Positions 1 to 49,058 of a stretch of 49,058 bases of DNA are shown in pieces. The stretch is from IMG/VR virus record IMGVR_UViG_3300006845_000023, positions 1-49,058 of that record; one strand, given 5' to 3'. The position numbers were made by a program, and so were the translations under genes. The notes under the pieces are model-generated. The model had not been told where the DNA came from and searched no databases. It saw nothing but the letters and a program-made list of their open reading frames with translations. The stretch is from a virus. Positions within the stretch are counted from its first letter, which is position 1; each line of letters starts with the position of its first letter.

Positions 1-99
1 AAAAAAAAAAGAATAAAACTACCTCACACCCTCCCGCCACCGAGTCCAGCCAGAGCGGTTATGGGCCTATCTGAACTAGGGGGAGTAGGGGGGTCGCCG

Positions 100-127
100 C
101 TAAGTGGCTCATACAGAACGACTTAGG
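100..127. repeat. 27-bp dyad element, left copy
   Basis: CTAAGT (100-105), 15-nt spacer, ACTTAG (121-126), followed by G. The half-sites are exact inverted repeats. The same half-sites with the same 15-nt spacer occur at 48921-48947, and about 10 of 15 spacer bases also agree (including TCA, CAGA and CG). A third, decayed relative with the shared CAGCCAGAGCG core lies at 47-57. The geometry suggests a binding site for a dimeric protein; its function is unknown. Confidence 0.6.
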
Positions 128-139
128 CCAGAAAAGTCA

Positions 140-191
140 GGGGAGGATTGGGGAGGAACGAGGGGAGGAATCGGGGAGGATGAGGGGAGAA
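140..191. repeat. G-rich array, ~11-bp period (left end)
   Basis: GGGGAGGA begins at 140, 150, 162 and 173, with a decayed GGGGAGAA copy at 184. Spacings are 10, 12, 11 and 11 bp, i.e. about one helical turn, so all copies face the same side of the helix. Protein-binding iterons or a G-quadruplex-prone tract are both possible. A related array in the opposite orientation lies at 48841-48906. Confidence 0.6.
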
Positions 192-256
192 TCAGCTATA
201 CAGGTGCAATAATATTATGATTTTAATACCCTAAAAGTTTATGATGGAAGAACAGA

Positions 257-328
257 GTGGATAAGCTAATAGATACCTCGCGCGAGCGAGCGCGAACATA
301 CCGGATTAGCTATTGAGTGGATTAGCTG
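257..328 (+). repeat. three GGATWAGCT direct repeats
   Basis: Near-identical 12-mers of the form [GC][TC]GGAT[AT]AGCT[AG] occur at 257-268, 301-312 and 317-328. The first and second flank a GC-rich hairpin (277-295). They lie outside any gene and just beyond the terminator of the leftward gene at 386-775. They could be regulator or replication-initiator sites. Confidence 0.5.
277..295. other. GC-rich palindrome/hairpin
   Basis: CTCGCGCGAG (277-286) is a perfect 10-bp palindrome. It overlaps an alternative perfect hairpin TCGCGC-N6-GCGCGA (278-295). It is embedded among the GGATWAGCT repeats in otherwise AT-rich non-coding DNA and is not followed by a T-run on either strand, so it is not an obvious terminator. 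Confidence 0.45.
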
Positions 329-346
329 CTGTGGGATATTACGAAT

Positions 347-380
347 GAAAAAGACGAGGGGGTTGGCTGTCCCCCCTCGT
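347..380 (-). terminator. intrinsic terminator after the 386-775 gene
   Basis: On the minus strand a perfect 9-bp stem ACGAGGGGG/CCCCCTCGT (arms at 372-380 and 354-362, 9-nt loop) is followed directly by CTTTTTC. It starts 5 nt past the stop codon of the leftward gene. This is a textbook rho-independent terminator and should end that transcript before the left end. Confidence 0.85.
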
Positions 381-385
381 AAGTC

Positions 386-775
386 TTACGCCGTCGGCGC
401 CGTATCGTCGGAACTTCCCGCCTGTTCCGCCATCGCAGCAAGTGTGGACTCCACTTGTGCGCGGGCGATGTTCTCAGGGATACCCAAACGGATGTAATCA
501 CGAATCATCCGTTCTTTGATATCTTCCTGAGGAACTTCAGACGGCTTGTGCGGAAGTAGCGCCGACTGATATGCATTGGACCGTGCGTTAGCTTTCAACG
601 CTTCGTCCACCATATCTTTCAGACTCCACTTTTTTTCCGTCATCACGGCTTGCGCCTCAGCTTCCGACTCGGTTTCCCGATACTCGAAAGCCTTTTCAAC
701 TTTCTTGCCGCGCTCGGACTCGACGGGCGAGTCCTCGGGAACCTTGAACGTGAACTTGCCGACCAGTGTTTTCAT
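386..775 (-). CDS. hypothetical protein, 129 aa, lone leftward gene
   Basis: I do not recognise this gene. It encodes a charged, soluble, mostly helical protein. Residues ~45-65 (EKKWSLKDMVDEAL) and a C-terminal stretch with ERMIRDYIRLGIPENIARAQVE look like helices, possibly a UBA-like or recognition module. I chose the ATG at 775; an in-frame GTG at 781 lies inside the ribosome site AGAGGTGAG. It has a TTGACA/TATAGT promoter at 820-847 and an intrinsic terminator at 347-380, so it is a monocistronic unit read away from the late operon. Such placement is typical of an early or regulatory gene, but that is inference. Confidence 0.8.
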   Translation of the reverse strand: MKTLVGKFTFKVPEDSPVESERGKKVEKAFEYRETESEAEAQAVMTEKKWSLKDMVDEALKANARSNAYQSALLPHKPSEVPQEDIKERMIRDYIRLGIPENIARAQVESTLAAMAEQAGSSDDTAPTA

Positions 776-819
776 ACTCACCTCTGTTAGTCGCCCGCGT
801 CATGCGAGCGTATGACCAT

Positions 820-847
820 ACTATAGCAGGTGCCGTGCCAGTGTCAA
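820..847 (-). promoter_or_regulatory. sigma70-like promoter for the 386-775 gene
   Basis: On the minus strand, TTGACA (842-847) is followed by a 16-bp spacer and TATAGT (820-825). The -35 box is perfect and the -10 box matches 5 of 6. The predicted start near 813 leaves a ~38-nt leader before the ribosome site of the gene. Confidence 0.7.
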
Positions 848-994
848 GCCCTGTGAACATTGGGCTTTCGCATGGTGCCTATACGATTAGTCGCCCTATC
901 TCAGACCTTTAGTTTACTTTTCCGACGATTGCGAGGACTTCCTCGTAAAGTGTTGCTACGTAAGGGGATATACACCTCGTGATGAGCCTCAAAG

Positions 995-1011
995 CTGGCA
1001 TGAAAATTGCG
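995..1011 (+). promoter_or_regulatory. sigma54 (RpoN)-like promoter element
   Basis: CTGGCATG-AAAA-TTGCG matches the RpoN consensus YTGGCACG-N4-TTGCW at the invariant -24 GG (997-998) and -12 GC (1009-1010), with the required 10-bp gap between them. A 14-bp palindrome 50 bp upstream (932-945) could be an activator site. It points at the late operon. It is a by-eye match and could be chance. Confidence 0.45.
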
Positions 1012-1032
1012 TGGTATCCTAATCATTTGTTT

Positions 1033-1090
1033 TTGTATAAGAAAAAGAATGCTTATTTTCAGGAGGTATAATATTGTATAGAAAAAGAAA
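1033..1090 (+). repeat. paired direct repeats upstream of the late promoter
   Basis: TTGTATAAGAAAAAGAA (1033-1049) recurs as TTGTATAGAAAAAGAAA (1074-1090), 41 bp apart, or about four helical turns. The second copy ends 2 bp before the -35 box at 1093. The position fits activator or phage-regulator binding for late genes. Between them lies an isolated near-perfect ribosome site AGGAGGT (1061-1067). Confidence 0.45.
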
Positions 1091-1092
1091 AA

Positions 1093-1121
1093 TTGACATT
1101 CAGTCGGCTTCGTGCTAGACT
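1093..1121 (+). promoter_or_regulatory. sigma70-like late promoter
   Basis: TTGACA (1093-1098), 17-bp spacer, TAGACT (1116-1121). The -35 box and spacing are ideal and the -10 box matches 4 of 6. The start near 1128 would give a ~75-nt leader that includes the hairpin at 1145-1166 before the first late gene at 1204. Confidence 0.65.
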
Positions 1122-1144
1122 GGTCTATCTCGTAGTGTGACTGA

Positions 1145-1166
1145 ACTTTCAGGAAATATTGAAAGT
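1145..1166 (+). other. leader hairpin of the late operon
   Basis: ACTTTCA (1145-1151) pairs perfectly with TGAAAGT (1160-1166) across an 8-nt loop. It lies in the untranslated leader between the late promoter and the ribosome site GAGGT of the first gene. It could stabilise the 5' end of the transcript or be an operator half-site pair. Confidence 0.4.
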
Positions 1167-1203
1167 ATTCACATTATGGCGACACCTTATGGTGAGGTAA
1201 CAC

Positions 1204-1431
1204 ATGCCAACAGCGACAGCAACAGTTACAGCGAAATCTGGTCCTGCTGTCCAGTCTACCGCTACAGTCATTAGCGGTATCACATCGTATTCAGTCGATG
1301 TGCGAAGGTCTGTTCTCCAGTTTTATCAGGGGAACGAACTGACTGGTCCAGCCAAGGAATTTGATTTGACTGGTGTAACTACTTTCACTACCGTTATCTC
1401 GGGTGGTAACTTCACTATCACCGTATCCTAA
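1204..1431 (+). CDS. small beta-rich virion-type protein, 75 aa
   Basis: This is the first gene of the late operon. It is rich in Thr, Val, Ser and Ala in alternating patterns, as in small beta-sandwich virion proteins. Its ending (GVTTFTTVISGGNFTITVS) resembles the end of the 71-residue protein at 14424-14639 (AATTVTATKSGTTWTLTIS), and the two also share an N-terminal ATVT segment, so they are probably paralogues. The ribosome site GAGGT sits 6 nt before the ATG. The function is unknown; a head-decoration or fibre-accessory role is a guess. Confidence 0.75.
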   Translation: MPTATATVTAKSGPAVQSTATVISGITSYSVDVRRSVLQFYQGNELTGPAKEFDLTGVTTFTTVISGGNFTITVS

Positions 1432-1433
1432 TC

Positions 1434-1754
1434 ATGACTGATAAGAATAAACCCGTCAATCCTCCTGTCACTTCATTAGGTGACTTGAAGAAAGACGAAG
1501 AACCTAAACTAACTACTCCTACTCCTCCACCAGTAGTTCCTACTCCACCTGTTCCTCCACCTACAGTGGTCCCATCAGCTGCTAAAGTTGATGCTATTGT
1601 AGACAAGAACAAGAAGGAGAAGGACGCGAGGAAAACAGAACTCCTCGAACTGATGGGAGATACTATCAAAGAATACAATGGCGAGGGAAACATTCCTATC
1701 GACCATGAATACTGGCACGCTCGAAACGAATATCGTCGTCTCAATCAGCCTTAG
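1434..1754 (+). CDS. hypothetical protein with Pro-rich linker, 106 aa
   Basis: Residues 1-25 are charged. Residues ~26-48 form a Pro/Thr/Val linker (TPTPPPVVPTPPVPPP type), and the remainder is a highly charged helix with KNKKEKDARKTELLELM. The C-terminus contains aromatic residues (YWHARNEYRRL). It starts 2 nt after the previous stop. The layout of disordered linker plus helix suggests an adaptor or assembly protein, but no family was recognised. Confidence 0.7.
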   Translation: MTDKNKPVNPPVTSLGDLKKDEEPKLTTPTPPPVVPTPPVPPPTVVPSAAKVDAIVDKNKKEKDARKTELLELMGDTIKEYNGEGNIPIDHEYWHARNEYRRLNQP

Positions 1755-1763
1755 GACAATCAG

Positions 1764-2324
1764 ATGCCGATGGGAATTGTTTCAGATGAGGACTTCCTAA
1801 AGGAGAGGGATAATACTTCTCCTGACCGTCGTCCTCTGGAAAAACCTACCATCGTTGACATGAACAGGGGACGTCCTACTGGTAGTGTTGAAGTTCCTGA
1901 TGGTTTGCGAAGAATCATTGGAGAAACTTCTGTAACTGACGGACGACAAGAAGCGTTAGCACTGGGGAAGAATTTCGGTATAAGTTCTTCCTCAGTCTCG
2001 GCTTACGCTAATGGTGCTACATCCACTAGTTCATATAATGAAACCCCTAATCGCGATGTAATCAGAGACGCGAGGGGTAGAATTACTCGAAAGGCGATGG
2101 GTAAACTATCGCTTGCACTAAAGAATTTAACTCCTGAAGTCATTGCTTCTGCTAAGGCGAAAGATATCGCTGGCATCGCAAAAGATATGTCAGCAGTAAT
2201 CAGAAGTATGGAAGAAAAATCTTCCAATGATAATTCCGGTCCAAGCGGCCCTACTTTTATTTTCTATAGTCCTCAAACTCGCAAGGAAGAAACATTCGAC
2301 GTAGTGTTCACTAAGGAGGGATAG
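1764..2324 (+). CDS. putative terminase small subunit, 186 aa
   Basis: The candidate role is recognition of phage DNA for packaging. Residues ~55-90 contain a helix-turn-helix-like segment (QEALALGKNFGISSSSVSAYANG), and residues ~100-150 form a helical region with an ARGRITRKAMGKLSLAL core. This is the general shape of small terminases: DNA-binding head plus helical oligomerisation part. It lies four small genes upstream of the large terminase in the same operon, and its stop overlaps the next start (TAGTG). The assignment rests on shape and context; a transcriptional regulator is the alternative. Confidence 0.5.
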   Translation: MPMGIVSDEDFLKERDNTSPDRRPLEKPTIVDMNRGRPTGSVEVPDGLRRIIGETSVTDGRQEALALGKNFGISSSSVSAYANGATSTSSYNETPNRDVIRDARGRITRKAMGKLSLALKNLTPEVIASAKAKDIAGIAKDMSAVIRSMEEKSSNDNSGPSGPTFIFYSPQTRKEETFDVVFTKEG

Positions 2325-2575
2325 TGATTAGTTCCCTTCAAGTAACACTAGTCCCCAATACTCCTACACCACTATTTACTGCATCAGGAAAAACTAAACT
2401 AATGATTAGTAGTTCTAACAATCCTTTTTGGGTTGGTGGAGCGACAGTTACTAATGCAACCGGATTGAAGTTAGTATCTGAAACTGTATACTACTTCGAT
2501 TTGGAAAATGGTGATGCTCTTTTCGGATTTAGCACTGTTGCTCCAGTTGTAAGTATACTGGCAGTCGGTAGTTAG
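2324..2575 (+). CDS. small beta-rich hypothetical protein, 83 aa
   Basis: The start is a GTG that overlaps the previous stop, with a strong AAGGAGGG site 6 nt upstream. The protein is short and beta-rich (VTLVPNTPTPLFTASGKTKLMISSSNNPFWVGG), resembling small head-decoration or stopper-like virion proteins of uncultured phages. No catalytic residues or membrane segments are visible. It belongs to the late operon and is likely made at high level given its ribosome site. Confidence 0.7.
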   Translation: MISSLQVTLVPNTPTPLFTASGKTKLMISSSNNPFWVGGATVTNATGLKLVSETVYYFDLENGDALFGFSTVAPVVSILAVGS

Positions 2576-2588
2576 TTGGAGAGGGATA

Positions 2589-2837
2589 ATGCCTACCTTC
2601 ACTTTATCATGCGGACCTGTGCAATCAATGATTCAGAATCAGGTATACGCATTACCTTCGACTAAGGCTCTACTCTACTGTGAAACTGCGGCAGCTACAT
2701 TCGAGCAATCCAATGTTGTAACAATGGTTCCGGCTACAACATTGACTCTCGATGCTAACGAACAGATTGAAGTAGCTGGTGGATTCATCAGACTTACTTC
2801 AGCGGGTCCAGTCAACGTAGTTCTCAAGAGGGCATAA
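2589..2837 (+). CDS. small beta-rich hypothetical protein, 82 aa
   Basis: The protein is compact, with alternating polar and hydrophobic residues and a terminal strand ending in GPVNVVLKRA. It resembles its neighbour at 2324-2575 in size and character and is probably a virion accessory protein. A GGAGAGGG site precedes the ATG. Two residues after its stop begins a small membrane-protein gene, so it borders the putative lysis cassette. No function can be assigned. Confidence 0.7.
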   Translation: MPTFTLSCGPVQSMIQNQVYALPSTKALLYCETAAATFEQSNVVTMVPATTLTLDANEQIEVAGGFIRLTSAGPVNVVLKRA

Positions 2838-2838
2838 C

Positions 2839-3012
2839 ATGCTCACGCTTCTTTTCGCCGTGATAATTTGTGGCATAGTCGCGTGGGTAATTTACTCACT
2901 TCAAATGCCACAACCATTCAAAACTATTGCTATTGCAATATTGATTTTAATTGTGGTAATCATCTTCTTCAGTAAAGTCTTAGGAGTTGATGTAGGGATA
3001 CCAATTCGATGA
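2839..3012 (+). CDS. small membrane protein with two TM helices, 57 aa
   Basis: This gene is below 60 codons and easily missed. Residues 1-19 (MLTLLFAVIICGIVAWVIY) and ~28-47 (KTIAIAILILIVVIIFFSK) are two hydrophobic helices joined by a short polar turn with Pro. It starts 1 nt after the previous stop region, and its TGA overlaps the ATG of the next gene (ATGA-type). Its position directly before a holin-like gene suggests a role in lysis, as a holin, antiholin or pinholin. That is inference from topology and neighbours. Confidence 0.7.
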   Translation: MLTLLFAVIICGIVAWVIYSLQMPQPFKTIAIAILILIVVIIFFSKVLGVDVGIPIR

Positions 3013-3281
3013 ACCAAGACTTCCTCCAATGGTTCGCCACTCTAGGAGTTGGCGGAGTATTGGCTGGCTTCATGTTCATGTTCTATCGAAAAGACATTAA
3101 ACAGTTCACCGAACTTTGGAAGGTCCATACAGAAATACTAATCGTTCTAATTAAGGATGACATCGCATCCAATACTAAGCTGATTTCTATGCTCGAATCT
3201 TGGGAACGCAATAATCTAAGAAAGAATGATATTCAGCAATTCATTGAGGCTCACGTAGTAAAGAAGCCGGATGGCGTATGA
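3009..3281 (+). CDS. holin-like membrane protein, 90 aa
   Basis: One N-terminal transmembrane helix (residues ~9-26, FATLGVGGVLAGFMFMFY) is followed by a positively charged stop (RKDIK) and an amphipathic helical tail of ~60 residues. This N-in/short-TM/helix layout resembles the BhlA/holin-like and XhlA families. It overlaps the preceding small membrane gene by 4 nt and the following lipoprotein-like gene by 4 nt, forming a compact three-gene unit with the look of a lysis cassette. The endolysin is encoded far away, at 23930. Confidence 0.55.
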   Translation: MNQDFLQWFATLGVGGVLAGFMFMFYRKDIKQFTELWKVHTEILIVLIKDDIASNTKLISMLESWERNNLRKNDIQQFIEAHVVKKPDGV

Positions 3282-3610
3282 GAATCATTCTACTAGTCCT
3301 ACTGATTCTATCATCTGCCTGTGCTACCACATGGACACAGGTAGGTGTAGAACGAGTAGGTCCAGTAGAAGCAGAGATATGGCGCAATAATAAAACTAGA
3401 ACTTGTGAACGACGGGTCTATATGACCGTCATGTATGTAACTAAAGTCCCCTGTCCGGAGGGAAATACTAATGATGACAAGACGAGAACTACTAAGCAGG
3501 TTTGCCGCAATTCCATTTGCTGTGCAACAGGCGATTCCAATCTTCACGAAACAGCCACTATTCACGAATGTTCCAGAGGCCAAAGAAGTAATACCGATGG
3601 CATTCGATAA
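3278..3610 (+). CDS. putative lipoprotein (possible outer spanin), 110 aa
   Basis: The N-terminus is a short signal peptide (MRIILLVLLILSSAC) ending in a lipobox-like SSAC, so Cys15 could be lipidated; the -3 residue is Ser rather than Leu, which weakens the call. The mature part has several Cys residues. It overlaps the holin-like gene by 4 nt, as expected for a spanin-type lysis gene. The last ~46 codons overlap the large terminase in another frame, an unusually long overlap. The upstream part is the better supported. Confidence 0.5.
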   Translation: MRIILLVLLILSSACATTWTQVGVERVGPVEAEIWRNNKTRTCERRVYMTVMYVTKVPCPEGNTNDDKTRTTKQVCRNSICCATGDSNLHETATIHECSRGQRSNTDGIR

Positions 3611-5300
3611 AGGCTTTTGGAAACCAAATAAGAAACAGGAGTTATTTCTCTCCTTACCGAATTCCATTTTCGAGGGATTCTATGGAGGAGGAAATGCTTC
3701 TGGTAAGTCTGACGTTCTACTAGTCTACGGACTAATTCATCGTTGGCATGAGAACCCGAAGTTCAAACAGGTTTTCATGCGTAGAACTTATCCTGAACTA
3801 AAGAACGAAATCGTTCCGCGAAGCCGAGAGATTTATCCGAAGTTCGGTGCGGAATTTAATAAGACTGATATGTGCTGGACATTTCCACGTCCAGACGAAT
3901 TAGGAGGCTCTGGTAAACGAACTGGAGCTATGATATTCCTCGGTCATTGTGAGACTGAAGATGATGCACATAAATACGATTCAATGGAAATCAATCTCTT
4001 TACCCCAGACGAACTTACCACCTTTACTGAATTTATTTACTTACATATTGGCTTCACCCGAGTGCGCACAAGCGACCCTGCATTACCTGCAATTATTAGA
4101 GCAGCGGGGATGCCCGGAGGAATTGGACATACATTTGTCAAAAAGAGATTTATCGCTCCTTATCCAGCAGGTGGAAAAGTTATTATCGGAAAAGGGAACG
4201 TAAAGAGATTCTACGTTCACTCTACTGTAAGTGATAACCCGCACGCGGATAAGGAGTATAGCGCGAGGCTTGATGGTATTCCTAGTGAGGCCGAACGTAA
4301 GGCAAGAAAGTTCGGTGATTGGGATGCATATCAAGGGCAGGTATTCGATGAGTTCCGGGATAGACAATATCCTGATGAACCTGAGAATGCATTGCATGTA
4401 ATACAACCGTTCGATATACCATCGTGGTGGCCCCGAATGTTTATCGGAGATTGGGGCTTCGCTGCGATGACCTATATGGGATATTACGCTATATCCCCTA
4501 TGAAGCGAATGTATCTGTATCGTGAACGTTATTGGCTCAAGACTAAGATTGAAGAATGGGCACCTGAAGTAAAGGCTGACATTGAGCGAGAACAACCAAG
4601 AGTCGTCAAGTTCTGTCAGTCTGTATCTCAGGAGCGAGGCCAAGAACATACTATTCAACAGCAAATCGAAACCGCTATCGGTAGACCGATTGAGCTTAGT
4701 GTTAATGCTCCTGGGTCAAGAATTAGTGGAAAGTTACTACTACACGAATATCTCAGATGGAAGGCGAAGCCGATAGTTCCTTCTACTGAAATGCCTGTTT
4801 ATTCCGAGGAATATGCCATGTGGCTTCTTCGGAATAAAGGACTGATGGACTATAAAGCATATCTTGCACTATTTGACCCTCCTGAACCGGAGACTAATAT
4901 TCCGAAACTACAGATTTTTCTATGCGACGTTCACAAGATTAGTCATGATGAATGTCCAAACTGCTGTCCACTAATGATTGAATCTATTAAGGCTTGTAAT
5001 TATGACAAGGCCACTAAAGAGGGAAAACCGGCTGAAGATGTTGCTGAATTTGCTGGTGACGACCCTTACGATGATATTCGTTACGCTTGCGACTCAGCGG
5101 AACGATATTTTGAAACAGCAACTCAAGAATTTGCAAAAATTCAAAAGCAAGCTGAATTGACACAAGCACTAGCGAATAGTCAGGATTGGACTGCATTCTA
5201 TCGAAATGCGAGAGCATTGGAACAGAAATCAGCACCAATGCAAGCTGTTAGTAGATTCCATCGAGCAGGAACTAATCGCTCAAGAAGATGGGGACGATAG
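3471..5300 (+). CDS. terL: terminase large subunit, 609 aa
   Basis: This is the packaging motor ATPase and genome-cutting nuclease. The Walker A motif GGGNASGKS is at residues 72-80 and a Walker B-like EINLFTPDE at 173-181. The C-terminal RNase H-like nuclease begins with MFIGDWGF (Asp327) and ends with the acidic GDDPYDDIRYACD near residues 525-540. The ATG at 3471 has a good GGAGGG site 8 nt upstream. The next ATG (3597) lies just before the conserved core but has only a weak site. The long start adds a leader MMTRRELLSRFAAIPFAV that resembles a twin-arginine signal. The length fits the terminase family. Confidence 0.93.
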   Translation: MMTRRELLSRFAAIPFAVQQAIPIFTKQPLFTNVPEAKEVIPMAFDKGFWKPNKKQELFLSLPNSIFEGFYGGGNASGKSDVLLVYGLIHRWHENPKFKQVFMRRTYPELKNEIVPRSREIYPKFGAEFNKTDMCWTFPRPDELGGSGKRTGAMIFLGHCETEDDAHKYDSMEINLFTPDELTTFTEFIYLHIGFTRVRTSDPALPAIIRAAGMPGGIGHTFVKKRFIAPYPAGGKVIIGKGNVKRFYVHSTVSDNPHADKEYSARLDGIPSEAERKARKFGDWDAYQGQVFDEFRDRQYPDEPENALHVIQPFDIPSWWPRMFIGDWGFAAMTYMGYYAISPMKRMYLYRERYWLKTKIEEWAPEVKADIEREQPRVVKFCQSVSQERGQEHTIQQQIETAIGRPIELSVNAPGSRISGKLLLHEYLRWKAKPIVPSTEMPVYSEEYAMWLLRNKGLMDYKAYLALFDPPEPETNIPKLQIFLCDVHKISHDECPNCCPLMIESIKACNYDKATKEGKPAEDVAEFAGDDPYDDIRYACDSAERYFETATQEFAKIQKQAELTQALANSQDWTAFYRNARALEQKSAPMQAVSRFHRAGTNRSRRWGR

Positions 5301-7412
5301 ATGCCTAGATTAAGTCCTAGTGGAAACGTTGCTATGGGTATCGCCGGTCATCAAGGCGTTATCAATGGTGCGTTTATTCCTGATAGTTATGGACCACAAT
5401 GGATGAATAATGATACTGCTGTATTTCAGCAGCCATCAAATTTTGCAATTTCGTTATACGACATTCATACCGGCGTAAGGACTCCTCAAATTATTCGACC
5501 TGCTAATGATTTATCGGCAGGTGGTAATGTCTGGGCACTTTGGGCTGACCATTTTGGATTACAGGCATCTACTGGTTTGTATCTTCCAGATGCAGGACTT
5601 TTAGATGTTGGTCCAGATGGTTCAATAGGATACGTTCCAAATAGGCAACATGGAATAGGTGCTAATGTTCGTGAGCTAGATGGAACAGATTGGGTTCTGG
5701 CATCTGGTAATGTAGTTTACTCGCTACAATTAAAAGGTGCAAGGCGAGCAATCTACAATGACCAGTTCCAACGTATTCAAGTTGTTAATCTTCCTCCTTG
5801 CATTCAAATTGGTTCTGCTTACAGACCTCGCGCTGTTGAAATTAATGGACAGTGGTGGGTCTGTTACTTCTCCACTACAGCAGGAACTATTCTACATCCC
5901 TTTAACTCTACCGTGGGTTATGTCATCATGCCTCCTGGGGCAGATGCATGGCAACACGATGTAGTTCAATTGGGAAGTATTACTAAGATTGTCTGGGCTG
6001 CTCGCGCGGGTGAGGCTCCAGAAGATTATCGTGAAAGACTAATTAATGTTAATGTTGAACCACGAGTAGAACTAGACCCTATTGACCCAATTGTAAATAT
6101 TAATAGACCTCACTATCTAGGATTCTTCACTGGAAAGCCAGGAGTTCTAGGTGGGTGGGATACTAATGATGACCCTCCTGAATTTCAGGATGTTCATGCA
6201 TTACCCGGAAATGGCTATTTGGATGTTCCAACATCTACATTCTTTAATGATAGGGATGAACCTGTTGGGAGTTTCATTCATAGTCAGCCAGGATGGACTG
6301 TTGAGACTATGGAAGAAGCTGCAAGAAATACGCAGTTTATTCCAATTGCATATTGGGATGCACGTAATTGGCCTCGTTGGCCTAATCTTCCCGATAAATC
6401 TTGGCTCTGTATTCAAGCATACTGTGGTCGTAGTGAACCACTGAATGTCTTTGAAGCAGATATTAGAGCCAAACTGCTTGAACTACGTCAAATTAAGCCT
6501 AATCAGAAGATTGCAATAGTAGCACAAGCATATTGGCAAACACCAGTAAATCAACTTACTGATGATTTGTCAGGACTAGTTCCAGTATTCTCTCGACTAG
6601 TTGCAGAATTTCCAAATGTTATTGCAACCATTCCTTTCAATGGAAATGGTCGCTTTAATGGAATGCAACATCATCCAGAAATTCGTCCTCTTTGGGAACA
6701 GTTTGCTGCTGGTATTACAGGAGAACCTACTGTGGCTAATCCTCAGCTTCCTGGCGATGTCTGTGCAGCAGTTATTCGTGAACGTCAGAAGTATGGGACG
6801 ATTCCAACACGTCCCGAACTTGCTCAGATTCTCAACGATGCTGCATGGTCAATAGACCAAGGTGCTGATTGGGGAGTGTCACGTAAGGACCAAGGTTTCA
6901 ATGTTTCTAGTCCTGATAGACCGGGATTGGGAAACATTGCCAGTGACATTTTACATCGCAAGTCAGATAACATGATTTGGGATGTATTGACTGCTGCTGG
7001 TGAAGTAGCTACTCCTAACTGTGGTGAAGCACTAGGTGAGATGACAGACCCTAATCGTCCGTGGGTTGCACCTATCCAGCCTCCTGATGTGCCCGACCCA
7101 GAACCAGTAGGAGTCGTAATCTATCATGCTGACCCCATTTTCAGGCGGTCAGACCCATTCGGTGGACTAATCAAATATGAGATTGGGAGTGCGCGTCCTA
7201 TTACCAGAGCAGAATACTATTGCGAAGGTAATGGTGAACCTCCCATTGTCATTGAATTTCCAGTAACTCCTGGTTTCGATGGACGATATATTCGTCAAAT
7301 CGGAGTTAAGTTTACTGTCAATGGTGTTTGGACGTTGAAAATCAAGGGATTCAACGACCAAGGTCAGGTTGGGGAATCTGACGGTAATACTAGAATAGAA
7401 GTTACTTTCTAA
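5301..7412 (+). CDS. virion protein with TIM-barrel-like (glycosidase-like) domain, 703 aa
   Basis: Residues 1-245 are beta-rich and repetitive with many Trp and Gly, like a propeller or fibre shaft. Residues ~265-475 read like a TIM-barrel hydrolase: PIAYWDARNWPRW, WLCIQAYCGRSE, KIAIVAQAYWQT and VIATIPFNGNG lie at plausible strand ends. Residues ~605-703 look like an Ig-like domain. It could be a receptor-binding or glycan-degrading tail protein. Its location directly after the terminase and before the portal is unusual, since the fibres are encoded at 18991-23346. No exact family was recognised, so enzyme activity is unproven. Confidence 0.55.
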   Translation: MPRLSPSGNVAMGIAGHQGVINGAFIPDSYGPQWMNNDTAVFQQPSNFAISLYDIHTGVRTPQIIRPANDLSAGGNVWALWADHFGLQASTGLYLPDAGLLDVGPDGSIGYVPNRQHGIGANVRELDGTDWVLASGNVVYSLQLKGARRAIYNDQFQRIQVVNLPPCIQIGSAYRPRAVEINGQWWVCYFSTTAGTILHPFNSTVGYVIMPPGADAWQHDVVQLGSITKIVWAARAGEAPEDYRERLINVNVEPRVELDPIDPIVNINRPHYLGFFTGKPGVLGGWDTNDDPPEFQDVHALPGNGYLDVPTSTFFNDRDEPVGSFIHSQPGWTVETMEEAARNTQFIPIAYWDARNWPRWPNLPDKSWLCIQAYCGRSEPLNVFEADIRAKLLELRQIKPNQKIAIVAQAYWQTPVNQLTDDLSGLVPVFSRLVAEFPNVIATIPFNGNGRFNGMQHHPEIRPLWEQFAAGITGEPTVANPQLPGDVCAAVIRERQKYGTIPTRPELAQILNDAAWSIDQGADWGVSRKDQGFNVSSPDRPGLGNIASDILHRKSDNMIWDVLTAAGEVATPNCGEALGEMTDPNRPWVAPIQPPDVPDPEPVGVVIYHADPIFRRSDPFGGLIKYEIGSARPITRAEYYCEGNGEPPIVIEFPVTPGFDGRYIRQIGVKFTVNGVWTLKIKGFNDQGQVGESDGNTRIEVTF

Positions 7413-7423
7413 CTGGAGTTCAA

Positions 7424-7840
7424 ATGTTCGCATGGCTAAGAGAACTACTTGAAATACGTTATGAAAATAATTTGAGAAAGTTGAGACTCAAGGAAGAAAT
7501 GCAAGACAGAAATAAGTTCTGTTCTTCCTGTGAAGTGCTCAAAATCGAACTAGAAAATTCCCATCGTGAAAGAAGGGAATTAATGGGAAGGATTCTTAAT
7601 CCTATTAAAGAGTCTGAACGTGATGTGGCTCCTGAACCACTGAAATTGCCATCGATAAGACGGCATATTCCGTGGACGATAAAGCAACAAGCTCTTGAAC
7701 AGGAAGATAGGGCTAAAGCGGTAGCAATGCGTAATGCAGCTAAGCCTGATGCTGTTTCTGTTGAAGATTTAGAGAAGGAATTAGACCTCGCTACTCAAAC
7801 GAGGGAGAATCAAAGTGGCACGCCAGGAAACAACGGGTGA
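7424..7840 (+). CDS. hypothetical coiled-coil protein, 138 aa
   Basis: Residues 1-65 are strongly charged and heptad-like (LRELLEIRYENNLRKLRLKEEMQDR), suggesting a coiled coil, with a CSSC pair near residue 35. A Pro-containing middle (PLKLPSIRRHIPW) and an acidic/polar tail follow. A TGGAG site lies before the ATG. The last 26 nt overlap the next gene. It sits between the glycosidase-like gene and the portal. Function unknown. Confidence 0.7.
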   Translation: MFAWLRELLEIRYENNLRKLRLKEEMQDRNKFCSSCEVLKIELENSHRERRELMGRILNPIKESERDVAPEPLKLPSIRRHIPWTIKQQALEQEDRAKAVAMRNAAKPDAVSVEDLEKELDLATQTRENQSGTPGNNG

Positions 7841-8069
7841 ATCTGTAAATCGTCTAGGTAGATTCGCAGGTGCTACTAAGGACGAAACTAAAAAGAAACA
7901 ACCAGACATGGTTGGTAGAATACAGCAATTTGCTAGGGATGAGCAGGCGCGAAAAAAGAAAGAGGAAGAAGAAAAGAAGAAGAAAGCTGCGGCTCCTGTG
8001 AATACTGCTCCACAGGAAGGTTTCTTGACTAGAATGTATAAGAAATACGTAACTGGCGAAACAAAGTAA
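7815..8069 (+). CDS. hypothetical basic protein, 84 aa
   Basis: The start is a GTG preceded by an AGGGAG site. The centre (residues ~47-60) is a run of Lys and Glu (ARKKKEEEEKKKKAAAP), probably a single charged helix, flanked by short conserved-looking ends (QEGFLTRMYKKYVTG). It overlaps the preceding gene by 26 nt and the following gene by 1 nt (TAATG). A role in head assembly is possible from context, but nothing specific can be said. Confidence 0.65.
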   Translation: MARQETTGESVNRLGRFAGATKDETKKKQPDMVGRIQQFARDEQARKKKEEEEKKKKAAAPVNTAPQEGFLTRMYKKYVTGETK

Positions 8070-8236
8070 TGCCCCTCTCGAAATACTTCAAAGGACATGG
8101 CGAAGAAGTTATGTCCAATATGAAAAAGCAGTATGGTGCAAAGAAAGCTAAGCAAGTTTTCTATGCTACTGCTAATAAACGAGGTGTAGATACCGGGCCA
8201 TCTAAAAAGGTGAAGGACAAGCATCATGCCAGTTAA
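8069..8236 (+). CDS. small conserved phage protein, 55 aa
   Basis: This is a short gene outside usual length cut-offs. The core KYFKGHGEEVMSNMKKQY followed by AKQVFYATANKRG is a pattern I have seen in many phage genomes next to portal genes, where it is annotated only as a small hypothetical protein. It starts on the TAATG overlap with the previous stop, and its end overlaps the next start by 11 nt. The compact overlaps and protein-like sequence support it. Function unknown; the mix of Lys, Gly and aromatic residues suggests nucleic-acid or capsid binding. Confidence 0.75.
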   Translation: MPLSKYFKGHGEEVMSNMKKQYGAKKAKQVFYATANKRGVDTGPSKKVKDKHHAS

Positions 8237-8735
8237 TACAGGTCCGAGTTTTATGTCTCGTTTGGGACAGGCAGCACCCGGAGCATTAAATGCTGCTGCA
8301 CAACAATTCGGGAATCCTTCTATGGCTGGTGGCGTAAAAGCATCAGCCGGACTACTTGGTAGGCAAAAACAGCCTATGAGAAGGCAATTACCTAGTGGTC
8401 CTCGCGTAACTGGCGGTATTCCTGCCGGACAAATGCCGGGACAACGTATACAAGCTCCGGGACTACAAGTATCACCCGAAATGGGTGGTATGAAACCTGA
8501 ACTAAATGCTCAAATGCCAATGGTGAATACTGGTCCTTCCCCTGAACTATTTGCGAAGCCTTATGCAAACATATTTGGTGGAACTTCCGGATATGGTCCT
8601 AGTGGGAACACCGGAGTCGCTGGTGGACTTTTTAACAGACCACCCGGATATGAACGTCCTAATATGGGTGCTCCAGGCACTGATATTGGAGGAATGTTTT
8701 CAACTTACAACCGGATGCCTCAGGTCCGATACTAG
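8226..8735 (+). CDS. Gly/Pro/Met-rich hypothetical protein, 169 aa
   Basis: The protein is low-complexity and probably disordered: PGQ, MGG, GPS and NTGP tracts, many Met and Gln, few charged residues. The repeated phrase VNTGPS occurs near residues 2-7 and 101-106. It lies just before the portal. Such proteins next to portals are often minor virion or scaffolding accessories. A real gene is supported by the consistent operon spacing (6 nt to the portal) and by frame overlap with the 55-aa gene. Function unknown. Confidence 0.65.
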   Translation: MPVNTGPSFMSRLGQAAPGALNAAAQQFGNPSMAGGVKASAGLLGRQKQPMRRQLPSGPRVTGGIPAGQMPGQRIQAPGLQVSPEMGGMKPELNAQMPMVNTGPSPELFAKPYANIFGGTSGYGPSGNTGVAGGLFNRPPGYERPNMGAPGTDIGGMFSTYNRMPQVRY

Positions 8736-8741
8736 GGAATC

Positions 8742-11132
8742 ATGAAAACTGAAATTCCAGAGGATGTGCAAAGACTCCTAAAAGAAGTGGTTGACCACTT
8801 CGATAAGGAGGATACTGCTATCCGTGAGCGCCAACTCAGAACCTGGCGTCGTCTGAAACTCATGTGGGAAGGGTTTCAACGTGCATGGTATTCAGAAGTG
8901 GCTCACGACTGGAGAATTTGGGACTTCGATAGCGAAGGTTCTGATACTGACCAATCTTATTATGATAAGCCAATTAATGTGTTCCGAGCTTATCTGGAAT
9001 CCATTATTGCGGCTCTTAGCGTTACTGTTCCTCCTGTTAAATGTTACCCTGACGACGCTGATAATAATCTTGACCTCTCTACGGCCAAAGCCGGAGACAA
9101 GATTGCACAACTTATTTATCGTCATAATAACGTGCCTCTACTGTGGGTTCATGCTCTATTTATCTATTGCACTGAGGGAATGGTAGCTTGCTACTCATAT
9201 CCTAAGGCAGATGATAAATACGGAACCTACGAGGAAAAGAAATACACGACTGAAGAAGAAGGTCATCAGTATACCACATGTCCAAATTGTGGTTTCCTCA
9301 TTGATGACCAGATGATGGACCCTGCTATACTAGCTCAGACTAATCCTGAGATGGCTATGCAGCTAGACACCTTAGAGCAGAAGGCTAATCAGGCTAAAGA
9401 TGAATATATGCCTGATGACACCGATGTTCCAGTTCAGGATGCAGTTCAGAATGCGGAAGCTGAACTTTGTCCGAACTGTCTACAGCTTATCGCTCCTGAA
9501 CTATCTCAGGAAACTCTCATTGTAGAAAAACTCGTAGGTATCACCAATAAGCCAAAGTCACGTATGTGTCTTGAGGCGTATGGGGGACTCTACGTAAAAG
9601 TTCCAAACTACGCCAAGAGACAAGAAGATTGTCCCTACCTAATTTATGAATACGAAACCCACTTCTCTCTCGCCATACAGCGTTATGCCAAACTGCATGG
9701 TAAACTTAATCCTCAAAAAGTCAAAGCCTCAGCAGGCTCAGTCCGTGACCCATATGCGGAATGGGCTAGACTCAATCCACAATATCAGGGTGAATATCCC
9801 CAGAATGTTGTAACTATTCGGAATGCGTGGCTTAGACCCGCTGCATTCAATGTTCTTCAGGAAGAAGAAGCGGAAAAACTAAAGAAACTATATCCAAATG
9901 GTTGTAAAGCAGTTTTTGTAAATGATTGCTTTGCGGATGCTGAAAATGAGAGTCTTGATGACTGTTGGACGCTTACTCATAATCCTCTTTCTGATTACAT
10001 TCACTCTGACCCTATTGGGCTTTTGCTCGTTTCCATTCAGGAAATAACTAATGACCTCATTAGTCTCATCTTGCAAACTATTGAGCATGGTATTGGACAA
10101 ACATTTGCTGACCCAGGTGTTCTTAATTTCAACGCCTATAGGCAAATGGAATCAACTCCAGGTGGCATTTACGAGGCCACACCAAAATCAGGAAAGAGTG
10201 TGGGAGATGCATTCCACGAAGTCAAAACGGCAACTCTTTCTGCCGAAGTAATGCCGTTTGCACAAAACATACAGAGTCTTGCACAATTAGTCTCTGGAGC
10301 TTTACCATCGCTATTTGGAGGTGCTTTAGAAGGCAGTGAGACAGCTTCTCAATACTCAATGAGCCGTGCTCAAGCCTTACAGCGCCTCCAAAATACTTGG
10401 AAGATATTTACTACTTGGTGGAAAGAAATCTTTGGCAAAACGATTCCCATGTTCATCAAGGAAACACGTTATGATGAACGTGACGTTCAACGTGACAAAG
10501 ATGGGAATTTCATCAATGTATTCATTCGCAAGGCCGAGTTGGAAGGAAAACTTGGCAAAGTGGAACTTGAAGCGAATGAGAACCTACCGATTACGTGGTC
10601 ACAACAGAAGGACGTAGTAATGCAGCTTTTACAGGCTGCAAATCCACAAATTCTTGCAATTCTGGCTGCTCCAGAAAATCTGCCAATTATTCGTGATGCA
10701 ATTGGTCTGTCTGATTTCATCGTTCCTGGCGAAAAGGATAGAAACAAGCAATACGATGAAATTAAGCTCTTGTTGAATTCTGAACCCATCATCATGCCAC
10801 CAGACCCGAATATGGTAATGATGGGACAACCAGCAATGCCACAAGAATTTCCGTCTATTGAAGTTGAACCTGACTTCGATGACCATCAGATTCAATTTGA
10901 TATCTGTCGTGAATGGATAATTGGTGAGGCTGGTAGACAAGCCAAAGTAGAAAACGAAGCTGGTTACAAGAACGTCCTGCTACATGCCAAGATGCATTTA
11001 CAATTTGTGCAAATGGCTGCTATGCAGGAACAACAACAGCAAGAAGAATCAGGTGAAGAAGGTTCTGAAGTAACTGAACAGGACCAAGAAGCACCAATAA
11101 TGGGAGAAGAAAATGTCGCTACTGTTCAGTAA
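8742..11132 (+). CDS. portal protein with zinc-ribbon insertion, 796 aa
   Basis: This is the dodecameric ring at the head vertex through which DNA enters and leaves. The length is close to P22-type portals. The N-terminus (residues 1-100: RQLRTWRRLKLMWEGFQRAWY, DKPINVFRAYLESIIAAL) and the central clip/stem region (SDPIGLLLVSIQEITNDLISLILQTIEHGIGQ) are typical. The segment GSETASQYSMSRAQALQRLQNTWKIFTTWW is also typical. Unusually, CPNC motifs at residues 180-183 and 243-246 bracket a ~60-residue insertion that looks like a zinc ribbon. The Gln/Glu-rich C-terminus overlaps the scaffold gene by 20 nt. Confidence 0.9.
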   Translation: MKTEIPEDVQRLLKEVVDHFDKEDTAIRERQLRTWRRLKLMWEGFQRAWYSEVAHDWRIWDFDSEGSDTDQSYYDKPINVFRAYLESIIAALSVTVPPVKCYPDDADNNLDLSTAKAGDKIAQLIYRHNNVPLLWVHALFIYCTEGMVACYSYPKADDKYGTYEEKKYTTEEEGHQYTTCPNCGFLIDDQMMDPAILAQTNPEMAMQLDTLEQKANQAKDEYMPDDTDVPVQDAVQNAEAELCPNCLQLIAPELSQETLIVEKLVGITNKPKSRMCLEAYGGLYVKVPNYAKRQEDCPYLIYEYETHFSLAIQRYAKLHGKLNPQKVKASAGSVRDPYAEWARLNPQYQGEYPQNVVTIRNAWLRPAAFNVLQEEEAEKLKKLYPNGCKAVFVNDCFADAENESLDDCWTLTHNPLSDYIHSDPIGLLLVSIQEITNDLISLILQTIEHGIGQTFADPGVLNFNAYRQMESTPGGIYEATPKSGKSVGDAFHEVKTATLSAEVMPFAQNIQSLAQLVSGALPSLFGGALEGSETASQYSMSRAQALQRLQNTWKIFTTWWKEIFGKTIPMFIKETRYDERDVQRDKDGNFINVFIRKAELEGKLGKVELEANENLPITWSQQKDVVMQLLQAANPQILAILAAPENLPIIRDAIGLSDFIVPGEKDRNKQYDEIKLLLNSEPIIMPPDPNMVMMGQPAMPQEFPSIEVEPDFDDHQIQFDICREWIIGEAGRQAKVENEAGYKNVLLHAKMHLQFVQMAAMQEQQQQEESGEEGSEVTEQDQEAPIMGEENVATVQ

Positions 11133-12441
11133 GATTCCTCAATTCTTTTCGCCTGACCCTGTTGGTGGTCCTCCTGCTCCTACTGGGGGAAAATCACTTG
11201 AAAGTCGTAGCATGGGGAAAGAAGATGCTATTGACTTTTTAAGTCAAGATGATGATGAAACTCCAGAAACTCTTGATATCGGTAAGCCACCGGCAAAGGG
11301 TGGAAAAAGCAAAGAAGAAACTTCTCCAGAGGGAGAAGAATCGCCTGAAGGGGAAGAAGAAGAACCAGAAGGTGAGGAAGAACCTGACGAATTAGCAGAA
11401 ATCGAAGCGGAATTAGAAGGTCCACCAGAAGAAAAACTGGAACTTGTAACTCCGGTTCGACGAAAAGAAATTCTGAGCAAGTATCCAAACTTGTTCAAGG
11501 ATTTTCCTCAATTAGAAAATTCCTATTACCGTGATCAACAGTTCACGGAAATGTTTGGCACCGTAAAGGATGCCCAAGTAGTTGCTGAAAAAGCTGAAAC
11601 TCTCGATAAATTCGAGGGTGAAATTATGGGTGGCTCTATCGTCAATGTTCTGAAGGCTGTCAAGGAAGAAAATCCTGATAGTTTTCTGAAGATTGTTGAT
11701 GGATACATGAATACTCTCGCTTCCGTTGATGAGCGAGCCTATGGTCATATTCTTGGAAATATTGGCCGATACACTATTAAAGCAATGGTGAAGGAATCTC
11801 GCGCATCGAATAATAAGGCGCTGGAAAGTGCCGCGCAGATTCTTAACCAATTTCTTTTCGGTAGTAGTGAATTCACTCAGCCATTCAATCTAGCTCGTGA
11901 GAATCCACAAGAAGCACAGCAGAATACACAACAAGCGGAGAGAGAACAAGCATTCATCCGTCAGCAATTTGAAGTTGCTCACAATAATGTTAATACCCGC
12001 GTTAATAATGTTATTCGTAACACTATCGAATCGCATATCGACCCTAAAGGGTCTATGCAGGAATACGTTAAGAAGAACGCTGTAAAAGATGCTGTCGAAA
12101 CCCTTGCTAATCTGATGGAGAAAGATACCAGATTCAAGGGTTTGGCCGATAAACTCTGGGAAACTGTTTTCAAGGAAAACTTCTCAGATGCGTCTCAGGA
12201 ACGGGTAAGGCGTGCCTTTCTTAGCAGAGCAAAAACACTGTTGCCTTCAGTCATTAAAAAGGCCCGAAATGATGCTTTGCGAGGAACGGGACATCGTGTA
12301 AGGGAGATGGAAGAAGAAAGAGAGACCCCAAGGGGTCCAGTTCCGTCAGGTAAGCCGAGAGCCACAAGTCCCGGCAAGATAAAGAACGCGAAGGACATTC
12401 CTGCGGGAATGAGCACATTGGATTTTCTTAACTCCGAATAA
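11113..12441 (+). CDS. scaffolding protein, 442 aa
   Basis: This protein probably guides coat assembly and then leaves the prohead. It has a very acidic N-terminal third (Glu/Asp/Pro/Gly tracts, residues ~60-115), a long helical middle with Gln-rich segments (QEAQQNTQQAEREQAF, ~270-285) and a basic C-terminal end (residues ~385-430) that could bind the coat, as in P22 gp8. It sits between portal and coat, the usual scaffold position, and overlaps the portal by 20 nt. The call is from composition, length and position. Confidence 0.8.
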   Translation: MSLLFSKIPQFFSPDPVGGPPAPTGGKSLESRSMGKEDAIDFLSQDDDETPETLDIGKPPAKGGKSKEETSPEGEESPEGEEEEPEGEEEPDELAEIEAELEGPPEEKLELVTPVRRKEILSKYPNLFKDFPQLENSYYRDQQFTEMFGTVKDAQVVAEKAETLDKFEGEIMGGSIVNVLKAVKEENPDSFLKIVDGYMNTLASVDERAYGHILGNIGRYTIKAMVKESRASNNKALESAAQILNQFLFGSSEFTQPFNLARENPQEAQQNTQQAEREQAFIRQQFEVAHNNVNTRVNNVIRNTIESHIDPKGSMQEYVKKNAVKDAVETLANLMEKDTRFKGLADKLWETVFKENFSDASQERVRRAFLSRAKTLLPSVIKKARNDALRGTGHRVREMEEERETPRGPVPSGKPRATSPGKIKNAKDIPAGMSTLDFLNSE

Positions 12442-12460
12442 CTTCCAAGGTAGGGATTAG

Positions 12461-12820
12461 ATGGCTGTAACCGCAGTAAGAACTATTGCTATCACCTTCA
12501 GTGGTGATATACAAGCCACTAATTCTCTGCCCGCAGCGCCAAATGGTGTTGCACCTGGTAGTATAACGATTCATTCGTTAGCTGCCGGTGATAATACTAT
12601 TACGTTGCCCGGTGGTGGAAGCACCCCACAAGGAGCCACGATTATTCCTCCTTCCGGTAATACTCAAGCACTAACTCTCAAGGGTGTGGGTGGCGATACT
12701 GGGATTAGAATTCACAAAACTGACCCCACTGTTGTTACCTTTGACTCTACTGCATTACCGGCAAACATCGTCATAAATGCTGCGGGTATCGTAACTGGTA
12801 TGCGCATCATTTGGACATAG
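12461..12820 (+). CDS. putative head decoration protein, 119 aa
   Basis: It is entirely beta-rich and uncharged, with Thr/Ile/Gly/Pro alternation (GSITIHSLAAGDNTITLPGGG, GIRIHKTDPTVVTF). The small size and the location immediately upstream of the coat gene fit a capsid-decoration or cement protein, and several similar small proteins follow the coat. No enzymatic motif or membrane segment is present. An alternative is a minor structural protein of unknown position. Confidence 0.6.
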   Translation: MAVTAVRTIAITFSGDIQATNSLPAAPNGVAPGSITIHSLAAGDNTITLPGGGSTPQGATIIPPSGNTQALTLKGVGGDTGIRIHKTDPTVVTFDSTALPANIVINAAGIVTGMRIIWT

Positions 12821-12829
12821 GAGTTACCT

Positions 12830-14080
12830 GTGGCTGTTGTAGAATCCCAGGTAGCCGCACTAGAACTCGAAAGAGTAATTCCAAAGATTCGTGTTCTGTT
12901 CGAGCGCGATGATAAATTCTACGCCAACATCAAGAAGCGTGACGTAGAAAAAATCAGCAATCGTCAGATGCGAGTTCCGTTGGAATTGCGTCCTGGTGGA
13001 AGCTTTCAGTATTTCAATGCTGATGGCGGAGATTTGGGACGCGGTGGCGGACCTACCTTCGACAAAGCTGTTGTTACTAGTGTATTCGTAAGCGAGAACA
13101 TCGAATACACGAAGCTCACTCAGTGGTCTACTGATGATGAGCGAAAGGCAATTACTAATGGTGTCCGTCGTCTTACGGCTACCGCACTTGATGAACTGCG
13201 TAGGCAGTTGGATTCTCAGATGATGCAGCCCGGTAACGGTGTTATCGGAACTGTCACCACTGATACCCCTGCTGGCGGTTCCAACGTTATTACGCTGACT
13301 ACTGATGGATTTGGTGCGAGGTTGATGCGATTTGGACAGACCGTCCAAGTATTCGACGCAACGCTTGCAACTCTCCGTGGTAGCGGTGTTATTACTCAGT
13401 GGGACGTCGAAAACAAGACGATTTCCATCACTCCACAGATTGCAGGTGTTATCGCTACTGACTTGATTGTCACTAACGGTATCTCTGCACCTACTTCTCT
13501 CCCGGCGTTGTATGGTGTGCCTTATCATCACAGCAATGCCTCAACTGGGACTTGGTTGGGTTTCTCGCGTGCGGCCACGCCTGAAATTCGAGCCAATCGA
13601 GTCAATGCTAACTCAAATCCACTCTCATTGCCTTTCCCACGATTGGCGATGAATAAGATTGGCAACCGTGTTGGAATTGACAACACTTTCAAGCCCAAGG
13701 CTTGGATGCATCCTTGTCAGGAACAGGCTTACGAGGAAATCGGACAGCTTGTTTCCATTATCCAGAAGGTTGCCAAAGATGAGAAGTTGAACATGTATTT
13801 CGGTGGCGACAAGCAGATGGCTGGCGCCGACGTTACTTGTTCCTTCAATTGGAACCAGACTCGTATTGACTTTGTAGTAGATGAAGTTTGGGGTCGTGGA
13901 GAAATCCTCCCCATCGGATTCTATACTACTGATGGGCGTAGAATCTTCGAGATTCGCGGACCCTCAGGTGGTGTCATGACTGCTGACATCTTCTATATGG
14001 TCAACGGTATGCAGACGTTCGTCTCGAACCCTGCTGCTTGTGCCTATATCGATGTGTTGGCTGTCCCGGCTGGTTACTAA
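12830..14080 (+). CDS. major capsid (coat) protein, 416 aa
   Basis: This is the coat protein of the head. The start is a GTG with an AGGAG site 8 nt upstream. The length fits P22-like coats (~430 aa). The N-arm (ERVIPKIRVLFERDDKFYANIKKRD, residues ~14-38) is followed by a Gly-rich loop (RPGGSFQYFNADGGDLGRGGGP). The terminal beta region (WGRGEILPIGFYTTDGRRIFEIRGPSGG) is typical of phage coats. It follows scaffold and decoration genes. The motif FERDD-x-FY (24-31) and RVPL (48-51) recur in the leftward gene at 38697-39068. Confidence 0.9.
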   Translation: MAVVESQVAALELERVIPKIRVLFERDDKFYANIKKRDVEKISNRQMRVPLELRPGGSFQYFNADGGDLGRGGGPTFDKAVVTSVFVSENIEYTKLTQWSTDDERKAITNGVRRLTATALDELRRQLDSQMMQPGNGVIGTVTTDTPAGGSNVITLTTDGFGARLMRFGQTVQVFDATLATLRGSGVITQWDVENKTISITPQIAGVIATDLIVTNGISAPTSLPALYGVPYHHSNASTGTWLGFSRAATPEIRANRVNANSNPLSLPFPRLAMNKIGNRVGIDNTFKPKAWMHPCQEQAYEEIGQLVSIIQKVAKDEKLNMYFGGDKQMAGADVTCSFNWNQTRIDFVVDEVWGRGEILPIGFYTTDGRRIFEIRGPSGGVMTADIFYMVNGMQTFVSNPAACAYIDVLAVPAGY

Positions 14081-14112
14081 CATTAACTATTAGTAATCAA
14101 AAGGAGATACAC

Positions 14113-14421
14113 ATGCCAGCACCCGAACTTGATTTTCAAAACTGGGTTTCTCTCCAGAGTCCTCTGGCACAGAAACCCGTTACTATTGCATCAGCCGCAA
14201 CTATTGCTCCTGTGGGATTTCTCACTATTCTCACTGGTAATACTGCGGTTGTCAACATTACTCCTGTTCTTACTGGATTGCATATGATTGCAATTCAGTT
14301 CGCGGGAGTTGCAGGCGTAACAGCAGCGGGAAATATTCTGACAGCTAAAGCCTCCGTCGCTGGAGAAATCATGCTGTTAGTTTATAACCCGAATATTGCC
14401 AAATACGTGCCAGTAGGTTAA
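14113..14421 (+). CDS. small beta-rich virion protein, 102 aa
   Basis: The best start is the ATG at 14113, with a strong AAAAGGAGA site 6 nt upstream; the frame is open further upstream into the end of the coat gene. The sequence (PVTIASAATIAPVGFLTILTGNTAVVNITPVLTG) is beta-rich and resembles the 99-aa protein at 14661 (SVASAATIQIKSDLTRITGT), so the two are probably related. They may be capsid decoration or vertex proteins. Function is inferred from size and position only. Confidence 0.75.
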   Translation: MPAPELDFQNWVSLQSPLAQKPVTIASAATIAPVGFLTILTGNTAVVNITPVLTGLHMIAIQFAGVAGVTAAGNILTAKASVAGEIMLLVYNPNIAKYVPVG

Positions 14422-14423
14422 TC

Positions 14424-14639
14424 ATGTCAGCCACAGTTACGCTCACCGGGACTGCTGGAGCTGGACTGACCGTAACTGCACAACAATTTACTGGTGTCGA
14501 ATGGTTCACCATCGACGCTGATAAAAATATGATTACTATGTATCGGAATGGCGTGATAATGTCACCCATTTCAATTGGTGCAGCTACCACAGTTACCGCT
14601 ACTAAAAGCGGAACTACGTGGACGCTGACAATCAGTTAA
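14424..14639 (+). CDS. small beta-rich protein, 71 aa, paralogue of the 1204 gene
   Basis: It is Thr/Ala/Gly/Val rich throughout. Its end (AATTVTATKSGTTWTLTIS) and N-terminus (MSATVTLTG) align with the 75-residue protein that opens the late operon, suggesting an ancient duplication whose copies lie 13 kb apart. It starts 2 nt after the preceding stop. Likely a minor virion protein; nothing more specific is visible. Confidence 0.7.
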   Translation: MSATVTLTGTAGAGLTVTAQQFTGVEWFTIDADKNMITMYRNGVIMSPISIGAATTVTATKSGTTWTLTIS

Positions 14640-14660
14640 GGAATCACAGGAGGTGGAGGG

Positions 14661-14960
14661 ATGATTCCTGGATATGGTTCTAGTCGTCTAAAAGAAGAAT
14701 CAGTTGCATCCGCTGCAACTATTCAGATTAAATCTGACTTAACTCGTATTACTGGAACTACGAACATTGACAACATTCGTCATCCGCTCATTCAGAGTGG
14801 TCAGGGTGGATTGTTGATTTTCGTATACACTAATGGTGCTGGAGTAACAATCACTGCTGCCGGTAACGTAGCAGTGTTACAGGCACTTGCCACAAACAGA
14901 CTCTACGCATATTGTTGGAGCACACTTGCACAAAAGTGGATTCCACACGGCGTAGTTTAA
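14661..14960 (+). CDS. small beta-rich virion protein, 99 aa
   Basis: A strong AGGAGGTGGAGG site precedes the ATG. The sequence alternates strand-like segments (TIQIKSDLTRITGTTNIDNIRH, GLLIFVYTNGAGVTITAAGN) and ends with aromatic and Trp residues (YCWSTLAQKWIPHG). The SAATI motif and general plan are shared with the 102-residue protein at 14113. It is probably a decoration or fibre-base protein, made in quantity judging by the ribosome site. Confidence 0.7.
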   Translation: MIPGYGSSRLKEESVASAATIQIKSDLTRITGTTNIDNIRHPLIQSGQGGLLIFVYTNGAGVTITAAGNVAVLQALATNRLYAYCWSTLAQKWIPHGVV

Positions 14961-14989
14961 CTAGATGGGAGAAGGGTGGGGGATAAGGT

Positions 14990-15604
14990 GTGGCCCCCAC
15001 CAATTTTATGGATTATCCAGTATTACCATCTGACGTAGAAGAAATCAATCGCCAATTACGTGAGACGTATGGCATTGATACAGAATCTTCGCAGCCTATG
15101 TGGAGAGTTTCGTGGGCTGCTGACCAATATGAGATGAGGGTTGATGATGTAACTGCTAATGGTGTGCGGTTACTGTTCCCCGAACTCATGAAACTTCCAA
15201 AATATTCGTGGATTAAAGATATGTGGATACTTGAGAACCTTGTTCTCGTTCCCATACAACACGATAGTGAACTCGCGGGAGTTAAAAAGTCCTACGAGTG
15301 TATTTGGAAGTTCAAAGATAGATTTGAAAAACCTGTTAAACCTGAATTTTGGGCTTGTCAATTCGTTATTGACTTAGTTTTATCAGTAAAAACTCGCAAT
15401 CCCATGAATGTTCGTAAATATTACGACCCAGATGTGAGTTCTGACCCAAAAGAACAACTAGCAATCAACAAGAAGCGTATTGACGACCTTGTTGAACAAC
15501 TATTCGGAGACGAATCCGACTTAATGATGCGAACTGTTACTGGTGAGGCAGTAATTGTGCCTCGAAATTACGAAAAATCTGATACTATGGGAGACAAAAC
15601 CTAA
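14990..15604 (+). CDS. hypothetical virion-region protein, 204 aa
   Basis: The GTG at 14990 follows a GGGGGATAAGG site; an in-frame ATG at 15008 is the alternative. The protein is soluble and mixed alpha/beta, with many Trp residues (WRVSWAADQYEMRVDD, WIKDMWILENLVLV) and an acidic C-terminus. It sits between head and connector genes and overlaps the next start by 1 nt (TAATG). I do not recognise the family. A head-completion or connector-accessory role is inferred from position. Confidence 0.7.
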   Translation: MAPTNFMDYPVLPSDVEEINRQLRETYGIDTESSQPMWRVSWAADQYEMRVDDVTANGVRLLFPELMKLPKYSWIKDMWILENLVLVPIQHDSELAGVKKSYECIWKFKDRFEKPVKPEFWACQFVIDLVLSVKTRNPMNVRKYYDPDVSSDPKEQLAINKKRIDDLVEQLFGDESDLMMRTVTGEAVIVPRNYEKSDTMGDKT

Positions 15605-16317
15605 TGCCAGCAGGATTTCATTTTGATTTCAGGGAGTTGCGCCGTAGAACGGTAAAACAACCTGTAAATCCTATGGATAGAGCCACAATTGTGAGCATCT
15701 ATCCAAGACTCATCGAAGAACGGAAATACACTATCGAACCGGGACTATTTGTAATTCCTCCTGGGAGTTATGATAAGCCCGCGGTTTGCGTAGTGGGGCC
15801 ATCCTCGTGGTGGAGAGAAATTGACGAGGAAATGCCACTACTTGAAATTCCTGTCTCCTCGATTCAGATTGCCGAATCAGTAGTCAGGGATTATTCAAAT
15901 GGATTGTTCATGTTTACTCCTGAACAGTCCGCTCCCGGTCTTTTCTATACTCCGGGAGAACATACTTCTGAATCAATCAAGGAAAAGTTCAAGACACAGC
16001 TCGATAAGGCTCTCAGACTACAGAGAAAGTGGTATGAGAATCTTATTAATGCTGCTGATGCTCTGTGGGCACGCTCACAGGGAAATCCCTTGACTATTTC
16101 TGAAGATAGCAGACTTGCTGCTCGTGAAATGGGAGTAGCAGGAACGAAAGACTGGATGAAGTCCTTCGTTATGGTTAGCATGGTTCGTTGTAAGGCTTGC
16201 GGAAGCCTCAAGAACCCTGACTTCCCAATTTGTGCAACTTGTCATTTCCCCGATCCTGACCATCCAATGACTAAGAAGTTGTTGGAAATGAAACAGGGTC
16301 TACCGAAACAGGCATAA
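15604..16317 (+). CDS. hypothetical protein with C-terminal zinc ribbon, 237 aa
   Basis: The first ~110 residues are beta-rich, with PGLFVIPPGSYDKPAVCVVGPSSWW. Residues ~125-180 are helical (LDKALRLQRKWYENLINAADALW). The C-terminus carries CKAC-x11-CATC (residues ~198-216), a four-Cys zinc ribbon. It lies between head and adaptor genes, translationally coupled on both sides (1-nt overlap upstream, 1-nt gap downstream). Zinc ribbons are unusual in head-tail connector clusters. No family is recognised; a virion assembly role is likely. Confidence 0.7.
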   Translation: MPAGFHFDFRELRRRTVKQPVNPMDRATIVSIYPRLIEERKYTIEPGLFVIPPGSYDKPAVCVVGPSSWWREIDEEMPLLEIPVSSIQIAESVVRDYSNGLFMFTPEQSAPGLFYTPGEHTSESIKEKFKTQLDKALRLQRKWYENLINAADALWARSQGNPLTISEDSRLAAREMGVAGTKDWMKSFVMVSMVRCKACGSLKNPDFPICATCHFPDPDHPMTKKLLEMKQGLPKQA

Positions 16318-16318
16318 C

Positions 16319-17020
16319 ATGGCTACTGTAGACCTTCTGGCGGGAACTGTTATGGACAAGGCGGCGTCCTTAATGAACGATTCCGCCAGAACGGTCTACA
16401 CCTATGCTGCACAAATTCCTTACCTTAATCTCGCACTACAGGAGTTACAAGAACAGTTTGAACTCCACTCCTTGCCTGTTACCGAACAGGTTTCCGCGGT
16501 TATCAATATGCCTGCTGGTGCAACTACAATTGTTTTCAACGGAGTTGGAGTCCCTACCCTTCCGTCTGATTTGATAGAGCCTCAGCAATTATGGGAACGA
16601 AATGAAGGTATTGACCCCTTCATTCCCATGACTAAACGTGACTATCTTCCCCATAATCTTGAGGGAACTTCAATCAGTCAGTTTATCTATTATGTATGGC
16701 AATCTAATCAAATCAAGGTATTACCTTGCACTGGTGACAACGACATCAAAATCGATTACATTAAGCAACTTTTCCAACCTGTAGTGAATGAATTCTCATT
16801 CATCAATGTAATCAATGCTGCTACTTTCCTCGAATATCGAACAGCAGGTTTACTTGCTGAGTTCATTGAGCGGAATATTACTTCCGCGAACGCCTTAAAT
16901 GCTTATGCTGTTCTAGGTATGGACCGTGCTCTTGGTATTAGCTCGAAAGGTAAGCAAAATATCATGACACGTCGTCGTCCGTTTAGAGCAGGTTATAAGC
17001 GTGGAGGTTGGGTAACTTAA
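16319..17020 (+). CDS. head-tail adaptor, gp4-like, 233 aa
   Basis: Residues 16-45 (ASLMNDSARTVYTYAAQIPYLNLALQEL) are the characteristic N-terminal helices of P22 gp4-like or gp6-type connectors, which dock under the portal. A beta-hairpin-rich part follows (INMPAGATTIVFNGVGVPTLPSDLIEPQQLWERN), then a helical C-terminal region (EYRTAGLLAEFIERNITSANALNAYA). It ends with a basic tail (RRRPFRAGYKRGG). It directly precedes the tail-nozzle gene, as in P22-like phages. Confidence 0.75.
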   Translation: MATVDLLAGTVMDKAASLMNDSARTVYTYAAQIPYLNLALQELQEQFELHSLPVTEQVSAVINMPAGATTIVFNGVGVPTLPSDLIEPQQLWERNEGIDPFIPMTKRDYLPHNLEGTSISQFIYYVWQSNQIKVLPCTGDNDIKIDYIKQLFQPVVNEFSFINVINAATFLEYRTAGLLAEFIERNITSANALNAYAVLGMDRALGISSKGKQNIMTRRRPFRAGYKRGGWVT

Positions 17021-17023
17021 TCA

Positions 17024-17042
17024 TTATGCTGGGAACGCATAA
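17024..17042 (+). other. stem-loop before the tail-nozzle gene
   Basis: TTATGC (17024-17029) pairs perfectly with GCATAA (17037-17042) over a 7-nt loop. It lies in the 62-nt gap between adaptor and nozzle genes, the widest gap in this part of the late operon. No T-run follows, so termination is unlikely; an RNA processing or stability role is possible. Confidence 0.35.
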
Positions 17043-17082
17043 CTGCCCCGGTTGGCGGTAGTGATAAAGGTTATCCAACGCT

Positions 17083-18582
17083 ATGAGAGACCATCAGCCT
17101 ATTACACTCGAACAGTTCAACGGACTCTATGCGCGTGGCGACATAGAGGAAACACCGATGGACCATTTCTCTGAGTGTAATAATCTTCAATTTGTTGGTG
17201 GTCAGGGGTTTGCTACAAGAGATGGAATAGGTAGACACCAGAATATTGGCTCACCTCTGTCCAATATTCTGAGAATGTATAACTATCCCACTACTGATAA
17301 ACAGACTATTCTTGTCTTAACTGCTGGCGGAACTATCTACCACGTTGTAGATTCAACTACAATGTTTGGTCCTATTCTTACTATTCCTAATATGACTGAT
17401 TTTGGGTTCTGTCCATACGCTGGCCGTGCCTATATTACTCCATTTACTACTGAACTAATAGGAGGTCTAAATCGTGAACGTGGACTTCAAAATGAGTTTG
17501 TTTACGTGTATAAAGGTGATGGAACCTCAGCACGTAAAATTGCAGGTAATAAACCCACTGTCAACATTACACCAACGAATGGTGGTGCTGGTTTTACTGA
17601 CGCTGGTGTGCATATATTCGGTTATGTCTATGAGACTGATACTGGATATCTTACGGCACCCGGAGGGCTTGTCGCACACACTACCACTGCTTTACAAGCT
17701 GTTGATTTTTCAACTGTTGCAAATTCTCCTGATACATTTGTTGTTAAGAAGCATTTAGTTGCTTCTAAGGTAATTCAATCCTATAACGGTGACGTTAATG
17801 GATACCAACTATTCTTTATCCCCGGAGCTACGATTCCTAATAATACTGTCACTATTCTTAATAACATCAGCTTTTTTGATGCAGATTTACTTCTTGACGC
17901 GAGCCATCTCCTCGACAACTTTGCGGAAGTCAAAGCTGGAGTTAATCTTACTACTTATCACAATAGGATGTGTTTATGCACTGAGTATGACAATATATCT
18001 CTTGTTAGGGTAAGTGCCGTAGGAGAACCCGAGGCATTTAATCAGATAGATGGTCTACTACTTGTTCCTCCTGACGGCAATCCTGTCACTAATATGGCTG
18101 AGCTTAGAGACGTATTTTACGTTACGAAGCGAAACAAAACTGTGTCATTCGTGGATAATGGAGATGCTCCGACTACTTGGCCCCTTACTATTATCGATAA
18201 CGCTATGGGGACTGGTGTTCATGGCATTGCGACAGTTGTGGATGCTGGTGCAGCGAATGTGGACTACCTCATCATAGCTTGCTATGTAGGTATGGCTATT
18301 TTTAATGGTAGATACATTCTACCTGAACTAAGTTGGAAAATATCTGACCTTTGGAGTGAACAAACTTTCAAGACTGATAACCGAAGAATTCAAATTGTAA
18401 ATGACTCTGTAGGACAGAGAATCTACATGGTCAAAACTGATAGAAGTATTCTATTTGCTGATTATTCAAATGGATTGGACCCAAAGAAGATTCGTTGGTG
18501 TCCTTGGTCTTTTGATACGAATATCAATACGCTTTGTCTCATAAACATCAGTGAACTCCTTCTAGGCGCAGACCAGGTGTAG
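17083..18582 (+). CDS. tail nozzle / DNA stabilisation protein, gp10-like, 499 aa
   Basis: This probably forms the lower tail tube of a short-tailed phage. Length and plan match P22 gp10 (packaged-DNA stabilisation): an N-terminus with QFNGLYARGDIEETPMDHFSECNNLQF, repeated beta segments of propeller type, and a C-terminal DRSILFADYSNGLDPKKIRWCPW. The motif EPEAFNQIDGLLLVPPDGNPVTNMAELRDVFYVTKR is typical of phage nozzle proteins. It follows the gp4-like adaptor and precedes tail fibre genes. The ribosome site AAAGG is rather distant from the ATG. Confidence 0.8.
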   Translation: MRDHQPITLEQFNGLYARGDIEETPMDHFSECNNLQFVGGQGFATRDGIGRHQNIGSPLSNILRMYNYPTTDKQTILVLTAGGTIYHVVDSTTMFGPILTIPNMTDFGFCPYAGRAYITPFTTELIGGLNRERGLQNEFVYVYKGDGTSARKIAGNKPTVNITPTNGGAGFTDAGVHIFGYVYETDTGYLTAPGGLVAHTTTALQAVDFSTVANSPDTFVVKKHLVASKVIQSYNGDVNGYQLFFIPGATIPNNTVTILNNISFFDADLLLDASHLLDNFAEVKAGVNLTTYHNRMCLCTEYDNISLVRVSAVGEPEAFNQIDGLLLVPPDGNPVTNMAELRDVFYVTKRNKTVSFVDNGDAPTTWPLTIIDNAMGTGVHGIATVVDAGAANVDYLIIACYVGMAIFNGRYILPELSWKISDLWSEQTFKTDNRRIQIVNDSVGQRIYMVKTDRSILFADYSNGLDPKKIRWCPWSFDTNINTLCLINISELLLGADQV

Positions 18583-18583
18583 A

Positions 18584-18991
18584 ATGCCATTAAAAGTGCC
18601 CAATGCATTGGAAGTCGAGGTTATCACTAGCCTTTTGACTCCTGCTTTGACCATGAGACTTTATGGCAATGACAAAACTCCTGCTGATGGAGATGTTGCT
18701 GCCAATTACACTGAAATATCTGGTGGTAATTACACCAGTAGGCCACTTTTATTTGCAAGTTGGACTATTACTCCCGGTGCTCCTTCTATTGCCTCGCGCG
18801 CCTTAGAACAGTGGCTTTTCAATGGTCCAGTCGCGGGGCCAAATACAATCTATGGCTATTTTGTAACTCGAAATAGTGATGGAAAACTAATGTGGGCTGA
18901 AAGATTTCCTTCAGCAAATGTTCCTTTTGGACCTGTTAATGGTTCAAAAATCGTTGTTTTGCCGAGATTCTCAGCGGAGAGTCAATTCTAA
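18584..18991 (+). CDS. hypothetical tail-associated protein, 135 aa
   Basis: It is beta-rich with many aromatic and Pro residues (LLTPALTMRLYGNDKTPADGD, FASWTITPGAPSIASRALEQWLFNGP). Similar short proteins that begin with PLKVPNALEVE-type sequences accompany tail fibres in environmental phages and probably form part of the fibre or its base. It lies 1 nt after the nozzle gene and overlaps the large fibre gene by 1 nt (TAATG), implying coupled expression with it. Confidence 0.7.
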   Translation: MPLKVPNALEVEVITSLLTPALTMRLYGNDKTPADGDVAANYTEISGGNYTSRPLLFASWTITPGAPSIASRALEQWLFNGPVAGPNTIYGYFVTRNSDGKLMWAERFPSANVPFGPVNGSKIVVLPRFSAESQF

Positions 18992-21852
18992 TGGCTTATA
19001 CAGCATATGCGAGTTACTCTATCTGGTTTACGGACCGGGATGAGTATGATTTTGCCATTGCTGCGGTTGGTGGAAATAATGTAACTGGTGGAGTGTTTGT
19101 TGGTTCTCCACTACAAGCTGCTGCATTCTTTGATATACCTTTTCCTGGTCCTGCTTATGGAGAGGGTCCAAAAGGTTTCATTTTCTACTTTCCCTATACT
19201 CCGGGTGCTCAAATCATGCATCCGGGACCATCTGGAATTTTTCTAAATGAAGGTATAGCATCTTATAATGTTCCTGGTCAGCCTGCTAATCCTCCGATTA
19301 TTGGGCAAGGCCAGAGCATGACTCTATTATGGGCTGGCGGCATCATTATGGCTAATGGTGTCGTGGAAGATTCTGATGACCCTACTCCAATACCCCGCAG
19401 AAGGTGGATTGGCGGTATTCAGAATACACCCTTAATGGAAGGTGCTAATTCCTTTGCTGCGGGTGAAGGAACTGGCTGTAGAGTATCTAATCGTGTAATG
19501 GATGGATTAGGTATTCCGGTCAGGGGTGCAACTAGTTCTAACTGGGTTCGTAGAAATGATGAATACATTGCAGGTTTTACTACTAGAACTTCCTGGGAAA
19601 GATTCTATTTTAAGCCTAGAGTCGTAGGAACAGGAGATAATGCCTTCTGGGTATGTGGAGGCAATGTCTCCAGTCAGGCAGGGGCTAGACTATATTTCAG
19701 AAATACTGGAGTAATTCAAGCTAATAATAGAAGCAATATTGGTAATGAAACATTAATTGGTGCCACTACAGTTCTGGCTCTGAATCAATGGTATCTTATT
19801 GATATCCTTCTCAAATATTCTGCTGGTGGAGCAGATGATGGAAGATTCAGACTATACATTAATCATGTATTAGTAATAGACCAAGTAATTTCGGATGGTA
19901 ATGGTCTTGACCAAGGGCCACAATTCCATGCACATAGTGAACTTGGGAGGAATAATTCTCCAGGTGATAATACAGTTGAATATGACCTCTGTGACTGGAT
20001 GTCTGCAGATGTTCCTAATAAACTAGGAGTAGAATCACTCGATAGTATTGATTGGCATTTGGGCAGTCATATGATTGCTCATTATTGCACTTCTGTATCT
20101 GCACCTAATTTTACTCCGGCTGGTGCAGGATTATTGATTAACCAAGGCAGACTAGGTTCACCTCTTTCAGTAAACTCGGTTCTTAACTCTACTACTGCAA
20201 ATGCCACTATTACCGGCACTACAGACCTACGAGATATAGATAGTGGTGTTCAGCCTAATGGTGTAGGACTAGCCATTGGACCTGTAGCTGCCATTGTCGG
20301 TGTGCGAAGTTCTAATTCACTTAATACAGATGGTCAATTAGGCTATTCATTCGCTGGTGGTGGCTTTGTTATGGCTACCATCAATGAAACTAGTACTGGT
20401 GCAGCCTTTACTGTAATGTATAATCCTTCTGGGATGATACTGCCTACTCCTCTTAATCCATTTCTTATTAGATATCAGAAATCTAATGATGCTGCTAATG
20501 CTGCCGTTGCTGGCTTGGTAGTAGTGGTAGAATACATTGGAGTTTGGGGACCAGAAGATAATGAAGATGTAGTTCTACAATTCCCTCAAGATTTCGTTCA
20601 TAATGCTAGGTCTGCTAACACATTTTGGGGACTTGCGGGTAGGGTTCCTGATGCGCCAGTTTACGCAGTTGGTGGAACATATGTAGGTAATGGGACGGCA
20701 CAGACAATTAATTTGCCTGCTCCATGCCATTACTTAACCATACGACCACTTACAGGTGGCACAACTGGTATGAACTGGTTTGGCGCTGGTGTTAATGGTC
20801 ATCCAGGAGTAGCAGAAAGAATAATTCCTAATTTTCCTGCGATGGTATATACGGACCCTGTAACTGGTCAGACTTCTTTTACAGTTACAGGAACTAACGC
20901 AGAAAATAATGCTAGTGGTGTAACTTTTCAATATATTGCTTTCTGTGACCCAGGAATGCGATTCAACTATTGTGGTGCCTATAACATCAATCCAACAGGT
21001 CAAGTTGGACCTAGAACTCAATTACTCGCGGATACCTCATTTTTGCCTGAATGGGGATTCGTTCAAGGTGAAGAACTATCCACATCCAACGTAGTTGAAT
21101 TCATGGCTAAAGGACCAGGTAATACTGGTAGCGTAGGCCAAGAAATGGATGGTGGATTACGTAATAACTTTGGAACTTTCGGAGTTGGTGTCTTTAGTCC
21201 ATCAACTGATGCTTTCCATTCAACTAACTCGCAAACTAATTATTCATTGTGGCGTCAAAATGACCCGAATTGCGGATTTACTATGCTTCAAATCGGCACC
21301 TATATAGGTAATGGTGCTGGTGGAAATCGTGTAATTACCTATCCAGTCGTAACTGGAAGATTTCCACTATTTGTTATTGTTCAACCTGTTAGTGCGTCAC
21401 CCGCGTTTTTCCGTGACCCATCGCATACAGGGGCAAATAGTGCTCAATTTGGCACTTTAGGCAATTCTACTACTGCTATTACTGCTGGTGCAATTGATTC
21501 ATTTAGTGTTGGAACCACTTTAAATGTAAACGGAGTAGTTTACAACTATTTTGTCATTCTTGGTAGTGCAACTTCATGGGCGAATGGAGAGTTCTTTCCG
21601 CCTAACTGTTTGCCACCTGAAACTCCTTGGGTTGACCCCCCACTAGACCCACCAGAAATAGCTGTTTTAGCTAATGGTGGATTAAATTTCAATGGACAAG
21701 TTGCATTCACTCTTTTGAAGGATGTAACTGGTATTTATACTCTAGTTCCGGGTAAAACTGACGATACTCTCTATGATAGGCAAACTGGTCAACCTAGCGT
21801 AGATAGAAAGATTCCTGACCCAACTTTCAAGACAGGATATATCGGTGGCTAA
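18991..21852 (+). CDS. large tail fibre / receptor-binding protein, 953 aa
   Basis: This is probably the main host-recognition protein. Residues ~155-345 resemble a LamG/concanavalin-like lectin fold (SWERFYFKPRVVG, FRLYINHVLVIDQVISDGNGLDQGPQF). Two related beta modules follow: GGTYVGNGTAQTINLPAPCHYLTIRP at ~561-650 and GTYIGNGAGGNRVITYPVVTGRFPLFVIVQP at ~769-858, an internal duplication. The C-terminus is Pro-rich. It is flanked by small tail genes and overlaps the next gene by 8 nt. The fold assignments are by pattern only. Confidence 0.7.
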   Translation: MAYTAYASYSIWFTDRDEYDFAIAAVGGNNVTGGVFVGSPLQAAAFFDIPFPGPAYGEGPKGFIFYFPYTPGAQIMHPGPSGIFLNEGIASYNVPGQPANPPIIGQGQSMTLLWAGGIIMANGVVEDSDDPTPIPRRRWIGGIQNTPLMEGANSFAAGEGTGCRVSNRVMDGLGIPVRGATSSNWVRRNDEYIAGFTTRTSWERFYFKPRVVGTGDNAFWVCGGNVSSQAGARLYFRNTGVIQANNRSNIGNETLIGATTVLALNQWYLIDILLKYSAGGADDGRFRLYINHVLVIDQVISDGNGLDQGPQFHAHSELGRNNSPGDNTVEYDLCDWMSADVPNKLGVESLDSIDWHLGSHMIAHYCTSVSAPNFTPAGAGLLINQGRLGSPLSVNSVLNSTTANATITGTTDLRDIDSGVQPNGVGLAIGPVAAIVGVRSSNSLNTDGQLGYSFAGGGFVMATINETSTGAAFTVMYNPSGMILPTPLNPFLIRYQKSNDAANAAVAGLVVVVEYIGVWGPEDNEDVVLQFPQDFVHNARSANTFWGLAGRVPDAPVYAVGGTYVGNGTAQTINLPAPCHYLTIRPLTGGTTGMNWFGAGVNGHPGVAERIIPNFPAMVYTDPVTGQTSFTVTGTNAENNASGVTFQYIAFCDPGMRFNYCGAYNINPTGQVGPRTQLLADTSFLPEWGFVQGEELSTSNVVEFMAKGPGNTGSVGQEMDGGLRNNFGTFGVGVFSPSTDAFHSTNSQTNYSLWRQNDPNCGFTMLQIGTYIGNGAGGNRVITYPVVTGRFPLFVIVQPVSASPAFFRDPSHTGANSAQFGTLGNSTTAITAGAIDSFSVGTTLNVNGVVYNYFVILGSATSWANGEFFPPNCLPPETPWVDPPLDPPEIAVLANGGLNFNGQVAFTLLKDVTGIYTLVPGKTDDTLYDRQTGQPSVDRKIPDPTFKTGYIGG

Positions 21853-22132
21853 GGGTGGAGGGGAGAATGAATATCATGTAGTCTCAGTAAGACTACGTGT
21901 GACTGGTTCAGGTGTATTACATCTTGGACTACAAGATTTAGATAATATTCAAACTCAACCACTAGCCGATTTGACTCTAAATCCAACTACACGAATTGAA
22001 CCTACTAGATTGGCTAACTTTCAATCTCAAAGAATCCGTTTAACTGGATATACTGACGCAATTGACGAAACTTTTCATATTCGTCGAATCGTAATTTTCG
22101 CTAAGGCTGTTGCAATGGAGTATCCTGGCTAA
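21845..22132 (+). CDS. hypothetical fibre-associated beta protein, 95 aa
   Basis: The start is a GTG within the end of the large fibre gene. The protein is beta-rich with regular strands (EYHVVSVRLRVTGSGVLHLGLQDLD, RIRLTGYTDAIDETFHIRRIVIFAK), like a single carbohydrate-binding or jelly-roll-like module. It overlaps both neighbours by 8 and 1 nt, so it is probably co-translated with the fibre proteins. It may be an adaptor or tip domain; no family is recognised. Confidence 0.65.
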   Translation: MAKGGGENEYHVVSVRLRVTGSGVLHLGLQDLDNIQTQPLADLTLNPTTRIEPTRLANFQSQRIRLTGYTDAIDETFHIRRIVIFAKAVAMEYPG

Positions 22133-23346
22133 TGGCTGGTATGACACCAGAGGCCATAGACAGACTACATGCTAGTCTGCTTACATCAGGTATTCAACAA
22201 CAGAATAATGCTCTGTTCTTTGTAGTTGACCAATTAATAAATGCTGTAAGACAGGCATTAACTGGTGTTCAAATCATAACTGGTGGCGGAGGCGGTGGGG
22301 GTGGAATATTAGGTCAAACCTTCGCTACAGTTAATAATGACCAAGCTAGTTTACCTAATAGTAGACAATTATGGCCTGGTCAAGGCATTAATTTCAATAA
22401 TCAAGGTCAAAAACTAGTAATCGACGCGGTTTTGCCATTCATTATGGATGGACAAGATGGCGAAGATGGAATGTGGGGTCCACCAGGTATACAAGGTCCA
22501 ATTGGTCCTGCTGGTCCTTCTGGTTCTGGAAGCATGAGTGGATATGCTATTCCAGAAGGATATTTTGAATGTTGTGGTGAAGTAGTTCCATTACTTCCAA
22601 TTGATATAGCTCATTTATCTCTTAATGAAACTGTAACTGGTGCTTGGATATTTAATACTAGATTTGGTGCAAATACTGCATTAGATGTTCGACATAACAG
22701 TGGTCAAGCATCTATAAATGTTGTAACTGGAAGTGCATTAACTCCTGCATTAATATTCCTACAGTCACAAAATGGACAAGGACTATCTATTGCAAAACTT
22801 AATAATGCAGTCCAAGTTACACTAGGTAATGATTCAGGTATTTTTCAAATCATAACTGGTGGTGCAGGTGCATTACTTGGTGCTGATGGACTTCAATTTC
22901 CTGCAACACAAGTTGCATCATCTAATGCTAATTGTCTTGATGACTATGAAGAAGGTTCCTGGACTCCTGTAATAAGTGGAGATGGTGGAACTAGTGGACA
23001 AACCTATGGAACTCAGGTAGGTAGATACATTAAAGTTGGTAGACTTGTTGTATGTCCATATGAAGTTTCACTAACTGTTGAAGGAGTTATTACTGGAAAT
23101 GTTCAGATATCAGGACTACCTTTTACTGCTGAAGCTGCAACTACTAGACCTATTCATGCAATAGAATGGGGTAATACTGCAACTAATTGGGTATTTGTAG
23201 TTGGATTAACATTAGAAACTACTACCTTTTGTTACGTTCGCGGAGCACAAGCAGCCGCTGGCAATGCTGACTTAAATTTACTAGCTGCTGATATTGGTAA
23301 TAATACTTTCTTTCGTGGTTGTGTCGTTTATAGGTCAGATGCATAA
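22132..23346 (+). CDS. collagen-like tail fibre protein, 404 aa
   Basis: Residues 1-45 form a helical N-terminal anchor. A run of eight glycines lies at ~51-58, and a G-X-Y collagen-like stretch (GQDGEDGMWGPPGIQGPIGPAGPSG) at ~107-131 forms a trimeric stalk. The rest is beta-rich: a shaft (VTGAWIFNTRFGANTALDVRHNSGQ) and a C-terminal head (DDYEEGSWTPVISGDGGTSGQTY to the end), the latter common in phage fibre tips. The DNA is more AT-rich and uses more AAT/ACT/GGT codons than the head genes, hinting at horizontal acquisition of the fibre module. Confidence 0.75.
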   Translation: MAGMTPEAIDRLHASLLTSGIQQQNNALFFVVDQLINAVRQALTGVQIITGGGGGGGGILGQTFATVNNDQASLPNSRQLWPGQGINFNNQGQKLVIDAVLPFIMDGQDGEDGMWGPPGIQGPIGPAGPSGSGSMSGYAIPEGYFECCGEVVPLLPIDIAHLSLNETVTGAWIFNTRFGANTALDVRHNSGQASINVVTGSALTPALIFLQSQNGQGLSIAKLNNAVQVTLGNDSGIFQIITGGAGALLGADGLQFPATQVASSNANCLDDYEEGSWTPVISGDGGTSGQTYGTQVGRYIKVGRLVVCPYEVSLTVEGVITGNVQISGLPFTAEAATTRPIHAIEWGNTATNWVFVVGLTLETTTFCYVRGAQAAAGNADLNLLAADIGNNTFFRGCVVYRSDA

Positions 23347-23609
23347 TGATTACAGAACGTCCTGCTCTTGGCGTAATTACAATTCTTGAAGATGGTCAAA
23401 TACAGCTTCGAGAAGATATTGTTATTGAACGAGATGGTGTTGAAATCAATAGATTACATCATCGTCGTGTTCTTGAACCAAGTTCTACTCATACAGAAAC
23501 TGAACCTCGACTAGTTAGAATTATTGGTGCGGTGTGGACTACGGAAGTAATCACTGAATTTAGAAGAAGGCGTCAAGCACTACTAGATTCAGTTAATACC
23601 AGGAGATAA
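23346..23609 (+). CDS. hypothetical protein, 87 aa
   Basis: This short acidic/basic mixed protein (TILEDGQIQLREDIVIERDGVEINRLHHRRVLEP) ends in an Arg-rich helix (EFRRRRQALLDSVNTRR). Similar short proteins that begin by describing an 'ERPALG..' segment follow tail fibre genes in other environmental phages, possibly as fibre chaperones. It overlaps the fibre stop by 1 nt (TAATG). Function unknown. Confidence 0.65.
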   Translation: MITERPALGVITILEDGQIQLREDIVIERDGVEINRLHHRRVLEPSSTHTETEPRLVRIIGAVWTTEVITEFRRRRQALLDSVNTRR

Positions 23610-23610
23610 A

Positions 23611-23937
23611 ATGCCTCGCATTGCACATCGATTTCACGGTCCAGCGCAAGTCTCAAACGCTGCTGCTACGAAATTTACAGTTTCAGCAAATGAGAAAGCA
23701 ATTATCAGACATATTCATATCCAGAATCCTAGTGGTTCTGCTGTGAATTTTACGGCATCGATTGGTGCTGATGCTGCAGGCACACGTATTTTTGACGCCT
23801 ATACAATTGGCGCAAATACTATTCTAGACCATTTCTGTATGTATGTTCTGGAAGAAACCGAAATCTTCCAGGCATTCGCAGGAACTAACAATATCCTTGT
23901 TCTGACTATTGACGGTGAGAGGTCGGTTCTTGGCTAA
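23611..23937 (+). CDS. small virion protein, 108 aa
   Basis: The beta-rich sequence (ATKFTVSANEKAIIRHIHIQNPSGSAVNFTASIGADAAGTRIFDAYTIGAN) resembles small phage accessory proteins with a jelly-roll-like pattern, often encoded near tail fibres. It starts 1 nt after the preceding stop, with a GGAGATAAA site, and overlaps the endolysin start by 8 nt. It has no catalytic residues. The likely role is a fibre or baseplate accessory. Confidence 0.7.
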   Translation: MPRIAHRFHGPAQVSNAAATKFTVSANEKAIIRHIHIQNPSGSAVNFTASIGADAAGTRIFDAYTIGANTILDHFCMYVLEETEIFQAFAGTNNILVLTIDGERSVLG

Positions 23938-24286
23938 GACTCTTAGAGAAAAACAGTCGGTATTCGCTCGACTTGTTTCCCTATTAATCTTAGAAGCTGA
24001 GGCACAAGGATTTGAAGTTACTATTGGCGAGGTTTATCGTTCGCCAGAAGAAGCCGAAAGACTGTTCAAGTTAGGTAAGGGAATCAAAAATTCCTTACAT
24101 ACCCTTAAACTAGCAGTAGACATAAATCTATTCAAAAATGGAGTTTATCTGTCATCTACGGACTCTCATCGGTCATTGGGAGAATGGTGGGAAGGACTAT
24201 CTACACCCCCGGACATTATATGTCATTGGGGAGGTAGATTCGGAGATGGCAATCACTACTCCGTTGGACACGCGGGTAGAAAATGA
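23930..24286 (+). CDS. endolysin, M15-type peptidase, 118 aa
   Basis: This probably cleaves peptidoglycan stem peptides at lysis (L-Ala-D-Glu or D-Ala-D-Ala-type peptidase of family M15). The zinc-site motif S-x-H-x6-D appears as SLHTLKLAVDINLFKNG. The second motif is WGGRFGDGNHYS, in which the last His is a ligand. Among three alternative starts (TTG 23909, GTG 23915, TTG 23930) I prefer the TTG at 23930, since GAGAGG lies 7 nt upstream and the family begins at about LREKQ. It is 20 kb from the putative holin genes. Confidence 0.85.
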   Translation: MAKTLREKQSVFARLVSLLILEAEAQGFEVTIGEVYRSPEEAERLFKLGKGIKNSLHTLKLAVDINLFKNGVYLSSTDSHRSLGEWWEGLSTPPDIICHWGGRFGDGNHYSVGHAGRK

Positions 24287-24663
24287 ATATCCGAACTATG
24301 AAAATGGAGGATATTCCTGTTCTAAAAGCAATTCATGAACGGAATTATCCAGACCTAGACTTTCCGTTAGAACGTGACCTTCTCAGTGCCTTTGTAATTG
24401 AGAATGGTCATAAAGAAATCATTATGGCTGGCGGTGTAGAAGGTATTGCCGAAGCCCTTTTGGTAACTGATAAAACTAAGAGCCGAATTCAAGTAGGTAA
24501 GGCTCTAGTTGAGGCTCAGAGATTTTGTATGTATACATGTGGAATCTTCAAAATTCGAGAACTTCACGCTTTTGTGACTGACGATGAATACGCGAAACAT
24601 CTTATTCAGCACGGCTTCCAAAAACGTGAAGAAACGGTGCTCAGGATGATACTCAATGGGTAA
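24283..24663 (+). CDS. GNAT-like acetyltransferase-fold protein, 126 aa
   Basis: The N-terminus MNIRTMKMEDIPVLKAIHERNYPDLDFP and the ending (HAFVTDDEYAKHLIQHGFQKREETVLRMIL) follow the plan of GNAT N-acetyltransferases. The central acetyl-CoA loop (RxxGxG/A) is not conserved, so catalysis is doubtful. Such shortened GNAT-like proteins occur next to ejection-protein genes in environmental podoviruses. It overlaps the endolysin by 4 nt and the next gene by 8 nt. The fold call is moderately sure, the role unknown. Confidence 0.6.
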   Translation: MNIRTMKMEDIPVLKAIHERNYPDLDFPLERDLLSAFVIENGHKEIIMAGGVEGIAEALLVTDKTKSRIQVGKALVEAQRFCMYTCGIFKIRELHAFVTDDEYAKHLIQHGFQKREETVLRMILNG

Positions 24664-25855
24664 AAAGAAAACAACTCCGGCACCTAATCAGACTGACATC
24701 TATAACAGGGCTGTAACTGGCTATAACCAGACACAGCAGCCCTCCCAACTCGAAAATGAGATGGGTGGAGTCAGTCAGAATTTCATGGGTCGCTTTAATA
24801 AGTCTGCGGACCAAGCTACGCAGGATTATGGCGATATTATGGGTGGTTACAAGAACTTCATGAGTTCTTTCAAACCATCATTCGAGCGCGTGAACTATCA
24901 GCGTCCCGGTGAGCTTAACGAAGCATACGGATATCTTCGTGAAGCAATGCCGGGATACAGAGAATTCGCCAAAACTGGTGGATACTCCGCGCAAGATATT
25001 CAGGAACTTCGTGCGCGAGGCATAGCACCTATCCGTTCCGCTTATGGTAATACCATGATGGAAATGGATAGAGCTAGAGCGTTAGGGGGTGGTGGAGGTG
25101 CCCCTAACTATATAGCTGCTGCATCTCGCGCACAGAGAGAATTACCTGGTCAAATGGCTGATGCTATGACTGGTGTAAATGCTCAACTAGCACAGGATAT
25201 TAGACAAGGCAGACTTGCTGGTCTTGCTGGTATTCATGGTGTTGGTGGCACAATGGGCGGAATGTCACTAGATGATGCTCGCCTAGGACAACAGGCTGCA
25301 TTAGCTAATCAAGGTGCAGACTTGCAGGCTCAACAAATGGGTATGCAAGGTAGACTTGGTGCCCTTAGTGGTATGCAGAGTCTATATGGCACTACTCCGG
25401 GCATGGCTAATATGTTCGGAAATCAGGCTCTTAACGCATATGGTCAGAGAGCTGGAATGGACCAAGCTAGAAATCAGTTTGGTTTAGGCTATCTCGATGC
25501 CCAAATGCGTAGTCAGCAGCTTGGTCATGAACAGAAAGGAACACCGTGGTGGAAAACTGCACTATCGGTGGCCGGAACTGTTGCTCCCTACGCTGCTATG
25601 GCACTATCTGATAGAAATGCCAAGACTGAGATTAAATCAGTCGGTCGAGGCACTACTTCTAAGATGGCTAAATACCTTAAAGAACTACCTCTTAAGACTT
25701 GGAAATATAAGGGTGATGATACTACTCATTTTGGGCCTATGGCTCAGGACTTCAAGAAGAAATTCGGTATCGGAGATGGTAAAACTCTCCATCTTGCCGA
25801 TGTTATGGGCGTAGTCCTAGCTACGGCTAAGGAGGAAGCTCATGGCGATGCCTAA
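24656..25855 (+). CDS. internal virion protein with S74 chaperone-like C-terminus, 399 aa
   Basis: Residues 1-290 are rich in Gly, Ala, Gln and Met and largely helical (repeated LAGLAGIHG and GQQAALANQGADLQAQQMGMQG), like ejection or internal proteins. A short hydrophobic helix (~300-316) precedes a peptidase S74/intramolecular chaperone-like domain (~318-395) with the hallmark LSDRNAKTEIKSVG, then KTWKYKGDDTTHFGPMAQDF and HLADVMGVVLATAKEE. S74 domains usually trimerise and self-cleave fibre proteins, so its presence here is notable. It overlaps the next gene by 14 nt. Confidence 0.7.
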   Translation: MGKKKTTPAPNQTDIYNRAVTGYNQTQQPSQLENEMGGVSQNFMGRFNKSADQATQDYGDIMGGYKNFMSSFKPSFERVNYQRPGELNEAYGYLREAMPGYREFAKTGGYSAQDIQELRARGIAPIRSAYGNTMMEMDRARALGGGGGAPNYIAAASRAQRELPGQMADAMTGVNAQLAQDIRQGRLAGLAGIHGVGGTMGGMSLDDARLGQQAALANQGADLQAQQMGMQGRLGALSGMQSLYGTTPGMANMFGNQALNAYGQRAGMDQARNQFGLGYLDAQMRSQQLGHEQKGTPWWKTALSVAGTVAPYAAMALSDRNAKTEIKSVGRGTTSKMAKYLKELPLKTWKYKGDDTTHFGPMAQDFKKKFGIGDGKTLHLADVMGVVLATAKEEAHGDA

Positions 25856-27137
25856 TTTCTTCCGAAATGGATTAGACATGCTGAGGATGAAAAACATCTT
25901 TCAGCCTGAATCTCCCACATATCCTAGTCCTATGGGTGGAATGGGTGGTGGAATGCCACCTGAATTACCTAATATTCCTGTTCAATCTGGACTACCAATG
26001 CAGCAATCTGAATTTGATGTAACTCAACGTATGAAAGAACTCTATCAACCACAAAGTGTGGCTAGTGATAGGTTCAATCAAATGATGACAGACCAACCAA
26101 AATGGGAAAAACCAGGATTTTGGCGTAGTGCGGCTGCTGCACTATCAGCTTTTGGTCCTGGTGGTCATGAAACAGGGTTTAAGGTGGCTTCTGAACCTTA
26201 TACTCGTAAAATGACCGATTGGAAGGCTGGAATTGAACCTGCTTATCAGTCTGCAAATCTTGAGAGGCAGGAAAATATCAATGCGCGTCAATTAGCGCAT
26301 AATACTCTCCAAAGTGAGGTTACTTCGCGTCGAAACGAACAAACCGCGAAGAATCAAGATGTTCAAAATAAGATTCGTCAGCAGCGTGCTGATGCATATG
26401 ATTATAGGGTTCGTAACCCTAATTTGAAGTTCGATTTTAACGGTCCTCGCGTTCGGATTATGGACCCTGCGACTGGTAAAATCACTGAAACCTCTTGGGA
26501 ATCGAAGGATTTCACTCCACAAGAGAAACTTGAACTTGAGCAGAAAAATGCTATTGCTCGAATTCAAGAAACTGGTAAACAAGCTAGAGAAACTGAAACT
26601 ACTCGTCAAGAGGGTAGGACTGATATTGCCGAAACTAGAGGCTGGAAGCCTTATACAGATAAAGATGGAAACGTCTTTATGTATAATGAAATAACTGGAG
26701 AAACCAGAGATAGGAGTCAATCTCCTGTTGGAACTCCTACTCCTAGACCTAGCGGTGCATCTGCTAGACCTGAATTACCTTCTCAAACTAAAATTCGACA
26801 CTATAATGCTGCTCAGGAATTTGCCCAACGTAATCCAGAATTGGGGCGTTGGATTCAATTTGGAGCAGGAAATACATTTACTATTAAACCACCTAAAACT
26901 GGCACATTTGGTAGTGGTCCTTCACCACAACAGCATCAGATGATACAAGAAGCTATCTATGGTGCAGAAGGACAAGAACCTACTTTTCCATCATCTGGTC
27001 AAGGTGGGGGTAGGGGTGGTGGTTCTGGTCGTGGAACTCCTACTCCTAGATTTTCACCTAGTAAACCTCCTCCTGCTCCACAGGGATGGAAATATGTTCC
27101 AAAACAAGGTGGTGGCTGGACTGCTGTTCCTGGTTAG
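25842..27137 (+). CDS. putative internal/ejection protein, 431 aa
   Basis: The N-terminal ~85 residues are Pro/Met/Gly-rich. Residues ~90-260 are helical and charged (QENINARQLAHNTLQSEVTSRRNEQTAKNQD, KIRQQRADAYDYRVRNPNLKF). The C-terminal ~100 residues are a disordered Gly/Pro/Ser tail (GGGRGGGSGRGTPTPRF). It has no recognisable domain. Its position between the S74-bearing protein and the 1692-residue protein matches the ejection-protein trio of short-tailed phages. I infer that it is packaged in the head and delivered with DNA. Confidence 0.6.
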   Translation: MAMPNFFRNGLDMLRMKNIFQPESPTYPSPMGGMGGGMPPELPNIPVQSGLPMQQSEFDVTQRMKELYQPQSVASDRFNQMMTDQPKWEKPGFWRSAAAALSAFGPGGHETGFKVASEPYTRKMTDWKAGIEPAYQSANLERQENINARQLAHNTLQSEVTSRRNEQTAKNQDVQNKIRQQRADAYDYRVRNPNLKFDFNGPRVRIMDPATGKITETSWESKDFTPQEKLELEQKNAIARIQETGKQARETETTRQEGRTDIAETRGWKPYTDKDGNVFMYNEITGETRDRSQSPVGTPTPRPSGASARPELPSQTKIRHYNAAQEFAQRNPELGRWIQFGAGNTFTIKPPKTGTFGSGPSPQQHQMIQEAIYGAEGQEPTFPSSGQGGGRGGGSGRGTPTPRFSPSKPPPAPQGWKYVPKQGGGWTAVPG

Positions 27138-27144
27138 GTGAGAG

Positions 27145-30100
27145 ATGTATCCACCAAAACAAAAACCGCCCGATTTAGATGATGCTGGTCAACCGATTAA
27201 ATTTGACCAGAAGCCTCCAGATTTAGATGATTACGGTAATCCTAGTGTAGAAACTCCAGGTCTAGGTTCACAAATCTGGGGTGCATTAAATGAAGGTCTG
27301 TGGGAAGCTCCCTCACGATGGGGAAAGCAATTTGCAGACTGGATGACTACACCAGAATTAGATGATTCTAGATTTACTGCTATGGCTAAAGGTGCCGTAG
27401 GCGGTATGGGGCAAGGTCTGGGACAATTAGCTACTGACTTAACTTCGCCAATCAATATTGGAGCCACACTAGCTACAGGTGGTTCAAATCTAGCACTTAG
27501 AGCAGGATTACGTCCTGAAGTAGTGAAAGGTATATCTACTGCTGCTAAAGCTCTATCTGTTCCTGCTGCTGCTCATGGTGGTATGGAAATGGGTGGTGCT
27601 GCTACTGATTTCTTTGACCCTAATATTCCATTAACTGAAACTGCCGGTAGATTTGGTCGTGGTGCTATTGAAGCTGCTGGTGGCACACTAGGAGCACTAC
27701 ATACACCTAATACACAAGGTCCAATTCTTAGTAGATTGTGGCCTGATACTGAAGCTAAAGCTGCGGCTAGTGTTTCGGACCTATTACCCAAATTACGTGA
27801 ATCACTGGATAAGGATGCTCAAAATAGAGCAAAAAATCCAGAAACTACACCGGACCAAACAGGTTCGCCTAATGCCCAACCACAACAAGCTACTAAAGTA
27901 TTCATTAAGACTCCATCACCAGAACTAGTTAATCACGTTAAGTCACAAGGCTACGACTTTACTGGGGTAGACCCCAATAGAGGTATGGTGTTTGAGCGGC
28001 GTAGACCTGCGCCTGCTCCACCTGAACGTGTGCCTGATATTGAGGAATTTGAAACTGTTAAGGAAGAAGCTCCTGATATTAATCAGTTTGAGGATGAACC
28101 TATGTTTAGTAGAGTTCCTCAACCTGGTCAGGAACCGCAATTTGCCTTCATGGATGATATGAATTTCCCTGAAGGTCCAGAACCCTTTTTCCATCTTCCC
28201 GATGGTTCTACAGTTTCTCAACGCGAATTAGTTAGACGAGGAATTGAAGTTCCTCAACTACCTGATGAACAGTTGGGAATTGGTCGTCAATTTCCTGGTA
28301 TCGAAGCTGAGGAAGTTGGTCCGATAGGGAGACAACCAATAGATTTGAATCAGGCTCTAATAGATATGGAGTCTGATATGGCTAGACCTGTTGGTCGTGG
28401 TCAGAGTGAAGGATTCGCGCAACAGGTAATGCCAGATGATGAACCTCTATTCTCTCGTGTTCCACGTCCTCCTGAAGAAACGAGGGGACCACTATTTAAT
28501 GAACCTGTAACTCCTAGAGTTCCGGGTCCAGAACTACCGCATGAATTTCAACCTGATATTCCTATGACTAGAGAACCAGTCGAAGGTGGTTATTCACCTC
28601 AATTTGGTGAACAAGTCATACCTACTGAAGAACCATTATTTAGTCGTGTGCCTAAGCCTAGCGACGAAATGAGAACTAATCAGAATCCACGTTGGGTGGA
28701 AGCTGAAAATGATGCCAAAATACTAGGCATTAATCCGGCTGATTTTCAACACATTGATGACCTTGAATGGGCCATTACTCAGAGAACTGCTGAAGAAACT
28801 ATGAGAACTGGTATGAATCCCTTGGCAGCAGCTAAAGGTGATATACCATTACAGGCTAAAGTAGGCGAAGGAAAGGCCAAAATTGACGTTAATGTCAGAA
28901 AGGCCGCTGATGAATTAACTAAGGGCTATAATCAACCTCTCCCCGCAGTTATGGTGCGCGAAGGATTACAGAATGCCTTCGATGCTACTAAACTAATGAG
29001 AGGATCTGGTAAGGCTACTATTAAAGTAGAAAATGATGGTATTACCATTAGTGATAATGGTAAGGGAATGGGTCCTGAAGAACTCTATACTGTCTATACT
29101 AACTTACATGAATCAGGTAAGGTAACTGAAGAAGGTGCCACAGGTGGTAAAGGTGTCGGTAAGGCTACCTTTATGCTCGGTGGTTCACGTTTTTCAGTTG
29201 AAACTGTTAAGCAAATCGGTAACAAGAAAATCGCATCCAGTTTCGAGGGAACTCCTGAAGAACTTCTAGCTGGATTCGACATTGATACTGTAGAAGTGCC
29301 TATGGATACTCCTACTGGCACTACTTTTACTACTAAATTTAAGGAAGGCCAAGAGGCTTTCTATGCTCGTAATATGATTGAAGAAATCAGTAAATATAGC
29401 CGAAATCTTGACCTTACAATGGACGTAGATAGCTACGGTTATGGTTATGTGGGTCAAAAATTCAAGAATACTAAAATCGATGACAGGTCCATTATCAAAG
29501 AAACCGTAGATAGTGGTAATTCTGGCGTTGAAGTCCTTATTCCCAAGAGTGCTGAACTTGGAGAGAGGTCATCTGTCAAGATGGTCTATCTCAATAATGG
29601 AATGTATCAATTTTCCAATCGTATGTATCTGGATGAATCCACCAAGGGTATTCCAGAGGAAATTATTCTCGATATTAATCCAAAGGTTCCTGAAGGTCAT
29701 GATAATTATCCATTCCCTGTTCAGCGGGAATCTATTAAAGAAGGTATGCAAAAAGAAATTGAGAATCTTGTCAAAGACAAGCTAATCAATCCATTTGCAA
29801 ACCAGAAGAAGATGGATTTGGCTAAATTGTGGGATTCTATGCCTATCATGGGTAAAGACCCACTTACCGGGGTTGAAATTGTTCTATTTGACCCAGGTAA
29901 TAGGCTGACTCCTGATGAATTGATGGAACTTCAAACTAATCCTGTAGTTGGTGAACTAAATAATGCGATAAATCAACTAGTTAGTAATATTCTAGCTACT
30001 ACAGAAAGACCTAAGTGGGCAGCTAAGGTTAAGAGGGTAGGTATTACTCTTGACCCAGGTATTTACGGTGTTCATATCCCTGACCCAAGGTCAATTAAGA

Positions 30101-32223
30101 CTGACCCATCGTCTGCAATTTTAATCAATCCATTTGCACATACAGAGGTGCCAAAAGAAGCTCCTCAAGGTGCGATGGATATTACTCCCGAAAGTGCTGC
30201 ATTAGATACTGTTGTAACCGCAATGCATGAAGTGGCGCATGTAGGGTCTGAGGACCCCAAAACAGTGCCACCAATTACTGATGCAGACCTTACTGACCCA
30301 AGAGTAGGTAGATATCTCCAGACCTATCTACAGCAAGCCGTCACACAGGGCGGACTTGACATGGGTCATGGAATGCCATTTATCCATAGACTAGGAGAGA
30401 TTTATGCCAAATTTGGAACAAGGAATGGACTCGCCGCAGCGACCAGAATTCAGCAAATTCTCTCAGGTGGGCAGTCTGGGAGATACAGTCCAGAAGTTCA
30501 GAGACTACTACACATCTATACTGAATCAAGGGGGCGAGGAGCAACTACAGAGGACATTCTCTCAGGAACGGGAGTTAAGTCAGCAAATAGAATCCCCGGA
30601 GAAGGAAATGTTCCTGGCGATGATACAGGACTTCGAGGAGGAACTCCTAGGACTGCAATCCTCAGAGGAAAACATGCCACCCCAGATGCCGTAAAAGCAA
30701 TGAAAGACCGTGGATATGAATTCTCTCATATGAACGAACATGGGAGTTTTGTATTCACTAAGGCAAGTATGGGTGGACAGGGTGGAGGAAAACCACCTAA
30801 AACTCCTATTCTTGAATCTGAAGTTCCACAGCCTCCCGGTAGAAAACCACAGGGAGAACCTGAGAAAATTAGTCCTTGGCGTGAGGCTTTTGAATTACCT
30901 CGCGCTATGATGTCGGTAGACCCTCCGTTTGTAACATCCGCTATGTTCAGACAAGGACTACCATTAGTAGGAACTAAAGGATGGTTTAAGGCTGCTTTCG
31001 AGCAGGCTAAAGCATTCGGTAGTCAGAAGTATTATGACCAGCGAATGGCCGAATTAGGACAAGACCCACTATTCAAACCGCGAGGAAAGAAACCCTCGTA
31101 TGCTGAACATATTGGTGTTGCTATGACCGATATGGGCAGTAAACTGACTAGGCGCGAGGAAGCTCTCAGGTCAAAGATTGCTGAAAAGATTCCTCTCTAT
31201 GGTAAGTATATTAGAGCAAGCAATAGAGCCTTTACACTATTCTTGAATGAACTACGTGTTAATACACTTAATGAACTAGTAAAAACTGGAAGAGCCAATG
31301 CTAAAGCAGATGGTAATGCTGCATTAGACCCATTCCAGAACGAGGTTCTGGCTAAAGAATTGGCAGAGTTTGTTAATGTTGCCACTGGTCGTGGTTCACT
31401 AAAGGCACAACTTCCCTTCACTAAGAAGGAATATAGTGCTGAACGTGCATCTAAACTATTGGCTGACGCATTCTTCTCTCCGCGCCTCATTGCATCGAGG
31501 ATGAAGATGATGAATCCGTCTACCTATATTTTTGGTAATCCACAAGTTCGGAAAGAATATACTAAAGCTATGCTCAGAACTGTTGGAGCATGGTGGACTT
31601 TTGCTTCAATAGCTGAAATGATGTTTGGTGCTGATGTAAGTAAAGACCCGAATAATGCTGACTTCGGAAAAGTCAAGATTGGTAATACTAGATTTGATGC
31701 TGGTGGGGGATTTCAACAGTGGCTTGTTCTAGGTAGCAGAATGAGATTTAACTGGATGAAACTACCCATCGAAACTGAGACAGGTATCACACCTATTGAC
31801 CTTATGACTAATCTCATGGGTCATGGTGGAGGTAAATATACTAGCTCTGGCTCTGGTGCGAGTTATGATTTTGGTTCTGGCTACAAACCAGAAACCAGAA
31901 CTAGTATCATGATTAATTTTCTTGCGAACAAGCTACACCCGACTGCGAAATTCTTCTGGGATTTGGGAAGTGCTAACGAGCAGATTCCTGTCTACGTAGG
32001 GGATAGGATAATGCAGATGTTCCTACCTATGATGGCGGGAGACTTGGCAGAACTAGCAGTTGAAGAACCTGAATTGATACCACTAGTTCTACCATTCTCC
32101 GGTATCGGGGGTGGAACTCAGACTTACACTGGTCAAGCTGGTAAACCCTCTATTACTCCATTCATGGAACAGTTCATGGGAATGGAAGGAATAGGAGAAT
32201 ACGATATTCCCTACGGTCGTTAA
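27145..32223 (+). CDS. giant multidomain internal protein: GHKL ATPase + HExxH protease, 1692 aa
   Basis: This is probably an ejected or polyvalent virion protein. Residues 1-590 are largely disordered and carry three FSRVP[QRK]P repeats (~320, 436, 499). A GHKL (Hsp90/MORC-type) ATPase follows: N-box REGLQNAFDA (605-614), G1 DNGKGM (637-642), G2 GGKGVGKAT (667-675). A zinc-protease motif HEVAH is at 1028-1032. A ~35-residue module at 251-285 recurs at 1170-1205. The C-terminus (~1430-1560: FFSPRLIASRMKMMNPSTY, DFGKVKIGNTRFDAGGGFQQW) resembles a region seen in large virion proteins of other phages. It is the last late gene. Confidence 0.8.
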   Translation: MYPPKQKPPDLDDAGQPIKFDQKPPDLDDYGNPSVETPGLGSQIWGALNEGLWEAPSRWGKQFADWMTTPELDDSRFTAMAKGAVGGMGQGLGQLATDLTSPINIGATLATGGSNLALRAGLRPEVVKGISTAAKALSVPAAAHGGMEMGGAATDFFDPNIPLTETAGRFGRGAIEAAGGTLGALHTPNTQGPILSRLWPDTEAKAAASVSDLLPKLRESLDKDAQNRAKNPETTPDQTGSPNAQPQQATKVFIKTPSPELVNHVKSQGYDFTGVDPNRGMVFERRRPAPAPPERVPDIEEFETVKEEAPDINQFEDEPMFSRVPQPGQEPQFAFMDDMNFPEGPEPFFHLPDGSTVSQRELVRRGIEVPQLPDEQLGIGRQFPGIEAEEVGPIGRQPIDLNQALIDMESDMARPVGRGQSEGFAQQVMPDDEPLFSRVPRPPEETRGPLFNEPVTPRVPGPELPHEFQPDIPMTREPVEGGYSPQFGEQVIPTEEPLFSRVPKPSDEMRTNQNPRWVEAENDAKILGINPADFQHIDDLEWAITQRTAEETMRTGMNPLAAAKGDIPLQAKVGEGKAKIDVNVRKAADELTKGYNQPLPAVMVREGLQNAFDATKLMRGSGKATIKVENDGITISDNGKGMGPEELYTVYTNLHESGKVTEEGATGGKGVGKATFMLGGSRFSVETVKQIGNKKIASSFEGTPEELLAGFDIDTVEVPMDTPTGTTFTTKFKEGQEAFYARNMIEEISKYSRNLDLTMDVDSYGYGYVGQKFKNTKIDDRSIIKETVDSGNSGVEVLIPKSAELGERSSVKMVYLNNGMYQFSNRMYLDESTKGIPEEIILDINPKVPEGHDNYPFPVQRESIKEGMQKEIENLVKDKLINPFANQKKMDLAKLWDSMPIMGKDPLTGVEIVLFDPGNRLTPDELMELQTNPVVGELNNAINQLVSNILATTERPKWAAKVKRVGITLDPGIYGVHIPDPRSIKTDPSSAILINPFAHTEVPKEAPQGAMDITPESAALDTVVTAMHEVAHVGSEDPKTVPPITDADLTDPRVGRYLQTYLQQAVTQGGLDMGHGMPFIHRLGEIYAKFGTRNGLAAATRIQQILSGGQSGRYSPEVQRLLHIYTESRGRGATTEDILSGTGVKSANRIPGEGNVPGDDTGLRGGTPRTAILRGKHATPDAVKAMKDRGYEFSHMNEHGSFVFTKASMGGQGGGKPPKTPILESEVPQPPGRKPQGEPEKISPWREAFELPRAMMSVDPPFVTSAMFRQGLPLVGTKGWFKAAFEQAKAFGSQKYYDQRMAELGQDPLFKPRGKKPSYAEHIGVAMTDMGSKLTRREEALRSKIAEKIPLYGKYIRASNRAFTLFLNELRVNTLNELVKTGRANAKADGNAALDPFQNEVLAKELAEFVNVATGRGSLKAQLPFTKKEYSAERASKLLADAFFSPRLIASRMKMMNPSTYIFGNPQVRKEYTKAMLRTVGAWWTFASIAEMMFGADVSKDPNNADFGKVKIGNTRFDAGGGFQQWLVLGSRMRFNWMKLPIETETGITPIDLMTNLMGHGGGKYTSSGSGASYDFGSGYKPETRTSIMINFLANKLHPTAKFFWDLGSANEQIPVYVGDRIMQMFLPMMAGDLAELAVEEPELIPLVLPFSGIGGGTQTYTGQAGKPSITPFMEQFMGMEGIGEYDIPYGR

Positions 32224-32289
32224 GTCACGTTAATCTTGTGACTGTTCGCTAGTGTGATGAGCGCCTTCACTATTGCCTTGTTGAAGGCG
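32223..32289. terminator. candidate convergent terminators between late and early blocks
   Basis: AGTCAC (32223-32228)/GTGACT (32238-32243) forms a perfect 6-bp stem with a 9-nt loop right after the last late stop codon. CGCCTTCA (32262-32269)/TGAAGGCG (32282-32289) forms a perfect 8-bp stem with a 12-nt loop inside the tail of the last early gene. Head-on transcription needs a stop here. Neither stem has a clear T-run, so efficiency is uncertain. Confidence 0.45.
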
Positions 32290-32706
32290 TTCGTCACTTC
32301 GTTCTTCCCCCACGATGTTTTGTGTTCGATTTCTGCCTCGAACTTTTCTTGTAGCAGTTTCACGAACTCCTCTAGGTTCTCCATATGTCTCCTTTAATTC
32401 TTCAAAAGAGTCAATAATTGGTATGCCTAGTTCAATGGCTAGTGCTCTTTCTTTTAGTGCGCCCGGACTTTCATCCCACCGAGGCAACATGAGCATATGT
32501 GTGCAACGTCTAATGACTGCGTTGTCATATTGCAAACAAGTCTCATAATCAACCTCAGAATGAGGAATGATAGGAGGCATGAAACAAGGAATACCTATTT
32601 TCAGGCATTGATAAAGCACCTGTTCTGCAATGATTTTATTATCTTCAATAGTGTAGCCATTTCTGGCTGTAATAGGCCCGGCTAGGTAAACGAACATATC
32701 CCTCAT
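32230..32706 (-). CDS. nucleoside deoxyribosyltransferase-like (DUF4406) protein, 158 aa
   Basis: The sequence follows the nucleoside 2-deoxyribosyltransferase/DUF4406 plan: MFVYLAGPIT at the start, YETCLQYDNAVIRRCTHMLMLPRWDESPGALKERALAIELGIPI in the middle. Those enzymes cleave or exchange the N-glycosidic bond of nucleosides, and some relatives act on nucleotides. The last ~45 residues form a charged low-complexity tail beyond the usual domain. I chose the ATG at 32706, with GAGGTG 5 nt upstream; a GTG at 32712 is in frame. It is the terminal gene of the early block, a few genes from the Acb2-like gene. Confidence 0.75.
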   Translation of the reverse strand: MRDMFVYLAGPITARNGYTIEDNKIIAEQVLYQCLKIGIPCFMPPIIPHSEVDYETCLQYDNAVIRRCTHMLMLPRWDESPGALKERALAIELGIPIIDSFEELKETYGEPRGVRETATRKVRGRNRTQNIVGEERSDERLQQGNSEGAHHTSEQSQD

Positions 32707-32713
32707 GGGCACC

Positions 32714-32878
32714 TCAGAAGGGAATCACATCCTCTGGACAAACGAAAGTCTTACAGTGTATACAACGGTATACATTACTATGGACAATTAGGTAGCTGCT
32801 CCAAATAGTCTTGCCACATTCGGGGCAGCTACCTATATTCTTATCTACTGATGGGAGTCGGATTATTTCCTCCTCCAC
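32714..32878 (-). CDS. zinc-ribbon miniprotein, 54 aa
   Basis: This is a short gene not easily seen by length. It starts with GTG at 32878 behind AAGGAG (6-nt gap). It encodes a classic four-Cys ribbon, CPECGKTIW and CIHCKTFVCPED, with pairs ~20 residues apart. It overlaps the upstream gene by 38 nt and ends 8 nt before the next start. It resembles the other zinc-ribbon miniproteins of the early block. The role is unknown, possibly nucleic-acid or protein binding. Confidence 0.7.
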   Translation of the reverse strand: MEEEIIRLPSVDKNIGSCPECGKTIWSSYLIVHSNVYRCIHCKTFVCPEDVIPF

Positions 32879-33065
32879 TTTCCACTCCTTGTAAATAGTC
32901 AGCGAAACGGTCTAAAGCGATAAGCATCAGTCTAATGTCATCGCGTTTTGACCAAGAAGCCCAATGTTCGTCATACATAGAGTATGGGCATCTCTCTATG
33001 TCCTTCCACTTAAGCCATTCTTCTTCGTTAAACGGCTTGATTCGGGAAATCTTCTCGCCTGACAT
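32841..33065 (-). CDS. hypothetical protein, 74 aa
   Basis: I placed the start at the ATG at 33065 (MSGEKISRIKPFNEEEW); the frame is open further upstream but that part overlaps the cold-shock gene and looks like shadow sequence. The protein is acidic/aromatic, with EEEWLKWKDIERCPYSMYDEHWASWSKRDDIRLMLIALDRFADYLQG, probably two or three helices. No strong ribosome site is visible, so translation may be coupled to the cold-shock gene. Function unknown. Confidence 0.55.
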   Translation of the reverse strand: MSGEKISRIKPFNEEEWLKWKDIERCPYSMYDEHWASWSKRDDIRLMLIALDRFADYLQGVESGGGNNPTPISR

Positions 33066-33264
33066 TTGAAGCGCGCGGACCTTTTGGTGAGTGCGCCTCA
33101 TCGAAAGTGACTTTAATAGTTTTTGGATTCTTTGTTTGAAAATCAGAAACCAAATCCTCCCAGTGACCATTAAAGTCACTCCTGTGAAAGAAGAATTCTG
33201 TTCCATTGGACTTAATGAAACCGAAGTTCTTGTCTGGTAGAACCTTTACGATGTGGCCGTTCAT
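33028..33264 (-). CDS. cold-shock-domain protein, 78 aa
   Basis: A small OB-fold RNA/ssDNA-binding protein. The N-terminus GHIVKVLPDKNFGFIKSNG contains the RNP1-like FGFIKS, followed by the RNP2-like FFFHRSDF. The remaining half is less conserved. It is the second cold-shock protein in this genome (the other is at 39046-39363). It may melt secondary structure in phage transcripts or bind ssDNA. It follows the Acb2-like gene by 3 nt. Confidence 0.85.
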   Translation of the reverse strand: MNGHIVKVLPDKNFGFIKSNGTEFFFHRSDFNGHWEDLVSDFQTKNPKTIKVTFDEAHSPKGPRASNVRREDFPNQAV

Positions 33265-33267
33265 CTC

Positions 33268-33573
33268 TTATTCCTTTTCGTTACGAGCGATAGCTGCATT
33301 AGCCATAGTAATTACTTGGTCGAGTAGTGTGAGAGCTACTGATTGCTCTCTACTAGGTGGGGAGAGTTCGCAGATACGCAATGCTAGTGCATAACCAGCC
33401 TCGCGTAATGCTGTGTATCGCGGAATTTGGTCGGGGGTTGGAGCATGATAGGTGAAATCGTTCTCCAACCTATCAAGCATTTTCTGGTCCACAGTGTATT
33501 TTGGCATGACGAAATCTGGCTCCTTCAATAGAGGTTTTCCGTCTTTGTCCCACGCAACTACTTTACCCTTCAT
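33268..33573 (-). CDS. acb2: Acb2-like anti-CBASS cyclic-nucleotide sponge, 101 aa
   Basis: This probably binds cyclic oligonucleotide messengers of CBASS immunity and blocks effector activation. Residues 33-100 match the Acb2 pattern closely: LENDFTYHAPTPDQ, then RYTALREAG, then PPSREQSVALTLLDQVITM and the ending ANAAIARNE. The known Acb2 family carries F-x-YH-x-P-x-x-DQ, R-Y-x-x-(I/L)-R, P-x-SREQS-x-ALT and WANA(A/S)IAR; here the W before ANA is replaced by M. An N-terminal extension of ~30 residues (MKGKVVAWDKDGKPLL) is extra. GGAGGG precedes the ATG. The family name is from recognition, not a search. Confidence 0.85.
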   Translation of the reverse strand: MKGKVVAWDKDGKPLLKEPDFVMPKYTVDQKMLDRLENDFTYHAPTPDQIPRYTALREAGYALALRICELSPPSREQSVALTLLDQVITMANAAIARNEKE

Positions 33574-33830
33574 TTGTTCCCTCCAAAGTAATAGTCTGCG
33601 TAGGTATTCTCCTTATACCAGTCAGGTCTAAGAGTCTTTATTCCATTGCGACCATGACAGTAGGCGCAATACTTATTCCTGCCAAAATTGGTAGCTTGAC
33701 AGATTGGACATATCCAGTTAGGACAATCCAGAAACCATTTAATCCACCTATCTCTAAAAGCTGTATTGACAGGTTGTGATTCTACTACAGGTTCGGGTTC
33801 CTCGTCTGTAGGTGGACTTATTAGTGGCAT
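33570..33830 (-). CDS. RanBP2-type zinc-finger protein, 86 aa
   Basis: The C-terminal half carries W-x-C-x2-C-x3-N-x6-C-x2-C as NWICPICQATNFGRNKYCAYC, the signature of RanBP2-type zinc fingers, which bind RNA or ubiquitin in eukaryotes and are sporadic in phages. The N-terminal 25 residues are Pro/Glu-rich and probably disordered. It overlaps the Acb2-like gene by 4 nt and the upstream gene by 10 nt, so it is co-translated with them. Its relation to immunity evasion is open. Confidence 0.75.
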   Translation of the reverse strand: MPLISPPTDEEPEPVVESQPVNTAFRDRWIKWFLDCPNWICPICQATNFGRNKYCAYCHGRNGIKTLRPDWYKENTYADYYFGGNK

Positions 33831-34036
33831 TCTTGTTCACTACCTATTTGAACACCACATTTACGACAAAATGTGCCATTCATATACCATTGCCAATCAT
33901 GTAGTTTAGCGCGATAGTAGTCTGTCTGCATCCAGTGATGCATACACATCCATCGCTTAAACCAATCGCGTTGCGATTCTCCTTCTTCACGGTTCTTCAC
34001 AACGCATTGACATTCTAGTTTTGTAGTGACAGTCAT
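33821..34036 (-). CDS. Cys/His/Trp-rich small protein, 71 aa
   Basis: The protein has CQC near residue 9, a CMHHW segment mid-way and FCRKCG near the C-terminus, so a zinc site built from CxC, CxHH and CxxC is plausible. It is also rich in Trp (WFKRWMCMHHWM, HDWQWYMNG). It overlaps both neighbours by 4-10 nt. No family is recognised; a nucleic-acid-binding role is a guess. Confidence 0.65.
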   Translation of the reverse strand: MTVTTKLECQCVVKNREEGESQRDWFKRWMCMHHWMQTDYYRAKLHDWQWYMNGTFCRKCGVQIGSEQECH

Positions 34037-35307
34037 TGTTTCCCCTTCCCAGCCATAAACTCTTTCAATTCCTTGACTTGAGTCTGTGGCATTGTATATA
34101 GAATTTGATTACCTACTGAACTGGTTACTATCATGCCTGTCGCATCGAATGATTGCATCAATTCATCGAACTCTGTTGAGTTTTGATAGTGACTCCACAT
34201 TTTCTTCATCAACACTGTTCGTGTGACTTGATGATTCTCTCGATTCAGCAGTTCCATGATTATCATAGTCTTGAGTAGAGCAGCAGAACTGATGCCTTGC
34301 CTACCCATTGTGGTCTTGCGAACATTGCCTAATAGTTTCTCGCATTCAGTAATAGCAGTGAGCATAGCTTCCGGCGAGATGACTAATTTCGGCTGTTCTG
34401 CTAACGCGAGGAGCATAGCAACCTTTAGAACTGAGTCACCGAACCTATTCATGGTGCCAGTTTCATCCTTGTGTTCGGAAGTCTTTAGTAAGTCCTTAAA
34501 GGACTCATACCAGTCATCGTATATTTGGCCTACTTCCGAGAACCAGATTTCTCTACCGAATTTAACCTTTCTATATCGGCAGAGGTCAGATTTTTCGAGC
34601 GAAGCCATTGATTCAAATGGACCGCTAAGTTTACTAAGTTGTTTGAGATAGTCAGCAGAAGTAGTATAATTCGGAGGATTAGAGAGAGGAAATACCAGCG
34701 AATTCGTAGCATTACCCTCTTTTTCATAGACGATAAAAGTTCTCGCAAAGTATCCCCCCTGTATTGCGGACTTAGTGAAGAAGTCCTCTGACATTGCTTC
34801 ATTAGTCGCGGTAAGCATTGTTATCGTTGGGTCTTTTAACTCAAAAGCTTCCATCTTCAACAATGAACGCCACTCACCTACGTTATACTGTCTGTCATAT
34901 AGGTCTGTCAGAATCTTCGTAGCTACTTTATCCTCTACTATCGAGGATGATAATTCTGAAGAACAGATGAATGCGACAGACTTCATTGGAACTTTTCCAC
35001 CAGGTGATGTTTGGAAGGTTCCCAAATCTTTTAGTATTCCTTGAATTGACGACCGACCACTGATGATTCGCGTGTTGTTTACAGGCTTTACTAACTGCCT
35101 AGCCATACTTACGGGTGGACCTTTTTTAAGTCCACTTTCCGCGTGGAGCATGACATATATGTTAGGGTATAGCTTGTAAATCTGGCGGTCAATCCATATC
35201 TGGTCCTTCATCACTGCTGATATTGCGGCTATTGCACTCCAATACCAGAACGAGAGTGGAGACTCAAGTTCCTTGTGTTGGTCCATTATTGACTGAAGCC
35301 AGTTCAT
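34033..35307 (-). CDS. DUF3987-type P-loop protein (putative replication helicase), 424 aa
   Basis: The plan resembles DUF3987/YfjI-type phage and plasmid proteins. The start WLQSIMDQHKELESPLSFWYWSAIAAISAV is followed by a degenerate P-loop (LHAESGLKKGPP) and a Walker B-like VAFICSSELSSS. A C-terminal winged-helix-like part carries LLNRENHQVTRTVLMKKMWSHYQNS. Members are thought to act as replicative or primase-associated ATPases. The ATG at 35307 is preferred; a TTG at 35331 is in frame. It follows the polymerase by one small gene, which supports replication. Confidence 0.65.
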   Translation of the reverse strand: MNWLQSIMDQHKELESPLSFWYWSAIAAISAVMKDQIWIDRQIYKLYPNIYVMLHAESGLKKGPPVSMARQLVKPVNNTRIISGRSSIQGILKDLGTFQTSPGGKVPMKSVAFICSSELSSSIVEDKVATKILTDLYDRQYNVGEWRSLLKMEAFELKDPTITMLTATNEAMSEDFFTKSAIQGGYFARTFIVYEKEGNATNSLVFPLSNPPNYTTSADYLKQLSKLSGPFESMASLEKSDLCRYRKVKFGREIWFSEVGQIYDDWYESFKDLLKTSEHKDETGTMNRFGDSVLKVAMLLALAEQPKLVISPEAMLTAITECEKLLGNVRKTTMGRQGISSAALLKTMIIMELLNRENHQVTRTVLMKKMWSHYQNSTEFDELMQSFDATGMIVTSSVGNQILYTMPQTQVKELKEFMAGKGKQ

Positions 35308-35485
35308 TCCACTCGGTCCTAACGGTTCCAACTTTGATTCGGGTTAAATGAGTGGGGTCTACGCTACATACGTAAACATCACAATAGTCTTGTGCTCCCA
35401 CTCGTGTAGCCTTATTTTGAGTGTTATGCACTTTGATACAGATTGGACAGGGTATGTCCCTAACAGATAGGTTAGTCAAGTTCAA
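35264..35485 (-). CDS. zinc-ribbon small protein, 73 aa
   Basis: I chose the TTG at 35485, with AGGAGAG 6 nt upstream; a GTG at 35503 is the alternative. A CPIC pair near residue 13 and C/C residues in YCDVYVC with a following H suggest a zinc site. The protein overlaps the polymerase end by 14 nt and the helicase-like gene by 44 nt. It is one of many Cys-rich miniproteins of the early block. Function unknown. Confidence 0.6.
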   Translation of the reverse strand: MNLTNLSVRDIPCPICIKVHNTQNKATRVGAQDYCDVYVCSVDPTHLTRIKVGTVRTEWNELASVNNGPTQGT

Positions 35486-38123
35486 ATTTTCTCTCCTGCT
35501 CACGATAGATTATGTCTGTGAGCTTAGAATCGGGTGGTAGTGTTGGAGCTAAGAATTGCTCCGTGACAGATTTGGGAGGCATGGTTAGTTTCTGTATTGG
35601 AGGCATGATTATGGCTGCGTCCTTGAACTTCTTCAAGTCTTGATAATTCTTGCCTACTTCAATATCACAGGGGATGACCAATTCATGTCTCGGCAAACTA
35701 CAACGCGAGAAATCAATTGGACGTTCCATTTCCTGCTTAATAATTGGAATCCATTCTGACTTCTTACTGATAGGAACTGAGAACAGTAAGGCGTCATGAG
35801 ATTCCATGACTATCTTGATGTTCGGAATTCTAAATCTGATTCTCAGTGCCGCTGCTTTTGTGTTATCTGATACAGCTCGCTGAGGTAGATATGAGAATCC
35901 CATTCGGAATAGCTCATCTCCCATTCGCTCAAAGAATGTGCGTCTGCCTCCCATTGAGGCATCAACACCATATGGAAGTGGAGCTATTAATGTGCGGTTT
36001 CTTTTGAGGCATTCGATGACTTGCGCCTGGAATACCTGTTGAATGCGAGGCGATTTTGAGTGAAAAACGAGTAAGGCTCGTTCCGCAATTGCTTCCGTAA
36101 TGCTAATAGGGATTTTATACTTACGTGCTTGGGTATTAAGTTCAGTTGCAGCTCTACGTTTTCCGGCCCCAAGATGACCAGCATGACGTAGAGTTTTTCC
36201 TGCAAATCTAATAGGATGCTCATAACCCAGCACCTTTTTAGAATAATCAAATTCAGTGCCACCGAAAAACCAAGAAGCAGTGAGAGCGTGAATGTCGTGT
36301 TCATCATACATCCTCAGCGTTTTCTCGTCATCAGCTAACAGTGCTACAACTCTAGCTTCTGCCTGTGACGAATCTGCTTGGACGAATTCTTCTTCTTCCT
36401 CTATTTCTGCTATGAAGCCATCGATAAACTCAATACGATGATTGTCAGGAACATACATGCTACGAACGTCCTGACCAATATCACCGTGTTTGGTCATCGT
36501 TTGAAATGCCGTGCCCAGTGGCTTATCTTTTTTCTTACCGTTTTCGTCGAAAACTTCAATTGAGGGTCGTATAGGAGGGTCCTGTTGACCAGTGGATGTT
36601 CGTCCCGTATCCAGACAGGGAAAATACGTAGTCCGCATACGCCCGTCATAGTCTGGAAGAGCCATAAGGTAAGTCGAGACAGTTTTCCTAACTCTACGTC
36701 CCTCCAAGATAAGCTCACAAATTCTGCGGTGGGATGTGTCTCGTTTAACCCAGATGGATGCCGTGTTAAGCAAAGCAGTAATATCTTCTTCACCGGAAGT
36801 CTCCCTGCGAGGAAGTTTTAGATTATCCCACAATAGCGACTTTACTTGGGTGTGGGAATTGACATTAATCTCTGCACCCACCAGAGAAAATAGTTCGTAT
36901 CGGACGCCCTCATCCCAGGATATATATTTTCTAATGAGTTCATTTCGAGCATCCGCATTAACTCTAAAACCCTGGTTCTCGATTGACCAATACAAATCGG
37001 GCAATCGTAACAGGAAGTTTTCGTAAAATGGCCGCATTCCAAGTTCGTTGAGGTCAGCGTCCATATTCTCGTCAATTTCAATTGTGACACAGGCATCCTT
37101 ACCACATCCATTGAATAGGTCTTGGATGGTTCCGTGATACATTCCCTCATCCTTATAGAAGGGTTCTTCCGTAAAGATAGAGGTATTGAAAGCGAGGTTC
37201 TTGGGTAGTTCGGGGTTGATTGCAAACGACTTAAGCATGATATCAGAGGCGATTCGTCTAATAACAAATCCAAGCCTCTTGATTTTATCACGGTCGTAAT
37301 TGAAGTTTTGTCCAACAATGTCGTTCTCCCATAACATCTCTGCTAGTATTATCCAGATTTGGACCATATCAGCAGTAGGAATGGATGATAGCCCATCAGA
37401 GTTCCATAGAGGAACTACAATCGCATGATGGGGGGAGAAGGAAAGTCCCATGCAAACAGGAATACACGTTCCATTGGCCTCAATATCGACGGCCATTCGA
37501 CGTTTCTTACCCTTATATCTTGCTCTGAAATCCGCGAGTTGAGCAGATGAACGACATATTTCAATAGTTCTTGAAGGCAGTCGCAAGTCTCCAAATTCCG
37601 ACTGTGCTTTGGCCCTCTTAAAGTCGAACAGGATGATTTGTCTGTTCCAGTATCCCTTAAATTCAACGTCTGTAGCCTGCCAAGAAAGATGCGCTGGATT
37701 GTAAGAAGGGACAAACTTTCGTCCCATTCCGTGTAATATACTTCCACGATAGGAGCCGATTTTGTCCTTGCCGGACAATGCCCATAAGGCTCCTTTTCCC
37801 AACGCAAGAATACAGTTAGGTTCGACACTGTTTATTTCCTGCTGTAAGTCTTTCAGTTCTTGGTCTATGTCTATGCCCGCGTTTCGAGCACGAACATGGA
37901 AAGGAATCTTTTTGCCGGGACCGTTCGGAGGAACTTCATACTTGCTGACAGTTGATAGCCAGCAATTATCCTTACGAATCCCGGCATCAGACAGTAATTG
38001 ATTTAGTTCGCCACTCTTACTGAATGGTTTACCCGCGACACTATCCTGATATGTCGGAGAGTCTCCGAGTATCATTAACTTAGCGCCGCCTGGTCCCATT
38101 CCGGGGACATACTTCTTACCCAT
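35472..38123 (-). CDS. DNA polymerase I (family A) fused to UDG-like domain, 883 aa
   Basis: Residues ~15-165 match a family-4-type uracil-DNA glycosylase fold: ILGDSPTYQDSVAGKPFSKSG, CILALGKGAL, PSYNPAHL. The 3'-5' exonuclease follows with DIE (213-215), GQNFNYDRDK (Asp277) and GKDACVT (341-347). The polymerase has motif A FVQADSSQAEAR (Asp584), motif B RFAGKTLRHAGHLGAG (639-654) and motif C MESHDALLF (Asp777). The E. coli Phe762 position is His, the Tyr766 position is Leu, and motif C reads HDA instead of HDE. It starts by TAATG overlap with a 59-codon gene. It should be the phage replicase. Confidence 0.92.
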   Translation of the reverse strand: MGKKYVPGMGPGGAKLMILGDSPTYQDSVAGKPFSKSGELNQLLSDAGIRKDNCWLSTVSKYEVPPNGPGKKIPFHVRARNAGIDIDQELKDLQQEINSVEPNCILALGKGALWALSGKDKIGSYRGSILHGMGRKFVPSYNPAHLSWQATDVEFKGYWNRQIILFDFKRAKAQSEFGDLRLPSRTIEICRSSAQLADFRARYKGKKRRMAVDIEANGTCIPVCMGLSFSPHHAIVVPLWNSDGLSSIPTADMVQIWIILAEMLWENDIVGQNFNYDRDKIKRLGFVIRRIASDIMLKSFAINPELPKNLAFNTSIFTEEPFYKDEGMYHGTIQDLFNGCGKDACVTIEIDENMDADLNELGMRPFYENFLLRLPDLYWSIENQGFRVNADARNELIRKYISWDEGVRYELFSLVGAEINVNSHTQVKSLLWDNLKLPRRETSGEEDITALLNTASIWVKRDTSHRRICELILEGRRVRKTVSTYLMALPDYDGRMRTTYFPCLDTGRTSTGQQDPPIRPSIEVFDENGKKKDKPLGTAFQTMTKHGDIGQDVRSMYVPDNHRIEFIDGFIAEIEEEEEFVQADSSQAEARVVALLADDEKTLRMYDEHDIHALTASWFFGGTEFDYSKKVLGYEHPIRFAGKTLRHAGHLGAGKRRAATELNTQARKYKIPISITEAIAERALLVFHSKSPRIQQVFQAQVIECLKRNRTLIAPLPYGVDASMGGRRTFFERMGDELFRMGFSYLPQRAVSDNTKAAALRIRFRIPNIKIVMESHDALLFSVPISKKSEWIPIIKQEMERPIDFSRCSLPRHELVIPCDIEVGKNYQDLKKFKDAAIIMPPIQKLTMPPKSVTEQFLAPTLPPDSKLTDIIYREQERKFELD

Positions 38124-38302
38124 TATCTACCATAGTCCAGATGGAAACTGGATTCCTGAGCGTCTCTCTGATTTTCGCGCTGTCGTTGCCTAAGTGCGAG
38201 GTCTTTCTTTACATAGGCTTTCGCAAGTTCCACGTTTCCATCGGGATTGCTTATCTTCTCTAATATCTTGTGAAGTAGATGTTCTAATTCGTCTGTTTTC
38301 AC
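38123..38302 (-). CDS. small helical protein, 59 aa
   Basis: The GTG at 38302 has GGGAG ~9 nt upstream, and the stop overlaps the polymerase ATG (TAATG), so it is translationally coupled to the polymerase. The sequence (KTDELEHLLHKILEKISNPDGNVELAKAYVKKDLALRQRQRENQ) is amphipathic and protein-like. It overlaps the 3' part of the zinc-ribbon gene at 38190 by 113 nt in another frame. Function unknown. Confidence 0.6.
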   Translation of the reverse strand: MKTDELEHLLHKILEKISNPDGNVELAKAYVKKDLALRQRQRENQRDAQESSFHLDYGR

Positions 38303-38453
38303 TTAAGCATCTCCCGCATAGTCTGGTCCTATGAAGTAAACCTGGTATAGCAGGCTCGTCCTGCCATGAATGTCCACAGTTGGGACAAGTATTCCATGTT
38401 TGGTTGTCCCTAATGGGCGCAATAACGTCAGGTTTCAAAGGTTCTGGGTGCAT
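38190..38453 (-). CDS. zinc-ribbon protein, 87 aa
   Basis: Residues ~20-50 contain CPNCGHSWQDEPAIPG and LCGRC, a four-Cys zinc ribbon of rubredoxin-like spacing. The last ~35 residues overlap the 59-codon gene in a different frame and look less natural (RWKRGTCESLCKERPRT), so the true protein may be shorter or the two frames may be joined by an undetected indel. It overlaps the HTH gene upstream by 26 nt. Probably a nucleic-acid-binding accessory. Confidence 0.6.
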   Translation of the reverse strand: MHPEPLKPDVIAPIRDNQTWNTCPNCGHSWQDEPAIPGLLHRTRLCGRCLSENRRIRTSTSQDIREDKQSRWKRGTCESLCKERPRT

Positions 38454-38715
38454 GTCCGTTTAGCTTCTTTAAGGCTTCCTTTCTGGACTCACACTTGAGA
38501 ATGTTTTCATTCAGGTGAATGGCATATGCTAACTTTAGGTTCTCACATACCAATCCATTACTGACTTGGAAGTATTCGGCAGTCTTACTAATAGTCCAGT
38601 TCCCCTTGTTTCGCGCGGTCATGGCTAAATGGTAAAGCTCGATTATCGTAGCTCTACCATGCCATGTGGGTTCTGATTCGTAACGTTCCAAGAAGGTTAT
38701 TCCTCTCTGTCCCAA
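38428..38715 (-). CDS. helix-turn-helix DNA-binding protein, 95 aa
   Basis: Residues ~35-65 (NKGNWTISKTAEYFQVSNGLVCENLKLAYAI) form a typical HTH: the sensor helix TISKTAEYF and recognition helix NGLVCENLKLA. The rest is helical. The layout resembles ParB/KorB-like or WhiA-type HTH miniproteins of phages. It overlaps the Tat-leader/coat-arm gene upstream by 19 nt and the zinc-ribbon gene by 26 nt. It could regulate phage transcription or assist replication initiation; targets are unknown. Confidence 0.7.
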   Translation of the reverse strand: MGQRGITFLERYESEPTWHGRATIIELYHLAMTARNKGNWTISKTAEYFQVSNGLVCENLKLAYAIHLNENILKCESRKEALKKLNGHAPRTFET

Positions 38716-39068
38716 CCTATATCTCCTGGATTGATGATAAGAGGAACTCTTACTTTTTTATCTTTCTTTTCCTCATATGTTAGAGGAAAAGACATGGCAT
38801 TCCCCTTGACGGTTAGCTTGTCGCCCTTTGCGAGTCTAGAATAAAAGTAATCGTCTCTTTCAAAGACGCCTTTTAGATAAGGAGTGATTCTCGCTATTTC
38901 TTGTGCGAGAATTTGTGCATCGGTTGGCTTGTATAACCAAGCCTCATCAGTTGGGAGGAATATGGTCTTAGCGCCGGGAACCCAGAGTAGCCGGTCTACA
39001 TCTAGAACGTTAGATGATAGACCGACTACACCTGAGGCCAGCAGCTTAAGTAGCTGCCTTCTGTTCAT
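38697..39068 (-). CDS. Tat-type leader fused to coat-protein N-arm, 123 aa
   Basis: Residues 1-19 (MNRRQLLKLLASGVVGLSS) look like a twin-arginine signal: paired Arg, short hydrophobic stretch. A linker (LLWVPGAKTIFLPT) follows. Residues ~57-116 align with the phage's own coat protein N-arm: IARITPYLKGVFERDDYFY against LERVIPKIRVLFERDDKFY, then RVPLIINPGDIGW against RVPLELRPGGSF. It is encoded in the early block between the cold-shock and HTH genes, with AGGTGAT 5-6 nt before the ATG. The homology is by eye. Possible roles: capsid-assembly modulator, decoy, or leader of an ancestral longer coat. Confidence 0.7.
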   Translation of the reverse strand: MNRRQLLKLLASGVVGLSSNVLDVDRLLWVPGAKTIFLPTDEAWLYKPTDAQILAQEIARITPYLKGVFERDDYFYSRLAKGDKLTVKGNAMSFPLTYEEKKDKKVRVPLIINPGDIGWDREE

Positions 39069-39363
39069 CCTGTATCACCTTAATCTTTATGGCACGAAAG
39101 CCCTTCCCCTCAACTTCTACAGGGGTGAACTCCACTTTCATACCATTCTTGAGGTCTTGGAACCTAAGAGTGTCTTGCTTCAGTGAAGTCCAATGAAAAA
39201 AGATTCGGGTGAATTTGATATCCTTTGAGGAAATGAATCCCCAACCCTCATCGGATACCTTGATGATTTTCCCTGCTACCCTTTTGTCGTCGGGCTTAAC
39301 AGGTGTAGTATCAGGAGTGGTAGGTGCCTCACCCCCGAAGAACTCACGAAACGCATTGTTCAT
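39046..39363 (-). CDS. cold-shock-domain protein, 105 aa
   Basis: A Pro/Thr-rich N-terminal extension of ~25 residues precedes an OB-fold: VAGKIIKVSDEGWGFISSKDI carries RNP1 (GWGFIS) and TRIFFHWTSL carries RNP2. The end (GMKVEFTPVEVEGKGFRAIKIKV) completes the barrel. It is a probable RNA or ssDNA chaperone. I chose the ATG at 39363 (MNNAFREF); an upstream ATG at 39378 is possible. It overlaps the Tat-leader gene by 23 nt. Confidence 0.85.
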   Translation of the reverse strand: MNNAFREFFGGEAPTTPDTTPVKPDDKRVAGKIIKVSDEGWGFISSKDIKFTRIFFHWTSLKQDTLRFQDLKNGMKVEFTPVEVEGKGFRAIKIKVIQDEQKAAT

Positions 39364-39440
39364 CACATTACCCCACACTTTCCACGTAGAGGTTTAACAT
39401 TGGAGCATACTGCCGTGATGCTCAGTAAATGGGCAGTTAT

Positions 39441-40292
39441 TTATTCCAAGAGCTTCATGAACTTTGCTTTCAGTCCACGAAGTTTCTCGGTTTCCTTGCG
39501 AACTTTTGGCAGATGTTCTTGCACCAGTTTCATGGCTGCAATTGCATCTACGATAAGTTTCTCTAGTTCCTCGAAATCATCCGTTGTGGATGACTTGGTT
39601 GTGGTAGTTGTAGGTTCTTCACGAGTAGTTTTGGCCTTACGAGACTGTCCTGGCTTTCTCGAAGTTGTTTTTCCTACGTTACGAATTGCAAGTGACGTCG
39701 CGTTAAGAATGGAACCTTCTGTCGTTTTGATTCCTTCCTTTTCTGCCAACAAATACAACCTCAGACCCTCACGTCGAATGGAACCTTTTTGTGTGTAGTC
39801 CTGGTTGATGTTGACATTGCGCGCAACGAACTTCGTGACAGAACCCAAATCTTGCTTAGCCATTGTAGTGTCCTTTACTTCCGGCTCTGACACATAGTCA
39901 GGAAATTCCGGAGCATTAGTTGAATTGATTTGCTCAATATGCTGCTCAATAACTTCTATTGGTGCAGCAGACGGAGGCTCTGGTGTTTGTGCTACTTCCG
40001 CCAATAGCTCTTTTATTTCCCTCGGTCTTAACATAGGAAACTTGAGAGCGTTGAGTTGCTTGGCTGCTTTATGTAATCTTGCAGCCATAGTGTGAGAAAT
40101 CCATCGACTGAAAAGGATAACCTTAACATTCGATGGAACCTCTTTATTCAGTAGATTCTGCTGGTTGTCATCCCAGATAAGAATCTGTGCGTGTTCGTGA
40201 TATTGGCGAGGAAGGTCTTTAGTTTCCCCACCTACTACTAGTATGCGGCCCCCACCCTTCATGATGTGAGCAATCAGTTCAGGACTAGTCAT
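39441..40292 (-). CDS. two-part protein: Rossmann-like N-domain plus coiled-coil C-domain, 283 aa
   Basis: The ATG at 40292 has GGAG 6 nt upstream. Residues 1-95 (GGGRILVVGGETKDLPRQYHEHAQILIWDDNQ, SNVKVILFSRWISHTMAARLHKAAK) look like a small Rossmann-type domain similar to DUF2325. Residues ~110-165 are a linker. Residues ~150-235 form a compact HTH-like region (RREGLRLYLLAEKEGIKTTEGSILNATS), and the C-terminus is a Thr-rich linker followed by a coiled coil. A long-stem hairpin lies in the leader. It is probably a DNA-binding regulator or nucleoid-type protein. Confidence 0.6.
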   Translation of the reverse strand: MTSPELIAHIMKGGGRILVVGGETKDLPRQYHEHAQILIWDDNQQNLLNKEVPSNVKVILFSRWISHTMAARLHKAAKQLNALKFPMLRPREIKELLAEVAQTPEPPSAAPIEVIEQHIEQINSTNAPEFPDYVSEPEVKDTTMAKQDLGSVTKFVARNVNINQDYTQKGSIRREGLRLYLLAEKEGIKTTEGSILNATSLAIRNVGKTTSRKPGQSRKAKTTREEPTTTTTKSSTTDDFEELEKLIVDAIAAMKLVQEHLPKVRKETEKLRGLKAKFMKLLE

Positions 40293-40313
40293 AGCATCTC
40301 CGTCAGTTAAGGC

Positions 40314-40361
40314 GGGGGAGCCACAGTGTAATACGTCACTAAGATACGTCGTGACTCCCCC
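40314..40361 (-). other. long-range hairpin in the leader of the 39441 gene
   Basis: GGGGGAG-C-CAC (40314-40324) pairs with GTG-A-CTCCCCC (40351-40361): 7+3 base pairs around one mismatch, with a 26-nt loop. It sits in a ~180-nt gap between the acidic 52-aa gene and the 283-aa gene, the widest gap within the early block. No T-run follows on either strand. It could be a processing, attenuation or protein-binding element. Confidence 0.5.
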
Positions 40362-40475
40362 TATCACTAATCAGTTTAGGACTATGTTTCCCTATCCTCC
40401 CAGTAGGTTACGGTATCTCCACATGGATATGCGATACAGCGTGAAACACAGGGTTCCACCAATTAGTGAATGTTG

Positions 40476-40634
40476 TTAGTTCTCGTCTGATTCCTCGTCC
40501 TCGTCCACTTCGGTATCTTCTCCCAAAGTGGCATCAGGCTCGGTATCAGCCGCTTCATCAATATCGGACTTCTCTCGTGCTTCGTCACGATTGAGTTCGT
40601 CCATGTCAGTAACTTCGTCATTCTGTGCAAACAT
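40476..40634 (-). CDS. highly acidic small protein, 52 aa
   Basis: The ATG at 40634 follows AGGAGA closely, better than the upstream in-frame ATG. About 24 of 52 residues are Asp or Glu against 3 Lys/Arg, and the C-terminus ends DEDEESDEN. The protein is almost certainly disordered. It may mimic DNA or act as a detached acidic tail for the SSB-like protein encoded just upstream, which itself lacks such a tail. Both ideas are inference. Confidence 0.65.
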   Translation of the reverse strand: MFAQNDEVTDMDELNRDEAREKSDIDEAADTEPDATLGEDTEVDEDEESDEN

Positions 40635-40674
40635 TTGACTTCTCCTATTCAACAGACAGTTAAAGAAAAGTGTA

Positions 40675-40700
40675 GGGAGACTACCACCACGAAATCTCCC
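40675..40700 (-). terminator. possible terminator after the SSB-like gene
   Basis: On the minus strand GGGAGA pairs with TCTCCC across a 14-nt loop (arms at 695-700 and 675-680 of this 40-kb stretch), then TACACTTTTCTTT follows. The stem is short and the T-rich part is offset by five bases, so it may only reduce read-through into the acidic gene. Confidence 0.35.
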
Positions 40701-40710
40701 CACAGGTTAG

Positions 40711-41124
40711 TTACGCCGCAGTGACTTCAGCACGCGGAGCACGATACTTGTGATTCACCCTGTTGACAAGGCGATTCTGCCAAGTATCGTTCTCGACGTA
40801 TACGTCCACTTCCCGACCTTCAGACGATTTGAGGTCAAAGCGTGTTCCTGCCTTAACATCAACGCCAAAGGCTTGAAGGTATCCAACAGCAAAGCCGATA
40901 GCCTTGCTATTGAAGTTCCAATCAAGGGGAACGCCTGCAAACTCACGGTCCCCATTGTCCCCATTGAACAGAATAGTTGCTTCAACGGGGTAGTTGGTGG
41001 ATGGCCCCTTTTCCGATGCTTTCGCGGGGGCTTCACCCACTGTTTCAATCTTCACGCGATACCAAGCCGGGGTAACAATCTTACCCCTGAGCAGGTCGCG
41101 CTCACCAAACTGGATTACAGCCAT
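40711..41124 (-). CDS. SSB-like / DUF669-type protein, 137 aa
   Basis: This beta-rich protein matches the layout of phage single-stranded DNA-binding partners of recombinases (DUF669-like): LRGKIVTPAWYRVKIETVGEAP, TNYPVEATILFNGDNGDREFAGVPLDWNFN, and a C-terminal VYVENDTWQNRLVNRVNHKYRAPR. It is encoded 5 nt downstream of the Sak4-like ATPase, a frequent pairing. No acidic C-terminal tip is present. It likely coats ssDNA in replication and recombination. Confidence 0.7.
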   Translation of the reverse strand: MAVIQFGERDLLRGKIVTPAWYRVKIETVGEAPAKASEKGPSTNYPVEATILFNGDNGDREFAGVPLDWNFNSKAIGFAVGYLQAFGVDVKAGTRFDLKSSEGREVDVYVENDTWQNRLVNRVNHKYRAPRAEVTAA

Positions 41125-41129
41125 TTAGA

Positions 41130-41984
41130 CTACTCCTTAACAGCGAACGTGTTGGTTGATGGTGGTTGATTGGTGGTTGGTGGTTGTTGTGGTGGTATAC
41201 GCTCGATAGGTTTCTCAGCCTTCAATTTAAGAATCGCCGGAGCAATCCAACGCTCATACAGCGGATGATTATTGAAGGTGATTTTCCTCTCTAATGGGAG
41301 AGATGTGCGAGCATAGTCATTGCCAGTATGTGAAGTGAACAATCCATATTCACCTTCATCAGTCTCGGCAAAGCCAGGCTTCACATCGAAGTGATATACC
41401 TCTTGCATACCAGAGGCAATCTTACCTGAAATCTTGTCCCCACCAGTGATGATTACTCTGCTATGGTGGGTTAGCTTGTTTTTATCGTCGTCTTTACGTT
41501 GGCCGACGACGTGTGCAATCAGAATGATGTTGCACTTATGATAGCCGTGGATGTCTTTTAGAACGCCGAGTAAATCCTGAAAAGCTGATGCCTCAGCATT
41601 GTATTCTTCTAGTCCTGAGACATTGATAGTCCCAATCATCTTACCCTCACCTTTACCCTGTTTCTGCTTACGGGTTTGTGAGGTCATATTGTCACCAATA
41701 GAGGTTATGCTATCGATGATAATAGTTTTATAATTACAATTGACTTGGAAAGTCTTGAGCTTAGCGTAAGGCTTATCCCAGTCCTCGTAATCATCATAGT
41801 GAACTTCCTTCATATTGACTCCCCATCGTTTCGCGGGAAGCATTAGAGCTTGCATCTTACGGTCTGTTGATACCCAGTATTGTGGAGTAGGAAAGGATAA
41901 GGCACACGTTGATTTGCGTGTGCCTGGTTCCCCCTTGAGCATCACGAATAGACCGTCAAGATTCACGAACTCAAGTGTTGGCAT
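41130..41984 (-). CDS. Sak4-like RecA-type ATPase (recombinase), 284 aa
   Basis: This is probably a phage single-strand annealing or strand-exchange ATPase of the AAA_24/Sak4 type. Walker A GEPGTRKST is at residues 18-26, Walker B YKTIIIDSITS at ~82-92, and a Gln/Lys sensor region LIAHVVGQRKDDDKN near 158-172. The C-terminus is Pro/Gln/Thr-rich and disordered (PPQQPPTTNQPPSTN). It starts on TAATG overlap with a coiled-coil gene and is followed by the SSB-like gene. The pair forms a compact recombination unit. Confidence 0.8.
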   Translation of the reverse strand: MPTLEFVNLDGLFVMLKGEPGTRKSTCALSFPTPQYWVSTDRKMQALMLPAKRWGVNMKEVHYDDYEDWDKPYAKLKTFQVNCNYKTIIIDSITSIGDNMTSQTRKQKQGKGEGKMIGTINVSGLEEYNAEASAFQDLLGVLKDIHGYHKCNIILIAHVVGQRKDDDKNKLTHHSRVIITGGDKISGKIASGMQEVYHFDVKPGFAETDEGEYGLFTSHTGNDYARTSLPLERKITFNNHPLYERWIAPAILKLKAEKPIERIPPQQPPTTNQPPSTNTFAVKE

Positions 41985-42193
41985 TATACCTTTACCTTCT
42001 CCATCATCTGGTCTACTTTTTCCTGATGTATTTTCAGTAGGTCAAGAATGACCTGTGAATCCACAGTTTGTAATCCTACGCTCGCAGCTTGCACAACGAG
42101 ATTTGCGAGGTCTTGTAATAGAGCATTACGTTCTCTTACTAATCCTCGAATGGCTTCTAGTTGTTCCAGTAGTCCTTGTGTATTTTTACACAT
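41984..42193 (-). CDS. coiled-coil small protein, 69 aa
   Basis: The protein is almost wholly helical with heptad spacing (LLEQLEAIRGLVRERNALLQDLANLVVQAASVGLQ, VILDLLKIHQEKVDQMMEKV). AAGGATG precedes the ATG. Its stop overlaps the Sak4-like start, so it is coupled to it and might be a small partner of the recombinase. No family is recognised. Confidence 0.7.
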   Translation of the reverse strand: MCKNTQGLLEQLEAIRGLVRERNALLQDLANLVVQAASVGLQTVDSQVILDLLKIHQEKVDQMMEKVKV

Positions 42194-42229
42194 TGTTCAT
42201 CCTTCTTTCTACTAATCATGGGCGTTAGT

Positions 42230-42553
42230 CTATACTTTATTTCCTGTATCCACTCCCGCAAGGAAAGAAGCAATCGCATCCACAGCATCGGACTTTTTCC
42301 TTTTTACGCAGTCGTTACAATGAGGCCGAGTCATTGGACCGCCACTAGAATGCGTGAGGATGGCTTTAGTCAGTAACATTGGGTTAAAGCACCTGTTACA
42401 TTCACAGATAGTTCCTTCTGCGAGTGTCACAGGCAAGTAATGAGAACACGCCGGTTTCTGACACTTGTAGACGTAATAAGGCTTATCCTTAGTGTTGCTA
42501 AGGTTTACCTTTTTGTATCTGTGAACGTGGTTGGCGCTTTTTCTTTTTGACAT
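42230..42553 (-). CDS. zinc-ribbon protein, 107 aa
   Basis: Several Cys pairs are visible: YVYKCQKPACSHYLP, then ICECNRCFNPMLL, then PHCNDCVKRK. I have seen this arrangement often in phage early regions as a small hypothetical zinc-ribbon protein. The C-terminus is helical (SDAVDAIASFLAGV). GGAGAAGG precedes the ATG, and the gene overlaps the upstream gene by 56 nt. Likely a nucleic-acid-binding accessory to replication. Confidence 0.75.
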   Translation of the reverse strand: MSKRKSANHVHRYKKVNLSNTKDKPYYVYKCQKPACSHYLPVTLAEGTICECNRCFNPMLLTKAILTHSSGGPMTRPHCNDCVKRKKSDAVDAIASFLAGVDTGNKV

Positions 42554-42725
42554 GTTCTTTGCCTTCTCCGAATACGATAGTCCTTTCTACCCTGACTAAT
42601 CGCATCGGATATCTATCACCGACACGCTCGGTTATGGCTTCTAATGCCGCTCGATGGCTCTTAAAAGTTTCAACGAGATGCCAGCGTGTATTGAGCCATA
42701 TTTCTAAGTAGTAGTCTTTAATCAT
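42498..42725 (-). CDS. hypothetical basic protein, 75 aa
   Basis: The N-terminal half (YYLEIWLNTRWHLVETFKSHRAALEAITERVGDRYPMRLVRVE) is a compact alpha/beta pattern. The C-terminal third is Lys/Arg-rich (HVKKKKRQPRSQIQKG), suited to nucleic acid. It overlaps the 30-codon membrane gene by 8 nt upstream. Function unknown. Confidence 0.7.
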   Translation of the reverse strand: MIKDYYLEIWLNTRWHLVETFKSHRAALEAITERVGDRYPMRLVRVERTIVFGEGKEHVKKKKRQPRSQIQKGKP

Positions 42726-42810
42726 CTTTGTCTTTCCAATCAGAGTGCATTAGTCCACTCTTTGCCAGTAGTATGACAAGAATGATTAGTATTACGACAA
42801 TCCACTCCAT
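42718..42810 (-). CDS. single-TM micropeptide, 30 aa
   Basis: MEWIVVILIILVILLAK is one continuous hydrophobic helix, followed by a short polar tail (HSDWKDKDD). The ATG overlaps the upstream stop (TAATG) and the end overlaps the next start by 8 nt, so it sits in a strict chain of coupled genes. Its small size makes the call less certain. A membrane-targeted early effector or regulator is possible. Confidence 0.5.
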   Translation of the reverse strand: MEWIVVILIILVILLAKSGLMHSDWKDKDD

Positions 42811-42971
42811 TACTTCACCAGAGAATTATACATCCACTTAGCTATGTCAAGGATGACATAACCAAATAGGAGAGTCTTGACGATAATCCAAAAAGCTCCT
42901 GAGAGATGTTCGCTGTATCCCTTGTATCTTTTTTCGACTTCGCTCTGTTCTTCTTCATCCATGAAATTCAT
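42810..42971 (-). CDS. single-TM small protein, 53 aa
   Basis: A charged N-terminal part (EEEQSEVEKRYKGYS) is followed by a hydrophobic helix (GAFWIIVKTLLFGYVILDIAKW, residues ~25-46). The ATG overlaps the stop of the Cas4-like nuclease gene (TAATG); an internal ATG at 42962 is an alternative. Together with the adjacent 30-codon gene it forms a pair of early membrane miniproteins of unknown role. Confidence 0.6.
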   Translation of the reverse strand: MNFMDEEEQSEVEKRYKGYSEHLSGAFWIIVKTLLFGYVILDIAKWMYNSLVK

Positions 42972-44017
42972 TATTCCACCTCATCAAAAGAGTCATCGTC
43001 ATTAGTGGGATTCCATTCAGGACCAACGATGAATAGTTTCTTGATTTCTTCCTCTCTCATATCTGGATTAGCTTCACAGACAGGGAGGAAGGCACAGTTA
43101 CCGTATTTACCTTCACAGTGGTCGAAATTAGGAGGAAAGTGTCCAGTCTCCGCATACATCAGTAATAGCTTACTATAGAACGGGAGCGTCTCACCTTGCC
43201 ATTCCAACAATCTCTGTGCTGAATAACTTACAGGTGGTCTCTTGAATTTATCTTCAGGTTTCAAGGTCTTTTGGAAACCGATTTTATTCAAGAAAACATT
43301 ACGAGTGTCCATGATGAGACACTGACCAATGAATTGATTGTTCATCGATATCGTATTCCTGTTTTGTTTCATGGTCTTATGGTCAACTGGATAGATACCT
43401 TGATTGGTATCCACAGTCAGGTCTAGCTTGGCTTTCCACAAGACACGAATTTCATCGTCCTCGTATAGAACCTTACCTTTCACAACTTCCACTTCGAGCG
43501 GAACCCAATGGTCATTCCGATAGAAGTGATAATACTGGTCGATGGTATCGAGAACCCATTGCCAACCAGTCTTGTATTTCTCACGTGGATTCTGCATATC
43601 CGGTTCCTTAGGAGTGTTTCTAACACCTGGGAATTCAAACGGTTTATGTCCACATGGTGGTTTAGGCAATTCTGGAGTAGGGACGAATACTGCACATCCT
43701 CTACATCCAGTAATATACATCTCGGCAGCCGCGAGGCCATGCTGATGAGCAGTTTCTTTCTTCATTCCCCAAATGAGGTTCTTATTGTAATACTCCTGGT
43801 AAGTATGAACGATTGACCCACACTCTAGCGAATTACTCTTACCCGCTATCGACACGAAGTTATGATTAAAACGGAAATCAGCCAGACGAGGGCATCCCAT
43901 CAAGGTAGTCAGAATTTGACTATCTAAGATGATATTGCTCTTGCCACCCATCGGAGTATCGACAATCTCCTGAATGGGTATTTCATTAATAGTTCGTTCG
44001 TCTGGCTTGATATCCAT
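42971..44017 (-). CDS. Cas4/RecB-like PD-(D/E)XK nuclease with Fe-S cysteines, 348 aa
   Basis: This is probably a single-strand-directed nuclease. The core appears as GSIVHTYQEYY (G-x-I-x-H), WKAKLDLTVDTNQGIYPVDHKTMKQ (D...D-x-K) and IGQCLIMDTRN. One Cys near the start (MGCPRLADFRF) and three near the end (CEGKYGNCAFLPVC) match the 4Fe-4S pattern of Cas4, AddB and related enzymes. A further CRGC pair lies in the N-terminal third. It lies in the recombination block, upstream of the Sak4/SSB genes. It could process DNA ends for recombination. Confidence 0.85.
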   Translation of the reverse strand: MDIKPDERTINEIPIQEIVDTPMGGKSNIILDSQILTTLMGCPRLADFRFNHNFVSIAGKSNSLECGSIVHTYQEYYNKNLIWGMKKETAHQHGLAAAEMYITGCRGCAVFVPTPELPKPPCGHKPFEFPGVRNTPKEPDMQNPREKYKTGWQWVLDTIDQYYHFYRNDHWVPLEVEVVKGKVLYEDDEIRVLWKAKLDLTVDTNQGIYPVDHKTMKQNRNTISMNNQFIGQCLIMDTRNVFLNKIGFQKTLKPEDKFKRPPVSYSAQRLLEWQGETLPFYSKLLLMYAETGHFPPNFDHCEGKYGNCAFLPVCEANPDMREEEIKKLFIVGPEWNPTNDDDSFDEVE

Positions 44018-44205
44018 TACTGTTCAATTACCTCAATGTGACAGCGAACATAAGGAACATGCTCGTTGATTGCGTATTCCATTCCGAACAACAGTCCTTG
44101 GAGAACTGCGTCAGAATTAGTTCCTCGGATTAGCTCACCCTCTATTACGAATACATCTCGCTTAGTAGGTTGAGCGGCATGGTTGACAGTGATTCTTACT
44201 TTCAT
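44017..44205 (-). CDS. hypothetical small protein, 62 aa
   Basis: This beta-rich short protein (MKVRITVNHAAQPTKRDVFVIEGELIRGTNSDAVLQGLLFGMEYAINEHVPYVRCHIEVIEQ) looks like a small alpha/beta fold. GGAGG precedes the ATG, which overlaps the upstream stop (TAATG); its stop overlaps the nuclease ATG. Function unknown. Confidence 0.7.
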   Translation of the reverse strand: MKVRITVNHAAQPTKRDVFVIEGELIRGTNSDAVLQGLLFGMEYAINEHVPYVRCHIEVIEQ

Positions 44206-44351
44206 TATTCCTCCAGTTCAAGTCGATTCTGAACTACCAGAATCATTCTTTCCCTGAATGTTTCATTTGTTGTTTTATTAAGTAGCAGCTCCATGACATT
44301 CATTTTCAGAATATCATCGACAATAGCTTCCGCTACCAATCTTTTACTCAT
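44205..44351 (-). CDS. small helical protein, 48 aa
   Basis: The sequence KRLVAEAIVDDILKMNVMELLLNKTTNETFRERMILVVQNRLELEE is amphipathic helix throughout. The gene fills exactly the space between two others: its ATG overlaps the upstream stop (ATGA) and its stop overlaps the downstream ATG (TAATG). This perfect fit supports a real gene despite its size. Function unknown. Confidence 0.65.
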   Translation of the reverse strand: MSKRLVAEAIVDDILKMNVMELLLNKTTNETFRERMILVVQNRLELEE

Positions 44352-44635
44352 TTGGATTTCACCAATCCTTCCACACCACGAGTAATGAGGCCACGACGCT
44401 GTGCCTCTGCAATAAGAGTTTCATATTGAATAGGCCATTCAAGGTAGTATTGAACCACTTGCATCTTGTCAGGATGGTTTAGCGATTCCTCCTGATAACA
44501 TTCGGCAGCATTCATGAACCTATTACGTTCAATGAAATGGATGGTAGCAAGCAAATGGCTAGATGCCATCGTCTTAATTTCCATCTGCTTACCTTCACGA
44601 GTAATCCATACATCTTTACTAATAATTGGCATCAA
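44348..44635 (-). CDS. hypothetical protein, 95 aa
   Basis: This soluble helical protein carries IKTMASSHLLATIHFIERNRFMNAAECYQEESLN and a basic end (RRGLITRGVEGLVKSK). The region IKTMASSHLLATIHFIERN resembles phage proteins that begin with a short beta strand and a helix; I do not recognise a family. It overlaps both neighbours by 4 nt. Confidence 0.7.
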   Translation of the reverse strand: MMPIISKDVWITREGKQMEIKTMASSHLLATIHFIERNRFMNAAECYQEESLNHPDKMQVVQYYLEWPIQYETLIAEAQRRGLITRGVEGLVKSK

Positions 44636-44850
44636 TGCACCGTTAGTGAAACGACAACGACATGCTGAGATTCAGCTACGATTGTATACCAATCCTCAGG
44701 TAATCGTTGTCCATCTTCTGTTGATAGTTCGGGACGATAGTGATAGTCATTGAAAAATAGTGCGAAACCAATGCCTACTTTATCATGCCCATGATAAACA
44801 GTTAGCCTAGTTAGTAGGCCCGTTGTCGTCCCCCTCGTTTTTGATGGCAT
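44632..44850 (-). CDS. hypothetical protein, 72 aa
   Basis: The ATG at 44850 has AGGAAGAAG before it; another ATG at 44880 is in frame. The protein contains HGHDKVGIGFALFFNDYHYRPE, a His/Asp/Tyr-rich stretch, and ends in beta residues (WYTIVAESQHVVVVSLTVH). It overlaps the preceding frameshifted gene by 44 nt. No family is recognised. Confidence 0.55.
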   Translation of the reverse strand: MPSKTRGTTTGLLTRLTVYHGHDKVGIGFALFFNDYHYRPELSTEDGQRLPEDWYTIVAESQHVVVVSLTVH

Positions 44851-45092
44851 CGACTTCTTCCTTAGTTGGGAACACAACACCCTTACCGTATTCCCAGTGA
44901 AAGTTAGTCATGTCACCGCCATCCGTAACGATGACACGCTTTACCATTCCCATCCTAGCACCTACACTATTAATGTAGTGCTTGACAGCTTTCATTGCTT
45001 TCCTCTGCCGATACGAAACGACGCACATATTCGTATGATTCATCCTCGAAGAATTGGCAGACGGAAAATTCACCTTCTTCATATTTCGGCAT
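44807..45092 (-). pseudogene. frameshifted conserved phage gene, ~94 aa if repaired
   Basis: The natural start is the ATG at 45092 (GAGG 5 nt upstream), giving MPKYEEGEFSVCQFFEDE, then SYEYVRRFVSAEE. That frame stops after 40 codons. The sequence continues in the next frame with AMKAVKHYINSVG, then VKRVIVTDGGDMTNFHWEYG, a pattern I recall from intact phage proteins. Removing one base of AAA (44999-45001 on the plus strand) would restore AEEAMKAVK. It may be a sequencing indel, a decayed gene or a programmed shift. Function unknown. Confidence 0.65.
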
Positions 45093-45224
45093 ATTTACCT
45101 CAATTCAGTTCATTTCTTAGTCCCGGCTCCGTTACAAAGAAACGAAACCAAAGAATCTACGGGATTTCAAACTAGTCTCCCCAAACGATACTCCACAAGA
45201 GTGCCAACATTATTATCACCCCCC

Positions 45225-47408
45225 TTATTTGAAAGTAGCTAGTTGGCTTACCTTGATAGGTGCCTTACCCTGAGCTTTCATCTTCTCAGCGAACTTCTTA
45301 CAAATGGTGTTCGCCAATTCACGCATTGCATCGTCCTGACTCCACGTAATGATTTCACCCTTATTATGGACTACGTGGAAGTAACGACGCTTGCGGTCTA
45401 CCATTGCATCGAGGTATTCGTCAGTAGTTCCCGCGGCTTCAGGTGCAATGACAGTGATTTGTTTAGAAGTCTGGCCGATACGCTTGAAACGTCCCGGTGC
45501 GGCTTGGTCCTCATTCTGTGGATTCCACTGTCTCTCGTGGAAGATAGCAGTATCGCACGTCTGTAGATTGAGTCCCTCACCACATGCCAGCGTTGAGGCA
45601 ATCAGAATACAACGCTTAGTAGCATTGAACTTATTCTGAATGTCTGTTCCTTCTGGTTTGCCAGTGTGTTGACTGGTATACGTCATTACCTCAATACCTT
45701 CTTCTTTCAAGGCAGAGGCAAGTTCATGCCAATCAACGTTACTTTCGGCATTAGTGTCCGTGAGAGCATTCTTCATCAGAACGCCAACATCACGATGATG
45801 CACGAACACTACAATCTTCTTGTCCGATTCTTCAACCCAGTCCTCAAGATACGAAAGTGTAGCGGGAATCTTTGCGAGGCCACAGATATGACGCATCCGT
45901 GTGAGCTTCGCAATGATTTCCATTCCTGAAGTTTGTTCTTCTTCACCACCGATAACGATATTATTCCACCACTCTACGAATGATGAAGTTGCATCGTCAT
46001 AGTTGGTCTGAGATAGCGCGTCTAGCTCCACAGGGAGTTTATCACGCTTGACTTCAGGATATTCTTCCATTACCTCATCGTATTCACGACGGATAATGAT
46101 GTTCTCCACATACTTCTTGAACTTCTCGACGTTCTTGATACCGCCCATCTTACGCTTGTTACCGTGCCAGTAGTAGTCCACCCATGTATCAAGAAAGTGC
46201 TGATTAGAGTGGAACTTCATCGGGTCTAGCAGATTTAACGCAGGGAAGAACTCATTACCACGATTCTTCCACGGTGTTCCTGATAGCTCGATAACCTTGC
46301 ACAGTGGATTGGCCGATACCAGTTTGCGAACTTCCTGAGTGCGTGCAGAATCCACATTCTTAATCTGCTGCACTTCATCAAGAATTACGAGGTCGATACC
46401 GAGCGCGTGGAGCTTCTCACGCTTGAATCTCCGCAGCATATCATACGAGATGATATACATGTTGAGATTGGGAATCAGAAAGTCCTTCGACGTTCTAATA
46501 ATCTGCGAGAGATACTCAGGACCAAGCCAGTTAATACCAGCGGCGAACCACTGATACATAATGGCCGACTTGGTTACGACCATCGTTTTCTTGAACTTTT
46601 TCTTGCCATGCTTACCCATGCCGTAGAAGTATAGAACCATGAGAGCTTGAATGGTCTTACCAAGACCCATCTCATCAAAGATTCCTACTCCCTTACCCAT
46701 TGCAAGGGCAGATTCAGCGAATAGTGCGCCATCCACTTGGAACTTGAATGGTCTAAACTCTCCACATTCCATGCACTGATTCTTATTCCACTTGTGATTG
46801 CACGCTGCAATCTCAGGCTTCCACCAATTGGATACGATGCTATCGAATGCAGTCCCGCGAGGAATGATTTTCTTGACAATATGGAAACACTCAAGAGTAA
46901 TCAGCTTGATTTGATTACCTTGATGGTCCACACCAGTAACAGAGAACTTCTCTACCGCTACCTTACCACAGTCTGGGCATTTATCCTGTAGTCTGGTAAC
47001 GACGTGCTTGACTTCACGAATCTTCTGCACTATTTCTTTTTCTTCCACGATAACTTCTACGCTTGCGCCCGAGCGAATAGCGTCGATAACGTGTGCTGGC
47101 ATATCCAAGCGTGAACATGCCTCAGTGTTATCACAACCAATCTCTCTAGCCTTAGCGGCCCATACTCCATTATGTCCATGACCGGGACCAACAAGAGCGT
47201 GGGCAATCTCATGGAGAATTGTGCAGATGACTTCAGCATGTGGATGGATATCGATATGATGACCATTGAGCATAATCACCTTATCTTTATACATGCAGAT
47301 GCCAAGAAACGGCAGATTGGGGTCAGATGTAACTCTAACTTTCCAATCTTTCAGGCCGTGCTTATTCAGATGCTCACGGCAGTATTCTGTTGCGTCATGC
47401 CTATTCAT
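45225..47408 (-). CDS. SprT-like metalloprotease fused to SNF2 helicase, 727 aa
   Basis: Residues 1-100 form a SprT/Spartan-like zincin: HEIAH at 66-70 with a GHGHNGVW (76-83) third-ligand region. A zinc ribbon follows (CPDC 144-147 with C174; C203-C215). The SNF2-type ATPase then shows DEMGLGKT (245-252), DEVQ (344-347), SGTP (376-379) and C-terminal motifs GEGLNLQTCDTAIFHERQW and RFKRIGQT. I chose the ATG at 47408 (AAAGGA upstream) over the one at 47426. It could strip protein from DNA or clear crosslinks during replication. Confidence 0.9.
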   Translation of the reverse strand: MNRHDATEYCREHLNKHGLKDWKVRVTSDPNLPFLGICMYKDKVIMLNGHHIDIHPHAEVICTILHEIAHALVGPGHGHNGVWAAKAREIGCDNTEACSRLDMPAHVIDAIRSGASVEVIVEEKEIVQKIREVKHVVTRLQDKCPDCGKVAVEKFSVTGVDHQGNQIKLITLECFHIVKKIIPRGTAFDSIVSNWWKPEIAACNHKWNKNQCMECGEFRPFKFQVDGALFAESALAMGKGVGIFDEMGLGKTIQALMVLYFYGMGKHGKKKFKKTMVVTKSAIMYQWFAAGINWLGPEYLSQIIRTSKDFLIPNLNMYIISYDMLRRFKREKLHALGIDLVILDEVQQIKNVDSARTQEVRKLVSANPLCKVIELSGTPWKNRGNEFFPALNLLDPMKFHSNQHFLDTWVDYYWHGNKRKMGGIKNVEKFKKYVENIIIRREYDEVMEEYPEVKRDKLPVELDALSQTNYDDATSSFVEWWNNIVIGGEEEQTSGMEIIAKLTRMRHICGLAKIPATLSYLEDWVEESDKKIVVFVHHRDVGVLMKNALTDTNAESNVDWHELASALKEEGIEVMTYTSQHTGKPEGTDIQNKFNATKRCILIASTLACGEGLNLQTCDTAIFHERQWNPQNEDQAAPGRFKRIGQTSKQITVIAPEAAGTTDEYLDAMVDRKRRYFHVVHNKGEIITWSQDDAMRELANTICKKFAEKMKAQGKAPIKVSQLATFK

Positions 47409-47410
47409 GA

Positions 47411-47584
47411 TTAGTCCTTTGTCCAAGCGTTCAGATAAACGCCTTTACACTTATCACAAAGTGGAATAGTATCGACGTGGCCTGTATCGCGGTCATGCGT
47501 ATCAGCCACAACGACAATATTAGCAGTCTCGCCACAATTGTAGCACTTGTCCTTTGGCGTAGGCGCTTCAATATGGTAGGTCAT
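47411..47584 (-). CDS. zinc-ribbon miniprotein, 57 aa
   Basis: KCYNCGE and LCDKC are the two Cys pairs of a zinc ribbon, separated by ~28 residues (NIVVVADTHDRDTGHVDT). The gene ends 2 nt before the helicase ATG. The size is below 60 codons. It may bind nucleic acid or serve as a partner of the helicase. Confidence 0.7.
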   Translation of the reverse strand: MTYHIEAPTPKDKCYNCGETANIVVVADTHDRDTGHVDTIPLCDKCKGVYLNAWTKD

Positions 47585-47599
47585 ATTAAACCTCAGTAA

Positions 47600-48340
47600 T
47601 TAGGCTTGATTAGCCTGTTCACGCATTTTCTGAAGCATGGAACGAACGATATCTGCTGCTTTCTCAGGGATAACGCCCTGTGATACACAAATCTGCTGAA
47701 TGTGAAATTCAGGCACGCCAAGCTCAGAAGCATACTTTTTAATAGCTTCTTTGTCCAACTTCTGACGGTGTGCAGGAACTTTAGACTGCCGTGTGCCAGT
47801 AGTCTTGACAGTCTTAATAGTGGGGGACTTGACGGGCTGAGGCTGATAACGAATATCAGCTAATCTGAGCTTTTCACGTTCCTCACTACGTAGTGAATTG
47901 GCTAGGCCATTGAGGAACTGTTGAATAGCTTTCTGCTCGTTATTAGCATCCTTGATAGTCTCACCGGCTGAGAATATCACCGATGTAAGATGCTCGAATC
48001 GAGTCTTGAGAGTTTCAGCCAGTTTATATGGCTTATTCTGGATGCTCTCATCATTGTCGATGGCAGCTTTCAAATCCAGAATAGCGGTAGTCTTGGCGTT
48101 GAAAATGTCGGATGATACCGTGATGGAATTGTCGATTTGCGAGGACAGTCTCACAATATCATTTTCCATCTGCTTAGTAGTGGATACCGCGTTAGCAGCA
48201 TTCACTCTAGCGGCAACATTCTCAGGCGACATGTTCTCAGCCTGTAATGCCTTTTCCTTCTCCCAACAATTATTGCACATTGGGAGATTGCCAAAGCGGA
48301 TATCGTCCGCATTAGCCGTTCTACAGGTGGCGCAAATCAT
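47600..48340 (-). CDS. zinc-ribbon and coiled-coil protein, 246 aa
   Basis: The N-terminus has CATCRTAN and CNNC (four-Cys ribbon), followed by a helical, heptad-rich middle (VRLSSQIDNSITVSSDIFNAKTTAILDLKAAI) and a basic linker (KTVKTTGTRQSKVPAHRQK). The C-terminal helical module (KEAIKKYASELGVPEFHIQQICVSQGVIPEKAADIVRSMLQKM) has the look of a UBA-like or SAP-like DNA-binding fold. It is the second gene of the early transcript and overlaps the first by 1 nt. Function unknown. Confidence 0.7.
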   Translation of the reverse strand: MICATCRTANADDIRFGNLPMCNNCWEKEKALQAENMSPENVAARVNAANAVSTTKQMENDIVRLSSQIDNSITVSSDIFNAKTTAILDLKAAIDNDESIQNKPYKLAETLKTRFEHLTSVIFSAGETIKDANNEQKAIQQFLNGLANSLRSEEREKLRLADIRYQPQPVKSPTIKTVKTTGTRQSKVPAHRQKLDKEAIKKYASELGVPEFHIQQICVSQGVIPEKAADIVRSMLQKMREQANQA

Positions 48341-48576
48341 TAGTGTTTCACCATGCCCCGCGTATCGGGGATAATCTGCAAGTTGAGAGTCAGCGACCAG
48401 ATAATGATGGCCGTCATCATGGGGCTGATACCCATTAAATAGTTCGCGGCAACCGTTCCCGCGATAGAACGCGATACATCGCGAGGTTCATACTCGATTA
48501 CCATTTCATCGTAATGAAACGATTCGAGTATTTGGAGAACATTCTCCATGTAGTCTGTAACAGTTAGCTTAGTCAT
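48340..48576 (-). CDS. hypothetical protein with hydrophobic C-half, 78 aa
   Basis: This is the first gene of the leftward early block. Residues 1-40 are acidic and polar (DYMENVLQILESFHYDEMVIEYEPRDVSRSIAG). Residues ~42-67 (AANYLMGISPMMTAIIIWSLTLNLQII) are hydrophobic and may insert in a membrane. An AGGACA site lies ~10 nt upstream of the ATG, in an AT-rich leader. It overlaps the next gene by 1 nt. Function unknown. Confidence 0.65.
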   Translation of the reverse strand: MTKLTVTDYMENVLQILESFHYDEMVIEYEPRDVSRSIAGTVAANYLMGISPMMTAIIIWSLTLNLQIIPDTRGMVKH

Positions 48577-48707
48577 AATATTATTGTCCTAGTCCGAGGA
48601 CACCGACCGCCACTAACAGAAGTGCAAGATACGTGCCTAAACTAACCCCTTATTTTTCAAGCACTTACAATTCTGAAAGTCGCCCAAATCGCGGAAAAGT
48701 GGAACAA

Positions 48708-48729
48708 AAGTCCGCCAAATGACGGACTT
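48708..48729 (-). promoter_or_regulatory. leader hairpin upstream of the early block
   Basis: AAGTCCG (48708-48714) pairs perfectly with CGGACTT (48723-48729) over an 8-nt loop. On the minus strand it is followed by TTTTGTT, so it resembles a weak intrinsic terminator or attenuator located ~130 nt before the first early gene. Confidence 0.45.
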
Positions 48730-48787
48730 CTTGTGTGTCCTCTCCAGGTGACACTTTTATTATCATGCTGAGTCTATAGTCATTAAA

Positions 48788-48815
48788 GTTATAATGTTCT
48801 AATATTATTGAACAA
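48788..48815 (-). promoter_or_regulatory. weak candidate early promoter
   Basis: On the minus strand, TTGTTC (48810-48815), 16-bp spacer, TATAAC (48788-48793). The -10 box matches 5 of 6 and the -35 box only 3 of 6. Its position just downstream of the 11-bp array, reading toward the early genes, makes it attractive; the match alone is not convincing. Confidence 0.3.
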
Positions 48816-48840
48816 TATTGGAAGTTCAGTCCACTTCATA

Positions 48841-48906
48841 CCTAAATCCGCCCTAAATCCCCCCTATATCCACCCTATTTCCACCCTAAATCCGCCCTGA
48901 AATTTC
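48841..48906. repeat. tandem 11-bp array (right end)
   Basis: Five consecutive 11-bp units (CCTAAATCCGC, CCTAAATCCCC, CCTATATCCAC, CCTATTTCCAC, CCTAAATCCGC) run from 48841 to 48895, with a sixth, decayed one (CCTGAAATTTC) to 48906. Period and phase are exact. Units on one helical face suggest iterons for an initiator or a cooperative repressor/activator next to the early promoter. Confidence 0.8.
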
Positions 48907-48920
48907 GGGCTTGACTTCGG

Positions 48921-48948
48921 CTAAGTGCTTCAGCCAGAGCGACTTAGG
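48921..48948. repeat. 27-bp dyad element, right copy
   Basis: CTAAGT (48921-48926), 15-nt spacer, ACTTAG (48942-48947), then G. It has the same half-sites, spacer length and following base as the left copy at 100-127. Its spacer contains CAGCCAGAGCG (48931-48941), which also appears at 47-57 near the left end. Confidence 0.6.
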
Positions 48949-49058
48949 GCGACCGACCGAGGAACCCTCCCCCCGTCTATGATAATGAATAGGGGTATAT
49001 GTCCGTCCTATAGAGTGGACAGGGGAGTATGGGGATAGGATAATATTATATTATATTA

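Follow-up and report, generated by a model that had tools for sequence, protein, structure and literature searches.

A giant phage protein of predicted ejection type carries an Hsp90-like ATPase and a zincin-like domain as exchangeable cargo

We describe a giant phage protein, hereafter protein C, in which an Hsp90-type GHKL ATPase and a zincin-like domain lie between terminal parts that are also present in sister phages. It is encoded in a virus record of 49,058 bases, IMGVR_UViG_3300006845_000023, analysed over its whole length (positions 1 to 49,058; hereafter the window). Strong, if indirect, support points to a polyvalent ejection-type protein with exchangeable cargo, and the sequence places the ATPase-zincin block as a new type of cargo within the known class of polyvalent proteins, with a predicted function and a predicted mode of delivery. 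The known set of probably injected phage enzymes thereby gains an Hsp90-type ATPase, and the prediction follows that such an ATPase and a metalloprotease are delivered together with the phage genome. If so, the phage would act on the bacterium before any phage gene is read.

The gene for protein C occupies positions 27145-32223 on the plus strand, where the list of open reading frames and the translation give 1692 open codons and a protein of 1692 aa, with a Shine-Dalgarno-like GGTGAGAG upstream of the ATG. It is the final gene of the plus-strand late block, its downstream neighbours being on the minus strand, and the earlier note's description of a 1692-residue late protein closing the operon thus holds. 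Two features of polyvalent proteins are present: at least two unrelated enzymatic or effector domains, GHKL and zincin, in one polypeptide, and encoding among late virion genes, beside the conserved companion genes A and B.

The GHKL (Bergerat) ATPase domain (residues about 590-740; 28912-29364, plus strand) was recognized by Pfam PF13589 (HATPase_c_3) with 32.4 bits at residues 607-690 (cut-off 25), and PHROG RIIA families match the protein at 9e-7. In an alignment of 14 members, all of which carry PF13589, the three motifs that had been read by eye, the N-box RE606xxxN610xxD613A (28960-28986), G1 D637NGKG641M (29053-29070) and G2 ATGGKGVG (residues 665-672; 29137-29160), proved invariant or near-invariant; R605, E606, N610, D613, A614, D637, N638, G639, G641 and ATGGKGxG are invariant, as are R861 and K865. 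These last two belong to an Hsp90/RIIA-type motif, YPFPVQRESIK (residues 855-865; 29707-29739), missed in the earlier note and located in a middle, transducer-like domain (29365-29859, plus strand) that Foldseek aligned, together with the N-domain, to Hsp90/TRAP1. On sequence evidence this is a genuine GHKL ATPase domain, and ATP hydrolysis would be its expected activity. PADLOC returned weak TmtA matches only, confined to the GHKL part.

An AlphaFold2 model of residues 566-1148, built on the 14-sequence alignment, reached a pLDDT of 77.6, with values below 50 in two stretches, model residues 91-103 (the ATP lid) and 294-298 (the RE loop of the middle domain). Its best 50 PDB matches by fold were all members of the Hsp90 family (HtpG, TRAP1, Hsc82, Grp94; E about 1e-11). 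Because Hsp90 structures abound in the PDB, a profile search is the fairer test, and it returned HtpG at 2e-7, with Topo VI-B (5.9e-5) as the only non-Hsp90 family among the 60 matches listed. The domain had been called "Hsp90/MORC-like"; profile and fold matches uphold the first half, and a MORC-like origin was discarded, as MORC was absent among those 60 matches. Fold matches among viral models (BFVD) included RIIA-like and viral Hsp90 proteins and, besides these, one 1404-aa protein at 2.5e-17. Protein C shares with Hsp90, HtpG and TRAP1 the motifs RExxxNAxDA, DNGxGM and GxxGxG and a putative RE motif of the middle domain, and these are its best fold and profile matches, but identity in the fold alignments is 11-17%. 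The fold matches suggest Hsp90-like N and middle domains, and R861 is invariant as the candidate catalytic arginine, though in a loop modelled at pLDDT <50; no Hsp90 C-terminal dimerisation domain was found after the middle domain, and in the alignment and the model a zincin-like domain takes its place.

This zincin-like domain (29860-30588, plus strand) contains the separate HEVAH motif (H1028-E1029-V-A-H1032; 30226-30240) reported earlier, whose His, Glu and His are invariant in all 14 members; about 0.01 HExxH motifs would be expected by composition, a rough figure taken from a gapped alignment row. A further invariant histidine, H1075 in a GHG motif (30364-30372), had gone unseen and fits the missing zinc ligand. 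This assignment is supported by the divergent relative L070, which reads HEVAHLPGGGHD, an exact HExxHxxGxxHD with metzincin spacing, and by the Glu found at the same position in L037, L035 and L109. E1127 was rejected as third ligand, being Lys in L016. Downstream of the ATPase and middle domain, the model has helices followed by three strands, then the HExxH helix and, starting after H1075, a further long helix, an order that fits the zincin description of Iyer et al. (PMC5512222), so that HExxH and a candidate third ligand before the following helix, as expected of a zincin, are found in alignment and model alike. The structure prediction that had been proposed as a check therefore supports both a Bergerat-type ATPase and a zincin-like topology, alongside sequence and conservation. 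The window zincin gave no match in a PDB sequence search, and the SprT-like profile PF10263 was absent from all 14 members. Protein C shares with SprT/Spartan-type and metzincin proteases an HExxH with a third His, and with metzincins the spacing seen in L070, but it lacks a profile match to them and has an insert of about 40 residues before its third His.

Scans of viral contigs returned relatives that span the whole GHKL-to-zincin block at 35-80% identity, and hmmsearch added four divergent copies with the same domain chain (L037, L061, L070, L094), giving at least 18 phages. The combination was said to be unusual; it recurs in this phage group and so is not a one-off. A chance motif or an assembly chimera was rejected, the block being present in 18 independent contigs. 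GHKL was accompanied by zincin in 18 of 18 phages, and a zincin without GHKL was found in L035, L066 and L109. Relative to the closest relative, L004, dN/dS was 0.145 for the GHKL, 0.127 for the middle and 0.148 for the zincin segment, against 0.27 and 0.48 in linkers; the low values in the three enzymatic segments indicate that these domains are under purifying selection. The homologue search found no bacterial or plasmid homologues of the cargo.

Other arrangements of these domains were also observed. An unrelated phage, on a 111-kb viral contig, encodes a stand-alone protein of 518 aa (L021:9974-11530) with a GHKL domain (Pfam 3e-14) and a HEYAH...SHDGNF zincin. This scaffold-free pairing of the two domain types suggests that GHKL and zincin form a working unit. 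Its zincin matched SprT weakly (0.0083), and homology to the window zincin was unsupported by comparison. In L013:2048-7582 the block continues into a C-terminal domain of some 650 aa that is unrelated to the C-scaffold, and the protein at L016:8573-11842 ends shortly after the post-zincin linker, with no C-scaffold gene found downstream of it.

The C-terminal scaffold (residues 1235-1692; 30847-32220, plus strand) is mostly helical and common to more than 90 other proteins of uncultured phages, its 458 residues retrieving at least 93 relatives in the viral-contig scan. Among named phages the sole relative of protein C is the metagenomic phage MW202497, related through this domain only (hhalign probability 99.9%, E 5e-32), whose protein has its own HELGH motif and lacks the GHKL motif. 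Pfam analysis of 28 long C-scaffold relatives identified SLT, M23, GGDEF, ART-PolyVal or HATPase domains, and located cargoes include SLT in L085, GGDEF in L104 and ART-PolyVal in L095 and L096 (below the curated cut-off). The N-terminal scaffold (residues about 36-300; 27250-28044, plus strand) aligns by blastp with the payload-less L056, L059, L064, L068 and others, with E down to 5e-24. Four phages with DNA polymerases 71-74% identical to that of the window (L033, L038, L056, L064) keep the C-scaffold and miss the ATPase-zincin block, and A and B are also present in L033, L038 and L064, that is, where the locus spans them. The sister phages, at 70-75% DNA polymerase identity, thus have the same scaffold without the block, a filled/empty-site pattern displayed for polyvalent cargo on one scaffold.

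In the window, two copies of a 28-aa repeat module, detected by HMM, bracket the cargo (residues 258-285, 27916-27999, domain E 4e-11; residues 1179-1206, 30679-30762, domain E 8e-13; both plus strand). The payload-less L048, L059, L064 and L068 have a single copy, directly before the C-scaffold. Such repeats may mark cargo insertion sites. The payload-less L038:3858-7616 has three copies with proline-rich linkers between them. When the GHKL-zincin state was mapped on a quick maximum-likelihood tree of 43 DNA polymerases, it required 11-12 changes, no fewer than with shuffled labels (12.5). Since exchange of whole late modules could add to this count, the scaffold alignments are the stronger argument for cargo movement. 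A PDB search with a model of the C-scaffold (pLDDT 60) gave no match, and comparison of the scaffold with LPD families gave only a weak hint of LPD24 (E 0.26).

Companion A (399 aa; 24656-25855, plus strand) and companion B (431 aa; 25842-27137, plus strand) are candidates for the second and third ejection proteins, with homologues beside protein C in 65 and 54 fetched loci, respectively, some of them overlapping. In T7, P22 and N4, three consecutive internal proteins are found, the last being the largest and carrying cargo domains (PMC8954989; PMC12633501). The earlier ejection reading is favored by the position at the end of the late operon, the A-B-C trio, the shared scaffold and the exchangeable cargoes including SLT, but gains nothing from homology to a characterised ejection protein: no homology to the T7 gp16 / P22 gp16 class was found, and A and B matched no PHROG ejection family. 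Because named ejection proteins gave no match, the assignment is made from the gene's position, from architecture and from the SLT cargo. The podovirus (short-tailed) morphology is putative, as the portal and tail candidates tried had no match by PDB, phage tblastn or comparison with the MW202497 "stabilization protein". In this phage, Pfam assigns the C-terminal part of companion A to Peptidase_S74, an intramolecular chaperone domain, which is odd for a candidate internal virion protein; this domain is usually a tail-spike or fibre feature. Immediately upstream of gene A, positions 24283-24663 of the late operon encode a 126-aa protein that resembles GNAT acetyltransferases by eye and has relatives in 38 fetched loci.

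No paper on a combination of GHKL or Hsp90 with a zincin was found in the open-licence literature, and we know of no earlier description of an Hsp90-type ATPase joined to a protease or located within a polyvalent protein. Zincin-bearing polyvalent proteins are themselves established, including P1 DarB/DdrB and N4 gp50 (Iyer et al. 2017, PMC5512222), and the zincin MPTase is their commonest domain, at 36% (PMC5512222). Like protein C, they are giant late-operon proteins with unrelated enzymatic domains, a shared scaffold and a zincin MPTase; unlike in protein C, with its Hsp90-like GHKL domain, neither Hsp90 nor GHKL is mentioned in the main text of that survey, and as candidate third zinc ligand the main group of protein C relatives has His, not the Glu described there (PMC5512222). 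The virion RNA polymerase N4 gp50 is built in the same order, with a payload followed by an HExxH domain and a large helical domain at the C-terminus (PMC12633501), but its payload is an RNA polymerase instead of a GHKL ATPase, and the C-terminal likeness is one of order of parts only. These comparisons offer a handle on the purpose of zincin domains, which polyvalent proteins so often contain.

The other phage-borne GHKL ATPases brought up by the PHROG (9e-7) and BFVD matches are T4 RIIA and RIIA-like proteins. RIIA, which combines a GHKL domain with a C-terminus that varies, is described as a counter-defence protein that is still poorly understood (PMC7824862); RexAB blocks T4 rIIAB mutants, and RIIA lets T4 resist RexAB (PMC8594841). 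Both RIIA relatives examined are stand-alone, lie beside RIIB and have no HExxH, whereas the GHKL of protein C is an internal domain. Orthology to RIIA was rejected: the examined RIIAs lack the zincin and the architecture, and protein C is flanked by A and B upstream and by an opposite-strand gene downstream. Protein C nonetheless provides a handle on how RIIA-like GHKL ATPases act on host immunity.

In our proposed scheme, A, B and C are all internal (ejection) proteins of a phage of short-tailed type, C being the largest, and the Hsp90-type clamp and zincin of protein C are ejected and act in the cytoplasm on a host protein before phage transcription. We consider the chances of this proposal evenly balanced. 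The N- and C-terminal parts would form a structural scaffold with exchangeable cargo between them, the cargo being an Hsp90-type ATPase clamp (GHKL N-domain and middle domain) fused to a His-Glu-His-His zincin. Protein C would be packaged in the head, ejected with or ahead of the DNA, and active in the cytoplasm before phage transcription; there, the ATPase would clamp a host protein or complex in an ATP-dependent manner and present the clamped target to the zincin for cleavage, the most likely outcome being that a protein of host defence or regulation is disabled. Predicted elements of this scheme are packaging, ejection, ATP hydrolysis, proteolysis, the coupling of ATPase and protease and the host target. 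An early cytoplasmic effector is favored because the two domains travel paired, because L021 pairs them scaffold-free and because the phage lineage can do without the block. A more far-reaching version, in which a virion-delivered ATP-dependent chaperone-protease, its Hsp90-type clamp feeding the covalently linked metalloprotease, is itself the cargo swapped between phages and dismantles host defence complexes before phage gene expression, is put forward tentatively.

The main rival to this early-effector reading is autoprocessing: the zincin would cleave protein C in its linkers, either inside the head or once in the cell, and free an RIIA-like Hsp90-type ATPase as the effector. We regard this as possible though doubtful. 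Autoprocessing has been proposed as a role of polyvalent MPTases by Iyer et al. (2017, PMC5512222), but N4 packages its vRNAP, which has a zincin of this kind, without processing it (PMC5512222). The linkers of GHKL-zincin proteins contain an acidic-PxFx[RK] motif, with 14 matches against 0.63 expected and 1 in 49 cargo-less proteins; the window has three acidic-PxFSR copies (28093-28113, 28438-28458 and 28627-28647) in the linker at 28093-28647 (plus strand). This motif could be a cleavage/processing or a docking site, but it was found post hoc by inspecting these same sequences, part of its matches fall at a homologous position just before GHKL, and it is missing from the zincin-only proteins (0/3). 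The conserved post-zincin linker, TEDxLSxTGVK...GN[VI]PG, just past which the L016 protein ends, is also in keeping with cleavage, while L021 pairs both domains with no scaffold to leave.

That the ATPase and zincin serve ejection itself, through unfolding, refolding, ejectosome disassembly or envelope opening, and not host proteins, would suit their position inside the scaffold and the strong refolding of ejection proteins on ejection (PMC8954989); we consider it improbable, as related phages keep the scaffold, A and B without the block, which is therefore dispensable for ejection. We also hold it unlikely that protein C is a late intracellular protein, related to assembly or lysis and never injected: other RIIA-like GHKL phage proteins are stand-alone and intracellular, but protein C is placed after the tail genes in a trio with A and B, its scaffold sister L085 carries an SLT cargo, and unrelated enzymes on one scaffold match the polyvalent pattern. 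Very unlikely, finally, is an HExxH domain without protease activity, either degenerate or non-hydrolytic like alphaKG-HExxH proteins, that would leave the ATPase as the only activity, since, despite the missing PDB sequence match to a known protease and the existence of non-protease HExxH enzymes, noted for N4 vRNAP C1 (PMC12633501), His-Glu-His and a third ligand (His, or Glu in divergent members) are kept through large divergence in a topology that fits the zincin description (PMC5512222).

Two further members of the scaffold family deserve mention. The search for bacterial or plasmid homologues of the C-scaffold returned two MAG contigs only. The C-scaffold relative L110 lies on a contig binned as Candidatus Saccharibacteria, which may be a host hint or a binning error. 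In L104:4502-10966 the scaffold carries the GGDEF (diguanylate cyclase) domain, possibly a virion-delivered second-messenger synthase.
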